DNA of 64,000 nt from Salinadaptatus halalkaliphilus (lineage in GTDB: Archaea; Halobacteriota; Halobacteria; Halobacteriales; Natrialbaceae). The notes under the pieces were generated by a model that searched no databases, had not been told where the DNA came from, and saw only the letters and a program-made list of their open reading frames with translations. Position numbers and translations under genes: made by a program. The DNA lies in the NCBI RefSeq assembly GCF_006543045.1, contig NZ_RBZW01000032.1, forward strand, positions 1 to 64,000, read 5' to 3'. Shown here in pieces: positions 1 to 64,000 of this stretch (its first letter is position 1; each line of letters opens with the position of its first letter).

Positions 1-84
1 CTACTGCATCTTCTGAGGTCGAAAAGCCGTCTCTAACGCCGTGAAATTGTAGATCAGCAACCCCACCCCGATGCCGTCTTGCGT

Positions 85-255
85 TCAACAAGGCATATCG
101 ATTCCTTCTTCGTCGCACCAGTCGATGAAGTGGTTTGTGCGGTATCGATGATTCTGGACGGTTGATTCTGTGCAGTTCGTCGCCTTGTGATCGAGGAAGA
201 GTTCTTGCGCTGTCCTCGGATCGAGTGGTTCGAGATCGTCTTTGTCCGTGGTCAT
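85..255 (-). pseudogene. Truncated tyrosine recombinase (integrase) N-terminus
   Basis: Reading the minus strand from the ATG at 255 gives a 56-residue open frame. It begins MTTDKDDLEPLDPRTAQEL, continues through a TxSTVQNH-like segment, ends near FIDWCDEEGID, and hits TGA at 85. This looks like the SAM-like core-binding N-terminus of haloarchaeal XerC/D-type integrases, which have this acidic start and a Y/R-rich helix before the catalytic domain. The catalytic part (R...HxxR...Y) is absent, because the frame stops after the first helices. It is therefore a relic, probably of an integrated element that once lay to the left. The assignment rests on remembered family appearance. Confidence 0.5.
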
Positions 256-391
256 AGTTGTCACGGATGCCCGTTAGAAGGCGTCTCGCGCGCGGTCCTG
301 AGGGGGAAGGATTCGTACGTACTGCGTACCTTACCTGCCCCAACCCACTAATTTTGCCGCGAGCAAATACGCGAGCAGCAAATTCGTTGCG

Positions 392-645
392 TTGGGAAGA
401 TTTGAATCAGGGAGTAAAGCGAACGGAGTGAGCAAAACGACCGTGGTGCAAATCAAAGACCAGCTGGAGACACTGATCGACGCCGGACTCCCGGTCGCAC
501 GCGCCATCTACGAAAACACGCGTGCAACCGAGAAATCGAACGCCACGAGTCGGCGCCACGCCCGGAACTTTCGGACTCCGTCGCGGAGGCACTCGAGTTT
601 GACGAGCCCGAGCTCGACGCCGTTGATGTCGGCACAAACCGGTAG
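392..645 (+). pseudogene. Frameshifted relic of an unidentified small protein
   Basis: Two adjacent plus-strand frames both look coding. From about 420 to 540 one frame reads SKTTVVQIKDQLETLIDAGL and onward. From about 541 to 645 the frame one base over reads PELSDSVAEALEFDEPEL and ends DAVDVGTNR-stop, with typical haloarchaeal acidic composition. Past about 540 the first frame turns into an Arg/Ser-rich shadow. A single frameshift near 540-560 in a formerly continuous gene explains this. I do not recognise the family. Confidence 0.3.
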
Positions 646-828
646 TTAATCGCTTGGGGATGTCGAACCGGGACGCCCCTGCGGCCTACGCCAGACATTC
701 TCATTCTGTGGGGAGGATCGTAATGGTGGGTAAAAACGCTGTTGTCATCGGAGTGAATCCATCACGTCCTGCCAAACGGCGGCGTCGCCGACTCCGCCAT
801 CGGTCCGCGTCACCGACTCGAGTTCACG

Positions 829-990
829 ATGAATTACTACCTACCCTCGGGACGGAGGCTCGACGGAAACGACGACCCGCTCCCGGTGGTCGAACGTCAC
901 GCTCGAGGATTACCGTCCAAAGGCCACGTTGGTTCGCTCGGGTGCGAAGACTGGATCGCTGGAAGGTGTATTAGTGAGATTACGTCGTAG
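829..990 (+). pseudogene. Short open frame, probable gene fragment
   Basis: An ATG at 829 opens 53 codons ending in TAG at 988-990. The peptide contains PLPVVERHARGLPSKGHVG and then DWIAGRCISEITS, which reads like the interior of a folded protein. No homologous family came to mind, and there is no obvious ribosome-binding site. The DNA between 646 and 828 shows no convincing frame. I read the interval 256-1037 as decayed accessory DNA in front of the glycan operon. Confidence 0.2.
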
Positions 991-1037
991 AACGATCGCC
1001 TCACTTATTGGCCGTTTACAGCGGGATTGCACACGAG

Positions 1038-1586
1038 ATGGAAGAGGCAACGATCGGAAACGAGTACCGCCAGGACTCGCGATCGCCAGTTCTCGGCGCG
1101 GACGCGACGATTCGAAGCGGCACGATCATCTACGACGACGTCGTCAGCGGTGACGGACTGAAGACGGGACATAACGCGGTTATTCGAGAACGGACCATCC
1201 TCGGGGACAACGTCCTCGTCGGGACGAACGCGGTTATCGACGGTGATACCGACATCGGCTCGAATGTGAGCCTACAGACGGGCGTCTACGTACCTACGAA
1301 CACGACCATCGGTGACAACGTATTCGTCGGGCCTCACGCGGTTCTGACGAACGATCCGGCTCCCCTGCGTACGGAGGGAGATCTCCGTGGACCAACGCTC
1401 GAGGAGCATAGTTCGGTCGGCGCGAACGCGACTATTCTCCCCGGAGTCACGGTCGGACGAGGTTCGTTCGTCGGTGCTGGGGCGGTCGTCACGCGGGACG
1501 TTCCCCCGGAGCGATTGGCGATCGGCGCGCCGGCCACGCACGAACCGCTTCCCAAACAACTGCACGGAGGAAACCGTATCGAATGA
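1038..1586 (+). CDS. LbH-fold N-acetyltransferase (WbpD-like)
   Basis: A 182-residue left-handed beta-helix acyltransferase built from hexapeptide repeats: ATIRSGTIIYDDV, then HNAVIRERTILGDNV, GTNAVIDGDTDIGSNV, and a C-terminal GANATILPGVTVG coil followed by the usual GAPATHEPLPK tail. WbpD-type enzymes acetylate the 3-amino group of UDP-2-acetamido-3-amino-2,3-dideoxy-glucuronate using acetyl-CoA. I chose the ATG at 1038 because the family starts near MEEATIGNEY; an in-frame upstream ATG at 1008 would add ten residues. The stop overlaps the next gene by 4 nt (ATGA), so it opens an operon with the aminotransferase. Substrate is inferred from context. Confidence 0.85.
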   Translation: MEEATIGNEYRQDSRSPVLGADATIRSGTIIYDDVVSGDGLKTGHNAVIRERTILGDNVLVGTNAVIDGDTDIGSNVSLQTGVYVPTNTTIGDNVFVGPHAVLTNDPAPLRTEGDLRGPTLEEHSSVGANATILPGVTVGRGSFVGAGAVVTRDVPPERLAIGAPATHEPLPKQLHGGNRIE

Positions 1587-2662
1587 CCGCTATCGCACAG
1601 CCGATTCTCGGTGAAGCAGAGATCGAACGCGTTTCGGACGTTATCCAAAGCGGGACGATCGCCGACGGGCCCGAAGTCCGCGACTTCGAACACGAGTTCG
1701 CGGCGTACTGTGACGCCGCTCACGGCGTCGCGACGTCGAACGGCACGACCGCACTTCACGCTGCGCTGTCCGGGCTCGGGATTGGATCCGGCGACCGAGT
1801 GCTGACGACGCCGTTCTCGTTCATCGCGACGGCCAACGCGATCAGACACGTCGGTGCCGAACCGGTGTTCGCGGACGTCGATCCGACGACGTACAACCTC
1901 GACCCCGACTCCGCCAGAGCGGTCGCAGCCGACGCCGAAATCGACGCGATCGTCGTCGTTCACCTCTACGGACTGCCGACGGAGATGGACGCGTTTGTCG
2001 ATCTCGCCGACGAACTCGAGGTGGCGCTCGTCGAGGACGCTGCACAGGCACACGGGGCGACCTACGACGGGCGTCCCGTCGGAACGTTTGGCGACGCCGC
2101 GTGCTTCTCGTTCTATCCGACGAAGAACATGACAACCGGCGAGGGCGGGATCGTCGTCACGGATCGAGCCGACGTTGCGGAGCGCGTTCGGCAGTTTATC
2201 AACCACGGTCGAACCGGAACGTACGAGCACGCGACCGTCGGCCACAATTTCCGCATGACCAGCCTCGCAGCGGCGATCGGTCGCGTGCAACTCGAGCGCC
2301 TTCCCGGCTTCGTCGAGCGACGTCGGGAAAATGCCACGCGACTCTCGGCCGGACTCTCGGACACGGATCTCGTGCTTCCGGTCGAACCGCCCCCGGCGAA
2401 ACACGCGTTCCACCAGTACACTGTTCGCGTCCGCTCACACGACCGTACCCGGCTCGCGGATCACCTCGCCGACCACGATATCGAGAGCGGCGTCTACTAC
2501 CCCACCTGCATTCACGGCCAGCCTGCGTACGACGAGATCGACGCCGACGCACCGCTCGCAGAGCAAGCGGCGCGAGACGTGCTCTCGCTTCCCGTCCACC
2601 CCTCGGTTACGGACGCAGGGATCGATCGGATCTCGACGGTAATCACACGCTATCTCACCTGA
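1583..2662 (+). CDS. DegT/DnrJ/EryC1 sugar aminotransferase (WbpE-like)
   Basis: A 359-residue PLP-dependent nucleotide-sugar aminotransferase of normal length. It shows the TSNGTTALHAAL phosphate-binding region (about 51-62), the VEDAAQAHGA motif with the Asp that contacts the pyridine nitrogen (about 150-159), and the Schiff-base lysine in SFYPTKNMTTGEGG (Lys181). WbpE homologues transfer an amino group to the 3-keto sugar made by the WbpB oxidoreductase, whose homologue is encoded 30 nt downstream. It overlaps the acetyltransferase gene by 4 nt. The family is clear; the exact sugar is inferred from the neighbours. Confidence 0.92.
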   Translation: MTAIAQPILGEAEIERVSDVIQSGTIADGPEVRDFEHEFAAYCDAAHGVATSNGTTALHAALSGLGIGSGDRVLTTPFSFIATANAIRHVGAEPVFADVDPTTYNLDPDSARAVAADAEIDAIVVVHLYGLPTEMDAFVDLADELEVALVEDAAQAHGATYDGRPVGTFGDAACFSFYPTKNMTTGEGGIVVTDRADVAERVRQFINHGRTGTYEHATVGHNFRMTSLAAAIGRVQLERLPGFVERRRENATRLSAGLSDTDLVLPVEPPPAKHAFHQYTVRVRSHDRTRLADHLADHDIESGVYYPTCIHGQPAYDEIDADAPLAEQAARDVLSLPVHPSVTDAGIDRISTVITRYLT

Positions 2663-2692
2663 GATGCACTACCGACCTCACCACGAACATCA

Positions 2693-3679
2693 ATGACAGC
2701 AGAGACTCTCCCGATCGACGTCGGTGTTATCGGCGTCGGCAGTATGGGCCAACACCACGCACGAGTGTACAACAACCTCCCGTCAGCGAATCTCGTCGGC
2801 ATCTGTGACTACGACCAAGCGCTTGCCGAAGAGGTCGCCGACGAGTACAGTACGGAGGCGATGGGTCTCGGGGAGTTACTCGACTCCGTCGACGCGGCCT
2901 CCATCGTCGTCCCCACTGTTCACCACTACGATCTCGCGGTCCAGTGTCTCGAGACGGACATCGGGATCATGATCGAGAAGCCGGTCGTCGACGAACTCCA
3001 GGTCGGCTACAAACTCCTCGAGAAGGCGAAGGAATCGAAGGAGGTCGTCCAGGTCGGACACGTCGAGCGATTCAATCCCGCGATCGTCGCTCTCCAGGAA
3101 TTTCTCGACGAGTTGACCGTGATCGATATCACATCGAGGCGGCTTGGCCCGCCGCCGAACCGCGACATCGCGGACAGTGCCGTGATCGACCTGATGATCC
3201 ACGACATCGACATCGTCCTCATGCTCCTTGACGAAATGCCATCGTCCATCCAGAGTGTGGGCGTCTACGGGAACAGACACGCCACGGGACTGCTCGAGTT
3301 CGATTCGGGCGTGATGGCATCGTTGACGGCGAGTCGGCTGACACAGCAAACGGCGCGAACCCTCGATATCACCGCCGAGGAGTGCCTCGTCAAACTGGAC
3401 TACAACGACCAGTCGATCGATATTCACCGAAGTTCGATGCCGGAATATCTCGAGGAGCAGGGGCGAGCGCTGTTTCGCGAAATGACTGTCATCGAGCAGC
3501 CACAGATTTACGGTGAGGAGCCACTCGCCAGGGAACTCGAATCGTTCCTCGAGGTCGTCGCTTCGGACGGCGAACCGGCGGTGACCGTCAGCGACGGGCT
3601 CCACGCGCTCGAGGTCGCACAGAAAATCGACGAGACCGGCACGGATCTCCCTGCCCCGTCATGGATCACAGATGACTAA
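2693..3679 (+). CDS. Gfo/Idh/MocA-family NAD-dependent oxidoreductase (WbpB-like)
   Basis: A 328-residue oxidoreductase with an N-terminal Rossmann motif GVIGVGSMGQHHARV (about 11-25) and the family EKP signature (Glu95-Lys96-Pro97), followed by the GFO_IDH_MocA C-terminal domain. WbpB oxidises C3 of UDP-GlcNAc-uronate, making the ketone used by the aminotransferase encoded just upstream. The start lies 30 nt after the aminotransferase stop, and the end overlaps the dehydrogenase gene by 8 nt. Context strongly supports the nucleotide-sugar role; the fold alone would not fix the substrate. Confidence 0.88.
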   Translation: MTAETLPIDVGVIGVGSMGQHHARVYNNLPSANLVGICDYDQALAEEVADEYSTEAMGLGELLDSVDAASIVVPTVHHYDLAVQCLETDIGIMIEKPVVDELQVGYKLLEKAKESKEVVQVGHVERFNPAIVALQEFLDELTVIDITSRRLGPPPNRDIADSAVIDLMIHDIDIVLMLLDEMPSSIQSVGVYGNRHATGLLEFDSGVMASLTASRLTQQTARTLDITAEECLVKLDYNDQSIDIHRSSMPEYLEEQGRALFREMTVIEQPQIYGEEPLARELESFLEVVASDGEPAVTVSDGLHALEVAQKIDETGTDLPAPSWITDD

Positions 3680-5075
3680 CCACCACTCCGAAACTGAACG
3701 GGCGTCGTTGTACAATTCGGCGCAGTCCGTCGAGTCCCAGATCGAAGCGTTACGAACCGGTTCCGTTCCCGTGTCGGTGTACGGACTCGGGAAAATGGGG
3801 CTCCCGCTCGCAGCGATGTACGCGAAGACGACGGGAAACGTCCTCGGGGCCGACATCGATTCCGCGGTCGTCGAGGAACTCAACGAGGGTCACTGTCACG
3901 TCAAAGGAGAGCCGGAACTCCCGGAACTCGTCGCGGAACTCGTCTCGAACGGGGCGCTCTCGGCGACGACCGACCCGCTCGAAGCCGCCGAATACGGAAC
4001 CGTCCACGTCGTGATCGTTCCGACGCCGATCACGGCCGAACACGAACCCGACCTCTCGATCCTCGACGCCGTCACCGACGATATCGGTTCGGGACTCGAG
4101 ACGGGTGACATCGTCATCATCGAATGCACCGTCCCGCCGAGAACGACGGCCGAACGCGTCCGCCCCGCCCTCGAGTCCGCATCCGGCCTGTCGATCGGCG
4201 AGTTCGGACTCGCCGTCTGTCCCGAGCGAACCTCGAGTGGGCGCGCGCTCAGGGACATCCGGGGTGCGTATCCGAAAGTCGTCGGCGGAATCGACGCTGA
4301 AAGTGCGCGCGTGACGGAGCTCGTGTACGGCGAACTCACCGACGCGGACGTACTTCGCGTCTCGGATGCGACGACCGCGGAAGCCGTGAAGGTGTTCGAG
4401 GGACTCTACCGCGACGTCAACATCGCGCTCGCAAACGAACTGGCGACGATGGCAGAGGAGCTGGGAATCGACGTTCTGGAGGCGATCGAGGTTGCGAACA
4501 CCCAGCCCTACTGCGACATCCACCGGCCGGGGCCGGGCGTCGGCGGCCACTGCATCCCCTTCTACCCCTACTTCGTGATCGCGCCCTTCGAGACGCCGAC
4601 ACCCCTGCTCGAGACCGCTCGAGCGGTCAACGATTCGATGCCAGGATTCGTCGTCGAGAAACTCGGGGCGGAGTTCGAGGCCGAGGGGATGGCGCTCTCG
4701 GACGCCTCGATACTCCTGCTGGGGCTGACGTACCGTCCGGGCGTCGAGGAGATTCGGGCGTCGCCGTCGCTGGCTATCGCGGAACAACTGTCAGCGCAGA
4801 ACGCGTTGGTGTACGGCGTCGATCCGATGCTCGAATCCGTCGCGGAGTTCGACCTTCAGCGGCTCTCTCTCCCCGAAATCGAGGAACGAGCGTTCGATGC
4901 TGTCGTCGTCGTCACGCCCCACGAGGAGTTCGAATCGATACAGTGGGACGAACTCGAGCGTTCGAGCGGTCAGCTGTTCGTCCTCGACGGACGCGACGCG
5001 CTCGACGCCCCTGCGATCACCGACGCCGGCCACCGACTGTACACGATCGGTGTCGGAGGTGATCGCGGTGTATAG
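3672..5075 (+). CDS. UDP-N-acetyl-hexosamine 6-dehydrogenase (WbpA/WecC-like)
   Basis: A 467-residue UDP-glucose/UDP-ManNAc dehydrogenase family protein. It has the Rossmann motif VYGLGKMGLPLA (about 37-48), the central helix AEAVKVFEGLYRDVNIALAN with the conserved lysine and Asn, and the catalytic cysteine in GPGVGGHCIPF (Cys294). A C-terminal UDP-binding domain contains GLTYRPGVEEIRASPS. It oxidises C6 of a UDP-N-acetylhexosamine to the uronate, the first step of diacetamido-uronate synthesis. It overlaps the preceding gene by 8 nt and the following glycosyltransferase by 8 nt. Whether the substrate is UDP-GlcNAc (WbpA) or UDP-ManNAc (WecC) cannot be decided here. Confidence 0.9.
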   Translation: MTNHHSETERASLYNSAQSVESQIEALRTGSVPVSVYGLGKMGLPLAAMYAKTTGNVLGADIDSAVVEELNEGHCHVKGEPELPELVAELVSNGALSATTDPLEAAEYGTVHVVIVPTPITAEHEPDLSILDAVTDDIGSGLETGDIVIIECTVPPRTTAERVRPALESASGLSIGEFGLAVCPERTSSGRALRDIRGAYPKVVGGIDAESARVTELVYGELTDADVLRVSDATTAEAVKVFEGLYRDVNIALANELATMAEELGIDVLEAIEVANTQPYCDIHRPGPGVGGHCIPFYPYFVIAPFETPTPLLETARAVNDSMPGFVVEKLGAEFEAEGMALSDASILLLGLTYRPGVEEIRASPSLAIAEQLSAQNALVYGVDPMLESVAEFDLQRLSLPEIEERAFDAVVVVTPHEEFESIQWDELERSSGQLFVLDGRDALDAPAITDAGHRLYTIGVGGDRGV

Positions 5076-6150
5076 AGAACACACTGTAGGCGTCGTCATC
5101 CCTGCGCACGACGAAGCGGGGTTCATCGGCTCGGTTCTCGAGCGACTGCCGTCGTTCGTCGACCGCGCGTACGTGGTCGACGACGGCTCGACCGACGCGA
5201 CGTGGGACGTACTGATGCGGTCTGCCGACCGCCTCAACGAGACGGAGTCCGCTCACGCCGACCGAACCACGGGAACCGACGGCGGCGCCGCACTCGAGCC
5301 GCGAATCCAACCGATTCGACACGACCGAAATCGCGGTGTCGGAGCCGCGATCAAAACCGGGTACATGGCGGCGCTTGACGACGAACTCGATATCGTGACC
5401 GTCATGGCCGGCGACGATCAGATGGATCCGCTCGTCCTCGAACGGCTGCTGGATCCGGTCGTCGAGGATCGAGCGGACTACGCGAAGGGCACTCGACTTC
5501 TCTCTCGAGAGTTCCACCAGGGGATGTCAACGTGGCGCTTTGTCGGGAATACGATCCTCTCCGTGCTCACGAAGATCGCCAGCGGCTACTGGAAGACGAC
5601 CGACCCGCAGAACGGGTACACGGCCATCTCCGGCGACGCGCTCGAAGCGGTCGACATCGAGGGGCTCTACGAGGACTACGGCTACTGCAATCATCTCTTG
5701 GTGAAGTTGAACGTCCAGGAGATGCGGGTCGCCGACGTGGCGATTCCTGCGATATACGGCACCGAACAGTCGGGGATCATGTACCCGAAGTACATCCGAA
5801 AGGTCTCTCTCATGTTACTCTCGAGTTTCCTCTGGCGGTTACAGGCCAGGTATCTGGTACGGGATTTCCACCCGCTTGCACTGTTGTACTACGCCGGCGC
5901 GGCAACGGCAGGGAGCGGCATACTCAGCGGCCTCCGAACGCTCTACACGGCGACCGACCGCGACGAACAGGCCCACCTCAAGGCGGCCTCGAGCCTCCTG
6001 TTGTTCGCGCTGGGATGGCTCTTCATGCTGCTTGCGATGGTGTTCGATATGAAGCACAACGAGGACAAAGAGCTCCGAATTGAGACGACTCGATCCGATT
6101 CCGAATCGGTCGGAATCGACGACCAGCCACCGAAATTCGATACGCGATGA
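5068..6150 (+). CDS. GT2 glycosyltransferase with C-terminal membrane helices
   Basis: A 360-residue family 2 glycosyltransferase. The N-terminus has VVIPAHDEAGFIGSV and VVDDGSTDAT, then RHDRNRGVGAAIKTGY and an AGDDQMDP metal-binding region. The C-terminal third has two hydrophobic segments, typical of polyprenyl-phosphate sugar transferases of the DPM1/AglJ type. I start it at the GTG at 5068 because a Shine-Dalgarno-like GGAGG at 5055-5059 sits at proper spacing; a GTG at 5059 would overlap that signal. It overlaps the dehydrogenase gene by 8 nt and the next gene by 4 nt. Likely substrates are nucleotide sugar and dolichol phosphate; this is inferred. Confidence 0.85.
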   Translation: MYREHTVGVVIPAHDEAGFIGSVLERLPSFVDRAYVVDDGSTDATWDVLMRSADRLNETESAHADRTTGTDGGAALEPRIQPIRHDRNRGVGAAIKTGYMAALDDELDIVTVMAGDDQMDPLVLERLLDPVVEDRADYAKGTRLLSREFHQGMSTWRFVGNTILSVLTKIASGYWKTTDPQNGYTAISGDALEAVDIEGLYEDYGYCNHLLVKLNVQEMRVADVAIPAIYGTEQSGIMYPKYIRKVSLMLLSSFLWRLQARYLVRDFHPLALLYYAGAATAGSGILSGLRTLYTATDRDEQAHLKAASSLLLFALGWLFMLLAMVFDMKHNEDKELRIETTRSDSESVGIDDQPPKFDTR

Positions 6151-7190
6151 AAGTACTGTTCGACGTCAGCCACCCCGCACACGTCCACCTGTTTAAACAC
6201 GCCATTCGCGGGCTCGAGGCGGACGGCCACGAGGTGCTGGTGCTCTCCCGGGAGAAAGACGTCACGATCCAACTGCTCGACAGTGAGGAGATCGACCACC
6301 TCCCCATCTCGAGGATGGGGACTCGGAAGCTCTCGTTGCTCTCCGAGTGGCTGGCGCGCGAAGTTCGAACGATTCGAATGGTCAAGCGATTCGAACCCGA
6401 TGTCGCGCTCTGCGTCATGAATCCTGCGACCGCACACGCCGGACAATTGCTCGACTGTCCGGTGATCGCGTTCAACGACACCGAGCCGGTCAAACTCGCG
6501 TCGTCGCTGACGCTCCCGTTCGTCGATCGCCTCTGTACGCCGGCGAACTTCGACGTCGATCACGGCGACAAACACCGGACGTACGACGGGTACCACGAAC
6601 TCGCGTATCTCCATCCGGATCGGTTCACTCCCGATCCGGATTCGCTCCGAGCGTTCGGCATCGAACCCGACGACCCGTACACAGTCGTTCGGTTCGTTTC
6701 CTGGGGCGCACACCACGATGTCGGGCAGCGCAGCCTCTCGAACGAGTCCAAGCGCGAACTGGTATCGCTTCTCGACGAGTACGGCGCGGTCTACATCAGT
6801 AGCGAGCGAACGCTCCCCGAGGAGTTCGAATCCTACCGCCTGCCGATCCCGCCCGAACGGATGCACGACTTGCTGTACTACGCCGACCTGTACGTCGGCG
6901 ACTCCGGGACGATGTCGACCGAAGCCGCCGTCCTCGGCACGCCGGCGGTTCGCTCGAATACGTTCGCCGGCGAGGCCGACATGAGCAACTTCGTCGAACT
7001 CGAGGACGAGTACGGGCTCCTGTACTCCAGATCGGACGCCGAGGAAACGATCGAACTCGTCCGCGACTTGCTCGAATCTCCTGATTTGCGGGAGACATGG
7101 TCGGCGAAGCGAGCGCGACTCGTCGAGGAGAAAATCGACGTCACCGAGTATATGCTCGAACAGATCGACGACGTCGGCGGTGACGCATGA
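6147..7190 (+). CDS. DUF354 (GT-B-like) glycan biosynthesis protein
   Basis: A 347-residue protein of the DUF354 family, beginning MKVLFDVSHPAHVHLFKHAI. The C-terminal half has YYADLYVGDSGTMSTEAAVLG, which resembles the sugar-nucleotide pocket of GT-B enzymes and UDP-GlcNAc 2-epimerases. DUF354 proteins recur in archaeal glycosylation loci and are usually treated as glycosyltransferase-like, but I know of no firmly established activity. It overlaps both neighbours by 4 nt (ATGA), so it is translationally coupled in the operon. It should use a product of the dehydrogenase/aminotransferase pathway, by context only. Confidence 0.8.
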   Translation: MKVLFDVSHPAHVHLFKHAIRGLEADGHEVLVLSREKDVTIQLLDSEEIDHLPISRMGTRKLSLLSEWLAREVRTIRMVKRFEPDVALCVMNPATAHAGQLLDCPVIAFNDTEPVKLASSLTLPFVDRLCTPANFDVDHGDKHRTYDGYHELAYLHPDRFTPDPDSLRAFGIEPDDPYTVVRFVSWGAHHDVGQRSLSNESKRELVSLLDEYGAVYISSERTLPEEFESYRLPIPPERMHDLLYYADLYVGDSGTMSTEAAVLGTPAVRSNTFAGEADMSNFVELEDEYGLLYSRSDAEETIELVRDLLESPDLRETWSAKRARLVEEKIDVTEYMLEQIDDVGGDA

Positions 7191-8119
7191 AAATCGTCTC
7201 CATCGTCGGTGCTCGCCCGCAGTTCGTCAAAGCGTTCGTGGTCTCTCGCCGACTCGAACCCGATCACGAGGAGCTCCTCGTTCACACGGGTCAACACTAC
7301 AGCGACGACCTGTCGGCGGTCTTTTTCGAAGAGCTCTCGATACCGGATCCGGACTACAACCTCGGTGTCGGCTCCGATACGCACGGTCGACAGACCGCGG
7401 CGATGATCGAGGGTATCGAGGAGATCAATCGAGTCCTCACGGATCACGTCTCCGATCTGCTGTTCGCACCGAGCGATCTGGCGAAGACGATGCTCGAAGA
7501 AGAAGAAGGCATTACGGACGGCGTCCACGTCGTCGGCGACGTCGGATACGACGCCATTCGCTGGGCGAAAGAACGGGCTGTGGACGACGTGTTCGATCGG
7601 CTGGGGATCGAGCCGGGCGAATACGTGTTGAGCACGGTTCACCGGGCGAAAAACACCAATAATCCGGCGAGACTCGAGGCGATTTTCGGGGCACTCGCCG
7701 CGACACCGAAACAGGTTATCATCCCGATTCATCCGCGAACAGCGGGCCCACTACGGGAGTATGGACTATGGGAGGAGACGACGCGAGCGCACACCGTTAT
7801 CGATCCCGTCGGCTATCTCGACTTCGTTCGACTGCTCGAGGGTGCCGAACGCGTCGTGACCGACTCGGGCGGGGTGCAAAAGGAGGCGTTCTACCTCGAG
7901 ACCCCCTGTGTAACGCTCCGCGAGGAGACGGAGTGGCGAGAGACGGTCGAATGTGGATGGAACCGGCTCGTCGGTGCCGATCGGACGGCGATTCTTGAGG
8001 GTATCGCAGCGGACTCGTGGCCGGAGTCGGCCCCGCCCATCTACGGCGACGGCCACACCGCCGCAAAACTAGTTGCCATCCTCGAAGAAAGGATCGGGAC
8101 CGGACCGAACTCCGACTAA
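7187..8119 (+). CDS. wecB: UDP-GlcNAc 2-epimerase homologue with an internal deletion
   Basis: A 310-residue WecB/WbpI-type epimerase, about 50-60 residues shorter than usual. The N-terminus (SIVGARPQFVKA, HTGQHYSDDLS) and C-terminus (STVHRAKNTNN, VTDSGGVQKEA, PCVTLREETEWRET) are intact. However, GIEEI at about residue 76-80 joins directly to NRVLTDHVSDLLF. The family normally has a segment here carrying the GDT-type motif, the HVEAGLR motif and PEE-NR, which together supply acidic catalytic residues. The join (7418-7430) is in frame and could come from recombination between GAGGAGA-like stretches. The enzyme is probably inactive or altered. It overlaps the DUF354 gene by 4 nt. Confidence 0.85.
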   Translation: MKIVSIVGARPQFVKAFVVSRRLEPDHEELLVHTGQHYSDDLSAVFFEELSIPDPDYNLGVGSDTHGRQTAAMIEGIEEINRVLTDHVSDLLFAPSDLAKTMLEEEEGITDGVHVVGDVGYDAIRWAKERAVDDVFDRLGIEPGEYVLSTVHRAKNTNNPARLEAIFGALAATPKQVIIPIHPRTAGPLREYGLWEETTRAHTVIDPVGYLDFVRLLEGAERVVTDSGGVQKEAFYLETPCVTLREETEWRETVECGWNRLVGADRTAILEGIAADSWPESAPPIYGDGHTAAKLVAILEERIGTGPNSD

Positions 8120-8124
8120 AGATC

Positions 8125-9186
8125 ATGTCTACGACTACCAAAACACTCGTGCTGTGCGGATTCGTGAACTTCCCAAAAAAGGTCGACACCCACGTAAAGC
8201 CTCTCGCGCTGACCGCGGATACGACCGTTGTCTGTGCGAGCCCCGGATCGCCAGACCCACACATTCGATACAAACGAGCCCCGACGATCGGTGTTCGCAT
8301 TCTCGACGTGTTACTTATACTGCTCATCGGGTTGTCTACCGCCGTTCGAGACGACTACGACCTTATCGTTTCGTTCTCGCTAATACCGTACGGAATATTC
8401 GCGTTTGTGATCGGAACGGTCACGCGAACGCCGACACACCTCGGCATTATTGGCGGAGACGTTGACGGGCACGCTCAGAACTGGTACGGACCAGCGATTA
8501 AATGGTGGTTCAGGCGGTTCGACGTGGTGACAGTCGCGGGTCACGATTACGCGGATCGACTCGCTGAGTACGGCGTTGATCCAGATCGGATTTGGAGGGT
8601 GTTTCACCCCATCGACGACGCCTACCGCGAGAGTACGCCAGTAGCCGATCCAGAGTACGATATTCTGTGGCTCGGGAGGATCAGCCCTGAAAAAGATCCG
8701 TACCTGTTTATTGATACGCTCACCGAACTTCACCGCCGTTCTGTCGAGTTTTCGGCCGTTCTCGTTGGATCCGGACCGTTAGAATCGGATATTCGAGCGC
8801 TGATCAGTCGGCGGGGCCTCGAAGATCACGTCGAACTGGCTGGGTGGACGGACGAGCAACTCGAGTATTACCGAAATTCTCGCGTCTACGTCCTCACGTC
8901 GACGCGTGAGATGATGCCGCTAACAGTAATCGAGGCGATCACGGTTGGCATACCAGTCGTCGTTCCTCCATTGGGTGGTATTCCGGACATCGTCGACGAC
9001 GGAGAGAACGGATATCTGGTTCCAGACGGAAATCCCGGCGCGTACGCCGACAGAATCGAACGAGTTCTTCGAGGCGAAGATTGTCGTCTCGAGCGGTCAC
9101 CGAAAACACGGTGGGTCGAAGACGCTGGGTCGTACGAAGCAGTGTCTCGTTCGTGGGAAGAGATCTTGGCTACGTTGAACCACTAG
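8125..9186 (+). CDS. GT4-family glycosyltransferase
   Basis: A 353-residue GT-B retaining glycosyltransferase. The C-terminal Glycos_transf_1 domain shows ILWLGRISPEKDP, VLVGSGPLES, and the nucleotide-sugar motif with the E-x7-E pattern around MMPLTVIEAITVGIPVV, followed by GGIPDIVDDGENGYLV. I start at the ATG at 8125, five bases after the epimerase stop; longer upstream starts would run through that gene. It is the last gene of the operon. Role: addition of a sugar to a lipid-linked or protein-linked glycan; donor unknown. Confidence 0.87.
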   Translation: MSTTTKTLVLCGFVNFPKKVDTHVKPLALTADTTVVCASPGSPDPHIRYKRAPTIGVRILDVLLILLIGLSTAVRDDYDLIVSFSLIPYGIFAFVIGTVTRTPTHLGIIGGDVDGHAQNWYGPAIKWWFRRFDVVTVAGHDYADRLAEYGVDPDRIWRVFHPIDDAYRESTPVADPEYDILWLGRISPEKDPYLFIDTLTELHRRSVEFSAVLVGSGPLESDIRALISRRGLEDHVELAGWTDEQLEYYRNSRVYVLTSTREMMPLTVIEAITVGIPVVVPPLGGIPDIVDDGENGYLVPDGNPGAYADRIERVLRGEDCRLERSPKTRWVEDAGSYEAVSRSWEEILATLNH

Positions 9187-9313
9187 CCGTGTCGGGGATG
9201 ACCAAAACCGTCGACTCCGCCGTCAAGCGCTCGCACGGCTTAGTGATCCAGGGAAGCTATTGAGGAATCCAATCGGAGGAGTCCAGCTACTGACGCCAAG
9301 GCCGCTGTTCTGA

Positions 9314-9577
9314 GCACCCGTTCCTCAAAACCTTTTCCGGAGTACTAAAGACCGGACGCCAGCGCAGGTTGCAACGATCTACAACAAGCGGTCGCAGATC
9401 GAAAAGAGCTACGAGAAGTTCCGTGAGGCGCGTGCAGTGACGACAACATCGCCAACGACAATTCGCCTCTTCTACGTGGGTGTCGGGTTCTTGTTAGAGC
9501 AGTTGTGGCTGGTATTACAGTGGGCCGTGGAGTTTACGTTCGGAGATGCGTTTCTCCACGGGATCGAACGGGTATGA
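9314..9577 (+). pseudogene. C-terminal relic of an IS4-type DDE transposase
   Basis: An open frame without a start runs from 9314 to a TGA at 9575-9577. It contains TPAQVATIYNKRSQIEKSYE, an aromatic RLFYVGVGFLLEQLWLVLQW segment and a short tail. The Y-x2-R-x3-E-x2-Y/F arrangement followed by a hydrophobic stretch is the C-terminal signature of IS4-group transposases (ISH3/ISH5-like in haloarchaea), with the catalytic Glu in the IEKSYE segment. The N-terminal two thirds with the DD residues are missing. The rest of 9578-9942 holds no gene I can support, apart from the hairpin at 9663. Confidence 0.6.
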
Positions 9578-9662
9578 GACACCGAACTGGGATGGAAAGG
9601 GAAGCATCGAACGAACGGTGTTGGATTGCCAGTCGAATGTGATCACGGACTTGGGTAAGCCG

Positions 9663-9684
9663 CCTCGCTTCTGGCGAAGCGAGG
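9663..9684. repeat. Perfect 9-bp hairpin with TGGC loop
   Basis: CCTCGCTTC pairs perfectly with GAAGCGAGG around a 4-nt TGGC loop. It lies about 85 bp downstream of the transposase relic. It could be the decayed end of the insertion sequence or a transcription-stop hairpin, but no T-run follows. The same TGGC loop recurs in hairpins at 32117-32138 and, within ACTGGC, at 21748-21773. Confidence 0.45.
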
Positions 9685-9942
9685 ACGGCCGCTAGCATCA
9701 GCTATCTTTCTCATTCCCCTGATTCCCGACAAAGTAGATGTAACGTGATAGGTTCTCTTCGTTGCGGTGTCTTCTACTCAGGTTATACGCTGGTTTTGCC
9801 CCACACCTCGTCTATTTCCTCGAATCTATTCGTGATGTGATCGATACAGTGGACAACTAGCGATAATGAGGGTGTCATAGAGCAGTTCACAAGGTTATTC
9901 GTTTCAGGACTGTTCGAGGTAAATCACTTGCTCAGTAGGTCT

Positions 9943-10617
9943 TCAGTAGTCCTCGGCCTTTTGAATCACATACAGCATTTGATATGCGATCATGTGGGTT
10001 AAAAACCCGAACCGGCGGGAAAGTGCCTCGTATTTATTAATTATATATCCCGGTAAAGACTTGGGCGTTTTATTATAGGTCAACGGAACATTTTTGACAA
10101 GAGAGAGGTCTGATAATTCACAGATTCGATTCATTGTCGACTCTTCGAAATACATTGTGTGGTTCCCTGAAGGGGTGTGTTTTCCTTTTATAATGTAATT
10201 CAATACTGACCGGAGATAGGTTGGATGAGGGGTTGTAATCAGCAAGACCCCATCATCGGTCAAATGTTTTTCACAACAGTCCAAGAATAGCCCTGGATTT
10301 GGGAGGTGTTCAATCACGTTCCCAGCGACAATAACATCAAATTGGCGTCCGAGGTCGAAGTCCTGAGCATCTTCCACGTACATCTCATATCCGTTCTCCT
10401 GCCCTCTCTCCACTTGCTCCTCCAGGAGATCGATCCCGACAAGATCTCCAGCATGATCGTCTATCCACGAATGTAGCCACACATCATCATCGAAAAGATA
10501 GTCCTCATAGCCGATGCACCCGATATGAAGTACAGCATTAGATTGAGACAAGAAGGGTTTGATCGCTTTTTTCTTAGCTAGATGTTTTGCATGGGCACTC
10601 GACATAGAGGTGACCAT
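9943..10617 (-). CDS. SAM-dependent methyltransferase
   Basis: A 224-residue class I methyltransferase. It shows a degenerate SAM-binding loop VLHIGCIGYEDY (about 29-40), an acidic post-II residue in VGIDLLEEQVERG, then VEDAQDFDLG, and a typical motif IV region FDVIVAGNVIEHLPNPGLFL. The first glycine-rich motif is GCIGYE rather than the usual GCGxG. The gene and its surroundings are clearly AT-richer than the rest of the window and use codons such as ATA, TTA and AAA, which suggests recent transfer. A second ATG four codons in (10605) is an alternative start. The substrate is unknown; glycan or polyketide-type small-molecule methylation are options given the flanking glycan genes. Confidence 0.75.
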   Translation of the reverse strand: MVTSMSSAHAKHLAKKKAIKPFLSQSNAVLHIGCIGYEDYLFDDDVWLHSWIDDHAGDLVGIDLLEEQVERGQENGYEMYVEDAQDFDLGRQFDVIVAGNVIEHLPNPGLFLDCCEKHLTDDGVLLITTPHPTYLRSVLNYIIKGKHTPSGNHTMYFEESTMNRICELSDLSLVKNVPLTYNKTPKSLPGYIINKYEALSRRFGFLTHMIAYQMLYVIQKAEDY

Positions 10618-10653
10618 TACTCAACGTCTAATAATGATTTGGTCGGATATCTC

Positions 10654-10735
10654 ATACGGTTTACTGTAAGTCATTGCCGGCGCACCCGCGACCCGGGCGG
10701 CGGGTACGCCGGTAAATCGTTACAGCAATCCGTAT
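10654..10735. repeat. Palindromic element copy A (82 bp)
   Basis: Two 36-nt arms (10654-10689 and 10700-10735) form an imperfect inverted repeat with 28 of 36 positions matching, around a 10-nt loop GACCCGGGCG. The ends read ATACGG and CCGTAT, flanked by CTC on the left and CAGG on the right. The same terminal sequence, internal CTGTAA/TTACAG block and overall size occur at 11111-11191, 44682-44762 and 59969-60050. It therefore belongs to a dispersed palindromic family in this genome. Confidence 0.85.
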
Positions 10736-10917
10736 CAGGGCACGACACGGTATTGAGCGGTGACTTCGAACCCGTCTAACTCGTCAGCAGAGTCAAATCG
10801 AAGTCCTCTGTACTTATCGCCTATCGAGGTCACCAGAGCAAGGTTTACGAACCGTTCTATAACACCCTCTATAATCGATAGTTGTCCACTCAATCCAAGC
10901 GGCCAGCTGGCTAACAC
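10735..10917 (-). CDS. Doubtful 60-residue frame ending in a palindromic element
   Basis: The peptide reads IIEGVIERFVNLALVTSIGD, then YRGLRFDSADELDGFEV, and stops at the TGA formed by the right end of palindromic element A. The composition is protein-like, but I recognise no family. It may be the truncated tail of a gene that the element cut, or a chance frame. The lack of a neighbouring partner gene argues for a fragment. Confidence 0.2.
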   Translation of the reverse strand: MLASWPLGLSGQLSIIEGVIERFVNLALVTSIGDKYRGLRFDSADELDGFEVTAQYRVVP

Positions 10918-10980
10918 GTAGTAATGTCGGGAGCAGGTAAGTCAGAAATCTGATTCATCCGCTATCCGGATCCGTATCTG

Positions 10981-11199
10981 ATGAACCTCCCACAACTCAA
11001 GCAGGTACTCACCGATCCGGACGAATTCATTTCGAACCGGCAACTCAAGGCTCTTTCTCTGGAACTGCTTCTGTTGATCACGATGCCGGGGATCGAGGGT
11101 TTAGTGACTCATACGGATTGTTGTAGCGTTTTACCGGTGATCACCCGGACGGGGTCGGTGATCACCGGTAAAGAACTACAACGGTCCGTATCAGGATAG
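10981..11199 (+). CDS. Small frame whose 3' end is formed by palindromic element B
   Basis: The frame starts MNLPQLKQVLTDPDEFISNR, continues with a leucine-rich helix, and then runs straight through the palindromic element at 11111-11191. The last roughly 30 codons and the stop are element sequence. The first 42 residues look like a real acidic-helical protein; the rest looks like translated repeat. Either the element inserted near the 3' end of a small gene, or the frame is decayed. No family recognised. Confidence 0.3.
   Translation: MNLPQLKQVLTDPDEFISNRQLKALSLELLLLITMPGIEGLVTHTDCCSVLPVITRTGSVITGKELQRSVSG
11111..11191. repeat. Palindromic element copy B (81 bp)
   Basis: Left arm 11111-11145 and right arm 11157-11191 match at 30 of 35 positions. 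The inner 16 bp, TTTACCGGTGATCACC and its complement, are perfect. The loop (11146-11156) is CGGACGGGGTC. The arms are almost identical, in the same orientation, to copy C at 44682-44762, whose loop GACCCCGTCCG is the exact reverse complement of this one. The core has therefore been inverted relative to the outer arms. Confidence 0.9.
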
Positions 11200-11250
11200 A
11201 TTTTGAGAGATTTACCGTAATACGTACTGAATACGGGCGAATAGAGAGAT

Positions 11251-11451
11251 ATGCCTCCTGACGGGTATACAGCGGTTACAATCAGCGATGAGGTAGCTGA
11301 AAAACTCACACAGATTATGACCGAACACGGGTGTCAAAGTTACGGCGAACCGATCGAATCTGCTGTTGATACAACGCTCGTGCAAGAGGAGGAAATTACC
11401 GTACAACAGTTGATTCAGATGCTCGCCAAGCGAGCAGACGAGCTAGAGTAG
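11251..11451 (+). CDS. Small hypothetical protein, possible ribbon-helix-helix-like regulator
   Basis: A 66-residue acidic protein. Residues 7-24 (TAVTISDEVAEKLTQIM) look like the strand plus first helix of the small VapB/RHH-like or DUF7557-type proteins common in haloarchaea, followed by a helical tail VQQLIQMLAKRADELE. No toxin-like partner is adjacent: the next plus-strand sequence to 11679 has no convincing gene. It starts 60 bp after palindromic element B. Function is unassigned; a DNA-binding antitoxin-like role is only a guess from the N-terminal pattern. Confidence 0.45.
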   Translation: MPPDGYTAVTISDEVAEKLTQIMTEHGCQSYGEPIESAVDTTLVQEEEITVQQLIQMLAKRADELE

Positions 11452-11679
11452 ATCGTATTACAGTATCTATTACGGTAGCATCCTCAAAAACATCTACGAA
11501 TCACTATGCCGTGCGAGCGCGAACTTGGTAGTACGAGTTACACACCTCTATCTGATATGTGCTATCTACAACAGCAAGCGGAGCCGTCAAACAGTGAAAT
11601 CCACCGCCTCACAGCGATTCAACAGAGCGGAAAAGTATGTGACTGCGCGCAGAGAGATCCGGCTCGCCCCCTGATTGGT

Positions 11680-13170
11680 CTACTTCCCAAGCGAATCGGG
11701 CACAATGGCAATTATATCGGACACCTCCGAAACGGATATCGCCCCGGATCGAAACGCAGCTACAGCGTAGACGGCCAGTCCCACGGGCGGCACGACGAGC
11801 AAGGAAAGTAAATCGGAGTCGATGAGGGCACTGAGGCCGAAGATCGGAACTGCAGCGATGGCTGCCGTCAGGAGGACTCGATCGAACCGCAAATCTGCAA
11901 CCGGATCAAACCCGATTCGTCGCGCCACACCGGTGTGGAGAAACACCATCGACCCGTACCCGAGACTCGTCGACGCCGCTGCCCCCACCATTCCGTACCG
12001 CGGGATCAACACCAGGTTCAACACCAGGTTGAGAAGGGCGCTGACTCCCGTCGCCCCGATCAGCAGTCGAACCGCCGCTTCATTTTTCCCCTGGCTGATC
12101 GCGAACATCGGCCGCGTGACTGCGAAGCCGATCACCCCCGGGAGTAAAATCAGGAGCGGCGTCACTGCCGCAGAGAATTCCGGACCGAAGTACAGCGGGA
12201 CGAACGAATCCGCGAGCGCAGCGAGTCCGAGGGTGAGAAGTACGGTAAGCAACAGCGTGTATCGGGTCACTCGAGACGAAAGGGCAGTGATTCTCCGGTA
12301 CTGTTGTTTCGACCACATCTCCGAGAAGGAGTAAAAAAACAGGATCTGGATCGCGATCGGGAAGAACCAGACAAACTCGGCGATTACGAGCGCTGCGCGG
12401 TAGTAGCCGGTCTGTTCGCTTCCAACGATCAGTTGGACGAGAAGAATATCGACGTGGTACAACGAGACCATCAACAGCGTCAGCACGACGCTCAACAGAT
12501 TAAACGAGAGGAGTTCCCGCCTGTGGATGCTCTCCGGTGGTGAACTGAACACACTTGTCAACGGGATTCGTCGCCGAAGGACCGCGAATCCAGCCGTGCC
12601 GATCACTGCTGTGGCAATAACGTGTCCGTAGAGCGCTCCGCTGACGCCGTAGCCGACGATAATGAGCGAGATCGCCGAGAGCCCGAACAGCGCTTCTCGA
12701 GCGACGTCGAGCGGTTCCGAGTAGTACTCCAATTTCAGTCCCATCAGTCCGCTTCGGACGACGTAGTACCACTGCGTCGTTACTATCAGTAGACAGAGAA
12801 GGTAGAAGTACCCGCGGAACGGTGGCTCCAAAACCGACTCGAGAACGGAGAGTTCGAGTAACACAAACAGTGCGAGTGAAACGGTGATCGCCAGGGCGAA
12901 CGCGACTCGAGCAAAGAAACCAAAAACGGATTGTTGCCACTGACTCTCAGCGTGTTCTTCGATAATGTACTTTCTGAGCCCCGCGTCGACACCGCCGTTG
13001 ACGATCACCATCAATAGCCCGTACGCGGAGAGAACGAACGCATACTCGCCGTAGCCTCCACTCCCCAGCAGACGAACGAGTACGGGAGTGATGACAACCG
13101 CGAGAAGTAAGCCTCCTGCCCGTCCAGACGCGATCGACAGAAACCCCCGGAGAATCTCCCAGGAGGTCAT
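11680..13170 (-). CDS. Polysaccharide/lipid-linked oligosaccharide flippase (Wzx/AglR-like)
   Basis: A 496-residue MATE/MVF-superfamily polytopic membrane protein with about 12-14 hydrophobic segments, starting with the amphipathic MTSWEILRGFLSIASGRAGG and a long hydrophobic first helix. Segments such as VLVRLLGSGGYGEYAFVLSA and LIPRYGMVGAAASTSLGYG are typical of Wzx-type flippases. It should flip lipid-linked glycans made by the flanking glycosyltransferases to the outer face, where haloarchaeal N-glycosylation takes place. Its start overlaps the upstream GT4 gene by 4 nt, so the two are co-translated. Confidence 0.88.
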   Translation of the reverse strand: MTSWEILRGFLSIASGRAGGLLLAVVITPVLVRLLGSGGYGEYAFVLSAYGLLMVIVNGGVDAGLRKYIIEEHAESQWQQSVFGFFARVAFALAITVSLALFVLLELSVLESVLEPPFRGYFYLLCLLIVTTQWYYVVRSGLMGLKLEYYSEPLDVAREALFGLSAISLIIVGYGVSGALYGHVIATAVIGTAGFAVLRRRIPLTSVFSSPPESIHRRELLSFNLLSVVLTLLMVSLYHVDILLVQLIVGSEQTGYYRAALVIAEFVWFFPIAIQILFFYSFSEMWSKQQYRRITALSSRVTRYTLLLTVLLTLGLAALADSFVPLYFGPEFSAAVTPLLILLPGVIGFAVTRPMFAISQGKNEAAVRLLIGATGVSALLNLVLNLVLIPRYGMVGAAASTSLGYGSMVFLHTGVARRIGFDPVADLRFDRVLLTAAIAAVPIFGLSALIDSDLLSLLVVPPVGLAVYAVAAFRSGAISVSEVSDIIAIVPDSLGK

Positions 13171-14291
13171 GCGATCGCGGTGAACAGATCCTCGTAGACG
13201 TCAGTAATGTGCTCGAGCGAGTAGTTTTCGATCAGGTGCTGACGGCCGTTCGTCCCGAGGGTTTCCGCCAGCGTCGGATCGCTCGTGACTGACCGTATCT
13301 GGTCGCTCAGCTGTGCCAACGACCCGCCGGCGTACAGACCAATCTCGGTCTCCGGGAGGAAGCCGTCCAGTGTCGAGTATAGTGACACGACGGGCGTGGC
13401 GTATCGCCATGCTTCGAGCGTGATGTTTCCGATCCCCTGTGTCTCCGTGGTGTGGATCACGGCCGACGCGTTGCGGTAATACTCGTCGATTTCGCTCGGC
13501 AACACGTAGCCTTCGACCCGAAAGTTGTCTATCTCCTCGCTTCGTGAGCGTACCTCGGCGTACAACTCGGGCTCCGTTTCGGACTCCCCGCCGACCATGA
13601 CGAACTCCCGCTCGGGCATGGCATCCGCAACGTCGACGAACTGCAAGGGCCGTTTGATTTGAGAAATTCGCCCGACCCAAAGGACGTACGAGCGATCACG
13701 GTGTGGGACGAGTTCCGACTCGTTCGGATAATCGTAACAGACCGGCACGACCTGTGCAGTGATCCCATACTCGGTGGCTAACAACCGTCGCTGGTGGTTC
13801 GTCAGCGACACGACGCGATCGGCACTCGCCGCGGCGCGAATGTACACGCGATGAAAGGCCTGTCCAACGGACGAGAATCGCTCCGAGATCATCTCCGGGT
13901 CGACCAGTATATCGCCTGATACGCAGTGAACGAACGAACGTCCCATCGCGTTGCAGTACAGTGCCGTCGCGATGGTGAGCGTGGGGCTTCCGCGAATGTA
14001 AAACACGTCTGCGTCCACCTGATGCAGTTTTCGGACGAGCGTTCCGACCCGTCGGGGAAACTGCTTGACCCCGATCTCCGATGTGGACCCCTTCCAGAAC
14101 GTGATGTCGCCGAACCGCTCGGGTTCGGGCTGTCCGTAGTCGTCCGTAATGATCGACACGTCAAATCCCCGCTTCGCGAGTTCCTTCGTGAGCAGATACT
14201 GCTGTCGTTCGCGGCCACCGCCCGGGGTTGCTCGGTCCGGATTGAAATAGCCGTACACACCGCTCGAGATGAAACAGACATGTAGTGACAT
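13167..14291 (-). CDS. GT4-family glycosyltransferase
   Basis: A 374-residue GT-B enzyme that starts MSLHVCFISSGVYGYFNPDR and then has the donor-entry loop ATPGGGRERQQYLL typical of GT4. The C-terminal half contains YVLWVGRISQIKRP, FVMVGGESETEP and the acidic motif region ETQGIGNITLEAWRYATPVV. I chose the ATG at 14291 because the family begins at this strand; the frame upstream to 14327 adds only a non-homologous 12-residue tail. It overlaps the flippase gene by 4 nt. It transfers a sugar from a nucleotide donor in the cytoplasm; donor unknown. Confidence 0.87.
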   Translation of the reverse strand: MSLHVCFISSGVYGYFNPDRATPGGGRERQQYLLTKELAKRGFDVSIITDDYGQPEPERFGDITFWKGSTSEIGVKQFPRRVGTLVRKLHQVDADVFYIRGSPTLTIATALYCNAMGRSFVHCVSGDILVDPEMISERFSSVGQAFHRVYIRAAASADRVVSLTNHQRRLLATEYGITAQVVPVCYDYPNESELVPHRDRSYVLWVGRISQIKRPLQFVDVADAMPEREFVMVGGESETEPELYAEVRSRSEEIDNFRVEGYVLPSEIDEYYRNASAVIHTTETQGIGNITLEAWRYATPVVSLYSTLDGFLPETEIGLYAGGSLAQLSDQIRSVTSDPTLAETLGTNGRQHLIENYSLEHITDVYEDLFTAIA

Positions 14292-14336
14292 CTGACGAAT
14301 AGCTATTTCCACACTGAGTGCGTACATAAAACCACA
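14292..14336. promoter_or_regulatory. Compact divergent promoter region
   Basis: Only 45 bp separate the minus-strand GT4 start (14291) from the plus-strand membrane protein GTG (14337). A TTTTATGT-like box on the minus strand (about 14320-14328) sits about 30 nt ahead of the GT4 ATG. An AT-rich ATAGCTAT on the plus strand (about 14299-14306) sits about 31-38 nt ahead of the GTG. Both would give leaderless or near-leaderless mRNAs, common in haloarchaea. Inference from spacing only. Confidence 0.35.
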
Positions 14337-16133
14337 GTGACACCCCGGAATTCTGAACGGAAATTGAAAATTCTCCTTTCAGTGTGTTTTTTCCTCATTT
14401 CTGCTGCAGTGATCGTGCTATATCGATCCCCTGCACCGGGGTTCCTTCCGTCGATCTACCACGGCGTCCCAGTTCTCGTCTGGGGCTGTCTCGCCGTCGC
14501 GTTCGGGGGTCTGTTCGTCTGTTCGATCTATCCGACACCATTCAGGTATCTCGCCTTTGGCGGCGGATTCATGGCCGTTTTCGTCCTGTTTGTCCTGCCC
14601 TACATCCGAACGGGGCTTCCCTATGGACGAGGCGACGTCCTCGCACAGCTCGGGACGATACGAGTGCTCGAAGCGACCGGGTCGCTCGATCCAGGGATGC
14701 TCACGTATCCGTTTACACATCTCGGCGTGGTGAGTATCGCCGCCGTCACTGAGCTTCCGAATTCGCTCGTCGTCACGCTCTATCTTCCGGCGATCGTTTC
14801 GATTTACGTCGCGTTCATCTATCTCACCTCCCGATTACTGTCCGACCACGCCGCGTACGGTTCCATCGCCGTCTTTCTCGCACTGTTGCCGATGTTCAAC
14901 GAGTACAGCAGCCAACTGATGCCAAACGGGATCGCGATGTATCTGTTCATTCCGCTCGTGTACGTTCTCGCTCGCTGGGTGGCAACTACCGACGCCCGGT
15001 GGGGAATCGCAGTCGTAACGATCACGGTTGCGATGGTTATCGCCCATCCCCTCGTCGGTTTTCTGCTCATCCACGTTCTGCTGGCGACGACAGTCCTGCT
15101 GTATCTCGCTGGTCTCCGATCGGCAGCGTTCGTGCCGCTTTTTAGCCGTCAATATCTCGTCGAAAAATACGTTTTTATTACCCTCTTTTTCGCGTTCATC
15201 TATGTCGAGTGGTATCTCTCGGTGACGATCATCTGGCAGGATTTCTTCGAGAGCATCGTCCAATTCGTCCGCGGAATCGACCAGCCCGTAACGAGGACCG
15301 CGGAACTGGGGACTCGAACCGAAGTATTGACTCCGCTGGAACTGCTCGAGCTCCTCCTGCTCAAGTTCGGTGGGCAACTGTTCGTCGCGATTCTCACGGC
15401 GTTCGGAGTTGCCCTGTTCGTGTTTCGAGCGTTCACATCCGACAGGATCGCGAAACGGGCCGTGTACCTCGCTCCCGCACTCCTGTGGCTCGTGTTCAGT
15501 GCCGTCTATCTCTTCATCGGAATCGTCGCCCCCGAGGCGACCTTCCCGCCGTTGCGATTCGTCGCGATGGTGTTCGCACCAGCACCCCTGTTCGCGGGAT
15601 ACTTCCTCTACGATAGATATCGAAAGCACGACAAACGGGTGATACTCACGCTTTTAGTCCTCCTGATCGTGTTTCTGTTCACCCTGCAGGCGGCCTCGTT
15701 CTACGACGGATCACACACCACGGGGGCCAGCGGACAACAGACCGACCACGAACTCGAAGGGGTCGAATGGGCACTCGAGTACAAAGACGAGGATATCGCG
15801 ATGCTCGGGTTCGAGCCGTATCGGTACGAACAGAGCATTCTGGGTCCCGAGACGGTACGAGAGGATCGCCGATCGGAATTTCCGCGCGATTTCGAACGAC
15901 ACGGGACGCTTCCGGGAGGCCTCACTACCGACGAAGACGTGTTTATAACCGAGGAGTTAGGGGAGGACAGGTACGTCCAGATCTCTCGAGCCGATTACAT
16001 CCAGGGGATTCAAACGCGGCTAACGGCAGAAGACGAGGCTCAGCTCGCACAGGAAACCGACCGGATCTATTCGAACGGACAGTATCGGGTGTACCTCACG
16101 ACGACCGAGCAGCGTGAATTTCAAGAACGATGA
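14337..16133 (+). CDS. Polytopic membrane protein, GT-C-like
   Basis: A 598-residue protein with roughly 12 predicted hydrophobic helices up to about residue 445, followed by a soluble C-terminal domain of about 150 residues. The first extracytoplasmic loop holds LPYGRGDVLAQLGTIRVLEA, with an acidic residue where GT-C glycosyltransferases keep their catalytic Asp/Glu. This supports, but does not prove, a dolichol-phosphate-sugar-dependent transferase acting outside the membrane. There is no WWDYG motif, so it is not an AglB oligosaccharyltransferase. It begins with GTG and is divergent from the flippase/GT4 pair. Confidence 0.65.
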   Translation: MTPRNSERKLKILLSVCFFLISAAVIVLYRSPAPGFLPSIYHGVPVLVWGCLAVAFGGLFVCSIYPTPFRYLAFGGGFMAVFVLFVLPYIRTGLPYGRGDVLAQLGTIRVLEATGSLDPGMLTYPFTHLGVVSIAAVTELPNSLVVTLYLPAIVSIYVAFIYLTSRLLSDHAAYGSIAVFLALLPMFNEYSSQLMPNGIAMYLFIPLVYVLARWVATTDARWGIAVVTITVAMVIAHPLVGFLLIHVLLATTVLLYLAGLRSAAFVPLFSRQYLVEKYVFITLFFAFIYVEWYLSVTIIWQDFFESIVQFVRGIDQPVTRTAELGTRTEVLTPLELLELLLLKFGGQLFVAILTAFGVALFVFRAFTSDRIAKRAVYLAPALLWLVFSAVYLFIGIVAPEATFPPLRFVAMVFAPAPLFAGYFLYDRYRKHDKRVILTLLVLLIVFLFTLQAASFYDGSHTTGASGQQTDHELEGVEWALEYKDEDIAMLGFEPYRYEQSILGPETVREDRRSEFPRDFERHGTLPGGLTTDEDVFITEELGEDRYVQISRADYIQGIQTRLTAEDEAQLAQETDRIYSNGQYRVYLTTTEQREFQER

Positions 16134-16214
16134 TGTGTTCCGGAGTCCGCTCGAGGAACCGTCGGTACGCCGTGGAATCGGTGGGTGTCGGTCGATGCCT
16201 TTCCCATATTTTTG

Positions 16215-16292
16215 ATAGGTTGCTGTAGCGATGTTCCGCAACCGCAGGACAGGTCACGATTGTCTCGGCGATCCCCCACCACTCGTCCGTAT
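16215..16292. repeat. Degenerate copy of the palindromic element (candidate)
   Basis: The left end, GATAGGTTGCTGTAGCG, resembles the left arms of copies B and C (ATACGGATTGTTGTAGCG). The right end is CCGTATCAG, as in copies A, B and D, at nearly the family distance (78 versus 81-82 bp). The inner arms no longer pair. As with copy A, the right end supplies the stop codon of a minus-strand gene (DUF1616 protein, TGA at 16292-16294). It could be coincidence. Confidence 0.25.
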
Positions 16293-17356
16293 CAGCCGTC
16301 GACTTCGATCTCGAGATCGACGGCGTACGCTGCGTTCTCGAGCGTCGGTTCGTCCGGCACGTCCCCGTCGAGGTACACGAGCCACACCACCCGGAGCTCC
16401 TCGCCAGTCATCGTCGGTTCGATCTCGTGGTCGTGATGCCACGTCTCATCGTGCTCGAGTGTGGTATCGAAGCGATCGAGTTGGTCTTGTTCGAGAACGA
16501 CGAGTTCGTCGCCCTCGCTTTCGACGTCTTGTACCGCGAGGATCGTCGTATAGTGGACGACCCGGTGTTCGTGATTGTCGATGCCGAAGACGATCTCTCG
16601 GCTATCCCCTTCTTCAAACTCGGTTGGATACGCATCGGCGACGAGTTCACTGTCGTCATCTTCGGTCACGATGTAGACTGATGAGAACTGCTCGCCCGCT
16701 GGTGGAACGGCAACGGCAAAGCTGACCGCCCCAAGGGCAAGGAGAACTGAAGCGACCAGTATGACGTTCAACACCGCATCAGTGCGCGTATCGGGCTCGA
16801 GGAGCGTCGTCCGCCCGGATTCGATCCAGGCGCGGTACGGCACCGAAAAACGGTCCTCCGGTGGAACGGTCCACCGTCGAATCACCCCAACGATCGTCCA
16901 GAGGACGACGAACGTACTGGTCACGATCACGATTGGTAACAGTCCGATCCCCCACGGTGTGTAGTTGAGCGCCAGAGCAATCAGCGGAACGATAACGACG
17001 CTCAGACCGAACGAGAGCGCGATTCGTTCGACGCCGTCGATTCCAGATCGTGCGAGGACGAACGAACCGGCGTCGGTGTCGTCCGAATCGACTTCGAGAC
17101 CCGACGATCGGTTCGGCACCTCCTCAGCGGCGGTTTCGCCGCTCGATTCCGGAAAGAGAGCGGCGACGAACGCGTACCCGGGAAGAAAGAGGACGAACAC
17201 GAGACCGAGCGGAATTCGGAGTTGTGTCTCCCGAAAAACGGGGGCGAACATCGCTGCGTTAACTGCAACGACGAGCAGGAGGAGCGTAGCCAGATCTATC
17301 GGCAACGCTCGAATTTGCCGGGGCAGAGCGAGCCAGAGGGATCTGGCGTCGACCAT
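16292..17356 (-). CDS. DUF1616 membrane protein
   Basis: A 354-residue protein whose N-terminus matches the DUF1616 pattern: two closely spaced helices ending in RIPLGLVFVLFLPGYAFVAA, then an acidic loop, a second helix pair (IALSFGLSVVIVPLIALAL, then LLPIVIVTSTFVVLWTI) and another helix at about 200-220. The C-terminal half is a soluble beta-rich domain with EEGDSREIVFGIDNHEH, probably outside the membrane. DUF1616 proteins are frequent beside archaeal surface-glycan genes, but no activity is known. It faces the GT-C-like gene tail to tail. Confidence 0.82.
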   Translation of the reverse strand: MVDARSLWLALPRQIRALPIDLATLLLLVVAVNAAMFAPVFRETQLRIPLGLVFVLFLPGYAFVAALFPESSGETAAEEVPNRSSGLEVDSDDTDAGSFVLARSGIDGVERIALSFGLSVVIVPLIALALNYTPWGIGLLPIVIVTSTFVVLWTIVGVIRRWTVPPEDRFSVPYRAWIESGRTTLLEPDTRTDAVLNVILVASVLLALGAVSFAVAVPPAGEQFSSVYIVTEDDDSELVADAYPTEFEEGDSREIVFGIDNHEHRVVHYTTILAVQDVESEGDELVVLEQDQLDRFDTTLEHDETWHHDHEIEPTMTGEELRVVWLVYLDGDVPDEPTLENAAYAVDLEIEVDG

Positions 17357-17413
17357 TCGAGAGTGTTACACCGGGGATCGGTATAAATGACATGCGTCTC
17401 GAGCGGCCCTTAC

Positions 17414-17463
17414 GGGGAATCAAGGAGAAAGCCTCGTCCCTTCAGGGCGGAGAGGATGTCAAC
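17414..17463 (+). mobile_element. Orphan IS200/IS605 (IS1341-type) right end, TnpB tail and omega-RNA-like stem
   Basis: The stretch contains GAATCAAGGAGAAAGCCTCG, a short stem-loop (CCTCGTCCC-TTCA-GGGCGGAGAGG), and then GATGTCAAC. From memory, haloarchaeal tnpB-only elements end in very similar sequence (AAAGCC[T/C]CGTCCTTCAGGGCGG...GATGTCA), which also encodes the last TnpB residues; one frame here reads SSLQGGEDVN. The same DNA specifies the 3' part of the TnpB guide RNA scaffold. No tnpB body remains upstream (17357-17413), so this is a remnant. The guide would begin right after 17463. Confidence 0.55.
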
Positions 17464-17521
17464 GTGACCCGTTCGGATCGAACCCCCTTGCACTGACCGG
17501 TCCGATGACTGCGATCATCAT

Positions 17522-19534
17522 CTACGCCGAATCGTCGATTCCACACAGATCCATGGTTTGCTCGAGTATCCGTTCAGCTTCTTCGAGTGAAACATCGGTC
17601 TGACGGTACGTCGCTCGCTCGTAGCCGTCGACGACCGACCGTAGTTGGTCCGATCGAGTGAACGAATCGTCGGTAGTACCCGCGTGGAGAAGTTCTCGGG
17701 GAGTTGGTGATTGTGAGGCTGATATTTGGTCCCCGAGAACGTCAGAGACGGCCCCGTAACACGTCTGGACGGCGGCGTTAGCGCGCCCGTTCGACAGTTG
17801 CGTGGCTGCGTGTACCACCATCGGTTCGACTGCGATCGACACTGTATCGTCGTCGGTCGCAGGCGACTGTTCGCCTGGATACTCCGCCGTCGGTTCTCGT
17901 CGACGATGCCGCCATCGGTACAGTACGGCGAGGAGTACGACGAGCGAAAGGACCGCAATCTCGAGCCAGCGGTCGGCGAGCGCGGTCGTATCGATGACCG
18001 GCTCAGATGGAAGCCGAACCGACGATGTCGTCGTCTCGTCGGCTAGATTCGTCTCGGCTCCGTCGTACAGTGCCGTCACCTCCACCATCCCAGACCCGGC
18101 GTCGTCCGGGACCACGACGGGTTCGCTAAAATCACCGGTCGACTGGGTCGTCGCCGCCCCCACCGAATCACCATCGACGAACAACTCGACGGTCTGGCCG
18201 CCGACGCCGTCGCCGTCATCCGACGAGAGCGTCCCGTTGACGGCCAGTTCGCGGCCCGTTTCGTGCTCGAGTTCCAGTTCGAGGTCGGTCTCCGTCTCGA
18301 GCACGTCGATGACCACCTGGGATTCGACGCCGGCGATCGCCTGGTCTTCGTAGGGAACATCGACGACGAGGTCGCCCTCGCCGTCCGGAATATCCGATGG
18401 AACGGTGTACTCGATCGTGACTGATCCGTTCGACGTTTGCTCCGTCCCTATCTCGGTTTCGTCCACCGCCGCATCGATCGGAACATCGTCTATCGATTCA
18501 CCGTCGGCCTCGAGTTCGGCCTCGATCGCAACAGTGTCGTTGTAGGCGAGCGCCGTCGGAGACTCCGTTATCGATAGCGTCGGCTCGACTTGCTGAATCG
18601 AAACCGGAACCGACGTTTCGCTCCCGGCGTAGGTCGAACTCGGTGATGGAGCGTACTCGATCGGTACCGAGTCCGTTCGAAGCGGGAGGTCGGTCGGCCG
18701 ATACTCGAACTCGACGGTTCCATTCTCGAGTTCGGCCTCGATGCGTTCGTTCGCCACGATGAGCTCGAGGGAGCCGTTACCGATCGGATCGCCGTCGGCC
18801 GTCGTCAGATTCCCTTCACCTTCGAGTGGCTCCAGAAACGAAATCTCTTCGTTCGCCTCGACCGTTAGTTCGGTCGCGTCGAACTCTTGGGTGCGCGTTT
18901 CGTCGGCGTCGACGATCGCTTCGTCGATCGCTCTCGCTGTCCGACGCTCATCGCGCATATTCACGCCAGGAGCGTCCGACGCTATTTCGTACGTCTCCTC
19001 TAGCGAGGTCGTCGTTTCTGAGATCGTTTCCGACAGATCTGAGAGGTCGCGTGCGAGTTCGCGTGCGCGCTCGTCGTCACCTGCGTCACGTGCCGCCTCG
19101 TATTCGGCTTCGAGGTCGTCGTAGGTCTCGAGTCGTTCGTGCAACTCCGTCTGCTCGAGACCGAGTTGCTCGTACAGCGCCACTCGTTCGTCGGTGTCAG
19201 CGTAGGCCGAAACGTCGTCGAGTTGCTCGAGTCGAAGCTGATACTCCTCGCCGTATTCAGTCGCACGATCGTACTCGCCGTCGGCAAGCGCGTTCGAACG
19301 GTCCGCCAGTAGCTCGTTCAATCTGTCGAGGAGCCAGGCGTCGACGGCCGCTAGATCGCCGTCCTCGGCGATAGTTTCGGGATCCTGATGGAGTATCGTC
19401 TCGTTTTCGCCGCTCGAGTCGTCGATCGCCGTCTGGAAATCCCCGTTTGGAGTGTTGGTCCCCGCGCCGACCGTCATCGCTACTGGGACGAGGGCCAGAA
19501 CGATGACAAGTGCGGCTACACGGGGGGATACCAC
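17522..19534 (-). CDS. Secreted/membrane DUF4129-containing protein with coiled coil and Ig-like repeats
   Basis: A 670-residue protein starting at GTG. Order of parts: signal-type hydrophobic helix (6-24), long acidic coiled coil (about 60-190, including LEQTELHERLETYDDLEAEY), several beta-sandwich Ig-like repeats (about 205-515), one transmembrane helix (about 533-552, LEIAVLSLVVLLAVLYRWRH), and a C-terminal cytoplasmic DUF4129 domain ending LEEAERILEQTMDLCGIDD. DUF4129 proteins travel with MoxR ATPases, DUF58 and transglutaminase genes, as here. The gene is divergent from the DUF58 gene 229 bp away. A role in envelope assembly or protein maturation is inferred from that module. Confidence 0.8.
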   Translation of the reverse strand: MVSPRVAALVIVLALVPVAMTVGAGTNTPNGDFQTAIDDSSGENETILHQDPETIAEDGDLAAVDAWLLDRLNELLADRSNALADGEYDRATEYGEEYQLRLEQLDDVSAYADTDERVALYEQLGLEQTELHERLETYDDLEAEYEAARDAGDDERARELARDLSDLSETISETTTSLEETYEIASDAPGVNMRDERRTARAIDEAIVDADETRTQEFDATELTVEANEEISFLEPLEGEGNLTTADGDPIGNGSLELIVANERIEAELENGTVEFEYRPTDLPLRTDSVPIEYAPSPSSTYAGSETSVPVSIQQVEPTLSITESPTALAYNDTVAIEAELEADGESIDDVPIDAAVDETEIGTEQTSNGSVTIEYTVPSDIPDGEGDLVVDVPYEDQAIAGVESQVVIDVLETETDLELELEHETGRELAVNGTLSSDDGDGVGGQTVELFVDGDSVGAATTQSTGDFSEPVVVPDDAGSGMVEVTALYDGAETNLADETTTSSVRLPSEPVIDTTALADRWLEIAVLSLVVLLAVLYRWRHRRREPTAEYPGEQSPATDDDTVSIAVEPMVVHAATQLSNGRANAAVQTCYGAVSDVLGDQISASQSPTPRELLHAGTTDDSFTRSDQLRSVVDGYERATYRQTDVSLEEAERILEQTMDLCGIDDSA

Positions 19535-19763
19535 TGCTGTTCTAGAGCCGCCGATGGCGGAAAAACCTGCTCACTGTTCGGATTCACAACCAGTGTCCGA
19601 AGGCTCTTCAATTCCGAGCGCCGTAGAACCTGAAGATTTGTTTTCTCTCCAGTTGTGACGTTCGCTTCGATCACTACCGAAACCGGGCTCGTTCTCCGTC
19701 CCGTGACGTTCCACACTGTGAAACGATGGCTAGGTTCAACAGCGTCCTTACTGTAAGCGACCT

Positions 19764-21227
19764 ATGCGCCCACGACGACGAGCGATCACGACCGGTGTTC
19801 TCGTCGTTTTCCTCGCGTCGCTTGCGGTCGTTCTTGCGCGGCCACTGTTACTGGCGGGTGCGTTGCTTATCGGAACCTGGCTGTTGCTCCGCCAGTATCG
19901 TTTCGTTTCGGCAGTGTCGACGATCGACGACTCGATCGCGGTCGACCAGACGCTCGAGACCGAGACCGTGGCTCCGAACGGATCCGTTCCGGTCACACTC
20001 GAGGTCACGGTCGATCAGTCGCCAGCACTCGCCCTCGAGGCGGTTGCAGGACTACCGGTAGCAGCGAACGTGGAACGCCCGCTCACGGTTTCGATCGATC
20101 GACGGGAGCGCACGGGTACAGCGGAAATGTCCGTCCAGTGGCCGGTATCCGGGACACACCGGTTCACTGGGGCGTCGGTCGTCGCGGCCGACGAACTGTT
20201 CAGCGAAACGATCACGACGGGTTCAACGCCGACGATGACCGTCAGCGGGTACATGTCACGAATATCAGAAATAACCGCGGCCGTCGATCGAGTGGCGGTC
20301 ACGATGGAGACAAGCGATGCGTACCGACGCGAGTCCGGTTTCGAACCGAACGAACTCCGTCAGTACACCTGGGGTGATACGCCGAGTCGGATCGACTGGA
20401 ACGTCACGGCTCGGCTCGGAAACCTGCACATCCGCGATTACGAGTCCGGGACGACGCGACGAACGACGCTCGTCGTCGATCATCGGGCCACGCTCTCCGA
20501 CGGAGGGCCGACGAACACGAAACTGGACTACCTCTGCGAAGTCGCGTTGGCAACGAACGACGACCTGCAAAACGCCGGCGATGCGATCGGGTTACTGACG
20601 GTCGGGGACGGCGGTCTGACGACACAACTTTCGACTCGGTCTTCCCAGGAGCAGTACGAAACGATCCGGAAGCAGTTACTTTCGATTGAGCCGACGACGG
20701 CGACCGACCACGTTCCACACCTTTCGATCGGCACCTGGACGGGCCCGGAACGGACGGATACGGATCTTCGACGGCGGATCGAGGAACTCGAACGAAACGA
20801 GGCTGGCGATGCGTTCGCCAGCACGCTCGTTCCGTACTACGAACGACAACTGACCTACGAGGAACGATTCAGTGACGATCCGATCGTTGCAGCCGTGAAG
20901 TCGATGCTGATCCAGGGGGTGACCCCGAACTGGACGGTGTTCTTTACGGACGACAGCTATCCAGTCGAACTCTATCAGGCCGTCAAAATCGCTCGTCGAG
21001 GGTCGACTCACGTGCTGGTGGTTCTCACGCCGACCGTACTCTTCGAAACCTGGACCGATCCGGACGCCAGAACGGTGTACGATCGCTACACGGCGTTCGA
21101 AGAGTATCGTCGTTCGCTCGCAGAACTCGACCGGGTCGATGCGATCGAAGTAGGTCCAACGGACCGGTTCAACATCCTCCTCGCTTCCATCCGGGGCCAG
21201 CGGCGTCGTGATGGGGTCGTACAATGA
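19764..21227 (+). CDS. DUF58 (vWA-like) membrane protein
   Basis: A 487-residue protein with one or two N-terminal membrane helices (VLVVFLASLAVVLARPLLLAG) and a central DUF58 signature NELRQYTWGDTPSRIDWNVTARLGNLHIRD (quoted in pieces: ELRQYTWGD, IDWNVTARL). A vWA-like fold begins at TLVVDHRATLSDGG. DUF58 proteins pair with MoxR AAA ATPases, and the MoxR gene here lies on the opposite strand at 22733-23740. The start follows a 229-bp divergent spacer shared with the DUF4129 gene. The stop overlaps the next gene by 4 nt. Confidence 0.88.
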   Translation: MRPRRRAITTGVLVVFLASLAVVLARPLLLAGALLIGTWLLLRQYRFVSAVSTIDDSIAVDQTLETETVAPNGSVPVTLEVTVDQSPALALEAVAGLPVAANVERPLTVSIDRRERTGTAEMSVQWPVSGTHRFTGASVVAADELFSETITTGSTPTMTVSGYMSRISEITAAVDRVAVTMETSDAYRRESGFEPNELRQYTWGDTPSRIDWNVTARLGNLHIRDYESGTTRRTTLVVDHRATLSDGGPTNTKLDYLCEVALATNDDLQNAGDAIGLLTVGDGGLTTQLSTRSSQEQYETIRKQLLSIEPTTATDHVPHLSIGTWTGPERTDTDLRRRIEELERNEAGDAFASTLVPYYERQLTYEERFSDDPIVAAVKSMLIQGVTPNWTVFFTDDSYPVELYQAVKIARRGSTHVLVVLTPTVLFETWTDPDARTVYDRYTAFEEYRRSLAELDRVDAIEVGPTDRFNILLASIRGQRRRDGVVQ

Positions 21228-21817
21228 CTGGGGATCGATCAACAACCCAGCGAAGAAACGGGATTCTCCGAGGGCGGGAAATCAGTCCGAAGCGCCCGTT
21301 GGCGGGTTACTTTGCGGTCGGTCTCCTCGTCGTCGCGTTCGCCGGGGTCGCCGGACTGTCCGGTGGACTCGCTGGCGTCGCGATCGCCGCAATCTGGTAC
21401 GGGTTCGGGATCCCCTACGCAATCGCCGTCGGATACGTCCTCCTTCTCGGACTCTTTCCCGATGGGATAGATCCCGTTTCGTTCGGAATCACGGGGGGCG
21501 TTATGGTTGTCTTCGTCTGTTCCGCCGCAACCGGATCTCGATCGTGGCTTCGAATACTCGGCTTCGCGCTCACGATGATTGCGGTTCTCGGCGGACTTGC
21601 GTGGTGGTTACTCACCGTGTGGACACTCTGGATCGCCGCGGGCGGTGGGCTCGCAGTGCTCGGACTCTTGGCGTACGGACTGCACCGCTACGAACTGGTT
21701 CGTCTGGGGCTCGTTTCGGACGAGCGTTCGGCGTCTCCATCATCCACCGCTGGTGTCACTGGCGACACCAGCGCCAGCCGTTCGAGCGGACGTCCCGACG
21801 TCGGTGATCGTCGATGA
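21224..21817 (+). CDS. Small polytopic membrane protein of the MoxR/DUF58 module
   Basis: A 197-residue protein with about five hydrophobic segments between residues 27 and 150 (for example YFAVGLLVVAFAGVAGLSGG and IAAGGGLAVLGLLAYGL), and a Ser/Asp-rich cytoplasmic tail. It overlaps the DUF58 gene by 4 nt and the following gene by 4 nt, so it is part of one operon. I recognise it only as a conserved companion of haloarchaeal DUF58 genes. The tail DNA contains a perfect 10-bp hairpin (21748-21773), so the C-terminal residues may derive from a palindromic insertion. Confidence 0.7.
   Translation: MTGDRSTTQRRNGILRGREISPKRPLAGYFAVGLLVVAFAGVAGLSGGLAGVAIAAIWYGFGIPYAIAVGYVLLLGLFPDGIDPVSFGITGGVMVVFVCSAATGSRSWLRILGFALTMIAVLGGLAWWLLTVWTLWIAAGGGLAVLGLLAYGLHRYELVRLGLVSDERSASPSSTAGVTGDTSASRSSGRPDVGDRR
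21748..21773. repeat. In-gene perfect 10-bp hairpin with ACTGGC loop
   Basis: CGCTGGTGTC (21748-21757) pairs with GACACCAGCG (21764-21773) around the loop ACTGGC. It lies inside the last 25 codons of the small membrane protein gene and encodes the Ser/Thr/Gly-rich TAGVTGDTSA segment. Compare the TGGC-loop hairpins at 9663-9684 and 32117-32138. Confidence 0.6.
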
Positions 21818-22701
21818 GCCTCGACGAATCGAAGACGAACCACGACGAGGGGACCGCTACCGACAGGGGAACGGACGACGAGAGCGATATCCGGGCGAAA
21901 CTCCTCGAGGCCGAAGACCGGGTGGATCGTCTGAGCGACGAAAACCGGCGACTCAGAGACGAACACGCCCGTGCCAAGCGAACGTCCTTCCGCCGCGCGG
22001 CGGTCGCGCTCGCGGTACTCGGAGTGCTCTCCGGCCTCGCTGGAGTCCTCTTCGAAGACGCTCGAGGCGTCCTCTTTGCACTCGCTGGGACGGGGCTGTT
22101 CGCTGGCGTCCTCATCCACTATCTCTTGGTGGACCAGGTCGTCACCGCGGAGACGGGCGAACACATCTATACGCCGCTCGCAGACAATCTGGGCGCGATT
22201 GCGACCGAGCTGGGGCTTCGAGAGGATCGGTTGTACGTTCCGGTCCGCGATTCGATCGTTCCCGTTCGGCTGTACATTCCTGGCGAAACGGATCACGAAC
22301 TCCCACCACCTCGGAGTGGTCCGATCGTCGTCGACCAGGACAGTCGTGGGCTGGTTTTGCAGCCGACCGGTGGCAGACTCTTCGAAGAGTTCACTCAGGT
22401 CCTCGCTGACGATCTCGAAACGGCCCCGGAGCCGCTCGCTGTGCAGCTCTCGGATGGGATCGTCGAGCAGTTCGAACTGGCTAGAGCTGCCGAACCGAAC
22501 GTCACTCCCGACGAGGGGCAGGTGACAGTCGGAGTCGTCGGCAACGTCTTCGGTGACGTCGATCGACTCGAGCATCCGATCGCGTCCTTTCTCGCCTGTG
22601 GTCTTGCAGTCGGTCTCGACGAACCGGTATCACTCGAGGTAACCGATGGCGGATCGCGATTCGACTGGCTGGTAACCTGTCGGTGGGACCGCGAAGAGTG
22701 A
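21814..22701 (+). CDS. Conserved haloarchaeal protein with coiled coil and two membrane helices
   Basis: A 295-residue protein. An acidic N-terminus (1-30) leads to a coiled coil (about 30-55, AEDRVDRLSDENRRLRDEHA), two transmembrane helices (about 62-78 and 86-105), and then a soluble domain. The soluble part includes IYTPLADNLGAIATELGL and VPVRLYIPGETDHELPP, with a final strand FDWLVTCRWDREE. It ends the DUF58 operon and faces the MoxR gene, 31 bp away. I know no activity for this family; genomic association with MoxR/DUF58 is the only functional hint. Confidence 0.7.
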   Translation: MSLDESKTNHDEGTATDRGTDDESDIRAKLLEAEDRVDRLSDENRRLRDEHARAKRTSFRRAAVALAVLGVLSGLAGVLFEDARGVLFALAGTGLFAGVLIHYLLVDQVVTAETGEHIYTPLADNLGAIATELGLREDRLYVPVRDSIVPVRLYIPGETDHELPPPRSGPIVVDQDSRGLVLQPTGGRLFEEFTQVLADDLETAPEPLAVQLSDGIVEQFELARAAEPNVTPDEGQVTVGVVGNVFGDVDRLEHPIASFLACGLAVGLDEPVSLEVTDGGSRFDWLVTCRWDREE

Positions 22702-22732
22702 CCATCTCAGATAGCCGTTTCGCCGAACTCGG

Positions 22733-23740
22733 TTACTCACCGTCGCCCATTAGCTGATCCGTGTTCACACCCACCGGATCGGTCGCGTTCACGATCTCGT
22801 CGACGACGTCTTCGGGAGTAACCCCACCCAGATCTGCACCGGGGCTCAACACGAGCCTGTGGGTGAGTACCGACTTTGCGAGTGCTTTGACATCGTCGGG
22901 AACGACATAATCGCGGCCTGCAAGCGCCGCAGCTGCCTTCGATGCGTTGAGAAACGCGATGCTGGCTCGAGGGGATGCGCCGTATCGAACGTCCGGATGC
23001 GTCTCGGTCGCTTCGACGATATCGAGGACGTATTCGATTATTTCGTCCGCCAGATAGACATCCCAGACGGCCTTGCGGGCCTCGAGGACGTCTTCGGTGG
23101 ACGCAACCTGGCTCACGCTGGGGTCGGCGAGGTCCGGGTTCTCGTTGATTCGCTCGAGGAGTTCGCGTTCTGCCGTCCGACTGGGTGCATCGATCGTCAA
23201 CTTCAGCTGAAGCCGATCCCGCTGGGCGATCGGAAGCTCGAATATTCCCTCGACCTCGATCGGATTCTGCGTTGCGACGAGTACGAACGGATCCGGTAAG
23301 GGGAGCGTCTCTCCCTCGATCGTCACCTGCCGTTCTTGCATCGCCTCGAGCAGCGCACTCTGGGTTTTGGGGGTCGTCCGATTGATTTCGTCGGCGAGAA
23401 CGAGATTGGCAAAGATCGGTCCTCGGTGGAGTTCGAACTCGCCAGTGTCCTCCCGATACACGTGCGTGCCAGTGATATCCGCCGGAAGCATGTCGGGTGT
23501 CATCTGTATCCGGCTGTAACTGAACCCGATCGCTCCCCCGAAGAGTTTCGCCATCGTCGTTTTTGCGACACCCGGTTTCCCTTCGATCAGGACGTTACCA
23601 CCGGTAAGAACTGCGATAGTGAGCCGTTCGAGCACCGTCTCGTTGCCGACCAGCCCGCGACCGATTTCGGCGGACAAACGGTTGTACAGTTCGCGTGGCG
23701 CCAGCGGATTCGGACTGTTGTCTGTCGTTTGATTTGTCAT
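22733..23740 (-). CDS. MoxR-family AAA+ ATPase
   Basis: A 335-residue AAA+ ATPase with Walker A GKPGVAKTT (54-62), Walker B NLVLADEINRTTPKTQSALL, sensor 1 FVLVATQNPIE, and the C-terminal lid with ARKAVWDVYLADEI. MoxR ATPases act as chaperones that mature vWA/DUF58 partner complexes. The partner DUF58 gene is on the other strand 1.5 kb away, and the DUF4350 gene lies 6 bp upstream in the same operon. Length and motifs are complete, so it should be active. Confidence 0.93.
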   Translation of the reverse strand: MTNQTTDNSPNPLAPRELYNRLSAEIGRGLVGNETVLERLTIAVLTGGNVLIEGKPGVAKTTMAKLFGGAIGFSYSRIQMTPDMLPADITGTHVYREDTGEFELHRGPIFANLVLADEINRTTPKTQSALLEAMQERQVTIEGETLPLPDPFVLVATQNPIEVEGIFELPIAQRDRLQLKLTIDAPSRTAERELLERINENPDLADPSVSQVASTEDVLEARKAVWDVYLADEIIEYVLDIVEATETHPDVRYGASPRASIAFLNASKAAAALAGRDYVVPDDVKALAKSVLTHRLVLSPGADLGGVTPEDVVDEIVNATDPVGVNTDQLMGDGE

Positions 23741-23746
23741 TTCTTC

Positions 23747-24685
23747 TCACCGTGTGAACCCGCTACTCGAGTCGCCCGCTCGCCTCGAGAGGACGCCGAT
23801 GAGACCGATACCGACGAGTCCGGCGGCAATCTGTAGCGGGACGTGCTCGCGGATAGTAAAGAGCAGTTCGATGAGCGGTGGAATCTCTTCCGTGTGGGTG
23901 ACATCGAGAATCACCACTGATTTGTCGGCGTGAAGATTTTCGACGAACCTGGCGTTGTCCGGCCGCTCGAGCATCGTGTTGATCAGAAGACTCGGATCGC
24001 CGACGACGACCACGGTCCCGTCACCGATTGCTTCGCTCGTTACCACCGGCGACGTTTCGAACTGGACGTTCTCGCTCAGTTCTTCGCCTCCGTCCTCGAC
24101 GAGGTATGCGAACTCGCTGGTCCTGACGAGTACTGTCGCGTCTCCCGGTTCGATCGCCGTCGCGTGATTGAGTGTCAACTGGTCGACGCTCGACGTGTGC
24201 GTCCCGTCCTCGATGTCCGTCGCGATTGGCATGGTCGGTCCACCGTCGTAACTGATGTCGTCCCTGAGGAGCTGCCCATCGATTCGCGAATCAGCGCCGA
24301 TTTCGCCCAGTAATTCGTCCGAGTGTGGGCCGAAGTTCTCGAGCACGACGAGTGTCCCACCCGCCTCGACAAACCGACCGATCCGTTCGGCGTCGTCCTC
24401 GGCATAGGACGTTTCCGGGGCGATAACGAACGCAACGGTCTCGGTTTCTGGGACATCACCGTACCGGTCGGTCTCGTGGACAAATTCGAGTTCGGTATCA
24501 GGAGATGCTTCCACCTGCCCTCGAAACTCCGACGTCCCGTCCCAGCCGTAGTTGTACGGTCCGAACGTCGCGGTCGAGGTCACGAGCGCGATCAGGATCG
24601 CGATACTGACGACGATTCCGTACCCGACGACGAGTAGCTGTGGCCACCTGTTTCGGCCATCGGAGACCCACTCGAACAGTATCAT
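23747..24685 (-). CDS. DUF4350 membrane-anchored protein
   Basis: A 312-residue protein with one N-terminal transmembrane helix (about 16-36, LVVGYGIVVSIAILIALV), a DUF4350/GATase-like domain and a C-terminal helix (about 283-300, IAAGLVGIGLIGVLS). The domain contains VAFVIAPETSYAEDDAERIG, GGTLVVLENFG and VVVVGDPSLLINTM. I start at the ATG at 24685, because GGAGAG lies six bases upstream and the family begins right before the first helix; an extension to 24805 would be unlike the family. It precedes moxR by 6 bp. Typical companion of MoxR/DUF58/DUF4129 clusters; the ligand is unknown. Confidence 0.83.
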   Translation of the reverse strand: MILFEWVSDGRNRWPQLLVVGYGIVVSIAILIALVTSTATFGPYNYGWDGTSEFRGQVEASPDTELEFVHETDRYGDVPETETVAFVIAPETSYAEDDAERIGRFVEAGGTLVVLENFGPHSDELLGEIGADSRIDGQLLRDDISYDGGPTMPIATDIEDGTHTSSVDQLTLNHATAIEPGDATVLVRTSEFAYLVEDGGEELSENVQFETSPVVTSEAIGDGTVVVVGDPSLLINTMLERPDNARFVENLHADKSVVILDVTHTEEIPPLIELLFTIREHVPLQIAAGLVGIGLIGVLSRRAGDSSSGFTR

Positions 24686-24746
24686 TGCTCTCTCCGGTCG
24701 TCTTTCGAAGCCAGACCCATCTCGTCCGGTCGGACGATAGCGTGTT

Positions 24747-25034
24747 TCACGTGGATACCCCCACGGGCAACACTCCGTCGACCTCGAAAACGATTCGAAG
24801 GACAAAGTACGCGAACACGGATGCCACCAACAGGATCAGCCATCGGACCCGACGCCGCCAACTGGGAACCACGTTGACCGGTGCCGTGTATTCGAAGACG
24901 ACGAGGAGCCCGATCATCGAGAGAAAGACGAACACCTCCAGTGAGGCGGTGTCGAGTAACGCGAGCAATAGAATCGCTCCGAGCATCCACGTGACCTGTA
25001 AGTGGACGAATTGAATCTGCCGTTGCGTTCCCAT
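24747..25034 (-). CDS. Small three-helix membrane protein
   Basis: A 95-residue protein starting MGTQRQIQFVHLQVTWML, with three hydrophobic segments (about 17-30, 32-46, 61-82). The start at 25034 is preferred over a longer frame because a TATA-like box lies 26-32 nt upstream, fitting a leaderless mRNA. It is the first gene of the minus-strand MoxR operon, 61 bp before the DUF4350 gene. No family recognised. Confidence 0.6.
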   Translation of the reverse strand: MGTQRQIQFVHLQVTWMLGAILLLALLDTASLEVFVFLSMIGLLVVFEYTAPVNVVPSWRRRVRWLILLVASVFAYFVLRIVFEVDGVLPVGVST

Positions 25035-25059
25035 TGTGACTAGTCCGCAAGCACTGAGG

Positions 25060-25066
25060 ATAAAGA
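25060..25066 (-). promoter_or_regulatory. Putative TATA box of the MoxR operon
   Basis: On the minus strand the sequence CTTTATC sits 26-32 nt before the ATG at 25034, the spacing expected for a leaderless haloarchaeal transcript. Just upstream, CCTGATC and GATCAGG (about 25073-25096) form a 7-bp inverted repeat that could be an operator. Confidence 0.4.
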
Positions 25067-25238
25067 TCTGGCCTGATCCTGAAACGGCGATCAGGTGTGT
25101 CCGTACGCAATACGTACCAGCACTTACGTTCACGTGTGGCCAACCCCCCTCCCCTCGAGGGATAGTCCAACATCGCCCGGCCTGATAACGCACCACATCC
25201 GGCGGCGAGCGCTCCGAAGAAACGAACGCGGGTCGGAT

Positions 25239-27032
25239 TCATTCGACCGTCACGGTCTTGGCCAGATGTCTCGGTTTGTCGATCGGTCGTCCGAGTCGGG
25301 TTGCGACCCAGTAGGAAAGTAACTGCAACTGGACGTTCGCCAGCACCGGTGCGAGCCACGGATGCGTTCGAGGAACCTCGAGGACGGTGTCGGACACTCC
25401 TTCGACCGACTCTCTCGCATCTGTTACTGCGATTACCGGCGCGTCGCGGGCGGCTACCTCGTTGACGTTTCCGATCGTTTTCGTCGCGGTTTCGCCGCCG
25501 TTTGTCACGAGCGCAATAACGGGGGTATTCGGCGTCAGAAGCGCGAGCGGGCCGTGTTTCAGCTCACCGGAAGGAAACCCCTCCGCGTGCTTGTACGTGA
25601 TCTCTTTCATCTTGAGCGCTCCCTCGAGTGCGACCGGGACGTGGGTTCCCCGTCCGATAAAGAAGTATGCCTCGCTGTCGGCGATCTCCGAAGCGACCGC
25701 CGGCGTGGTCGTCCGGTCGAGTACCCGTTGAATGTGATCTGGAAGGCGCTGCAGTGCTCTGAGAAAGCGAGGGAGCGAGACGTCGGCGAGCGTACTCGCG
25801 ATCAACGCGAGCGTGATCTGCTGGCTGACGAAGCTCTTCGTCGCCGCGACGCTGATCTCGGGACCCGCACGGATGTAGACGACGTACTCGCACTCACGGG
25901 CGGCCGAACTTCCCACGACGTTCGTCACCGCGAGCGTTGCCGCACCGGCTCGGTTTGCCTCTCGAAGCGCGCTGAGAGTGTCGGCCGTCTCACCGCTCTG
26001 CGTGACTCCGATAACGAGCGTCTCGTTGTCGACGGCGATCCGATCGGCATCGTATTCGCTCGCGAAGAATGACTGCGCTTGCATTCCGCGTTCCTGCAGG
26101 AGCTGTTCACCGTACATCGCTGCGTGATAGGACGTGCCGCATGCAACGAGCTGGACGAGACCATCGTGATCGAGGTCGGCCAATTCTTCGAGGAGGACGG
26201 ACTGCTGGTGTTCGCTCGTGCGTCCCTGCAAGCACTGTCGGATCGCCTGTGGCTGCTCGTTAATTTCCTTGAGCATGTAGTGGCCGTATCCACTCTTGCC
26301 AGCGTCTTGTGGGTCCCAGTCGATCGTGTCGACGGTCTTCTCCAGTACGTCCCCCGTTGTATTTGTCACGACGACCTCATCTTCCGTGAGTCGAACGAAT
26401 TCCCCGTCCTCGAGGTAGATAACCCGATCAGTGTGGGCGATGAACGCAGGAACGTCGCTCGCGAGATAGTTGCCGTCCTCACCGAGACCGAGCACGAGCG
26501 GCGAGTGTTTTCGGACGGCGTATACTGCCTCTGTGTCCTCGAAGACGGCCGCGATTGCATAACTCCCGTCGATCCGGTCGATCGCTAACCGAAACGCGTG
26601 TTCTGGATTCGCACCGGTCTCGAGGAACGATTCGATCAGGTGCGGAACAACCTCGGTGTCCGTCTCGCTCTCAAATTCGTGTCCAGAGTCAGCCAACTCC
26701 GCTCGAAGCTCCTGATAGTTCTCGATGATTCCATTGTGCACTACCGCGACGTCGCCGTTACAGTCGGTGTGTGGATGCGCGTTTGCGTCTGACGGCGCAC
26801 CATGCGTGCTCCAGCGCGTGTGACCGATACCGACTGCTCCGCGAACAGTATCGCTCGGAAGTGAGCGTTCGAGTTCGGTCACTTCACCTGCTTTCTTGTA
26901 CATCGTGAGCGAGGGCTCGATGAGCGCGATTCCGGCCGAATCATACCCGCGGTATTCGAGGTTGAAGAGACCGCTCATCAGAATGTCGGCCGTTTCATCA
27001 CCCGAGCCGACGTACCCGATAATGCCACACAT
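25239..27032 (-). CDS. glmS: Glutamine-fructose-6-phosphate aminotransferase (isomerizing)
   Basis: A 597-residue GlmS of normal length. The N-terminal class II glutamine amidotransferase starts MCGIIGYVG, with the catalytic Cys2 exposed after Met removal, and contains GIGHTRWSTHGAPSDANAHP. Two SIS domains follow, with LVACGTSYHAAMYGEQLL and VIGVTQSGETADTLSAL, and then a second SIS with YFFIGRGTHVPVALEGALKMKEI. It makes glucosamine-6-phosphate, the entry to UDP-GlcNAc. Its ATG overlaps the GlmU-like stop codon (TAATG), so the two are coupled. Product feeds the diacetamido-sugar operon and probably the GT2 synthases. Confidence 0.95.
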   Translation of the reverse strand: MCGIIGYVGSGDETADILMSGLFNLEYRGYDSAGIALIEPSLTMYKKAGEVTELERSLPSDTVRGAVGIGHTRWSTHGAPSDANAHPHTDCNGDVAVVHNGIIENYQELRAELADSGHEFESETDTEVVPHLIESFLETGANPEHAFRLAIDRIDGSYAIAAVFEDTEAVYAVRKHSPLVLGLGEDGNYLASDVPAFIAHTDRVIYLEDGEFVRLTEDEVVVTNTTGDVLEKTVDTIDWDPQDAGKSGYGHYMLKEINEQPQAIRQCLQGRTSEHQQSVLLEELADLDHDGLVQLVACGTSYHAAMYGEQLLQERGMQAQSFFASEYDADRIAVDNETLVIGVTQSGETADTLSALREANRAGAATLAVTNVVGSSAARECEYVVYIRAGPEISVAATKSFVSQQITLALIASTLADVSLPRFLRALQRLPDHIQRVLDRTTTPAVASEIADSEAYFFIGRGTHVPVALEGALKMKEITYKHAEGFPSGELKHGPLALLTPNTPVIALVTNGGETATKTIGNVNEVAARDAPVIAVTDARESVEGVSDTVLEVPRTHPWLAPVLANVQLQLLSYWVATRLGRPIDKPRHLAKTVTVE

Positions 27033-28213
27033 TACGGATAGACCTCCGCTTCTGCTCCGATGGTTCCACTGATGGTTGCACCCGAGTGAATCGTCGCGTC
27101 TGCCCCGACTACAGTTCCCGGAACGTACGTTGATCCCCCACCGTCGTAGACACGGTCGGCGAGTAGCGCCCCGAGTTGGACGTCTTCGTACACTCTATTA
27201 CGAATTTGAACCGAACTTGGACCGCCGGGAGCCACTGTTCCGGCGCCGATCCTGGCGCCCTGTCCCACGATGCAGTCGACGAGCGTTGCGTTCTGGCCGA
27301 TTCGGGCATCCGTATCGACGACACTTCGCTCGACGACCGCGTTGGTGCCGACCGTAACGTTCTGCCCGAGGCTCACGTTCGGACCGATGACGGCACCAGG
27401 TTCGATCTCACAGTTCGCTTCGATGATGGCGGACGGAGAGATTACCGCTGTCTCGTGAAGAATCGCCGACGAGTTGACGGCTGATTTCCCGTCGTGTGTC
27501 CAGTCGATATCGTCGATGAGACGCTCCGTCGCGTCCAGCAAATCCCATGGATACGCTACGTCGACCCAGAGACCATCAGAGACGACTCCACGCACCGGTT
27601 CACCGTCTTCGACCAGCTTTCGAAAGGCGTCGGTCAACAAGTGTTCACCGTTCGACGGCGGTGTGGCCTCGATGGTGTCGACGACCGACGGCTCGAGAGC
27701 GTAGACGCCGGTGTTGAGCCGATAGTTTCGGTCATCTTGTGGCCCCTCGATGATCTCCGAAACGGAGTTATCTTCGAGCAACACGCCGCCATATTCGCCG
27801 ATTTCAGTGCGATTCAGCAGCCCCAGCGTCGCGACGGCGTCGGTTGTCTGATGAGTCTCAACGACGTCATCGATGAGTTCCGTCCCGACGATCTGATCGC
27901 CATTAATGACGACACAGGTCTCGTCGATATGAGACCTGGTCTTCAAGAGTGCATGTCCTGTCCCTAGCTGGCGTTCCTGTACAACGTACGTCAACGGAAC
28001 GTTTCTATGGGACGATCCGAAGTGGGACTGAATGCGATTTCGTTTGTACCCGACCACGACGATGATTTCCGTGACCCCTGATTCGATGAGTGCGTTGAAG
28101 ACGTGCTCGAGGATCGTTTTCGAGAGGACTGGGAGCATTGGTTTTGGTCGATGACGGGTTAGTGGACGCAGTCGAGTACCCTCCCCAGCAGCCAAGACAA
28201 TCGCGGTGTTCAT
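27032..28213 (-). CDS. glmU: GlmU-like sugar-1-phosphate nucleotidylyltransferase/acetyltransferase
   Basis: A 393-residue two-domain protein. The N-terminal nucleotidyltransferase has VLAAGEGTRLRPLTRHRPKPM (signature within about 6-26), INGDQIVG and the ELIDDV region. The C-terminal left-handed beta-helix (about 245-393) has repeats such as AVISPSAIIEANCEIEPGAV and IGPNVSLGQNVTVG. Archaeal members make glucosamine-1-P acetylation plus UDP-GlcNAc formation, or dTDP/UDP-glucose; the glmS partner argues for the former. It is transcribed first in the glmU-glmS operon. Confidence 0.88.
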   Translation of the reverse strand: MNTAIVLAAGEGTRLRPLTRHRPKPMLPVLSKTILEHVFNALIESGVTEIIVVVGYKRNRIQSHFGSSHRNVPLTYVVQERQLGTGHALLKTRSHIDETCVVINGDQIVGTELIDDVVETHQTTDAVATLGLLNRTEIGEYGGVLLEDNSVSEIIEGPQDDRNYRLNTGVYALEPSVVDTIEATPPSNGEHLLTDAFRKLVEDGEPVRGVVSDGLWVDVAYPWDLLDATERLIDDIDWTHDGKSAVNSSAILHETAVISPSAIIEANCEIEPGAVIGPNVSLGQNVTVGTNAVVERSVVDTDARIGQNATLVDCIVGQGARIGAGTVAPGGPSSVQIRNRVYEDVQLGALLADRVYDGGGSTYVPGTVVGADATIHSGATISGTIGAEAEVYP

Positions 28214-28235
28214 AGTGGCCGCCTTGTGAATAGAC

Positions 28236-28243
28236 TATTTTTA
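28236..28243 (-). promoter_or_regulatory. TATA box of the glmU-glmS operon
   Basis: The minus strand reads GGATAAAAATAG with the AT-rich core at 28236-28243, about 23-30 nt ahead of the ATG at 28213. This implies a leaderless or very short leader. The rest of the 348-bp spacer (28244-28561) contains no gene I can support and is AT-richer than its surroundings, so it likely holds regulatory DNA for both divergent genes. Confidence 0.55.
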
Positions 28244-28561
28244 TCCACCGACGGTACAGGTTCGGAAAGTCGGGGAATACCACGCCCATTGATTATACTG
28301 GAAATCAACCACGAGTAATACCAGGATTAATTTTCAGGTACTGTCTACGATACGGCAGTACATACGATCTCTCGGAGACGACGTTTCTCGTCGATCACAT
28401 TCAATCAGCCTACTGTCTTATTCCGATGCAGTCGGTAGATTCGATAGAACAGTCGCCGATCGACCGTTTTGTTCACCATCGACATCCCCTCCAGCCTGTA
28501 GATCACATTTGTTGACTAGGCAACACTATCTCCCTTCGGGCCCTAGAACCAGTTACAACTG

Positions 28562-30847
28562 ATGGATAGGAGACAATTATTGGCAGCGATTGGAGCAGCG
28601 ACAGCCGGATCTACGATCGCTGGGTGCGCCCAATATCGTCACCCTCCTGAACCACAGGCTCTCGAGAGCAACGTCACCGACGACCGGTTTCAAACGAGGC
28701 GAGACGGCGGAGAGTGGACCGATCTGCTGGCCCGTGGCGTCAATCTCGGAATGGCAAAACCGGGCTTCTTTCCGGGAGAGGCAGCAATCACGAAAGCCGA
28801 GTACAGTCGGTGGCTGAGACAGATCTCGGAGATGAACGCGAACGTTATCCGAACGTATACCCTTCATCCGCCAGCGTTCTACGATGCGCTCGCCGAGCAC
28901 AACGTCGACCGTGACGACCCGTTACTGCTCTTGCAAGGGAACTGGATCGACGAGGAAGTGATGATTGAAACGGGTGACGTGTTCGATTCGGCGGTGTTGG
29001 AAACCCACGAAGAAGGGGTGGAAAACGTCATCGATGCAGTGCATGGAAACCTCTCAGTACCCGATAAACCGGGCCACGCGAGCGGAACGTTTCGAGCGGA
29101 CGTCTCGCCGTACGTCCTCGGATACGTTCTCGGCATCGAGTGGGACCCGGAAGTCGTCGACGCGACCGACGAGAAACACGACGGCCTCGACGAATACGAT
29201 GGAACCTATTTTACGACTGAAGACGCGACGCCGTTCGAACACTGGCTGGCAGCGCGGTTCGATGACGCGGCAACCTACGAACACGAACAGTACGACACGC
29301 TTCGGCCGTTGAGTGCAACTAACTGGCCGACGACGGATCACCTCGAGCAGCCTGCAGAGCCAATAGCAACGGAAGAGCTCGCAAGCGTCACACTCAACCA
29401 CGTGTTGCCGACCGACGAGTTCACGCGAGGACTCTTCGCGACGTACCACGTCTACCCCTACTATCCCGATTTTCTGAACCACGAACCCGAGTACGTCGAC
29501 TACGAAACCGAGACCGGTGAGCGGAGTAGCTACCGTGGTTATCTCGAGGATCTCCTCGATGCGAGCGATCATCCGGTCTTCATCGGGGAGTTCGGCGTCC
29601 CGGACTCGCGGGGCTTGACCCACAGACACGTCCACGGATTCGATCAGGGCCACCACACCGAACGCGAGCAAGGCGAAATAAACGCTGCACTCTACGAGCA
29701 GATCGTCGAGGCTGATTCGCTCGGCGGGGCGGTGTTCGCCTGGCAGGATGAGTGGTTCAAGCGAGTCTGGAACACGATGGACTACATGAATCCGGATCGC
29801 CGGCCGTTCTGGTCGGACACCCAGACCTGCGAGCAGTCTTTCGGTCTGCTGAGTTTCGATCCGAAGGGAGAGCGCAGTCTCACCCTCTCCGGAACCCTCT
29901 CGGAGTGGGAAGGTGCAACCGAGTTATACCCCGACGCCAGCACTGACCCCCTGGTGCGTCTCGACGACGGACAGGACGGATCGCGAACGCTCACCGGACT
30001 CGAGGCGACGGTCGACCCCCGCTATCTGCATCTCAAGCTGTCGTACGACGACCTCGGATCGGCGGTCGACTGGGAGCGAACCAACACGGTCATCGCCCTC
30101 GATACGAAACCCGGCCAGGGAAACACTACGATTCCGTACGACACGGAGGTACGGACGAACCGCGGCGTCGACTTCCTCGTCCACCTCGCGGGGCCCGACG
30201 ACTCTCGAGTGCTCGTCGATAGCTACTACGATACCTTCTACCACCACTACGGGGAGGATCTCGAGATGATCCCCGAAGTCGGGTATGCGGGGCAACGCGA
30301 TAGCGGTGAGTTCCACGAGATCGAACTCGCGTTGAGCCGAGCGCTGTACATTCCGAGTCTGGAGGAGACGATCGAGTTCGAGAGCTACGAGACCGGAAAG
30401 CTGAATTTCGGAGTCGGTGATCCGGAACACGAGCGGTACGATTCCTTGGCAGACGTCTGTGTCACGCCCGAACAGAACGTAATCGAGCTCCGCCTCCCGT
30501 GGCTGCTCCTGAACTTCGGCGACCCGAGTCAGCGCGAGGTCATCGGCGACCTCTGGGACGAGGAGTTCGAGATGGGTTCGTTCGTGGGAGCGCTCATCGA
30601 GGGAATCTCGATCTCTGCAGTGACGTTCGTTCCGGACGCCGGCGGGGAGGCAACCGATCTCGAGTCCGCCACGAACGTCACCGACTCGCTCTCGAACATC
30701 GACGGTGACGAACTCGTCTTCGACACGTCCGCCAGGTTCGAGTGGGAGACGTGGGAGGAGCCAGCGTACGAGGAGCGACTCAAGGAGTCCTACGACGTGA
30801 TGCAGGCGGCCTTCGGCAACGTGACGGACGACCCGGAGTACGCGTGA
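28562..30847 (+). CDS. Tat lipoprotein with GH-A-like TIM barrel and CBM9/DOMON-like tail
   Basis: A 761-residue exported protein. The N-terminus has a twin arginine (MDRRQLLAAIGAATAG) and a lipobox STIAGC (Cys22), so it is anchored on the outer face. Residues about 50-420 resemble a GH5/GH2-like (clan A) barrel: NANVIRTYTLHPPAFYD, a possible acid/base Glu in YVLGIEWDP, and a possible nucleophile Glu in PVFIGEFGVPDS. The second half (about 440-690) is beta-rich with GTLSEWEGATELYPD and LKLSYDDL, similar to CBM9/DOMON domains. It probably trims or binds an extracellular glycan. The substrate is unknown; nearby GT2 synthases and a deacetylase suggest their polymer. Confidence 0.75.
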   Translation: MDRRQLLAAIGAATAGSTIAGCAQYRHPPEPQALESNVTDDRFQTRRDGGEWTDLLARGVNLGMAKPGFFPGEAAITKAEYSRWLRQISEMNANVIRTYTLHPPAFYDALAEHNVDRDDPLLLLQGNWIDEEVMIETGDVFDSAVLETHEEGVENVIDAVHGNLSVPDKPGHASGTFRADVSPYVLGYVLGIEWDPEVVDATDEKHDGLDEYDGTYFTTEDATPFEHWLAARFDDAATYEHEQYDTLRPLSATNWPTTDHLEQPAEPIATEELASVTLNHVLPTDEFTRGLFATYHVYPYYPDFLNHEPEYVDYETETGERSSYRGYLEDLLDASDHPVFIGEFGVPDSRGLTHRHVHGFDQGHHTEREQGEINAALYEQIVEADSLGGAVFAWQDEWFKRVWNTMDYMNPDRRPFWSDTQTCEQSFGLLSFDPKGERSLTLSGTLSEWEGATELYPDASTDPLVRLDDGQDGSRTLTGLEATVDPRYLHLKLSYDDLGSAVDWERTNTVIALDTKPGQGNTTIPYDTEVRTNRGVDFLVHLAGPDDSRVLVDSYYDTFYHHYGEDLEMIPEVGYAGQRDSGEFHEIELALSRALYIPSLEETIEFESYETGKLNFGVGDPEHERYDSLADVCVTPEQNVIELRLPWLLLNFGDPSQREVIGDLWDEEFEMGSFVGALIEGISISAVTFVPDAGGEATDLESATNVTDSLSNIDGDELVFDTSARFEWETWEEPAYEERLKESYDVMQAAFGNVTDDPEYA

Positions 30848-31310
30848 CCGTCTCGAGCGGTCGTGGTTGAGGCCGCGTGGTACGAGACGGCGTCTGTGTC
30901 ACGGCATCGAGTAGGGCCGTCGCTCTCGCGGACAGCGAGGGATCTTCGATCCCGCGAGTCAGCGAAACCGAAGGGTTCGCCAGATCACGAACGACCGGTG
31001 ACTGTTCGAAGGACCGTACGTCGACGATATCGCAGAGACTGGCGGGGTGTCCGTCAAGCCGACTCGGTAGGACCCTCTCTCCCACCGTGCCGCTTCGCTC
31101 TCACAGAAGAGACGCGTCGGAACGACCTCGGGCACTCGACCTGTTCCGCCTGAGACCGTCCAGGTCGACGAACGGGTATTCTCGCAAACGAGACTATTGT
31201 AATAGAGAATATGTAATTATTAAGCAAATTCCTCATTTGGGCTCTTGATACTCATTTCGACATATTTCTACCGTCAGAGTTACCTCAGCTGAGATACAAT
31301 AAGTAGTCAT
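30848..31310 (+). other. 463-bp intergenic region ahead of a histidine kinase
   Basis: The first 320 bp are GC-rich with only Arg/Ser-rich frames and no convincing gene. From about 31185 the sequence becomes AT-rich (TAATAGAGAATATG, TAATTATTAAG). A perfect 10-bp palindrome CTCAGCTGAG lies at 31284-31293, 18 bp before the kinase ATG. It may be an operator, but a palindrome this short can be chance. Confidence 0.35.
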
Positions 31311-32420
31311 ATGCCAGACCCCATCCAGCACCAGCAGTTAACGGAACGGACTGATTTCCACGAGTTCGTCGACCGGCTCGAGAGCGTCGTCGTCTGGTCG
31401 GGAGACGTATCCGGATTCGATTACATGAGTCCCGCGTTCGAAGAGATCTATGGCCGTCCCGTCGAAGCCGTTATGGAGGAAATGTCCGTCGTTATCGAGT
31501 CCACTCACCCCGACGATCGTGAGATGGTCGCGAAGATGATGGCGGGTGCCGACGAGCGCATCCGGAACGGGGAGTCCGTCCGGGAAGAACATCGTATCGT
31601 CCAGCCCGATGGCGAGGTCCGGTGGGTCGAAACGCGTATTTTCCCACTCGAGAGTGGCCCGGGTGAGGCCCCCGAAGTGGTCGGCGTCACGATCGACATC
31701 ACGGATCGGAAACGCACCGAACTCGAACTCGAGCGACAGAACGAGCGCCTCGAACGGTTCGCCAACGTTCTCTCTCACGATCTTCGCGGCCCGCTGACCG
31801 CCGCACGAGGGTACCTCGAGCTCGTCACGGACGAATTCAGTCACTGGTACCTCGACGCGGTCGGACAGTCGCTCACTCGAATCGAAGAGATCATCTCGGA
31901 CGTGTTGGCCCTCTCTCGGATCGGAAAAATGGCTGAAACGAGTGAATCCGTCGATCTCGCGGAAACCGCCAGCGGCGCCTGGCAGATAACGGGCGAGGAT
32001 CGGGGTTACCTCGTGGAGATGGACGATCTCGGGACGATCGAGGCCAGTCGGAGTCTCCTCGGTCAGCTCTTCGAGAACGCGTTTCGGAACGCCCTGGAGC
32101 ATGGCGCCACGAGCCATTCGGACCCTGGCGGGTCCGAAGACGCCCTGGAACACGGTTCCCAGGATGTCACGGTCCAGGTCGGGTTGCTCGACGAGCAAAA
32201 CGGCTTTTATATCGCCGACGACGGGGAGGGCATTCCCGAAGCCGAACAGGAGGAGGTGTTCGAGGCGGGCTACTCCACGTCCGATACGGGAAGCGGCTAC
32301 GGGCTTCTGATCATCCGGGAGATCGTTGATGTCCACGGCTGGGACGTCCGTATTACGGATGCAGAAACCAGCGGTGTCCGTCTCGAGGTCTCGAACGTCA
32401 ACGTGGTCCCTGCTCACTAG
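31311..32420 (+). CDS. PAS-domain histidine kinase with N-box repeat
   Basis: A 369-residue soluble kinase. A PAS-3 fold (about 25-130, with REEHRIVQPDGEVRWVETRI) is followed by a HisKA helix with phospho-acceptor His156 in VLSHDLRGPLTAARGYLE. The HATPase_c domain has an N-box NAFRNALEHG, G1 DDGEGIPEAE and G2 GSGYGLLIIREIV. Right after the N-box there is an extra copy of the ALEHG unit within an in-frame 51-bp repeat. It likely senses a cytoplasmic signal. The stop TAG shares the palindrome CTAG with the stop of the convergent kinase, so the two genes overlap tail to tail. Confidence 0.88.
   Translation: MPDPIQHQQLTERTDFHEFVDRLESVVVWSGDVSGFDYMSPAFEEIYGRPVEAVMEEMSVVIESTHPDDREMVAKMMAGADERIRNGESVREEHRIVQPDGEVRWVETRIFPLESGPGEAPEVVGVTIDITDRKRTELELERQNERLERFANVLSHDLRGPLTAARGYLELVTDEFSHWYLDAVGQSLTRIEEIISDVLALSRIGKMAETSESVDLAETASGAWQITGEDRGYLVEMDDLGTIEASRSLLGQLFENAFRNALEHGATSHSDPGGSEDALEHGSQDVTVQVGLLDEQNGFYIADDGEGIPEAEQEEVFEAGYSTSDTGSGYGLLIIREIVDVHGWDVRITDAETSGVRLEVSNVNVVPAH
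32091..32155 (+). repeat. 51-bp in-frame repeat in the kinase N-box
   Basis: GCCCTGGAGCATGGC at 32091 recurs as GCCCTGGAACACGGT at 32142, 51 bp later, so ALEHG is encoded twice. The spacer contains a perfect 9-bp hairpin (TTCGGACCC, loop TGGC, GGGTCCGAA at 32117-32138). The convergent kinase at 32417-34207 has the same kind of expansion at the same domain position. Confidence 0.75.
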
Positions 32421-34207
32421 TTGGTTGCAGTCTGAATCTCGAACCGTGCCCCACCAGTCGTTCCGTCGGTCGCCCGAATGTCCCACCCGTGTGCCTCCAC
32501 GACCTCGTTCACGATCGACAACCCAAACCCCGTCCCGGCTTCGTTGGTTGTAAATCCGGGTTCGAAAATCTCGTCTCGAATATCTGCCGGAATTCCCGTG
32601 CCGGTATCCTCGATATAAAAGCCGGTTCCCGACGGTAACGTGCCGACGGTAACCGACAGCTCGTCACCACCGTGTTCGACAGCGTCTCGCCGAGTGGACG
32701 ACGCAGGGCTCGCCGAACCATGTTCCACAGCGTCTACAGAATCGTCAGGTTCTGCATGGCTTGTGGAACCATGTTCCACAGTGTCCTCGTGAGCGTGTGA
32801 GCGAGGGCTTGTGGAACCATGTTCCAGGGCGTTCCGAAACAGATTTTCGAACAGTTGCTGTAGACGCTCCGGGTCCGCGTCGACAGTTCGATCGAGCGGC
32901 TCTTCGAGCCGCAGTGATGCGTCGGCCGTATCAACCATCTGCCAGCTGTTCTCCGCGACTGACGCGATGTCCACTGGCACCGTTTCGCCGATTTCCTGGC
33001 CCTCTCGAGCGAGTTGCAGGATGTCCTCGATCAGTTCGTCCATCCGATCGAGTGCTTCGTCGGCCGACTGCAGGTGGGAGATGTCGCCTTCTTCGACTGC
33101 GAATTCGATTCTCGCTTTCGCCACCATCATCGGATTTCGCAAATCGTGCGAGATAATGCTCGCGAACTCCTCCAGCCGATCGTTTTGCTGCTCTAATCGG
33201 CGTCTGTACTGCTCGCGTCGTGTGACATCTGCCAACGTGATCATCCGGCCGAGTTGCTTTTGGTCGGACGAGAAGGGGTTCGTCGTGAGACGGTAGTACG
33301 TCGTATTTCCGTCTCGTTCGGATTCGAGTATTCTGTCTGGTGTCTCCAGCGCCTCGAGAATCGAGGGCAGAACCGATTCGATCGGGACATCGTTGGCCCC
33401 GCGTAACGCGGGAAAGAGCGATCGAGCCGCTCGATTGTAGTCCCTGATGCGATCGTCTTCGTCGACAAGGATCATTGGACTGCTGGTTTCTCCGGTCAGG
33501 TTGATCGTTTGGAATCGATCGATATAGATGTAGAAGACGCCGATGGCGAACGCGGCGACCCCGAGGGGCTGATACGTGAATTCGACAAGTTGATGGGTTG
33601 TCATGCTACCCACGTCCAACAGGACTGGCAACCCAGAGAGCGAGACGATACCGAAAAGTGCCACGGTGTCGTAGTTCACTTCGACGAACAGTTCGTAGAG
33701 CATGAAAAATCCGATAAAGGCGAGTGCGTACGCCAACCCCATTATGATCCAGTGCAACGGTTCGTGTTGGACCATCAGATGTGGAAAGGGGATGGCAGAC
33801 GGACTGACGGTAAAATACTGTCCGTGGATCGGATTCGTAACTTTGAGCGTAACGATGAGGAGATAGACCCCGACTGCCGACTGTCGGATACGTGTGTTCC
33901 GGTGAAGCGATCGACCGGTATACGCAGAACAGAAGTAGAGCCACGGGCCGACGGTAGCGAGACCGACGACGAGGCCACCAACGTAAAACCAGTACTGCAG
34001 TTGGGATGTCGGGGCGGCGATATAGCCAACGTGAGCGACTGCCCACAACCCGGATAACACCAACAGTGCACGGAGGCCGCGTTGTGAGCCGGGATCCTCG
34101 ATACGATCCACTCGACGTAAACTGACAAAACACACGACTGCAGCGACGCTGAAGAGAAATACATTCCCGAACAATAAAACACTGGGCGTGTTCTGCAAGA
34201 CGTTCAC
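32417..34207 (-). CDS. 7TM-domain, PAS-containing histidine kinase with N-box repeats
   Basis: A 596-residue membrane kinase. Residues 1-230 carry seven hydrophobic helices in the pattern of the haloarchaeal histidine-kinase N-terminal 7TM region. A PAS-like domain (about 240-330, with ILVDEDDRIRDYNRAARSLF) follows, then HisKA with His354 in IISHDLRNPMMVAKARIEF, and HATPase_c with G1 EDTGTGIPADI and G2 GTGFGLSIVNEVV. The N-box NALEHGS is followed by three further EHG units (48-51-bp DNA period) before the domain resumes at ELSVTVG. It senses something at the membrane; the cognate regulator may be the receiver-PAS protein 94 bp upstream. Confidence 0.9.
   Translation of the reverse strand: MNVLQNTPSVLLFGNVFLFSVAAVVCFVSLRRVDRIEDPGSQRGLRALLVLSGLWAVAHVGYIAAPTSQLQYWFYVGGLVVGLATVGPWLYFCSAYTGRSLHRNTRIRQSAVGVYLLIVTLKVTNPIHGQYFTVSPSAIPFPHLMVQHEPLHWIIMGLAYALAFIGFFMLYELFVEVNYDTVALFGIVSLSGLPVLLDVGSMTTHQLVEFTYQPLGVAAFAIGVFYIYIDRFQTINLTGETSSPMILVDEDDRIRDYNRAARSLFPALRGANDVPIESVLPSILEALETPDRILESERDGNTTYYRLTTNPFSSDQKQLGRMITLADVTRREQYRRRLEQQNDRLEEFASIISHDLRNPMMVAKARIEFAVEEGDISHLQSADEALDRMDELIEDILQLAREGQEIGETVPVDIASVAENSWQMVDTADASLRLEEPLDRTVDADPERLQQLFENLFRNALEHGSTSPRSHAHEDTVEHGSTSHAEPDDSVDAVEHGSASPASSTRRDAVEHGGDELSVTVGTLPSGTGFYIEDTGTGIPADIRDEIFEPGFTTNEAGTGFGLSIVNEVVEAHGWDIRATDGTTGGARFEIQTATN
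32669..32832 (-). repeat. Tandem 48-51-bp repeats encoding EHGSTS units
   Basis: The sequence ACC(A/G)TGTTC(C/G)A-C recurs at 32669, 32717, 32768 and 32816, with periods of 48, 51 and 48 bp. On the coding (minus) strand each copy reads GTGGAACATGGTTCC-like and encodes VEHGS or a variant. Periods are multiples of three, so the frame is kept. Spacers between units differ and include short inverted repeats (for example CCTCG...CGAGG at about 32785-32806). Confidence 0.8.
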
Positions 34208-34301
34208 TGTCGATTATTGGATCTGGTCACAGAAATAGTTGCGTTCAATCGTTCATGAGTGTCGGCGTGTCGTTCGAACTCGTTTGGATCACACGCTGCA
34301 A

Positions 34302-35471
34302 CTACTGGTGCGTTCGATCGGGCGTTTTCAATTCGGTTACATCTCGGTAGAACCAGACGTATTCGAGAGCACCATGGTCGTCACGAACGGTGTTCGAGAA
34401 CTGATCGAGGACCGTCCCGTCGCAGAGGCGAACGTCGTGTCGGTGGGGCTCGTGTGGCCGTTCGTACTGCTTCTCGACGTTTCGAACGAAGCTCTCCGGG
34501 TCTTCGACGCGAGTTACCGCGTACTCCAGCGGGGTTTCGTCGCTTGTTCCCTGTATGACGCCGTCGGGAACGTCCCACAGGTCGGCGAACGTCTCGTTAG
34601 TGACGAGGATTTCTTTCTTCTCGTCGGTGACGAGGATGCCGTCGGGGCTGGTTTCGAAGAGGGACTCGATAAGCGACTCCCGGTAGTTGAGTTCTCGTTC
34701 GCGCCCCCCGTGGCGGGAGACATCGCGAACGATTGTGACTACGCCGTCCGCACCGTCACTGACACTCTGGCCGGTGGCGATCCCGGCAGAAACAGAGTTC
34801 CCCTCGGAGCTCCTCACGGCTCGTCGTTCTCGTTCGAGGGTCGGAGCACCCGTGCCTCGAGTCGATCGCCCGCCTTCCGCGAGTTCACCGCTGTACTGGA
34901 GAAATTCTGCAATCTCCCGGCCGTGAATCGCCGCTTCGTCCTCGAGTGCGAACAGTTCGACGGCCGCCGGATTAGCGTAGACACACTTCCCCTGAACGAT
35001 CCCGACGATCGCGTCGGGAGACACCGAGAGGATCGTTCCGGTACGCGACTCCGACTCCGTGGCTTCGTGGTGACTTCGGTCCTGTTCGACGGCGTTCCGT
35101 ATCCGCCGAGCGAGAACCCGATACTGGTCTGGTTCAGTTCCCTTTGGCATGTAATCCGTCACGCCGGCCCCGATCGCCTCACTCGCGATCCGTTCGGATC
35201 CGTGCCCGGTGAACAGGATGAAGGGAAAACGGGGTTGCTCCGATCGAATGATCCGAAGGAACTCGAGACCGTCCATCCGCGGCATATCGTAATCGCTGAC
35301 GATACAATCGAACGTCGTCTCCTCGATGAGCCGTAGCCCCGCTTGCGCACTCGTCGCGGTTGTCACCGACAGCCCCTCGACCGCTCGCTCGAGAGCCACA
35401 GCGGTGAGATCGACCATCGCTGTATCGTCGTCGACACAGAGGACGGAGATCGAGGGGGGGTCTGGAGTCAT
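34302..35471 (-). CDS. Receiver-PAS-PAS signalling protein without kinase core
   Basis: A 389-residue protein. The receiver domain has LCVDDDTAMV, phospho-acceptor Asp60 in CIVSDYDMPRMDG and the switch Thr/Lys in LFTGHG and YMPKGTEP. Two PAS domains follow (about 145-265 and 270-385, with SLFETSPDGILVTDEKKE). It ends right after the second PAS (VWFYRDVTELKTPDRTHQ), where related haloarchaeal proteins usually continue into HisKA/HATPase. I start at the ATG at 35471, since the family begins just before the SVLCVDDD strand. It probably acts as a phosphorelay or signal-integrating partner of the adjacent 7TM kinase. Confidence 0.83.
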   Translation of the reverse strand: MTPDPPSISVLCVDDDTAMVDLTAVALERAVEGLSVTTATSAQAGLRLIEETTFDCIVSDYDMPRMDGLEFLRIIRSEQPRFPFILFTGHGSERIASEAIGAGVTDYMPKGTEPDQYRVLARRIRNAVEQDRSHHEATESESRTGTILSVSPDAIVGIVQGKCVYANPAAVELFALEDEAAIHGREIAEFLQYSGELAEGGRSTRGTGAPTLERERRAVRSSEGNSVSAGIATGQSVSDGADGVVTIVRDVSRHGGRERELNYRESLIESLFETSPDGILVTDEKKEILVTNETFADLWDVPDGVIQGTSDETPLEYAVTRVEDPESFVRNVEKQYERPHEPHRHDVRLCDGTVLDQFSNTVRDDHGALEYVWFYRDVTELKTPDRTHQ

Positions 35472-35523
35472 TAGGTAACAGGGGCGCCCCGAAGTCAAAC
35501 AGCTGCTGGTCGTTCACACGGAA

Positions 35524-35544
35524 ATACGGGGTTTCCGACCGTAT
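35524..35544. promoter_or_regulatory. Short inverted repeat upstream of the receiver-PAS gene
   Basis: ATACGG (35524-35529) and CCGTAT (35539-35544) flank nine bases. A second inverted pair, CGGAAA and TTTCCG, overlaps it (about 35518-35537). It lies 53-73 nt ahead of the minus-strand start at 35471, a sensible operator position. The ATACGG/CCGTAT ends match those of the 81-82-bp palindromic family, so a mini-derivative is another reading. Confidence 0.3.
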
Positions 35545-35578
35545 ATCTCTGAATACCGAACTGTTTCGGTTCGTTCGA

Positions 35579-35612
35579 CTCGGACTGATGCAATGTACTG
35601 TATCAGTCCGAG
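35579..35612 (-). terminator. 11-bp perfect hairpin across the GT2 stop codon
   Basis: CTCGGACTGAT (35579-35589) and ATCAGTCCGAG (35602-35612) form a perfect 11-bp stem around 12 nt. The TGA stop of the GT2 gene (35603-35605) lies inside the stem. No clear T-run follows on the minus strand, so an mRNA 3'-end stabiliser is as likely as a terminator. Confidence 0.4.
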
Positions 35613-37171
35613 GTGGCGTCCGAGACCGGAGCCGTCTCCGACTCCGTCGGTTGGGTCTGCTCGACCCGTTTCGCGCTCGTCCAGACGAGATCGTGGTCGG
35701 TCAGGACATCAATCAGGCACTTGACATTGAGCGCGTCGTGGTACTGCTTGTAGCCGACGACCAGCAGCGGTGCGTAGACGAGCAGCCGCCAGTCCTCGCC
35801 CTCGATCTGAATCCCCAGGGCGGCGATCAGGAAGACGATGCTCGTAAAGAAGACGAACACCGCGAGCACGGTGAGCAGGTGGCCCGCGAGGACGAGCCAG
35901 CCGATGTACGCGAGAACTACGAAGCTCGCGAACGGGAGGAAGAACATCTCGACCAGCCGGAACGGCAGCGCGATCCGGTTCAGGTAGCCGTAGGACGGAT
36001 CGGTGACGATCGGCCAGTGTTTGAGGATGGTCATGTAGTTGCCACGGTACCAGCGCAGCCGCTGGTGGTAGAGGTCGCTCCAGGTCGCAGGCGCTTCCGT
36101 GTAGACCCGTGCGTCACTAACCGAAACCCGGTAGCCGGCGCGCAGGACTTTCATCGTGACGTCGAAATCCTCCGTCAGCGTGTCGGGATCGTACGCGAAC
36201 ACCTCGGTCAGCACCTCCCGGCGGTAGGCACCCAGGCAGCCGGGGACGACCATCACGATTCCGAAGTAATCGAGCGCCCGACGGTAGATGTTCACGCCGA
36301 TCGTGTACTCGAGTTGCTGACACCGCGTCACGAGCGAATTGCGGTTCCAGATGGTGACGTTGCTCGCGACGGCGCCGATCGTTTCGTCGGCATCGAACGG
36401 CGCGACGATGTACTTCAGCGCGTCGCGGTCGACGATGCTGTCCGCGTCGACGGTGATGATCACGTCGCCGTCCGCGAACAACAGGCCGTAGTTCAGCGCG
36501 GAGTACTTGCCACCGTTGGCCTTGGTGACGACGGAGACCCGCTCGAACGCCGCGGCGTACGCGCTCGCCTCGGCGAACGTCTCGTCGGTGCTGCCGTCAT
36601 CGATCGCGACGATCTCGACCGAGTCGGTCGGGTAGTCGGCGTCGAGGAGCGCCTGAATCGTCCGACCGACGTAGCCTTCCTCGTTGTAGGCGGGGATCAA
36701 GACGGTAAGACTCGGGTACGGCGGCTCGGGCTCGTACTTCGAGCGGCCGATCTGATCGTGGAAGAACGCGATGAACGCGATGAACCAGTAGTAGATGAAG
36801 ATCAACACGACGGCGCCCAGGTGAACCAGCGCGATCGGCGACGGCACGAGCCAGCCCAGAGCGATGATGACGACGACGTAGCCGACCACGCCGACCGCCA
36901 GCGCTCGTGCACCGAACAGGCCACCGTACTGTGGTGCACGCTCGACGACGTAGTACGACCAGCCGAGATAGATGGCCAACAGCCCACCCAGAAGCCCGAC
37001 CGCGTAGCGCGTCCCGGCGGGCATGATGTCGACGAGCAGCCCGAACGGCACCAGCGCCGAGAGGAACAGGGCGACCGATCGCCACTTGACGGCCCAAACC
37101 CCGCGCCACACCGTCTGCCAGATCCCGACCGCGACCGAAACCGTGACCGAAACCGACTCGCCGACGCTCAT
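35603..37171 (-). CDS. Processive GT2 polysaccharide synthase (BcsA/PgaC-like)
   Basis: A 522-residue membrane glycosyltransferase. There are about four N-terminal helices, a cytosolic GT2 domain, and about four C-terminal helices (for example FASFVVLAYIGWLVLAGHLL). All four motifs of processive family 2 synthases are visible: DDGSTDET, VDADSIV, TEDFDV (catalytic base) and QRLRW. These enzymes polymerise UDP-sugars (often UDP-GlcNAc) and extrude the chain. No PilZ domain is present, so control is not by c-di-GMP binding to a fused domain. The start overlaps the deacetylase gene by 4 nt. Together they look like an archaeal PgaC/PgaB pair; the polymer is inferred. Confidence 0.9.
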   Translation of the reverse strand: MSVGESVSVTVSVAVGIWQTVWRGVWAVKWRSVALFLSALVPFGLLVDIMPAGTRYAVGLLGGLLAIYLGWSYYVVERAPQYGGLFGARALAVGVVGYVVVIIALGWLVPSPIALVHLGAVVLIFIYYWFIAFIAFFHDQIGRSKYEPEPPYPSLTVLIPAYNEEGYVGRTIQALLDADYPTDSVEIVAIDDGSTDETFAEASAYAAAFERVSVVTKANGGKYSALNYGLLFADGDVIITVDADSIVDRDALKYIVAPFDADETIGAVASNVTIWNRNSLVTRCQQLEYTIGVNIYRRALDYFGIVMVVPGCLGAYRREVLTEVFAYDPDTLTEDFDVTMKVLRAGYRVSVSDARVYTEAPATWSDLYHQRLRWYRGNYMTILKHWPIVTDPSYGYLNRIALPFRLVEMFFLPFASFVVLAYIGWLVLAGHLLTVLAVFVFFTSIVFLIAALGIQIEGEDWRLLVYAPLLVVGYKQYHDALNVKCLIDVLTDHDLVWTSAKRVEQTQPTESETAPVSDATSD

Positions 37172-38466
37172 CGCGTTACCTCGGCAATCGGCTCGAGGAC
37201 GCGCCAGCCGTCGTCGGTCTCCTCGATCGCGCCGGTCTCGAGACCGACCGAGAGCTGTTCGACCGTCACGAAGGCGACGTCACCCTCGTCGTTCATATGC
37301 TGGATCAGCGACTCGAGCTGGTCGAGTCGCTCCTCGGTCGTGAAGTACTGGTAGTGGAGCATGACCACGTGAATATCGCCCTCGGCGTGGGCATCGTCGA
37401 ACGAGTCGGTGAGCGTCTCGAAGTCGTGAAAGGGGACATCCTCCTCGTCAGCGTCCGACTCGCCGTACGCGCTCCAGTCCTCGAACGCTTGTGTCTCTGG
37501 GACGTGGGTGAGACCCCCAGCCTCGAAGACCGTCGAGTTCGGGCTGTCGTAGTACTGGTCGGTGAACCACTGGCCGCCGGAGACGGTCGTGTAGTTCGCC
37601 TCGTCGAGGGCCTCGACCGTCGTCGCGTCGTACGTGTTCATCGGCGGGATGAACGTCGAAGACGGCGACTCGACGCAGTCGGCCAGCAGCGCCTCGCCGT
37701 CGGCCAGTCGCTCGCGTTGTTCCTCGCGGGAGAGGTCGCCGAACTCGCTCCCGTCGTAGAAATCGGTCTCCTGTTCGTGCGTGTAGCCGTGGAGGGCCAT
37801 CTCGAACTGGCCAGGCGCGTCAGCCTCGAGCGATCGCAGGTACGAACAGAGTTCCGGGTCGTCGGATAGTGGTGTCTCACCGGCCGTGTCGGGGATGATT
37901 CCGAGCGTGACCGGCACCGCCTCGTCGAGGAACACTTGGTTCACCGCGCGCAGTTCCTCCTGGTTGTACCACGGCTGGATGTCGTCGTTTCTGAAGACGA
38001 CGATCGAGTCGTACTCCTCCCACGAGGTGTCGACCTCGCCGGGCCCGACCGATTCGCCGTCGATCATGGGCGTCACCGACACCGCACCGGCGATTCCAGC
38101 GACAAGCACCATCACGACGAGTGCGGTGCTGAAGAACTGTCGCGCGCGCCGGGATTCCGGGACGAATCGCGCGGGGACCCAGTTCAGGTTGTCTTCCGGC
38201 GTCGGCAGTGTCGGAAACGTAACCGACGGCAACGGGCCGGTCGACTCGGCCTCGGCCCATGCCAACCGGTGACCGCAGTCGAGACAGCGGTCGATCGTCT
38301 GGAGCGGTGAGAGCTCCTCGTCGACCGCCGACCGACCGCACTTCTCGCAGCCGTCGGAAACAGCCTCGAGCGAGGCGACGTGCCCGCACTCGTGTTCGAC
38401 GATGCGTTCGTCGACGAACGACTGGGACCCGCAGTGCGGACAGGGGACCGGGTGTGGCTCGGTCAT
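37168..38466 (-). CDS. Membrane polysaccharide deacetylase with N-terminal zinc knuckles
   Basis: A 432-residue protein. The N-terminus holds CxxC pairs (CPHCGSQ at 9-12, CEKCG about 39-42, CLDCGH about 57-60) with HECGH between, so likely zinc ribbons. One transmembrane helix follows (about 112-130, FFSTALVVMVLVAGIAGAV). The NodB-like deacetylase has metal-binding FRNDDIQP, HGYTH and a FIPPMNTYD motif. Chitin/poly-GlcNAc deacetylases of this fold remove acetyl groups from the nascent polymer outside the cell. Zinc knuckles on the inner face of a deacetylase are unusual. It is first in the operon with the GT2 synthase and divergent from the HxlR-receiver gene. Confidence 0.88.
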   Translation of the reverse strand: MTEPHPVPCPHCGSQSFVDERIVEHECGHVASLEAVSDGCEKCGRSAVDEELSPLQTIDRCLDCGHRLAWAEAESTGPLPSVTFPTLPTPEDNLNWVPARFVPESRRARQFFSTALVVMVLVAGIAGAVSVTPMIDGESVGPGEVDTSWEEYDSIVVFRNDDIQPWYNQEELRAVNQVFLDEAVPVTLGIIPDTAGETPLSDDPELCSYLRSLEADAPGQFEMALHGYTHEQETDFYDGSEFGDLSREEQRERLADGEALLADCVESPSSTFIPPMNTYDATTVEALDEANYTTVSGGQWFTDQYYDSPNSTVFEAGGLTHVPETQAFEDWSAYGESDADEEDVPFHDFETLTDSFDDAHAEGDIHVVMLHYQYFTTEERLDQLESLIQHMNDEGDVAFVTVEQLSVGLETGAIEETDDGWRVLEPIAEVTR

Positions 38467-38480
38467 TACCGAGTAGAGGA

Positions 38481-38500
38481 CCAGTGACTACCAATACTGG
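38481..38500. promoter_or_regulatory. Inverted repeat in the divergent deacetylase/HxlR-receiver promoter
   Basis: CCAGT (38481-38485) and ACTGG (38496-38500) are separated by ten bases, so their centres lie about 15 bp apart, a loose fit for a dimeric winged-helix regulator. The 159-bp spacer also has a TTTATC box at 38575-38580, about 46-51 nt before the plus-strand ATG at 38626. The HxlR-receiver protein is the obvious candidate to bind here. This is inference. Confidence 0.3.
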
Positions 38501-38625
38501 CAGCGAGCTGAGAGTAACCGGGCGGGGGTACCTCGAGGTTACCGTCGGTAGGAGAGCCGTCCGAACGTCCCGTTTATCCTCGTGGCCATGCTAGAAACAG
38601 TGGTCACGAGAGACGACAGGCCACC

Positions 38626-39516
38626 ATGACAGAGACACCGAATCCGGCACAGTCGATCGCGGGCTCGATCCTCGGCACCAAGTGGAAACCACGGTTGATC
38701 GTCGCGCTCGCGCCAGAGAGGCGGCTGGGATTCGGCGAGTGTAAACGCGAACTCGAGGGGATTTCGAACAAGGTGCTCTCGAACAACCTCGAGGAGTTGC
38801 GAGAATACGGCGTGGTTTCGCGGGACGTCCTCCAGGAACAGCCCCGTCGCGTCGAGTACGAACTCACCGCTGCCGGTCGAGAACTGTACACGATCCTCGA
38901 GTCGATGGCTGACTGGGACGCGACCTACGTCGTCGGAACCGGCGCGCCGACGGTGTTGCTGGCCGACGACCAGCAGCAACTCCTCGAAATCTACTCGGTG
39001 TGGCTCGCGGCCGACTACGATGTCGTGACGGCCGCGGACGGCCGCGAGGCGCTGGCCCTGCTCAACGAGTCGATCGATGTCGCGATCCTCGATCGGGCGA
39101 TGCCGGACCTGTCCGGCGAGGAGGTCCTGACGGCCGTCGCGGACGCCGGCCAGCAAACGCCGATCGCAATACTCACGGCGAAACAGGTGTCACCGAACGA
39201 TGTCTCGGTGCCGGCCGATCGGCTGTTGCGAAAGCCGATCACGAAGGACGAACTGATCGACGTGATCGCGGAACTGAACCGACTGCCGACCATCGCGCCG
39301 GTCGCCCGCGAGGTTGAGGCGCGCGCTCATCGGCTCGCGTTCGTCGAGACGCACCTCGGTTCGGCCGTCAAATCGACCGAGCCGTACCGACGGGCCAGGA
39401 AAGAACTGAACGATATCGAGACCGAGCGGGCGGCGGCGACGGCGGCTCGAGAGCCGTGGCGAGGGCTCCTCGAGCGGGAAGACGAGACAGCGTCGACGAC
39501 GGACGACCGGAGATAG
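38626..39516 (+). CDS. HxlR winged-helix regulator fused to a receiver and HalX-like domain
   Basis: A 296-residue fusion. Residues 1-100 are an HxlR DNA-binding domain (ILGTKWKPRLIVAL, LEGISNKVLSNNLEELREYG, VEYELTAAGREL). Residues 108-215 are a receiver with LLADDQQ, phospho-acceptor Asp156 in AILDRAMPDLSGEE and the conserved Lys in LLRKPIT. Residues about 225-275 (AHRLAFVETHLGSAVKSTEPY) resemble the HalX domain that follows receivers in haloarchaea. The order DNA-binding domain first, receiver second is uncommon. It is divergent from the deacetylase-GT2 operon and probably regulates it. It is followed after 59 bp by a second receiver protein. Confidence 0.85.
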   Translation: MTETPNPAQSIAGSILGTKWKPRLIVALAPERRLGFGECKRELEGISNKVLSNNLEELREYGVVSRDVLQEQPRRVEYELTAAGRELYTILESMADWDATYVVGTGAPTVLLADDQQQLLEIYSVWLAADYDVVTAADGREALALLNESIDVAILDRAMPDLSGEEVLTAVADAGQQTPIAILTAKQVSPNDVSVPADRLLRKPITKDELIDVIAELNRLPTIAPVAREVEARAHRLAFVETHLGSAVKSTEPYRRARKELNDIETERAAATAAREPWRGLLEREDETASTTDDRR

Positions 39517-39575
39517 CGGCCACCGGTGTCGAAACGGGGCCAAGCTGTTTTGCGACTCCACGTGGTGGGGATGCT

Positions 39576-40709
39576 ATGACGACGGGAGCGGCCGACGAAA
39601 AACGGTTATTACTCGTCGAGGACGACGAGTTGCAGGCGCGGCTGTACCGAACGATGCTCCACCAGCAGACCGACAACTGGAGTGAGCACTCGACCAACGA
39701 TTCGGACGAGCAACCGGCCACCGTCGAGACGGCCGATACGCTCGAAGGCGGATTAAGTGCCCTCGAGGATGCGTCTGAGCCGTTCGCCGCTGTCTTGCTC
39801 GATTTGAACCTGCCGGACTCGGCCGGACTCGAAACGCTGAACGCGGTACTCGAGGTCGTCGAGGAGACGCCGGTCGTCGTGCTGACCGGCATTAGCGGTG
39901 CCACGGTTGGCCGGGAAGCGGTCGAGCGCGGGGCACAGGACTACCTGATGAAAGAGCACGTCACGCCACGGCTGCTGTCACAGACCGTTACCTACGCCAT
40001 CGAACGGCGCAGGCGGACCGGCGAACTCGATCGCCAGCGCCGGGAGCTCGCGGTGTTACACTGGCTGGTTCGTCAGGAGATCAGGGACGACGCGACCATC
40101 GTTCTCGGGTGGGCGTCGGAGCTCGAACCGTCGGGATCCGACGAGATTCGAACCGTCTCGCGAATCGTCGAGGCGGCCGAACGGATCGTCGAACTCACCG
40201 AGTTCGTCGGTGCGACGGTACAGGCCCTCGAGGCGTCACAGTCGGCGCTCACGTCGGTGGATCTCGGTTCCGTTCTCGAGGAAGAGATCGAGCGACTCGA
40301 GCGACGGTACGACGGCTGCAAGGTCACGCTCGATCGGCCGGCCGGTGCGATTCCGACGCTGGCCGATCGGTTCCTCAATATCTTGGTCCGGGCCCTACTG
40401 ACCAGTGCGGTCGATTCGGACGACAAATCGGACGGCGAGGTGACAGTCTCGGTTCGGTGCGACCGCGGCGCGGATCGGCCCGTCGAACTGGCGGTGTTCG
40501 ATACCGATGCCGAACGTCAACCGGCGAGCCGTGATCGGGTGGCCGACCGCGACCACACCGCGAACGGATCCGATTCAGATGTCGGAGACTACCTCATTCG
40601 AACGTTCGTCGACCGCTACGACGGCCGTCTGGAGATCGAAGCGGGGACGAACGAGGGGTCGGGAGCCACCGTTCGCCTGTCCCTCGAAACCCCGACGGAA
40701 GCCGAGTGA
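39576..40709 (+). CDS. Receiver plus degenerate histidine-kinase-like protein
   Basis: A 377-residue protein. The receiver (8-130) is intact: LLLVEDDELQ, Asp76 in AVLLDLNLPDSAG and a Lys in YLMKEHV. The next helical region, LAVLHWLVRQEIRDDATIVL, aligns with HisKA but has Gln where the phospho-acceptor His is expected (usual pattern LRHDIRND). The C-terminal part resembles HATPase_c at its end (GDYLIRTFVDRYDGRLEIEA, then GSGATVRLSL), yet has no N-box Asn or clear DxGxG. It is probably a pseudokinase that binds a partner. I start at the ATG at 39576 with GGTGGGG upstream. It ends with zero spacing to the convergent GT2 gene. Confidence 0.75.
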   Translation: MTTGAADEKRLLLVEDDELQARLYRTMLHQQTDNWSEHSTNDSDEQPATVETADTLEGGLSALEDASEPFAAVLLDLNLPDSAGLETLNAVLEVVEETPVVVLTGISGATVGREAVERGAQDYLMKEHVTPRLLSQTVTYAIERRRRTGELDRQRRELAVLHWLVRQEIRDDATIVLGWASELEPSGSDEIRTVSRIVEAAERIVELTEFVGATVQALEASQSALTSVDLGSVLEEEIERLERRYDGCKVTLDRPAGAIPTLADRFLNILVRALLTSAVDSDDKSDGEVTVSVRCDRGADRPVELAVFDTDAERQPASRDRVADRDHTANGSDSDVGDYLIRTFVDRYDGRLEIEAGTNEGSGATVRLSLETPTEAE

Positions 40710-42101
40710 TCAGTCGAACCCGGACCGAACCATCTCGCCCCACTCCGCGTTTCCACGGACGTATCGAACGAGCGCGAGCCACGAGATCGCGGACTTCCAC
40801 TGTCGGTACGGGAAGTGCTCGAGCATCGCGTACCCGAGCAACAGAGCGATGTCTCTTGGCGTTCGGTACCGCTGGAAGCTGAGCACCTCGTTGAGAACGC
40901 TCAGCCAGGAGAGGAGGGTTCCGATCCCGATCGCGATCGACAGAAAGAGGAGGAAAAACGGGACGTTCAAGACGCCTAGGAGGAACGCGACCGGAACGAT
41001 GACGTAGCCGAGTCCCTCGATGAGCGGCCCGATCGCTTCGACCAGCAGGAAAAACGGGAGCGCAAACAGGCCGATCGCGCCGTACTTCCGGCGACCAACC
41101 ATCGACCGGTGGATCCACAGCGTCTCGAGCAGGCCCTGGAACCAGCGCATCCGCTGGCGACCGAGCACGTTCCGTCTCGACGGTACCTCGGTCCAGACGA
41201 CGGGGTAAGGGACGAACTCTACTTGGTAGTCGGTGCCGGCGAAGTGGCGGTGCAGTCGCACGACGAGTTCCATGTCTTCGGTGATCGTCTCCGTCGAGTA
41301 GCCACCCACTTCTCGGACGGCGCTCGTTCGAAACAGACCGAACGCACCGGAGATGATGAGGAGGCTTCCGAGACCGCTCAGTCCGACGCGGCCCGAGAGA
41401 AACGCTCGGAGATACTCGACGACCTGAATGTTGGCCAACCGACTTCCTGAAAGACCGACGTCGGTGACGATACCGCGGGACGTCGAACAGCCGTTGACGA
41501 CGCGGACGGCTCCGCCCGTCGCGACCGTCTGTGTCGGCCGTCTGAGGAACGGCTCTGCGACCTCGAGAAGCGCAGTTCGCTCGACCATGCTGTCGGCGTC
41601 GATGGCACAGAACAGCGGCTGATCAGTGAAGAACACGCCCGCGTTGAGCGCGTCCGCCTTCCCGCCGTTGTCCTTGTCGATCACGACGAGGTTCCGCTCG
41701 GACGACTGATAGATGTCGTGAACCGACTCGCAGGGGAGATCGTACGGAACGGGGGCGTCGATCCGATCGAGATCGAAACCGTCCCTGATCGTATCGAGCG
41801 TCCCGTCGGTGGAGCCGTCGTTGACGACGACCACTTCGACCTGGGGGTACTCGAGGTTGAGTAGTGAGCGGACGGAGTCGACGATGACGGCCTCCTCGTT
41901 GTACGCCGGAACCACGACGGCGATCCCGGGCAGGAACGGCGATCGATACGGGTCGTACGTCGGCTTGAACAGCCAGTCGCGGACGTTCCATCGGAGGACG
42001 ACAAACGAGACGAGGTGGATGAAGAGGTAGCTCCCGTTGACCAGCAGGAAGTAGGCCACGAAAAAGACGCTGATCGGCCACAGCAGGCTACTCAGACCCA
42101 T
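40710..42101 (-). CDS. Second processive GT2 glycosyltransferase
   Basis: A 463-residue membrane glycosyltransferase. It has one or two N-terminal helices (LWPISVFFVAYFLLVNGSYL), a GT2 core and about three C-terminal helices. Motifs: VVVPAYNEEAVI, NDGSTDGT, CAIDADSMV, ETITEDMELVV and QRMRWFQG. It is of the biofilm PgaC/hyaluronan-synthase type. I start at the ATG at 42101; the frame upstream runs antisense-like through the HEAT gene. It overlaps the HEAT-repeat gene by 10 nt, and its stop abuts the stop of the receiver-pseudokinase gene. GT2 and HEAT proteins probably act as one membrane complex; this is inferred. Confidence 0.88.
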   Translation of the reverse strand: MGLSSLLWPISVFFVAYFLLVNGSYLFIHLVSFVVLRWNVRDWLFKPTYDPYRSPFLPGIAVVVPAYNEEAVIVDSVRSLLNLEYPQVEVVVVNDGSTDGTLDTIRDGFDLDRIDAPVPYDLPCESVHDIYQSSERNLVVIDKDNGGKADALNAGVFFTDQPLFCAIDADSMVERTALLEVAEPFLRRPTQTVATGGAVRVVNGCSTSRGIVTDVGLSGSRLANIQVVEYLRAFLSGRVGLSGLGSLLIISGAFGLFRTSAVREVGGYSTETITEDMELVVRLHRHFAGTDYQVEFVPYPVVWTEVPSRRNVLGRQRMRWFQGLLETLWIHRSMVGRRKYGAIGLFALPFFLLVEAIGPLIEGLGYVIVPVAFLLGVLNVPFFLLFLSIAIGIGTLLSWLSVLNEVLSFQRYRTPRDIALLLGYAMLEHFPYRQWKSAISWLALVRYVRGNAEWGEMVRSGFD

Positions 42102-43201
42102 CCGGCGGCACCCCTCCGTGGCGGATTCCGTTCGGTGTTCGCCCACGCGATCGCAGCGGCGGATTCCGCGGCTCCCTCGACATCGGCCGCGCGAGCGGCT
42201 TCGGATTCGATCACCGGTACCGACGCACCGATCCTGATAAGCGTGCGCGCCGCCGTTACCCGGCACCGATCGTTCGGATCCGTGACGACGGCGTACTGGA
42301 GCCACTCGACCGACGTCGGATCACCCCACCGACCGAGCAGGGCGTAACACGTAATTCGGACCCCCGGAGCGGGATCGGAAATGATCCGCTCGATGTCGAC
42401 GTACTGACGAACCGCCGGCTGCCACCCCTGCCGCTCGAAGGTGGACAGCGCAGCGGCCCGAACGGATGGCGAGTCGTGCTCGAGCAACTCCCCGAGCCAC
42501 TCGAACAGTGCAGGTCGACGCTCGAGCCGACAGTGGCCGAGGACGAGCAGACACTGCAACAGCAACTCCTCGTCCCACCACTGACCGTCGACGGTCAGCT
42601 TCGACGTCAGTGCCGAGGCATCCGTCTGATTGAGCCGGTACAGCGTATCCAGGGCGAACACCGAGAGACGTTCCTCGTTCTGCCAGAGCAACAGCGATGT
42701 CGCTTCTTCGTTCGCGTTCGAGCCGCGACAGACGAGTAGCAGTCGTGCAGCTGCCGCGCGTGTCGAGGGGTGGCCGAGCGACGTCGCTCGCAACCGGTCG
42801 ACCGACACCGGCTGCTCGAGCAGCGTCAGCCAGATGAGGCCGCGGAGTCGCGTCGTCAATCGCCTCGACTCGAGCGAGCGGATCGCACGGTCGTCGATAC
42901 CCACCGCAGTCGCAAGCGCCAGTAGCTGCTCCCGTTCGCGTCCGCGAAGCTGACGGAGATACTGTGCGACCACGCGGCGGATGACGTACCGCTCGAGCCG
43001 GGAGTGGCTCTCGTACCAGTGCTCCCAGTCAGGATCGGATCGATCGATCCGGGCGAACAGTTCGGGCACGAGTTCGTGACGGATCGTCTCGCGTCGGGTG
43101 TCGATACTGTACCGAACCACCGCGATACAGAGCGTGATAGCTGCGACGAGTAGACAGATACCGACGATGGCAATGGCGACATCACTGAGCCAAGCGGTCA
43201 T
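42092..43201 (-). CDS. Membrane-anchored HEAT-repeat protein
   Basis: A 369-residue protein with one N-terminal transmembrane helix (about 6-28, VAIAIVGICLLVAAITLCIA) and a cytoplasmic all-helical domain. The helix pairs repeat with the HEAT pattern: GHPSTRAAAARLLLVC, DSPSVRAAALSTFERQG, PAPGVRITCYALLGRWGDPT and PNDRCRVTAARTLIRIG. HEAT arrays are protein-binding scaffolds. The gene overlaps the response regulator gene upstream by 4 nt and the GT2 gene downstream by 10 nt. It probably couples the regulator to the synthase, as a stand-in for the PilZ control used by bacteria; this is hypothesis. Confidence 0.8.
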   Translation of the reverse strand: MTAWLSDVAIAIVGICLLVAAITLCIAVVRYSIDTRRETIRHELVPELFARIDRSDPDWEHWYESHSRLERYVIRRVVAQYLRQLRGREREQLLALATAVGIDDRAIRSLESRRLTTRLRGLIWLTLLEQPVSVDRLRATSLGHPSTRAAAARLLLVCRGSNANEEATSLLLWQNEERLSVFALDTLYRLNQTDASALTSKLTVDGQWWDEELLLQCLLVLGHCRLERRPALFEWLGELLEHDSPSVRAAALSTFERQGWQPAVRQYVDIERIISDPAPGVRITCYALLGRWGDPTSVEWLQYAVVTDPNDRCRVTAARTLIRIGASVPVIESEAARAADVEGAAESAAAIAWANTERNPPRRGAAGWV

Positions 43202-43569
43202 TGGAGGAGACGGTCGAGCCTGACGACGACCTCCGATGGACTGAACGGTTTCACGACGTAATCGTCGGCACCGAGGGTGAACCCCTCGACGACATCGTCT
43301 TCGAGACCGCGACCGCTGATGAGAATAATTGGGAGGTCGTCGTAGCGGTCGTCCTTCTCGAACCGCCGGAGCAGTCCGAACCCATTGACTCCGGGCAACA
43401 TGATGTCGAGCAACAGCGCGTCCGGAAGCTCATCAGCCGACTCGAGATACTCCCAGCAGTCGTCACCGTCCCCAATCGCGGTGACGTCGTATCCCTCGAT
43501 CTCGAGGCGATAGCTGAGTATCTCCGAGATCTGTTCGTCGTCCTCGACGACGAGTACCTCTTGGCTCAT
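43198..43569 (-). CDS. Single-domain response regulator
   Basis: A 123-residue stand-alone receiver: VLVVEDDEQ at the N-terminus, phospho-acceptor Asp55 in ALLLDIMLPGVNG, switch Ser in ILISGRG and Lys106-region YVVKPFSP. There is no output domain. I start at the ATG at 43569 because a GGAGGG lies just upstream. It overlaps the HEAT gene by 4 nt and the preceding gene by 4 nt. A single-domain receiver co-translated with a HEAT protein suggests control by protein-protein contact rather than DNA binding. Confidence 0.9.
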   Translation of the reverse strand: MSQEVLVVEDDEQISEILSYRLEIEGYDVTAIGDGDDCWEYLESADELPDALLLDIMLPGVNGFGLLRRFEKDDRYDDLPIILISGRGLEDDVVEGFTLGADDYVVKPFSPSEVVVRLDRLLQ

Positions 43570-44588
43570 GGTCCCTCCGGATCGATCGCGAGGCGTATCT
43601 CGCCGGCGAGTTCGACGGCCGAGAGCGACCGACGAGTGAACTGCTGGTAGCCACAGACCGGGACCCACTCCGTGTCCATCGCCGTTCGACCGACGGCGAC
43701 GACCGGGAGCGGTGGACCCGAAGCCGGCGTTCGGAGTGCCACCAGATCCGATTCGTCGAGCACCGCGAGTCCGGCTTCGGAGAGGAAGACGCAGTCGATA
43801 TCGTGGAGCGCCGCGTACTCGTCGATGCCGGTAACGGACGCGGTCTCGACGATACAGCCGAGAGACTCGAGTCGTTCGAGGAGTGCCCCGTCGCCGGGAT
43901 CTTCCCCTGGAGCCGTTGCGACTACGACCCGCGGGGAGTCAGCCAGATCCACGTGCTGGGTCTCGAACACCGTGGCGACCGTCTCCCGTGTTGCTCGGGG
44001 TGAGAGGAACCCAGATATTCCCATAAACGGTGTGGGAAGCGTCCGATCGTCGATCGTCGATACGAGGATCAACGAACTGGGATCCTTTACTCGTTCGCTC
44101 ACGGTATTCAGGCTCTCGGTTGGCGGATCCGGAAGGATCCCGACATCGAGCACCACGTACCGCGCCGTGTCGGCCGCGCCGGAGTCATCGTCGCTCGAGT
44201 CGATCGCGTAGATGTCCGAGACGATGTCCACGTCGTAGCCGGACCGTTCGAACTGTTCGGTAAGCGCCGTGGCGAACGGTCCGGGTTCGATCGCGAGAAC
44301 GATCGCAAAAGGGGTCGAATCACTCACCGCTGGCGTCGACGTGGTCGCACTGGCATATTCGTCAGCAGTCAGTGTGGGATCGGTCGGTTCGGGCCCGTGG
44401 GCGACGAGCGCCGAAAGCTCGCTCGAGGCCGAAATAATCGCTTCTACCGCCTCGCGTTGCTCGTGGGTCAGTTCTCCCTCGAGATCTTCAAATAGGAATT
44501 CCGCGCTCGCGTAGACGACGGCTAACCGCCGCCTGAGTTCGAATCGAACGCCCGCCTCGGTTTCGATCGGTGTGGGTGGCCGTGTCAC
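43566..44588 (-). CDS. Tandem pseudo-receiver protein with HisKA-like helix
   Basis: A 340-residue soluble protein of no family I can name. The N-terminal helix pair (FELRRRLAVVYASAEFLFED) looks like a HisKA dimerisation helix lacking the His. Two receiver-like alpha/beta units follow. The first (about 75-200) keeps an Asp in YVVLDVGILPDPP. The second (about 220-340, starting RVVVATAPGEDPGDG) has no acidic pocket. I prefer the GTG at 44588, because a TTTATCC box sits 27-32 nt upstream (about 44614-44620); a GTG at 44633 would place that box inside the gene. It is the first gene of the regulator-HEAT-GT2 operon. Confidence 0.65.
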   Translation of the reverse strand: MTRPPTPIETEAGVRFELRRRLAVVYASAEFLFEDLEGELTHEQREAVEAIISASSELSALVAHGPEPTDPTLTADEYASATTSTPAVSDSTPFAIVLAIEPGPFATALTEQFERSGYDVDIVSDIYAIDSSDDDSGAADTARYVVLDVGILPDPPTESLNTVSERVKDPSSLILVSTIDDRTLPTPFMGISGFLSPRATRETVATVFETQHVDLADSPRVVVATAPGEDPGDGALLERLESLGCIVETASVTGIDEYAALHDIDCVFLSEAGLAVLDESDLVALRTPASGPPLPVVAVGRTAMDTEWVPVCGYQQFTRRSLSAVELAGEIRLAIDPEGP

Positions 44589-44681
44589 TGGTAGTGAGCG
44601 TACACCGCCAACCCGGATAAAGGCCGCCCCCACAATACAATCTCCACCAACGCAGATCGAGCGGAGGCGCCACCACCATTG

Positions 44682-44762
44682 ATACGAATTGTTGTAGCGT
44701 TTTACCGGTGATCACCGACCCCGTCCGGGTGATCACCGGTAAAGAACTACAACGGTCCGTAT
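44682..44762. repeat. Palindromic element copy C (81 bp, inverted core)
   Basis: Left arm 44682-44716 and right arm 44728-44762 are almost identical to those of copy B and in the same orientation. The 11-nt loop (44717-44727) is GACCCCGTCCG, the exact reverse complement of copy B's loop. It sits between the signalling operon and the ribosomal operon. Confidence 0.9.
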
Positions 44763-45198
44763 GAGGTACAAACATGCCAACTCGCTCATGGCGAACCCTC
44801 GACGTGACATCCACGGCTCGCAACGGACTCGCCAAATCACGTCTCTACTCCCGCCGAAACTTGGAGTCAGATGCCACCAGCAACGACCTTTTCGAGAATT
44901 TCGGAAACAACGGCTGTTACCTGTCTGTACCGACGTTACGATCGACCTTCACGGCTGCACAGGCGAAATACCACGTCAACCCTTTTCCAGTGTTGTCCCG
45001 AACCGCGCTCGCTCCGAACCACACGTTCGTCGCGAGGCTGGATGCCGACTACCGATCAGCGATCGAGAGTGTGTGCTCGTTCACCACGAATTCGGGGGTG
45101 TGAGAGCGTCACAGCCGCAATCGAATCCGCTATCCTTTTAAGATGGTATCGGCAACACATCGCTACAGTCTAGTGACGCGGCACCGAAGCGTTCTGGC
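44763..45198 (+). promoter_or_regulatory. Leader region of the ribosomal protein operon
   Basis: The frames in this 436-bp stretch are Arg/Ser/Thr-rich and not gene-like. A CTTTTAAG box at 45135-45142 is the best TATA candidate; transcription would start near 45165 and give a leader of about 30 nt before the ATG at 45199. No other feature could be supported. Confidence 0.4.
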
Positions 45199-46074
45199 AT
45201 GACTGTCAGCGTGCTCGTGCCGTCGTCGCTCTCCCGGGAAGCCGAGGACAAACGCGAGGCAACTCGCAAGCTCGGATACGTCGCCCGCGCGGCGACGGTT
45301 TACCGGGTTGATCGCCTGATCGTCTATCCCGATCGGGATGGCGAGACGGGACGATTCGACGGCGGGTTCGTCAGTACCGTTTTGCGGTACGCTGCGACGC
45401 CGCCATACCTCCGAAACGAGGTGTGGGGCAAACGAGACGAACTGGAGTATGCGGGCATCCTGCCACCGCTCCGTGCCGCGTCACAGACCGGCTCCGAATC
45501 GAACGGTTCGGGGTCGTTAAGACAAGGGATCGTGACCGAGGTCGGACCTGATCAACGCGTGCGGGTCAATTGCGGCTTGCAACACCCGATCGCCCTCAAC
45601 GTGCCTCCATCCATGGAGGTCGCCGAGGGCGAGCGCGTGACCATCAGGATCTCTTCGCGACGACCGGTCCGGGCGAAACTCGAGGACAGACCCCTTCCGG
45701 GGCTTTCGATCGAGCGGACGGACCTATCGGCAGCACTCGGCCGTGAGGACGCTGGCGTCCGTATCGCCGCCTCTCGATTCGGTGAGCAACTCACCGTCGG
45801 GCGGCTCGGGACGCTGGCCGGGCAGATCGACCGCGACGGGCTCACCGTCGCGTTCGGTGCACCCGAGAGAGGGCTGCCGGACATCCTCGGAATCGAGGCA
45901 TCCGCTGTCGCCGATACACGCGGTGTGGACGGCAACGGGGATGACGGAGTCGAACCCACAGCCGATCCGGGGTTCGACCTCTGGCTAAACACGGTTCCGA
46001 ACCAGGGAAGCGAGGTGGTGCGAACGGAAGAGGCTCTGTTCGCCACTCTCGCTCCCCTCTCACTCAGAGAGTGA
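45199..46074 (+). CDS. SPOUT-fold (COG2106-type) putative RNA methyltransferase
   Basis: A 291-residue member of the archaeal/eukaryotic SPOUT family (formerly DUF171). The N-terminus MTVSVLVPSSLSREAEDKRE and RKLGYVARAATVYRVDRLIV form the Rossmann-like half, followed by PPYLRNEVWGKRDELEYAGI. An inserted OB-like segment (about 110-165) comes next, and the trefoil knot region near the C-terminus has VAFGAPERGLPDILG and WLNTVPNQGSEVVRTEEALF. The family sits upstream of the uL3 gene in many archaea, which fits rRNA modification or ribosome assembly. The stop is 4 bp before uL3. Confidence 0.85.
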   Translation: MTVSVLVPSSLSREAEDKREATRKLGYVARAATVYRVDRLIVYPDRDGETGRFDGGFVSTVLRYAATPPYLRNEVWGKRDELEYAGILPPLRAASQTGSESNGSGSLRQGIVTEVGPDQRVRVNCGLQHPIALNVPPSMEVAEGERVTIRISSRRPVRAKLEDRPLPGLSIERTDLSAALGREDAGVRIAASRFGEQLTVGRLGTLAGQIDRDGLTVAFGAPERGLPDILGIEASAVADTRGVDGNGDDGVEPTADPGFDLWLNTVPNQGSEVVRTEEALFATLAPLSLRE

Positions 46075-46078
46075 TTGC

Positions 46079-47098
46079 ATGCCACAAGCAAATACACCAC
46101 GCAAAGGCTCACTCGGGTTCGGTCCACGGACGCGTGCGGACAGCGAAGTCCCGCGTTTTAACTCGTGGCCGGACGACGACGGACAGCCGACGCTCCAGGG
46201 CTTTGCCGGCTACAAGGCTGGCATGACCCACGTCGTGATGGTCGACGACAAAGCGAATTCGCCGACCGAGGGGATGGAAGAGACCGTCCCCGTCACGATC
46301 GTGGAGACGCCGCCAATGCGCGCCGTCGCCCTGCGTGCGTACGAGGACACACCATATGGACAGAAGCCGGTCACCGAGGTCTGGACCGACGAGTTCGTCC
46401 CAGAACTCGATCGTGTACTCGACCTTCCCGGTGACGACTACGACACCGACGCCGCCGAAGACGAGCTCCGCGGACTGCTCGAGAACGGTCGCGTCCACGA
46501 CGTTCGCGTCATCACCCACACGGTGCCTGGCTCGATCCAGTCGGTGCCAAAGAAGAAACCGGACGTGATGGAGACTCGGGTCGGCGGCGGTTCCATCGAG
46601 GACCGCGTCGAGTTCGCCCTCGAGACGATCGCCGAGGGTGGCGAACACGTCATGAACGACGTGTTTCGTGCCGGCGAGTACGTCGACGCGAGCGGCGTCA
46701 CGAAAGGGAAAGGGACCCAGGGTCCCGTCAAACGCTGGGGCGTCCAGAAACGAAAGGGCAAGCACGCCCGGCAGGGATGGCGCCGCCGCATCGGTAACCT
46801 CGGCCCGTGGAACCCGAGCCGCGTTCGCTCGACGGTTCCACAGCAGGGCCAGACGGGCTACCACCAGCGAACCGAACTGAACAAGCGCCTCGTCGACATC
46901 GGCGAGGGTGCTGACGCGACGGTCGACGGCGGCTTCGTCAACTACGGCGAAGTCGACGGTCCGCACGCGTTGATCAAGGGCTCGCTCCCCGGGCCACAGA
47001 AGCGTCTCGTACGCTTCCGCCCGGCGATCCGACCCGGAGACCAGCCACGCCTCGATCCCGAGGTTCGGTACGTCTCCACCGCATCCAACCAGGGATAA
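46079..47098 (+). CDS. rpl3: Ribosomal protein uL3
   Basis: 339 residues, the long archaeal/eukaryotic form. It starts MPQANTPRKGSLGFGPRTRA and has TKGKGTQGPVKRWGVQ, the extension that reaches the peptidyl-transferase centre. The end VRFRPAIRPGDQPRLDPEVRY is conserved in haloarchaea. It binds 23S rRNA early in assembly. It sits 4 bp after the SPOUT gene and 3 bp before uL4, in one long operon. Confidence 0.97.
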   Translation: MPQANTPRKGSLGFGPRTRADSEVPRFNSWPDDDGQPTLQGFAGYKAGMTHVVMVDDKANSPTEGMEETVPVTIVETPPMRAVALRAYEDTPYGQKPVTEVWTDEFVPELDRVLDLPGDDYDTDAAEDELRGLLENGRVHDVRVITHTVPGSIQSVPKKKPDVMETRVGGGSIEDRVEFALETIAEGGEHVMNDVFRAGEYVDASGVTKGKGTQGPVKRWGVQKRKGKHARQGWRRRIGNLGPWNPSRVRSTVPQQGQTGYHQRTELNKRLVDIGEGADATVDGGFVNYGEVDGPHALIKGSLPGPQKRLVRFRPAIRPGDQPRLDPEVRYVSTASNQG

Positions 47099-47101
47099 CA
47101 C

Positions 47102-47854
47102 ATGCAGGCAACAGTACGCAACCTGGACGGCGACGAAGCGGCCACGGTCGATCTTCCGTCGGTCTTCGAGACCACCTACCGCCCGGATCTGATCGCTCGC
47201 GCCGTCAACGTCGCCCAGGCAAACCGAAAACAGGACTACGGTGCCGACGAGTTCGCCGGCAAGCGCACGCCCGCGGAATCGTTCGGTAGCGGCCGCGGCA
47301 TGGCTCACGTTCCACGCCAGGATGGGCGCGCACGACGCGTTCCCCAGGCTATCAAAGGACGAAAGGCCCACCCGCCGAAGGCCGAGAAAGACCAGTCCGA
47401 ATCGATCAACACGAAAGCAAAGAAACTGGCCGTCCGCAGCGCGATCGCTGCGACGACCGACGCCGAACTGGTCGCCGATCGTGGCCACCAGTTCGACGAC
47501 GACGCCGAGATTCCGGTCGTCGTCGACGACGAGTTCGAAGACCTCGAAAAGACGAAAGAAGTCGTCTCGTTCCTCGAGTCTGCCGGCCTCGCCGACGACA
47601 TCGAGCGCGCAGACGAGGGTCGAAGCGTCCGTTCCGGGCAGGGGAAACTCCGTGGCCGGAAGTACAAGACGCCGAAATCGATCCTCTTTGTCACCTCGAA
47701 CGACTCGGGTCCGTCCCGTGCGGCCCGGAATCTCGCCGGCGCGGACGTGACGACTGCTGCGGAGGTCAACGCGGAGGATCTCGCCCCGGGTGCACAGCCG
47801 GGTCGACTCACCGTCTGGACCGAAAGTGCTCTCGAGGAGGTGGCTGACCGATGA
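47102..47854 (+). CDS. rpl4: Ribosomal protein uL4
   Basis: 250 residues, archaeal-type. The N-terminus MQATVRNLDGDEAATVDLPS is followed by the loop rich in Arg/Gly (GSGRGMAHVPRQDGRARRVP) that lines the exit tunnel. A C-terminal globular part ends LTVWTESALEEVADR. It overlaps uL23 by 4 nt. In bacteria uL4 represses its operon; whether that holds here is unknown. Confidence 0.96.
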   Translation: MQATVRNLDGDEAATVDLPSVFETTYRPDLIARAVNVAQANRKQDYGADEFAGKRTPAESFGSGRGMAHVPRQDGRARRVPQAIKGRKAHPPKAEKDQSESINTKAKKLAVRSAIAATTDAELVADRGHQFDDDAEIPVVVDDEFEDLEKTKEVVSFLESAGLADDIERADEGRSVRSGQGKLRGRKYKTPKSILFVTSNDSGPSRAARNLAGADVTTAAEVNAEDLAPGAQPGRLTVWTESALEEVADR

Positions 47855-48105
47855 GCTCGATCATCGAACACCCGCTGGTGACCGAGAAGGCGATGAACGA
47901 CATGGACTTCGAGAACAAGCTCCAGTTCGTCGTCAATCCGGACGCGAGCAAGCCGGAGATCGCCGATGCAGTCGAGAGTCGCTTCGATGTCGGCGTCGCC
48001 GGCGTCAACACGCAACTGACGATGAAAGGCAAGAAGAAAGCAACCGTCGAACTCTCCGAGGACGACGACGCACAGGAAGTCGCCTCGCGAATCGGGGTGT
48101 TCTGA
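47851..48105 (+). CDS. rpl23: Ribosomal protein uL23
   Basis: 84 residues, starting MSSIIEHPLVTEKAMNDMDF and ending in the loop VAGVNTQLTMKGKKKATVEL. It binds domain III of 23S rRNA at the tunnel exit, where signal recognition particle docks. It lacks the long N-terminal tail of the eukaryotic form. Overlaps uL4 by 4 nt; 2 bp before uL2. Confidence 0.97.
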   Translation: MSSIIEHPLVTEKAMNDMDFENKLQFVVNPDASKPEIADAVESRFDVGVAGVNTQLTMKGKKKATVELSEDDDAQEVASRIGVF

Positions 48106-48107
48106 GA

Positions 48108-48830
48108 ATGGGACGACGCATTTTCGGACAACGACGCGGTCGCGGGACCTCCACGTTCCGTGCCCCGTCGCACCGATACAAGGCGAAGCTCGATCACAAG
48201 AAGTCCGAAGACGACGGCGTCGTTTCCGGTACCGTCGTCGACATCGAACACGACCCCGCCCGATCCGCGCCGGTCGCAGCTATCGAGTTCGAGGACGGCG
48301 ATCAGCGACTCGTCCTCGCGCCCGAAGGTATCAGCGTCGGCGAGGAGATTCAGGTCGGCGTCTCCGCGGAGATCAAGCCGGGCAACACGCTCCCGCTCGC
48401 GGAGATTCCCGAAGGTGTTCCGGTCTGTAACGTCGAGGCAAACCAGGGCGACGGCGGCAAGTTCGCTCGAGCCTCCGGCGTCAACGCAGATCTGATCACC
48501 CACGACCGCAACGCCGCGGTCGTCCAGCTGCCAAGCGGCGAGGTCAAGCGCCTCGATCCGCAGTGTCGCGCCACTATCGGCGTCGTCGCCGGTGGGGGTC
48601 GCACGGAGAAGCCGATGGTCAAGGCAGGCAACAAGTACCACAAAATGAAAGCTCGAGGCTCCAAGTGGCCTCGCGTCCGCGGTGTCGCGATGAACGCCGT
48701 CGACCACCCGTTCGGTGGTGGCGGCCGCCAGCACCCCGGCAAACCGAAGTCCGTCTCGCGGGATGCCCCGCCGGGACGGAAGGTCGGTGACATCTCCTCG
48801 CGCCGTACCGGTCGAGGTGGAGACAAATGA
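48108..48830 (+). CDS. rpl2: Ribosomal protein uL2
   Basis: 240 residues. The start [20 protein letters not shown] at 48108 is the family start; the upstream open frame lies antisense-like over uL4/uL23. The core OB/SH3 domain is followed by the conserved loop [20 protein letters not shown], with the His near the peptidyl-transferase centre. Needed for subunit joining and peptide bond formation. Overlaps uS19 by 4 nt. Confidence 0.97.
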
Positions 48831-49249
48831 GTCAGGAGTACAGAACCGGCCGTGAAGGTGAGTTTACCTACCGCGGCCACACGCTCGACGAGCTGCAGGA
48901 ACTGGAGCTCGAAGCGGTTGCGGAACTGCTGCCCGCTCGCCAGCGGCGAAGTATCGAACGCGGCCTCTCCATCGAAAAGGAGAAACTCCTCGAGAAGGCT
49001 CGCAATGCCGAAGAGGAGGAGACCGCGAACGCACCGATTCGGACGCACCTGCGGGATATGCCGATCCTGCCGGAGTTCGTCGGACTGACCTTCGAAGTGT
49101 ACAACGGTCAGGCTTTCGAGCGCGTCCGCGTCGAGCCCGAGATGATCGGCCACTATCTCGGCGAGTTCCAGCTGACCCGCACCTCGGTCGAACACGGGCA
49201 GGCTGGTATCGGTGCGACCCGATCGTCGAAGTTCGTCCCACTGAAGTGA
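48827..49249 (+). CDS. rps19: Ribosomal protein uS19
   Basis: 140 residues, the archaeal form with an N-terminal extension ([20 protein letters not shown]) before the common fold. The C-terminal signature includes [20 protein letters not shown] and [14 protein letters not shown]. It contacts 16S rRNA at the head of the small subunit. Seven bases separate it from uL22. Confidence 0.96.
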
Positions 49250-49256
49250 TCAACGT

Positions 49257-49763
49257 ATGGGAATCAACTACTCAGTCGACGCAGATCCAGACGAGACCGC
49301 GAAAGCGATGCTCCGGGAGCGTCCGATGAGCCACAAGCACAGCAAGGAGGTCGCCCGCGAGCTCAAGGGTCGAACCGTCGCCGACGCCCAGGAGTACCTG
49401 CAGGCAGTGATCGACGGCGAGCAGTCGGTGCCGTTCCGATCGCACAACACCGGCGCCGGCCACCGATCCGATATCGACGGCTGGGACGCTGGCAAGTACC
49501 CCGAAAAGGTCTCCACGGCGTTTCTCGAGTTGCTCGAGAACGTCGCGGCAAACGCGGACCACCAAGGTTTCGACGGTGAGTCGATGGCGATCGCACACGT
49601 CGCCGCTCACAAGGTCGGCGAATCGGCCGGTCGCAAACCCCGCGCGATGGGACGGGCATCCGCCTGGAACACGCCGGAGGTCGATGTCGAGATCGTCGTC
49701 GAAGATGTCGACGACACCGCGACCGCCACGGACGACACCGAGGACGAGGATGGTGACAACTAA
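49257..49763 (+). CDS. rpl22: Ribosomal protein uL22
   Basis: 168 residues, starting [20 protein letters not shown]. The conserved region has [20 protein letters not shown], and the extended hairpin lines the exit tunnel. The last 25 residues are very acidic ([17 protein letters not shown]), a haloarchaeal adaptation. The stop overlaps the uS3 start by 1 nt (TAATG). Confidence 0.95.
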
Positions 49764-50728
49764 TGGCTGACGAACATCAATTCATCGAGAACGGCCTGCA
49801 GCGGTCCCAAATCGACGAGTTCTTCGAAGAAGAGCTCGGCCGCGCAGGCTACGGTGGCATGGACGTCGCCAAGACGCCGATGGGAACCCAAATCGTCCTC
49901 AAGGCCGAAAAGCCCGGGATGGTCATCGGCAAAGGCGGCGAGAACATCCGGAAGGTCACGACGGCCCTCGAGGACCGATTCAACCTCGAGGACCCGCAGA
50001 TCGATGTCCAGGAAGTCGAGGAACCGGACCTCAACGCCCGAATCGTCGCGGATCGACTGGCCAACGCACTCGAGCGTGGCTGGTACTTCCGGAAAGCCGG
50101 TCACACGACGATCGACCGGATCATGGAAGCCGGTGCGCTGGGTGCCGAGATCGTCCTCTCGGGGAAGGTCACGGGCGCCCGCTCGCGCGTCGAGAAGTTC
50201 AACCGCGGCTACATCAAGCACAACGGCGAACCCGCCGAGGAGGTTGTCGACCACGGCCAGGGCGTCGCCGTCATGAAGCTCGGAACCATCGGGGTCGACG
50301 TCAAGATCATCCCGCCGGGTGCCGAGCTCCCCGATGACTTCGGCGTTCACGAAGAGATGGATCCCGAAGAGATCGTCCCCGACGCCGTCGAGGCCAACGA
50401 GGCCGAAGGCGTCGAAGAGCTGCTCGAGGGTGAACCCGAGGACGCCGACGCGACCGAGGAGGGCGCGGAGGCAGCCGCCGAGGAGACCGTCGAAACCCCG
50501 ACCGACGATGAGGCCGACCTCGACGAAGAGGTCGTCGAGGAAGTCATCGAGGAAGAGGTCGAGGCCGACGCCGACGACGGTGCCGAGGAGTTCGACGAGG
50601 TCGACGTCCCCGGCGACGAGGCTGTCGAGGAAGAACTTGAGGAACTCGAAGAAGATGTCGAGGCCGAAGCCGAGGAACTCGTCGCGGAGATGGAAGACGA
50701 GGACGCTGACGAGGGAGGTGACGCCTGA
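49763..50728 (+). CDS. rps3: Ribosomal protein uS3 with long acidic tail
   Basis: 321 residues. The N-terminal type II KH domain has [20 protein letters not shown], followed by the S3 C-terminal domain with [19 protein letters not shown]. From about residue 200 onward a roughly 120-residue Glu/Asp/Ala/Val tail follows (for example [20 protein letters not shown]), characteristic of haloarchaeal uS3. It binds 16S rRNA at the mRNA entry site. Overlaps both neighbours by 1 nt. Confidence 0.95.
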
Positions 50729-50934
50729 TGGCGATTCTCCACGTCGAAGAGATTCGTGACATGACGCCCGCCGAACGCGCAGAGGAACTCGAGGAACTGG
50801 AGACGGAACTCCTGAACTCGAAGTCCGTCCTCGCAGCCGGTGGTGCCCCGGAGAATCCGGGCCGAATCGGCGAACTGAGTCGCACTATCGCGCGGATCAA
50901 GACGATCCAGCAGGAAGAAGGGGATCTCGAATGA
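50728..50934 (+). CDS. rpl29: Ribosomal protein uL29
   Basis: 68 residues of the two-helix uL29 fold: [20 protein letters not shown], then [19 protein letters not shown] and [19 protein letters not shown]. It sits beside uL23 at the tunnel exit. Starts at the last base of the uS3 stop. Confidence 0.95.
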
Positions 50935-50997
50935 GATCCAGTATCCGAACGGGCCATGCCCGTGAGGAAGGCGATCTCGACGGCGAATAAGCAATTA

Positions 50998-51456
50998 ATG
51001 ACACTGACACCCGAAACGCTCCCACGACACGAACTCAACGGCCTCCCCGTGCGGGTCGTCGAGAGTACCGACGCCTCGCGGGTCGGCCTCGAGGGTCGCG
51101 TCGTCATCGAGACGACGAACACGCTCTCGGTAGAGATTCGCGAGGGTGGGGATACTCGGGTGGTTACGGTGCCGAAATCGGGCTCGGTGTTCGAATTCGC
51201 GATCACAGATGACGCCGCCGACGCCGCGAAGGCGTCGGGGACTACGTCCAAACTGGCCGACACTCAACCCGACTCGTCCACCGCGGACGAGTCGGACCGA
51301 GCTGGCGACGACATCGCCAGCTGTCGTGGCGATGGTCCGACCGACCACCGCCACGCTGCCGGCGAGAACGTAGCCTACGTTACGGTCGATGGCTCGCGAT
51401 TGCTCTCACGACCCGCCCGACGCACGGAAACGAATGGTGATTCACCATGGCAATAG
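50998..51456 (+). CDS. rnp1: RNase P protein component 1 (Rpp29/Pop4) with an inserted segment
   Basis: 152 residues. The Sm-like beta-barrel core begins [20 protein letters not shown] and runs through [18 protein letters not shown] and [13 protein letters not shown]. The final strand [20 protein letters not shown] is conserved. Between FEFAI and VAYVTV there is an insertion of about 50 low-complexity acidic residues whose DNA forms three perfect hairpins (51218-51322). Rpp29 pairs with Rpp21 in archaeal RNase P for tRNA 5' maturation. I start at the ATG at 50998, the usual family start, not 50956. Overlaps uS17 by 10 nt. Confidence 0.92.
51218..51322. repeat. Three consecutive perfect hairpins inside the Rpp29 gene
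   Basis: Hairpin 1: CCGACGCC and GGCGTCGG around GCGAA (51218-51238). Hairpin 2: CCGACTCGTCC and GGACGAGTCGG around ACCGC (51269-51295). Hairpin 3: AGCTGGCGA and TCGCCAGCT around CGACA (51300-51322). All stems are perfect and all loops are 5 nt. They coincide with the extra protein segment absent from the compact Rpp29 core. Confidence 0.8.
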
Positions 51457-51890
51457 GATTAGACGTTGAAACCCCTCCGGAACCAGCAAACCCGGAGGAA
51501 TACGACTACGAGAAGTGTCCGTTCTACGGTGAGCTTCCCGTTCGAGGGCAGATCCTCGAGGGAACCATCGTCTCGACGGACATGGACAAGACCGTAGTCG
51601 TCGAACGAGAGTACGACGTAGCGGTTCCGAAGTACGACCGCTACATGAAGCGACGCTCGCGCATCCCGGCTCACGTGCCGGGCGTGCTCGAGCCGCTCTC
51701 GGTCGGTGACACGGTCAAGATCGCAGAGACCCGACCACTGTCGAAGACGAAATCGCACGTGGTCGTCGAAGTAACCGAAGAGGCGACTGCCGAAGACGTC
51801 GCGGAACTGACCGGTGAGAGCGAGCCGGACCCACAGCTGTCGGCCGACGATCTCGGCGACGACGAGGCTGAAGACGAAGGTGATGCCTGA
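51447..51890 (+). CDS. rps17: Ribosomal protein uS17
   Basis: 147 residues, starting [20 protein letters not shown], with the OB-fold core [20 protein letters not shown] and [20 protein letters not shown]. An acidic tail ends [18 protein letters not shown]. It binds the 5' domain of 16S rRNA. Overlaps Rpp29 by 10 nt and uL14 by 1 nt. Confidence 0.95.
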
Positions 51891-52288
51891 TGGAGGCGAT
51901 GAAAGCCGACGTCACGCAGGGCCTGAAGAAAGGTTCGCTGATCACGTGTGCCGACAACACCGGCGCACGCGAGCTCAAAGTCATCAGCGTTGCGGGCTAC
52001 CACGGCACCAAGAACCGCCAGCCGAAGGCGGGTCTCGGTGACAAGATCACGGTCTCCGTGACCAAGGGTACCCCCGAGATGCGCCGGCAGGTTCTCGAGG
52101 CCGTCGTCGTCCGTCAGCGGAAATCGATCCGCCGACCGGACGGCACGCGCCTGAAGTTCGAGGACAACGCGGCGGTCATCATCGACGAGAACGAAGAGCC
52201 CCGCGGGACCGAAATCAAGGGGCCGATCGCCCGCGAAGTCGCAGAGCGCTTCGGAGCAATCGCCTCGACAGCCACGATGATCGTATAG
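51890..52288 (+). CDS. rpl14: Ribosomal protein uL14
   Basis: 132 residues. The signature [19 protein letters not shown] is near the N-terminus and [20 protein letters not shown] near the end. It lies at the subunit interface and is where aIF6-like anti-association factors bind. Two bases before uL24. Confidence 0.97.
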
Positions 52289-52290
52289 AT

Positions 52291-52647
52291 ATGACCGAAC
52301 AACCACACAAACAGCGAACGCGAACCGAGCGTGCACCGCTGCACAAGCGACAGAAGCAGCTTCACGCGACGCTCGCCGACGATCTCCGCGAGGAGTACGA
52401 CACGCGCCGAACCCGCGTCAACGCGGGCGACACCGTCGAGGTCATGCGTGGCGACCACGCCGGCGAAAACGGCGAGGTGCTGCGTGCGGATCTCGAGGAC
52501 GGCGTCGTCCACGTCGAAGAGGTCACGGTCGAGACGGCAGACGGCGAAGAGGTGCCACGACCGCTCGACCCGTCGAACGTCCGTATTACGGCTCTGGACC
52601 TCTCGGACGACCGTCGCGAGGCACGTCTCGAAGGTGATAGCGAATGA
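52291..52647 (+). CDS. rpl24: Ribosomal protein uL24
   Basis: 118 residues, with a basic N-terminal extension ([20 protein letters not shown]) and a KOW motif [20 protein letters not shown]. It is an early 23S rRNA binder. It overlaps the eS4 gene by 4 nt. Confidence 0.95.
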
Positions 52648-53348
52648 CGAACCATCAGAAACGACTTTCAGTTCCAAAGTCCTGGCCGGTCGAGCGAAAG
52701 ACCGATACCTTCACGGTCAAAGCGGGCGCCGGACCCCACGGCGAAGAGGGCGTTCCGCTCGTCGTCTTGTTGCGGGACGTGCTTGGCTACGTCGACTCGA
52801 CGAAGGAAGCGCGATACGCCCTCTCCGAGGACTCGATCCTCGTCAACGGGCAGCCGATCAACGACGAGCAGCGACCGATCGGCATCTTCGACATCATCGC
52901 GTTCCCCGGCCGCGAAGAGTACTACCGCGTCTTCCCCGACGAGGGTGGGCGCCTTGCATTGACCGAAATCGACGAGGAATCCGCTGGCAGCCGTCTCGGC
53001 AAGATCGAGGGCAAACAGCAGGTTCCCGGTGGCGACACGCAGTTGACGCTGCACGACGGCACCAACGTCCTCGTCGAGGACGAGTACAGCGCCGACGACT
53101 CGATCGTCGTCGACAACGACGACAAGTCGATCGTCGCACACTTCCCCTACGAGGAAGGCGCACTCGTCACTGCCATCCGTGGCAACCACGGCGGCAAGAT
53201 CGGCACGCTCGAGTCGATCGACGTCACGCCATCCAGCGGCTCGAACATCGTCACCGTCTCGACCGACGACGGCGAGTTCGAGACCGTCGAGGAGTACGTC
53301 GTCGTCATCGACGAAAATTTCACAAGCGATGAAGGTGATGACGAATGA
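52644..53348 (+). CDS. rps4e: Ribosomal protein eS4
   Basis: 234 residues of the archaeal/eukaryotic-only eS4. It starts [20 protein letters not shown], then an S4-like RNA-binding part ([20 protein letters not shown]), a central region and a KOW segment [18 protein letters not shown]-like near the end (seen as [12 protein letters not shown]). Overlaps both neighbours by 4 nt. Its presence marks the operon as non-bacterial. Confidence 0.95.
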
Positions 53349-53884
53349 GCGAGGCCGAATCCGGCGAGTTCCACGAGATGCGCGAACCACGCATCGAGAA
53401 GGTCGTCGTCCACATGGGCGTCGGTCAGGGTGGCCGTGAACTTGGCCACGCCGAAGACATCATCGAGGAGGTCACCGAACAGGAGAGCGTCCGTACCCAG
53501 GCGAAAAAGACCGAGCCCGACTTCGGCATTCGCCAGGGCGACCCGATCGGCACGAAGGTCACCCTTCGTGGCGAGGACGCTGCCGACTTCCTCGAGACGG
53601 CGCTGCCGATCGCCGATCTGGCGTCGAAGCAGTTCGACGACACCGGCAACTTTAGCTTCGGTATCGAGGAACACACGGCGTTCCCGAGCCAGGAGTACGA
53701 TCCGAACGTCGGGATCTTCGGGCTGGACGTTACCGTCAACCTGGTGCGTCCCGGCTATCGCGTCTCCAAGCGAGACAAGGCCACCCGGTCGATCCCCTCG
53801 AAACACCGCCTGACGCCCGAGGACGCGATTCGATTCCTCGAGAGCAGCTACGACGTCACCGTGGAGGACGCGGACGATGAGTGA
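53345..53884 (+). CDS. rpl5: Ribosomal protein uL5
   Basis: 179 residues. It has [20 protein letters not shown] and [20 protein letters not shown], with the 5S rRNA-binding surface. A C-terminal segment ends [17 protein letters not shown]. It anchors 5S rRNA and contacts P-site tRNA. Overlaps uS14 by 8 nt. Confidence 0.96.
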
Positions 53885-54065
53885 AAGCGAAACAGACCAC
53901 GACCGCGAGCAGACTGGCGAGCACGCCGCCAAACGCACCGGCCAGCTCGAGCAGTGCCAGCGCTGTGGCCGCAAGCAGGGACTCGTCGGCAAGTACGACA
54001 TCAATCTCTGCCGGCAGTGCTTCCGTGAAATCGCTCGCGATATGGGATTCAAGAAGTATCGATAA
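53877..54065 (+). CDS. rps14: Ribosomal protein uS14 (zinc-binding form)
   Basis: 62 residues with four cysteines in CQRCGRKQG and CRQCFRE (CxxC-x14-CxxC), the zinc-binding form. The end [14 protein letters not shown] is conserved. It stabilises the head of the small subunit. One base separates it from uS8. Confidence 0.96.
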
Positions 54066-54066
54066 C

Positions 54067-54459
54067 ATGACTGGAAACGATCCACTCAGCAACGCGCTTT
54101 CGGGACTCGACAACGCCGAGAGCGTGGGGCATCTCACCCACGAGGTAACGCCCGCCTCGAACGAGATCGGCAGCGTACTCGAGGTCTTCTACGACCGCGG
54201 GTACATCGACGGCTTCGAGTACGTCGACGACGGCAAAGCCGGTCAGTTCGAGGTCGAATTGAAAGGAGCGATCAACGAGTGTGGCCCCGTCAAGCCCCGC
54301 TACAGTGCAACCGCCGAAGACTTCGAGAAGTGGGAGAAGCGATTCCTCCCGGCTCGAGACTTCGGCGCGCTCGTCGTCACGACGAGCAGTGGCATCATGA
54401 GCCACTACGAAGCACGACAGCAGGGGATCGGTGGCCAGGTGATCGCATACGTCTACTAA
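54067..54459 (+). CDS. rps8: Ribosomal protein uS8
   Basis: 130 residues starting [20 protein letters not shown]; the longer frame upstream overlaps uS14 and is not family-like. The C-terminal signature is [20 protein letters not shown]. It binds the central domain of 16S rRNA. Two bases before uL6. Confidence 0.96.
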
Positions 54460-54461
54460 CC

Positions 54462-54995
54462 ATGCGAGTCGAACTGGACATCCCCGACAACGTAACCGTC
54501 GAGATCGATCACCTCGACGTGACCGTCGACGGTCCGGAAGGCGCCGTAACCCGGCGTCTCTGGTACCCCGACGTGAGCGTCGACGTAGAAGACGACACCG
54601 TGGTCATCGAAAGTGAGGCCGAGGACGCGAAGACGAACGCGACCGTCGGCACCTTCGAGAGCCACGTTTCGAACGCCTTCCACGGCGTGACCGAGGGCTG
54701 GGAGTACAAGATGGAAGTCTTCTACTCTCACTTCCCGATGCAGGTCCGCGCCGAAGGCGACGAAGTCGTCATCGAGAACTTCCTCGGCGAAAAGGCACCG
54801 CGACGAACGAACATCCACGGTGACACGAAGGTTGCCGTCGACGACGAGAAACTCGTCCTCTCCGGTCCGAACAAGGAGGACGTCGGTCAGACGGCAGCAG
54901 ATATCGAGCAGCTGACACGCGTCAGCGGCAAAGACACCCGCATCTTCCAAGACGGCGTCTACATCACCGAGAAACCCGCGAAAGGAGGTGCCTGA
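54462..54995 (+). CDS. rpl6: Ribosomal protein uL6
   Basis: 177 residues, starting MRVELDIPDNVTVEIDHLDV. Two related alpha/beta domains include the conserved SHFPMQVRAEGDEVVIENFL and LGEKAPRRTNIHGDTKV. It sits near the sarcin-ricin loop. I use the ATG at 54462, because the frame upstream is antisense-like over uS8. Three bases before eL32. Confidence 0.96.
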   Translation: MRVELDIPDNVTVEIDHLDVTVDGPEGAVTRRLWYPDVSVDVEDDTVVIESEAEDAKTNATVGTFESHVSNAFHGVTEGWEYKMEVFYSHFPMQVRAEGDEVVIENFLGEKAPRRTNIHGDTKVAVDDEKLVLSGPNKEDVGQTAADIEQLTRVSGKDTRIFQDGVYITEKPAKGGA

Positions 54996-54998
54996 TAG

Positions 54999-55721
54999 AT
55001 GGCAGACGAACCCGAAAACGCGGCCGACGACGAACCGCAGGACCTCGAGGATATCAGCGGCGTCGGCGCGAGCAAGGCCGACGCGCTTCGCGAGGCCGGC
55101 TTCGAGTCCATCCAGGACGTCAAAGAAGCCGACCAGGACGACCTCGCCGAGGCCGACGGCATCGGTAACGCGCTCGCAGCCCGAATCAAGGCCGACGTCG
55201 GCGACCTCGAAGTCTCCGACGAGACCGAGGCGGAGATCGAAGACGAGGGCGTCGAGGAAGAACCCGAGGAAGACGTCGAGACCGAACTGCAGCCACGTGG
55301 ACTGACCGAAAAGACCCCGGAGCTCTCCGAGGAGGAAGAACGACTTCTCGACCGCCGCAAGAGCGAGGGCAAACCGCAGTTCAATCGACAGGACTACCAC
55401 AAGAAAAAGCGCACGCCGGAATCCTGGCGCCGACCACGCGGCACGCTGTCGAAACAGCGCCGCGGTATCAAGGGCAAGGGCCCGACGGTCGAAGCCGGCT
55501 TCCGAACGCCGACAACGGTTCGCGGCAAGCATCCGAGCGGCTTCGAGGAAGTCTACGTCGAGAACACGGACGACCTCGAGGGCGTCGATGGTGACCGCGA
55601 GGCCGTTCGTATCGCCTCGTCCGTTGGCGCACGTAAACGCGAGCGGATCGAAGAACAAGCAGAGCAACAGGGCGTTCGCGTCCTGAACCCGACCTACGAG
55701 GAAGTCGAGGTGGACCAATGA
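54999..55721 (+). CDS. rpl32e: Ribosomal protein eL32 with N-terminal helix-hairpin-helix domain
   Basis: 240 residues. The C-terminal half is eL32 ([20 protein letters not shown], then [19 protein letters not shown]). The N-terminal 90 residues form an acidic, DNA-repair-like helix-hairpin-helix pair ([20 protein letters not shown] and [18 protein letters not shown]). This extension is usual in haloarchaeal eL32. Overlaps eL19 by 4 nt. Confidence 0.95.
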
Positions 55722-56167
55722 CTGATCTTGGCGCACAGAAACGACTCGCTGCAGACGTCATGGACGTCGGCGAGAACCGTATCTGGCTCGACCCCGAGGC
55801 CCAGGGCGAAATCGCGGAAGCGATCACACGCGACGAGATCCGGGAACTCGTCGCAGACGGTCTCATCCAGGCCGAGAGCGCCTCGGGTAACTCCCGCGGT
55901 CGCGCCCGCGAACGCAACGCCAAACGCGCCTACGGCCACCAGAAGGGGCCGGGCAAGCGCAAAGGCAAGAAGGGCGCACGCCAGAACGAGAAAGAGCAGT
56001 GGCAGAACCAGATTCGTGCACAGCGACGGAAACTACGCGAACTCCGTGATAAGGGCGAGATTACGCCAACGCAGTACCGCCAACTCTACAAGAAGGCTGG
56101 CGGTGGGGAGTTCCGTAGCGTCCGGTACCTGTTGAACTATATCGACGACAACTACGGTGAGCAATAA
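55718..56167 (+). CDS. rpl19e: Ribosomal protein eL19
   Basis: 149 residues, archaeal/eukaryotic-only. It starts [20 protein letters not shown], has the RNA-binding [20 protein letters not shown] and a long C-terminal helix ending [13 protein letters not shown]. It bridges subunits. Overlaps uL18 by 1 nt. Confidence 0.96.
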
Positions 56168-56715
56168 TGGCGACAGGACCACGATACAAGGTACCGATGC
56201 GTCGTCGCCGCGAGGTCCGGACGGACTACCACCAGAGGTTGCGCCTGCTGAAGTCGGGTAAGCCCCGTCTCGTCGCTCGAAAGAGCAACAAGCACACTAC
56301 GGCGCAGCTGATCTCTCCGGGTCCCCACGGCGACGAGACACTTGCAAGCGCACACTCGAGCGATCTCGAAGCGTACGGCTGGGAGGCTCCAACGGGGAAC
56401 ATCTCCGCAGCCTATCTCACGGGACTGCTCGCGGGCACTCGCGCCGTCGAAGCCGGTCTCGAAGAAGCGGTGCTGGACATCGGCCTCAACACGGCGACGC
56501 CCGGCAACAAGGTGTTTGCAGTACAGGAAGGGGCCATCGACGCCGGCCTCGAGATTCCACACAGTGACAGCGTGCTTGCAGACTGGTCGCGTACGCGGGG
56601 CGAACACGTTGCCGAGTACGCCGAGCAGTTAGACGAGCCGCTGTACAGTGGTGAGTTCGACGCAACCGAACTGCCAGAACACTTCGATACGGTACGAGAG
56701 GCGATTCTCGAATGA
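56167..56715 (+). CDS. rpl18: Ribosomal protein uL18
   Basis: 182 residues, starting [20 protein letters not shown]. It has [20 protein letters not shown] and ALQ-type 5S rRNA-binding helices, with [20 protein letters not shown]. It binds 5S rRNA together with uL5. Overlaps uS5 by 4 nt. Confidence 0.96.
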
Positions 56716-57374
56716 GTGGAAACAACTACAACGACGACGGATGGGATCCCGTTACCCGTCTCGGCCGCAAGGTCCAGGAGGGCGAGATCGACACGATGGA
56801 GGCTGCCCTCAACTCGGGACTGCCGCTGAAGGAACCCGAGCTCGTCGACCAGCTCCTGCCGGGACTGGACGATGAAGTGCTGGACATCAACATGGTCCAG
56901 CGCATGACCGACTCCGGCCGCCGCGTGAAGTTCCGGTGTGTCGTCGTCGTGGGCAATCGCGACGGCTACGTCGGCTACGCGGAAGGTCGAGACGATCAGG
57001 TCGGCTCCGCCATCCAGAAGGCGATCGGTATCGCGAAGCTGAACATGATCCAGGTGCCACGTGGCTCCGGCTCCTGGGAGGACCGCTCGGATCGACCGCA
57101 CTCGCTGACCCGAAAGACGACCGGCAAAGCCGGCTCCGTCGAGGTCGAGGTCATCCCTGCCCCCGAAGGGCTCGGACTGGCTGCGAGTGACACCGTCCGT
57201 CACGTCCTCGAACTGGCCGGCCTCGAGAACGCCTGGACGAAAAGCCACGGCAACACGCGAACGACCGTCAACCTCGCGAAGGCGACGTTCAACGCGCTCG
57301 AGAACGCTTCGCAGTCGCGTCATCCACAATCGCGTACGACCGACCGTGAGGAAGCCGAGGTGGCCGACCAATGA
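56712..57374 (+). CDS. rps5: Ribosomal protein uS5
   Basis: 220 residues, starting [20 protein letters not shown]. The double-stranded RNA-binding-like domain includes [20 protein letters not shown], and the second domain has [20 protein letters not shown]. It shapes the mRNA entry tunnel and decoding accuracy. Overlaps uL30 by 4 nt. Confidence 0.96.
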
Positions 57375-57838
57375 AGGCCATCGTACAGGTTCGAGGGGAG
57401 GTAAACCGCCAGCAGGATGTCCAGGATACCCTGGAGATGCTCAACATCCACAGCGTCAACCACTGTGCGCTCGTCCCCGAGACCGACACGTACGTCGGGA
57501 TGGTCAACAAAGTCAACGACTACGTTGCCCACGGCGAGCCCGACGCTGCCGTCCTCGAGACGCTGCTCGCAAAGCGAGCCGAACCGCTCGAAGGCGATCA
57601 GTCCGATGTCGACGAGGACTGGCTAGCCGACAACACCGAGTACGATTCGTTCGCCGACCTGGCCGAGGGCTTGCTCGACGAGGAGACGACGCTCCGAGAG
57701 GCGGGACTCTCGCCGACGCTCCGTCTGCACCCGCCACGGGGCGGTCACGACGGTATCAAAAAGCCGACTGCTGAAGGCGGCCAACTCGGAAAGCATACAA
57801 CGGACGAGATTAACGACCTGTTAGAATCGATGCGATAA
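57371..57838 (+). CDS. rpl30: Ribosomal protein uL30
   Basis: 155 residues, the long archaeal form. It starts [20 protein letters not shown] and has [20 protein letters not shown], and the end carries [20 protein letters not shown]. Two bases before uL15. Confidence 0.95.
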
Positions 57839-57840
57839 CC

Positions 57841-58320
57841 ATGACGAGTAAAAAACGACGCCAGCGCGGATCGCGCACTCACAGCGGCGGTTCCCACAAG
57901 AACCGACGTGGTGCGGGCCACCGCGGTGGCCGCGGCCGTGCCGGACGTAGCAAACACGAGTTCCACAACTACGAACCAAAGAAGAAACACGGCTTCAAAC
58001 GACCCCAGGATATCCGTGAATCCGTCGCCGAGATCGACGTCCAGAAGTTAGACGAGGACGCCATCCTCTACGTCGCCGACGGCGACGCCGAGGAGACCAA
58101 CGACGGCTACGCGATCGACGCTCGAGACGTCGTCGAAGACGGGCACGAAGTCGACGTCGTCAAAGTGCTTGGGTCCGGGCAGGTCCGGAACGCACTCGAG
58201 ATAACGGCGGATGCTTTCTCGGACGCTGCCGAGGAGAAACTCGAGGCAGCGGGCGGTGAGGCGCTGCGTACCGAGCGGGCCCAGGCGTCTGAAGCCGACG
58301 ACGAACAGAACGAGGAATAA
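57841..58320 (+). CDS. rpl15: Ribosomal protein uL15
   Basis: 159 residues, with a Gly/Arg-rich start (MTSKKRRQRGSRTHSGGSHK) and AGHRGGRGRAGRSKHEFHN. The C-terminal fold includes VDVVKVLGSGQVRNALEITA. It is a late assembly protein. It lies 2 bp before secY, the conserved order. Confidence 0.96.
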   Translation: MTSKKRRQRGSRTHSGGSHKNRRGAGHRGGRGRAGRSKHEFHNYEPKKKHGFKRPQDIRESVAEIDVQKLDEDAILYVADGDAEETNDGYAIDARDVVEDGHEVDVVKVLGSGQVRNALEITADAFSDAAEEKLEAAGGEALRTERAQASEADDEQNEE

Positions 58321-58322
58321 CG

Positions 58323-59813
58323 ATGGGATGGAAGGAAGCCGCCGAACCGGTGCTAACGCGGATGCCAGCAGTGCAACGGCCACAAAAGCACGTTCCGTTC
58401 AAGCGAAAGCTCGCGTGGACGGCTGGTATCCTCGTGTTGTACTTTTTCCTGACGAACATCCAACTGCTCGGTATCGATGCCGCCGCAAGTGAGGACCTCT
58501 TCGGAGAGTTCCGTGCGATACTCGCCGGTGAACACGGCTCGCTGTTGCAGGTCGGTATCGGACCGATCGTCACGGGGAGCATCGTCATGCAGTTGCTCGG
58601 TGGGGCGAATTTGCTCGGGCTCGACACCGATGATCCCCGAGATCAGGTCCTCTATCAGGGCCTCCAGAAACTGCTCGTCATCGTGATGACGGCGTTGACC
58701 GCCCTACCGATGGTGTTCGCTGGCGGCTTCCTGCCAGTCGAACCGGCGCTGCAGCTTGGCGGATTTACGTTCGATCAGACGCAGATCCAGGCGTTGATGT
58801 TCCTGCAGATCTTCGCTGGTGGCGTCCTCATCCTCTACATGGACGAGGTCGTCAGCAAGTGGGGGATCGGCAGCGGTATCGGCCTGTTCATCATCGCTGG
58901 TGTGAGTCAGATGCTCGTCGCCGGATTCGTCTCGCCCTCCGAGGAAGGGTTCTTCTACAGCTGGTATCTGATCCTCACCGGCCAGATCGAAGTCGGTTCG
59001 ATCGTCGGTGGTGACGGACTCTACACGCTGTTGCTCGGACAGGGTGATATCATCGCCCTGCTGACGACGGTGCTGATCTTCGCAATCGTCGTCTACGCGG
59101 AGTCGGTTCGCGTCGAGATTCCGCTGAGCCACGCCCGTGTCAAGGGTGCTCGTGGTCGCTTCCCCGTGAAGCTCATCTACGCGAGCGTCCTGCCAATGAT
59201 CCTCGTTCGCGCGCTGCAGGCGAACATTCAGTTCATGGGTCAGATCCTCAACCGACAGACTGGGGACGCGTCCACGATTGCGCTGTTTGGCAACGAACTG
59301 CCGTGGCTCGGCGTCTACGACGCACAGGGCCAACCGGTGAGTGGATTCTTCTACTACTTCGCCCCGATTTACTCACCGGACGACTGGATGTGGTGGACCG
59401 GTGAAGTAACCCAGGAAGCCTGGATGGTCATGGTTCGGGTTTCGGTCGACCTGACGTTCATGATCATCGGTGGCGCCATCTTCGCCATCTTCTGGGTCGA
59501 AACGACGAACATGGGGCCGAAAGCGACGGCCCAGCAGATTCAAAACTCCGGGATGCAGATCCCCGGCTTCCGGCAGAACGTCAGCGTCGTCGAGAAGGTC
59601 ATGGAACGGTACATCCCGCAAGTGACCGTCATCGGCGGTGCACTCGTCGGCCTGCTCGCCGTCTGGGCGAACATGCTCGGCACCATCGGGGCCGTCACCG
59701 GGACTGGCCTGCTGCTGGCTGTCTCTATCACCTACAAGCTCTACGAGGAGATCGCCGAAGAGCAGATGATGGAGATGCACCCGATGATGCGCCAGATGTT
59801 CGGCAAAGAGTAG
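58323..59813 (+). CDS. secY: Preprotein translocase subunit SecY
   Basis: 496 residues with ten main hydrophobic segments plus the plug region. Recognisable elements are the start MGWKEAAEPVLTRMPAVQRP, MDEVVSKWGIGSGIGLFIIA and VRVEIPLSHARVKGARGRFP (the cytosolic loop that binds the ribosome). The end YEEIAEEQMMEMHPMMRQMF is archaeal. It forms the protein-conducting channel with SecE/Secbeta. It is the last gene of the operon. Confidence 0.97.
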   Translation: MGWKEAAEPVLTRMPAVQRPQKHVPFKRKLAWTAGILVLYFFLTNIQLLGIDAAASEDLFGEFRAILAGEHGSLLQVGIGPIVTGSIVMQLLGGANLLGLDTDDPRDQVLYQGLQKLLVIVMTALTALPMVFAGGFLPVEPALQLGGFTFDQTQIQALMFLQIFAGGVLILYMDEVVSKWGIGSGIGLFIIAGVSQMLVAGFVSPSEEGFFYSWYLILTGQIEVGSIVGGDGLYTLLLGQGDIIALLTTVLIFAIVVYAESVRVEIPLSHARVKGARGRFPVKLIYASVLPMILVRALQANIQFMGQILNRQTGDASTIALFGNELPWLGVYDAQGQPVSGFFYYFAPIYSPDDWMWWTGEVTQEAWMVMVRVSVDLTFMIIGGAIFAIFWVETTNMGPKATAQQIQNSGMQIPGFRQNVSVVEKVMERYIPQVTVIGGALVGLLAVWANMLGTIGAVTGTGLLLAVSITYKLYEEIAEEQMMEMHPMMRQMFGKE

Positions 59814-60230
59814 TCGCCCACGACTCTACTCCCTCCCGCATTCCGGTTCCGTTTCTTCGCTCGCCGTTCGTTCACGACCGTCAACTGCACGATAACGACG
59901 AGATATCTCGTTGTCCACTTCACATTGTGGTCCCTGCAAGCTAGTCGTCTCGAACGGACTACTGTCTCAGACGGACTGCTGTACGTCGTTCCCGGAACGA
60001 CCGCGAGCTGTCCTGCGGTCGTTCCGGGAAACCGTTACAGCAGACCGTATCAGCGTCGGTACAACGACAGGATGGTCGTAGTTAGACCGATAAACCGTTA
60101 CGGCAGGACAGTTCGACCGTACCGGTTACTGATTCGGGTCAGGAGAACGCTGAGATCACTCGATTCCGAGCGGCCCACGCGCAGTATCCGCTCTGTGAAC
60201 GGTCCGTCGGAAAATGCCTCGAGCGCTGTG
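59814..60230. other. 417-bp intergenic region with a palindromic element
   Basis: No gene could be supported. It holds palindromic element copy D at 59969-60050. Just after it lies a weaker hairpin and a right-arm-like block (AAACCGTTACGGCAG at about 60088-60102, compare AAACCGTTACAGCAG in copy D), possibly a decayed second copy. The stretch before it, 59814-59968, has nothing I can identify. Confidence 0.5.
59969..60050. repeat. Palindromic element copy D (82 bp)
   Basis: Arms 59969-60004 and 60015-60050 match at 29 of 36 positions. The inner 16 bp, TTCCCGGAACGACCGC and its complement, are perfect. The loop is GAGCTGTCCT. The right end CCGTATCAG is the same as in copies A and B, but the inner core is unrelated to theirs. 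It belongs to the same family with a different core. Confidence 0.85.
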
Positions 60231-60488
60231 TTACTGGATCGAGTAGCCAGCGGCGATGGTGAGCAACAGGACCATAAACACCGCAATACCCATCATATAG
60301 GTGATCGAGCGTGGCTCCTCGAGGAGGTGCTGGTAGTAGCCGGCGATCAACAGTGACTTTACGATTGCAAGTAGGAACGTCGCCGTGAGTGCGATGTTGT
60401 ACGGGGTAAACTCGAAAAACGCGAATTTGCCCGTCCCCAGCACCAACAGTACGACGTAAATGAGGGTGTAGGTTCGAACGTCAGCCAT
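60231..60488 (-). CDS. Cytochrome c oxidase subunit IV (prokaryotic type)
   Basis: An 85-residue protein with three membrane helices (about 6-23, 33-48, 64-82), starting MADVRTYTLIYVVLLVLGTG and including TFLLAIVKSLLIAGYYQHLL, the pattern of prokaryotic COX4. It stabilises the heme-copper oxidase made by the subunit I-III gene nearby. I start at the ATG at 60488, since a TATA-like box lies 26-32 nt upstream; a longer frame to 60620 is not family-like. It and the oxidase gene are separated by a protease gene on the other strand. Confidence 0.82.
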   Translation of the reverse strand: MADVRTYTLIYVVLLVLGTGKFAFFEFTPYNIALTATFLLAIVKSLLIAGYYQHLLEEPRSITYMMGIAVFMVLLLTIAAGYSIQ

Positions 60489-60513
60489 TGCTACCAACTG
60501 GGGGTGACGGTCA

Positions 60514-60520
60514 CTTATAG
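60514..60520 (-). promoter_or_regulatory. TATA box of the subunit IV gene
   Basis: CTATAAG on the minus strand ends about 26 nt upstream of the ATG at 60488, at the spacing expected for a transcript with a very short leader. The 165-bp spacer also serves the divergent protease gene. Confidence 0.45.
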
Positions 60521-60653
60521 CTTCCTCATATCGTGCGTGATTGGGCTCGAGATAGCCGACGACCAGCGGCCAGCAATCCGTTCTGGACGTGTTGGCGCCT
60601 GTGGTATCTCTGTCGTCCACAATCTCTTTGTTTCGTGGGGGTTACGGTGAGAT

Positions 60654-62225
60654 ATGAGTTCGACGAGATCGCTTTGGTACCGGATTTTCGTCCTCTGTCT
60701 CTGTCTCTGTGTTGGGATGGCGCTTGTGCCAACCGCTGTCATCGCCGGAACCGACGGCGGGACGACGGACGACCCAAACCGTTCCGAGGGAGACGACACG
60801 TTCCTCGGTGACGATCGATTCGAGAGCAACGCGTCGGTCGATGTCGTCGTCCGTCTCGAGGAAACGACCCTTGTAGATGTCGAGAGCGGATCAGCGGCCG
60901 AGCAACACCTCGAAGACCACGCCAACGAAACGCAGGCACCACTACTCGAGTACGCCCACGAAACGGCGGGTGTCGACGTACGAGAATCGTTCTGGGTGAC
61001 GAACGCTGTCGTTCTCGAGGTCGATACGGACCGAGTTGACCTCGAAGAGCTGGAAGCTATCGCGAACGTCGAGTCGGTTCATCGGAATTTCGAACTCCCA
61101 GCGCCGGAACCACCGGCCCCACAGGCGGCGCCCGAGTCGTCGCCGGATCGGACGACCGATGCGATCGATTCGCTCGACGTGCCCGCCGTTTGGGACGAGT
61201 ACGACACCCGTGGCGGCGGCGTCCGAGTCGCGGTGCTCGATACCGGTGTCGATGCCGACCATCCCGACCTCGAGTTGTACACCGACGATCCGTCGGACCC
61301 GACCTCTCCAGGCGGATGGGCGGCGTTCGACGAGGATGGCGAACCGATCGAGGGATCGACGCCCCACGACGCCGGCACGCACGGCACCCACGTCAGCGGC
61401 ACCATCGCTGGTGGCAACGCGAGCGGAACGCAACTGGGTGTTGCTCCCGACGTCGAATTGCTCCACGGACAGGTGTTGACCGACGAGGGTGCGACCTTCG
61501 CGCAGGTCGTTGCTGGCCTCGAGTGGGCACTCGAACAAGACGCCGACGTGATCAATCTGAGCCTCGGGACGACCGGCACGTATCCCGAACTGATCGATCC
61601 GGTTCGTCACGCGGTCGAGAGCGATGTCGTGGTCGTTGGGGCAATCGGTAACGACGGACCGGAAACGTCCGGTTCGCCGGGAAACGTCTACGAAGCAGTT
61701 AGCGTCGGCGCCGTCGACCACGACGGCGAGGTCGCGCCGTTTTCCGGCGGGGAACGCCTCGAGCGCACTGCATGGGAAGACACACCGGGAGACTGGCCGG
61801 ACGCCTACGACGTTCCGACGGTCGTCGCACCAGGCGTCGACATCAAAAGCACCGTCCCGGCGGGCTATGCACGCCAACCGGGGACCTCGATGGCGACGCC
61901 ACACGTTACGGGGACGATTGCCTTGCTCTCTGCGATCGCACCCGACAGCGACCCCGAAGACCTCGAGGCAGCACTCGTTGAAACGGCACAAAAACCCGAC
62001 GGTGACCACGAGCGAGCGAGCCATTACGGACACGGAATCGTCGATGCGAAAGCCGCCGCTGACGCGGTGGCACATCCCGAGTCGACTGTCGATCCGGCCG
62101 CTAGCGAGGCTGACAACGACGAGCGAGCCGATTCGATTGCCGTCTCACCACATCTCGGTATCGGTGCGACCGCCGGTGGTATCGGCGTGGCAATCGCTGC
62201 CTTCGCGTGGCGACGAGCGCGGTAA
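60654..62225 (+). CDS. Membrane-anchored subtilisin-like serine protease (S8)
   Basis: A 523-residue exported protease. It has a signal helix (about 8-30), an I9-like propeptide (about 60-145), and an S8 catalytic domain with Asp196 (VAVLDTGVDADHPD), His243 (GTHGTHVSGT), oxyanion Asn333 (AIGNDGPE) and Ser412 (GTSMATPHVTG). A spacer follows, and then a C-terminal GIGATAGGIGVAIAAFAWRR helix with positive end that should anchor it in the membrane. The active site is complete. It sits between the two oxidase genes on the opposite strand. Targets are unknown. Confidence 0.92.
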   Translation: MSSTRSLWYRIFVLCLCLCVGMALVPTAVIAGTDGGTTDDPNRSEGDDTFLGDDRFESNASVDVVVRLEETTLVDVESGSAAEQHLEDHANETQAPLLEYAHETAGVDVRESFWVTNAVVLEVDTDRVDLEELEAIANVESVHRNFELPAPEPPAPQAAPESSPDRTTDAIDSLDVPAVWDEYDTRGGGVRVAVLDTGVDADHPDLELYTDDPSDPTSPGGWAAFDEDGEPIEGSTPHDAGTHGTHVSGTIAGGNASGTQLGVAPDVELLHGQVLTDEGATFAQVVAGLEWALEQDADVINLSLGTTGTYPELIDPVRHAVESDVVVVGAIGNDGPETSGSPGNVYEAVSVGAVDHDGEVAPFSGGERLERTAWEDTPGDWPDAYDVPTVVAPGVDIKSTVPAGYARQPGTSMATPHVTGTIALLSAIAPDSDPEDLEAALVETAQKPDGDHERASHYGHGIVDAKAAADAVAHPESTVDPAASEADNDERADSIAVSPHLGIGATAGGIGVAIAAFAWRRAR

Positions 62226-62249
62226 AAAACAAATCCCGGCGAAACCGTT
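62226..62249 (-). terminator. T-rich stop downstream of the oxidase gene
   Basis: The 24 bp between the convergent stops contain AAAAAAC on the plus strand, which reads GTTTTTT on the minus strand right after the oxidase stop codon. Oligo-T runs serve as archaeal terminators. Confidence 0.4.
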
Positions 62250-64000
62250 CTACATCAGGTAGAACAGCGGGAACAGGAAGACCCAGACGATGTCGACGAA
62301 GTGCCAGTAGAGGCCGAAGAACTCCACTGGTCGGTGGTCCTCGAGGTAGGCGTCGATGCTCACGATACGGTAGATCATGAACATGGCGATGAGGACCCCG
62401 ATGATGACGTGTAGGGCGTGTAGCCCGGTGGTCACGAAGTAGATGGAGTACTCGATACCGGTCCACCAGTACTCTCCCTGGGAGAACTTGACGCCGTACT
62501 CGTAGGCCTTCACACCCATGAACGTCAGTGCGAGCAACAGCGTCGCACCCATGGCACCGAGTAACCCTTTCTTACTCTGGCGTTCGGCGAACACGAGTGC
62601 GAGGATGACGGTGAAACTCGAGGTCAACAGCACGTACGTGTTGAGCAGCCCGGGCCAGGAGGCAAACGGTACGGTAGTCCACTCGGTCCAACCGGTGTGC
62701 AGGCGCATGAAGATGTATGCACCGATGATCGCACCGAAGACGACGACGTCGGATGCCAGGAACACCCAGACGCCGAACTTCGTGTTTCCGACGCCCTCGA
62801 ACGGCCAGCGTTCGGCTACGGGCATTTCGGGGGCGTTGAACTCTTCGACGCCGAACTTAAACAGCGTGACAGCGAGCAACACGAGCCCGAGTCCGGTCAG
62901 GATCGGATAGATGACGCTCGGTTCGGGTGCCGCGTTGAGCGGCTGTCCGAGCGTCTCCGAGCGTTCCTGGGCGTACTCGAAGACGTAGGAGGTGATCCCC
63001 GAGAGGCCGATAAAGAACACGAACGTCGCGACGCCGATACCGAACGGCCAGATACTGGCGTGATCGGCGTGTTCTTCTTCGTGTGCGGTTGCACTTGCTT
63101 CACTGTGGGCGACGCCGCCGTCGGTCGCCGCAGCCGAATCGTTCGCAAACTCGAGTCGGCCGCTGGCATAGGATGGGCGGCCATCCCAGTTCTCCAGCGG
63201 CGGTGGCGATGGAATCGCCCACTCGGCAGTCCGTGAGAACTCCCACGGATTGTCCGGAGCGTCGGGACCGTACAACAGGCTGTGGACGAGCGTCGCGAAC
63301 ATGATCAGGAACGACGCCCCGAAGACGAACGCACCGACCGTCGAAATCTGATGGTAGATCTGCATGCCGTCTGCGAAGTGGAAGACGCGTCGTGGGGTCT
63401 CCCAGGCGAGGAACTGCGGGAAGTAAAGCAGATTGAAGCCGACGAAGAAGACGGCGAAGTTGAGCTTGCCGAGCGTCTCGGAATACATCTTGCCGGTGAT
63501 CTTTGGCCACCAGTAGTAGAGACCGCCGATCAACGCAGTCGCCCCCGAGACCATCACGTAGTGGAAGTGGGCGACGACCCAGTAGGTGCCACGGAACTCG
63601 TAGTCCAGCACGACGGCACCGAGGAAGACGCCGGTGATCCCCCCCAGAATGAACAGGACGAGCGCACCGAGGCTAAACAGGAACGGCGTCGTAAACCGGA
63701 CCCGTCCCTTGACCATCGTGTAGATCAGCGCAAAGACCATCAAGTCGAACGGTAACGAAATCCCGATGGTCGTCGCCATCATCAGCGTCGTGATCTCGAG
63801 ATTGATGGTCGTCAGGAACATGTGGTGCATCCAGACGAGGAACGACTGGACGGCCACGAGCACCATCGAGATAATGACCCACTTGCGGCCCACGAGGCGC
63901 CGGCCGGTAAAGGTCTGGAACGTCTCGAACATGATCCCCAAGGCGGGGAAAAAGACGATGTAGACCTCGGGGTGGCCGAAGAACCAGAACAGGTGGGCCC
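62250..64000 (-). CDS. Cytochrome c oxidase subunit I-III fusion (partial, 5' end outside window)
   Basis: The reading frame continues to the window edge; the bases at 63998-63942 read HLFWFFGHPEVYIVFFPAL, the subunit I signature, so the true start is upstream and the ATG at 63941 is internal. Subunit I follows with the HFHYVM heme-ligand region and KITGKMYSETLG. After a linker a subunit III domain begins at ERWPFEGVGNTKFGVWVFLA and ends FGLYWHFVDIVWVFLFPLFY. Such I-III fusions are standard in haloarchaea. It reduces oxygen and pumps protons at the cell membrane. Confidence 0.95.
   Translation of the reverse strand, partial: AHLFWFFGHPEVYIVFFPALGIMFETFQTFTGRRLVGRKWVIISMVLVAVQSFLVWMHHMFLTTINLEITTLMMATTIGISLPFDLMVFALIYTMVKGRVRFTTPFLFSLGALVLFILGGITGVFLGAVVLDYEFRGTYWVVAHFHYVMVSGATALIGGLYYWWPKITGKMYSETLGKLNFAVFFVGFNLLYFPQFLAWETPRRVFHFADGMQIYHQISTVGAFVFGASFLIMFATLVHSLLYGPDAPDNPWEFSRTAEWAIPSPPPLENWDGRPSYASGRLEFANDSAAATDGGVAHSEASATAHEEEHADHASIWPFGIGVATFVFFIGLSGITSYVFEYAQERSETLGQPLNAAPEPSVIYPILTGLGLVLLAVTLFKFGVEEFNAPEMPVAERWPFEGVGNTKFGVWVFLASDVVVFGAIIGAYIFMRLHTGWTEWTTVPFASWPGLLNTYVLLTSSFTVILALVFAERQSKKGLLGAMGATLLLALTFMGVKAYEYGVKFSQGEYWWTGIEYSIYFVTTGLHALHVIIGVLIAMFMIYRIVSIDAYLEDHRPVEFFGLYWHFVDIVWVFLFPLFYLM

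Follow-up and report, generated by a model that had tools for sequence, protein, structure and literature searches.

The last gene in a run of surface-sugar genes from the haloarchaeon Salinadaptatus halalkaliphilus appears to encode a UDP-sugar 2-epimerase that is missing its catalytic center, which raises the question of how the gene was shortened and whether its product can still have a function. The gene lies in a 64,000-nucleotide stretch of DNA (“the window”) that belongs to contig C40, 117.6 kb long; the genome assembly totals 4.52 Mb and has 77 contigs. The original prediction was that the gene had lost its catalytic segment in frame through recombination between GAGGAGA-like stretches.

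Alignment with 11 intact homologs revealed a gap, exactly 50 residues long, where GI meets EEINRVLTDH, and the product junction reads ...TAAMIEGIEEI/NRVLTDHVSD... Relative to its syntenic orthologs, the gene for the 310-residue product lacks exactly 50 codons (150 bp). The lost piece contains GDTNST with the catalytic Asp, HVEAGLRS with the catalytic Glu and one complete dimer-interface helix, bearing out the predicted loss and its position. Homologs in the PDB, including the solved epimerase 8sxv, match in two stretches (query residues 1–80 and 78–298) that skip the middle of the template. The match to the Pfam family Epimerase_2 (PF02350; E = 2e-67) is likewise split in two. TIGR00236 gives a two-piece match of 188.8 bits, which is below the equivalog cutoff of 210.15 bits, compared to 295.5 bits for the intact ortholog and 286.6 bits for a paralog on contig C29. 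Both flanks align over their full remaining length with the WecB/MnaA group of non-hydrolysing UDP-GlcNAc 2-epimerases (TIGR00236, PF02350). Unlike these enzymes, however, the protein falls under the TIGR00236 cutoff, lacks the two acids (Asp of GDT and Glu of HVEAG) that are expected of a non-hydrolysing 2-epimerase, and has different specificity residues. The positions of Glu132 (in the PEE motif) and His208 are present as E78 and H152, with the Pro preceding the Glu changed to Ile. An automatic annotation pipeline is likely to label the gene an active 2-epimerase despite the absence of the catalytic acids.

The best match in both sequence and structure is the UDP-2,3-diacetamido-2,3-dideoxy-glucuronic acid 2-epimerase from Thermus thermophilus HB27, a WbpI-type enzyme (8sxv and others; PMC10622841). 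Specificity for UDP-GlcNAc3NAcA is associated with Ala18, Tyr96 and Trp307 instead of Leu/Met, His/Gln and Arg (PMC10622841). In the window protein, Ala18 and Trp307 correspond to A16 and W250, while the Tyr96 position was lost with the deleted segment; all orthologs shown have a Tyr there. Equivalents of Arg12, Gln14, Lys17, His208, Arg302 and Glu306 are also kept. The original assignment as a UDP-GlcNAc 2-epimerase needs revision as to the substrate, as the residues point to UDP-GlcNAc3NAcA as the probable one and to WbpI-type as the better name for the gene.

The epimerase gene is the last in a run of seven, preceded by genes for a hexapeptide acyltransferase, a DegT aminotransferase, a GFO/IDH dehydrogenase, a nucleotide-sugar 6-dehydrogenase, a GT2 glycosyltransferase and a DUF354 protein (Table 1). 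The same seven-gene order, with an intact epimerase, is found in four relatives (G018, G137, G020 and G077), of which G020 has an additional dehydrogenase-like gene. The examined piece of a fifth, G071, agrees where the genes are covered, with DUF354 further from GT2. WbpA, B, E, D and I are the enzyme set for UDP-ManNAc3NAcA (PMC10622841), and the corresponding families (6-dehydrogenase, 3-dehydrogenase, aminotransferase, acyltransferase and 2-epimerase) occur together here in a matching order; the individual operon enzymes stay below their NCBIfam equivalog cutoffs. Judging from families and gene order, the epimerase would catalyze the final step encoded by a WbpA/B/E/D/I-like operon, and the sugar would be that of the Wbp pathway. 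DUF354 is conserved beside the epimerase in several genera, with 90% identity between genera, and is probably a glycosyltransferase-like partner.

Table 1. Features of the epimerase locus and the related paralog. Coordinates are window positions unless a contig or locus is given.
Feature	Position	Strand	Remarks
Hexapeptide acyltransferase	1008..1586	+	WbpD-like position in operon
DegT/DnrJ/EryC1 aminotransferase	1583..2662	+	WbpE-like; WbpE structures among PDB matches
GFO/IDH/MocA sugar dehydrogenase	2693..3679	+	WbpB-like; nearest NCBIfam is archaeal UDP-GlcNAc 3-dehydrogenase, below cutoff
Nucleotide-sugar 6-dehydrogenase	3672..5075	+	WbpA-like
GT2 glycosyltransferase	4897..6150	+	ORF; 4897 probably lies upstream of the true start
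DUF354 protein	6147..7190	+	4-nt overlap with start of epimerase gene; synteny kept in relatives
Internally deleted UDP-sugar 2-epimerase gene, wecB/wbpI type	7187..8119	+	310 aa; intact orthologs about 355–370 aa
5' tract near-identical to G137 ortholog	7187..7574	+	About 94% nt identity, dS 0.19; holds both deletion flanks
Deletion junction, single remaining copy of 9-bp repeat GAGGAGATC (codons E-E-I)	7418..7426	+	150 bp missing; G137 ortholog has two copies
One-codon insertion (window residue E104)	7496..7498	+	Unique among 64 sequences
Divergent tract, mosaic block	7575..7810	+	65% nt identity, dS about 1.0 to G137 and G018
Two-codon deletion (ortholog residues R183-S184)	7586..7588 (approximate)	+	Unique among 64 sequences
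GT4 glycosyltransferase	8125..9186	+	Start 5 nt after epimerase stop; no close counterpart adjoining epimerase in G018 or G137
Intact WbpI-type paralog	G000:C29:90384-91451 (L041:6346-7452)	- (on L041)	52% identical to window protein; same specificity residues

The likely origin of the deletion can be seen in the syntenic orthologs of G137 and G018, which are intact at 356 residues and share 96% and 91% amino acid identity, respectively, with the window protein over residues 1–80 and 71–74% over the C-terminal two thirds. The G137 gene, the closest ortholog (locus L043), has two perfect copies of the repeat, 150 bp apart, one at each edge of the segment, reading ATC-GAGGAGATC-CTG and CCG-GAGGAGATC-AAT. 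In G018 the arrangement is the same, with an imperfect repeat. The copy in the window is preceded by the left flank of the first G137 copy and followed by the sequence to the right of the second. Since only one copy is left, with the outer flanks of both, a single deletion between the copies explains the junction. If the ancestral gene in this genome carried the repeat pair found in G137, recombination or replication slippage between the direct repeats would have removed the 150 bp from the WbpI-type gene at the end of this conserved haloarchaeal operon. The recombination at GAGGAGA-like stretches that was originally suggested is thus substantiated by a GAGGAG-type repeat at both G137 edges. 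The junction is not a join between two different alleles, as both flanks are in one G137-like tract and the change of allele occurs about 150 bp further on.

The preserved reading frame had been taken as a hint of continued function. However, the two copies are read in the same phase as E-E-I, with a spacing of exactly 50 codons, and the frame would thereby be preserved whatever the selection on the gene. The locus, in a surface-sugar operon that haloarchaea of several genera share, presents a clean natural case of a deletion that was mediated by repeats and automatically stayed in frame.

When 392 genomes of the order were searched with a degenerate DNA pattern encoding the fused peptide, only the genome of the window itself gave a hit, which rules out a deletion common to a clade. 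The 50-residue segment is present in all of the 63 intact orthologs and paralogs that were aligned, and every relative examined has an intact syntenic ortholog. The nearest homologs among named records are haloarchaeal. No junction was found in viral contigs, and plasmid records contained only homologs, all with <60% identity.

The intact state of every relative, together with the two further indels nearby that are unique to the window sequence, would also fit an assembly or consensus artefact, in which the chromosomal gene is intact and 150 bp were dropped during assembly. This is unlikely. A repeat of only 9 bp is far below any assembler k-mer and should not cause a collapse. The junction is inside a long contig, and its flanks share one tract of uniform similarity to G137, so that it is not a chimaera. 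On the other contigs of the same assembly no intact allele was found, and the missing piece is present only in the C29 paralog.

The consequences for the protein should be severe. In the T. thermophilus enzyme, Asp98 and Glu120 are equivalent to Asp95 and Glu117 of E. coli, whose Asn/Gln mutants were too weak to measure (PMC10622841). By alignment, the window protein lacks residues about 82–131 of that enzyme, which include Tyr96, both catalytic acids and the complete dimer-interface helix 99–111, as well as the end of helix 70–88 and Pro131 at the start of helix 131–142 (PMC10622841 numbering). Two strands of the N-terminal Rossmann domain would also be lost. AlphaFold2 gave pLDDT values of 43–79 over residues 1–90 of the deleted protein, dropping below 50 at residues 75–88, compared to 70–96 over residues 1–120 of an intact ortholog modeled with the same sequence set. 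The C-terminal UDP-binding domain is confident, mostly with pLDDT >85. The top Foldseek match is the T. thermophilus epimerase (TMq 0.85), which partly reflects the alignment used. The N-terminal domain should be badly destabilised, and there is strong reason to expect that the 310-residue product has no epimerase activity.

Outside the deletion, the gene shows no decay. There is no stop codon and no frameshift, and 70 of the 72 positions with at least 95% conservation are kept, consistent with the original description of well-conserved flanks; controls depart at 0.9 such positions on average and up to 5. Relative-rate counts against G020 are balanced, with no acceleration. Taken together, these observations rule out an old pseudogene. 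Either the deletion happened recently, or what is left of the gene is still of use. The two additional indels (+1 and −2 codons) are both in frame, and 60 of 63 controls have none. This mild excess may reflect relaxed constraint on a still-translated gene or belong to a mosaic structure. From about nt 7575 the gene is a recombination mosaic. The divergent block beyond the 5' tract is 88% alike between G137 and G018, and the identity of the window gene to G137 returns to about 87% at 7811–7990. The balanced relative-rate count suggests that the block is an imported allele rather than a product of decay. No donor was found in the 392 genomes; the best match was 69% over the C-terminal part.

The intact paralog on C29 is a stand-alone gene among unrelated genes, with no sugar cluster or pathway partners of its own in the 14 kb that were read. 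Its orthologs in three other genera (G018, G137 and G071) have 73–77% identity. The paralog would make the operon gene redundant and probably makes its loss tolerable. It was originally proposed that the pathway would stop at the gluco-configured sugar. With an intact WbpI-type paralog in the genome, such a stop cannot be claimed. Loss of the step would leave a GlcNAc3NAcA-type sugar as the product. GlcNAc3NAcA-containing N-glycans are known in the archaeon Methanococcus (PMC2952790). Since archaeal glycans are thus known to contain this gluco-configured diacetamido uronic acid, albeit in a different organism, the sugar made by a pathway that lacks the epimerase could still be usable.

Our preferred reading, which we consider probable, is that the repeat-mediated 150-bp deletion inactivated a WbpI-type epimerase, recently and in this lineage only, and that the loss is tolerable through the paralog. 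This would most likely be an ordinary inactivation of a redundant gene. However, the high conservation and the in-frame indels fit a very recent event and equally a shortened gene that remains in use. The shortened protein might have been kept as a pseudoenzyme, for example to bind a UDP-sugar and assist the intact paralog in a regulatory or structural role, and the lack of acceleration, the three indels that are all in frame and the confidently predicted UDP-binding domain would agree with this. It is nevertheless quite improbable, considering that frame retention after the deletion was automatic, that the form occurs in a single genome, that the deletion takes away one of the three helices of the dimer interface and shortens the other two, and that the N-terminal domain is predicted with low confidence. 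That such a pseudoenzyme binds a UDP-sugar through its intact C-terminal domain and thereby controls or modifies glycan synthesis, for example so that the gluco-configured uronic acid is used, is a decidedly improbable model. That the ORF is retained solely because its translation is coupled to that of the GT4 gene is very improbable: the epimerase gene is closely spaced at both ends, but tight packing is general in operons, and GT4 does not adjoin the epimerase in G018 or G137.

Downstream of the GT4 gene, an open frame at 9347–9574 resembles by eye the C-terminal part of a haloarchaeal transposase (TPAQVATIYNKRSQIEKSYEKFREAR...). A Pfam search with this frame gave no match; it is perhaps an insertion-sequence remnant. 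Further along, where genes are sparse beyond the operon, are two related palindromic, MITE-like elements at 10689–10739 and 11108–11195, with ends like CCTGATACGGA.TG.TGTA and arms of 38–50 nt that are 76–84% complementary.
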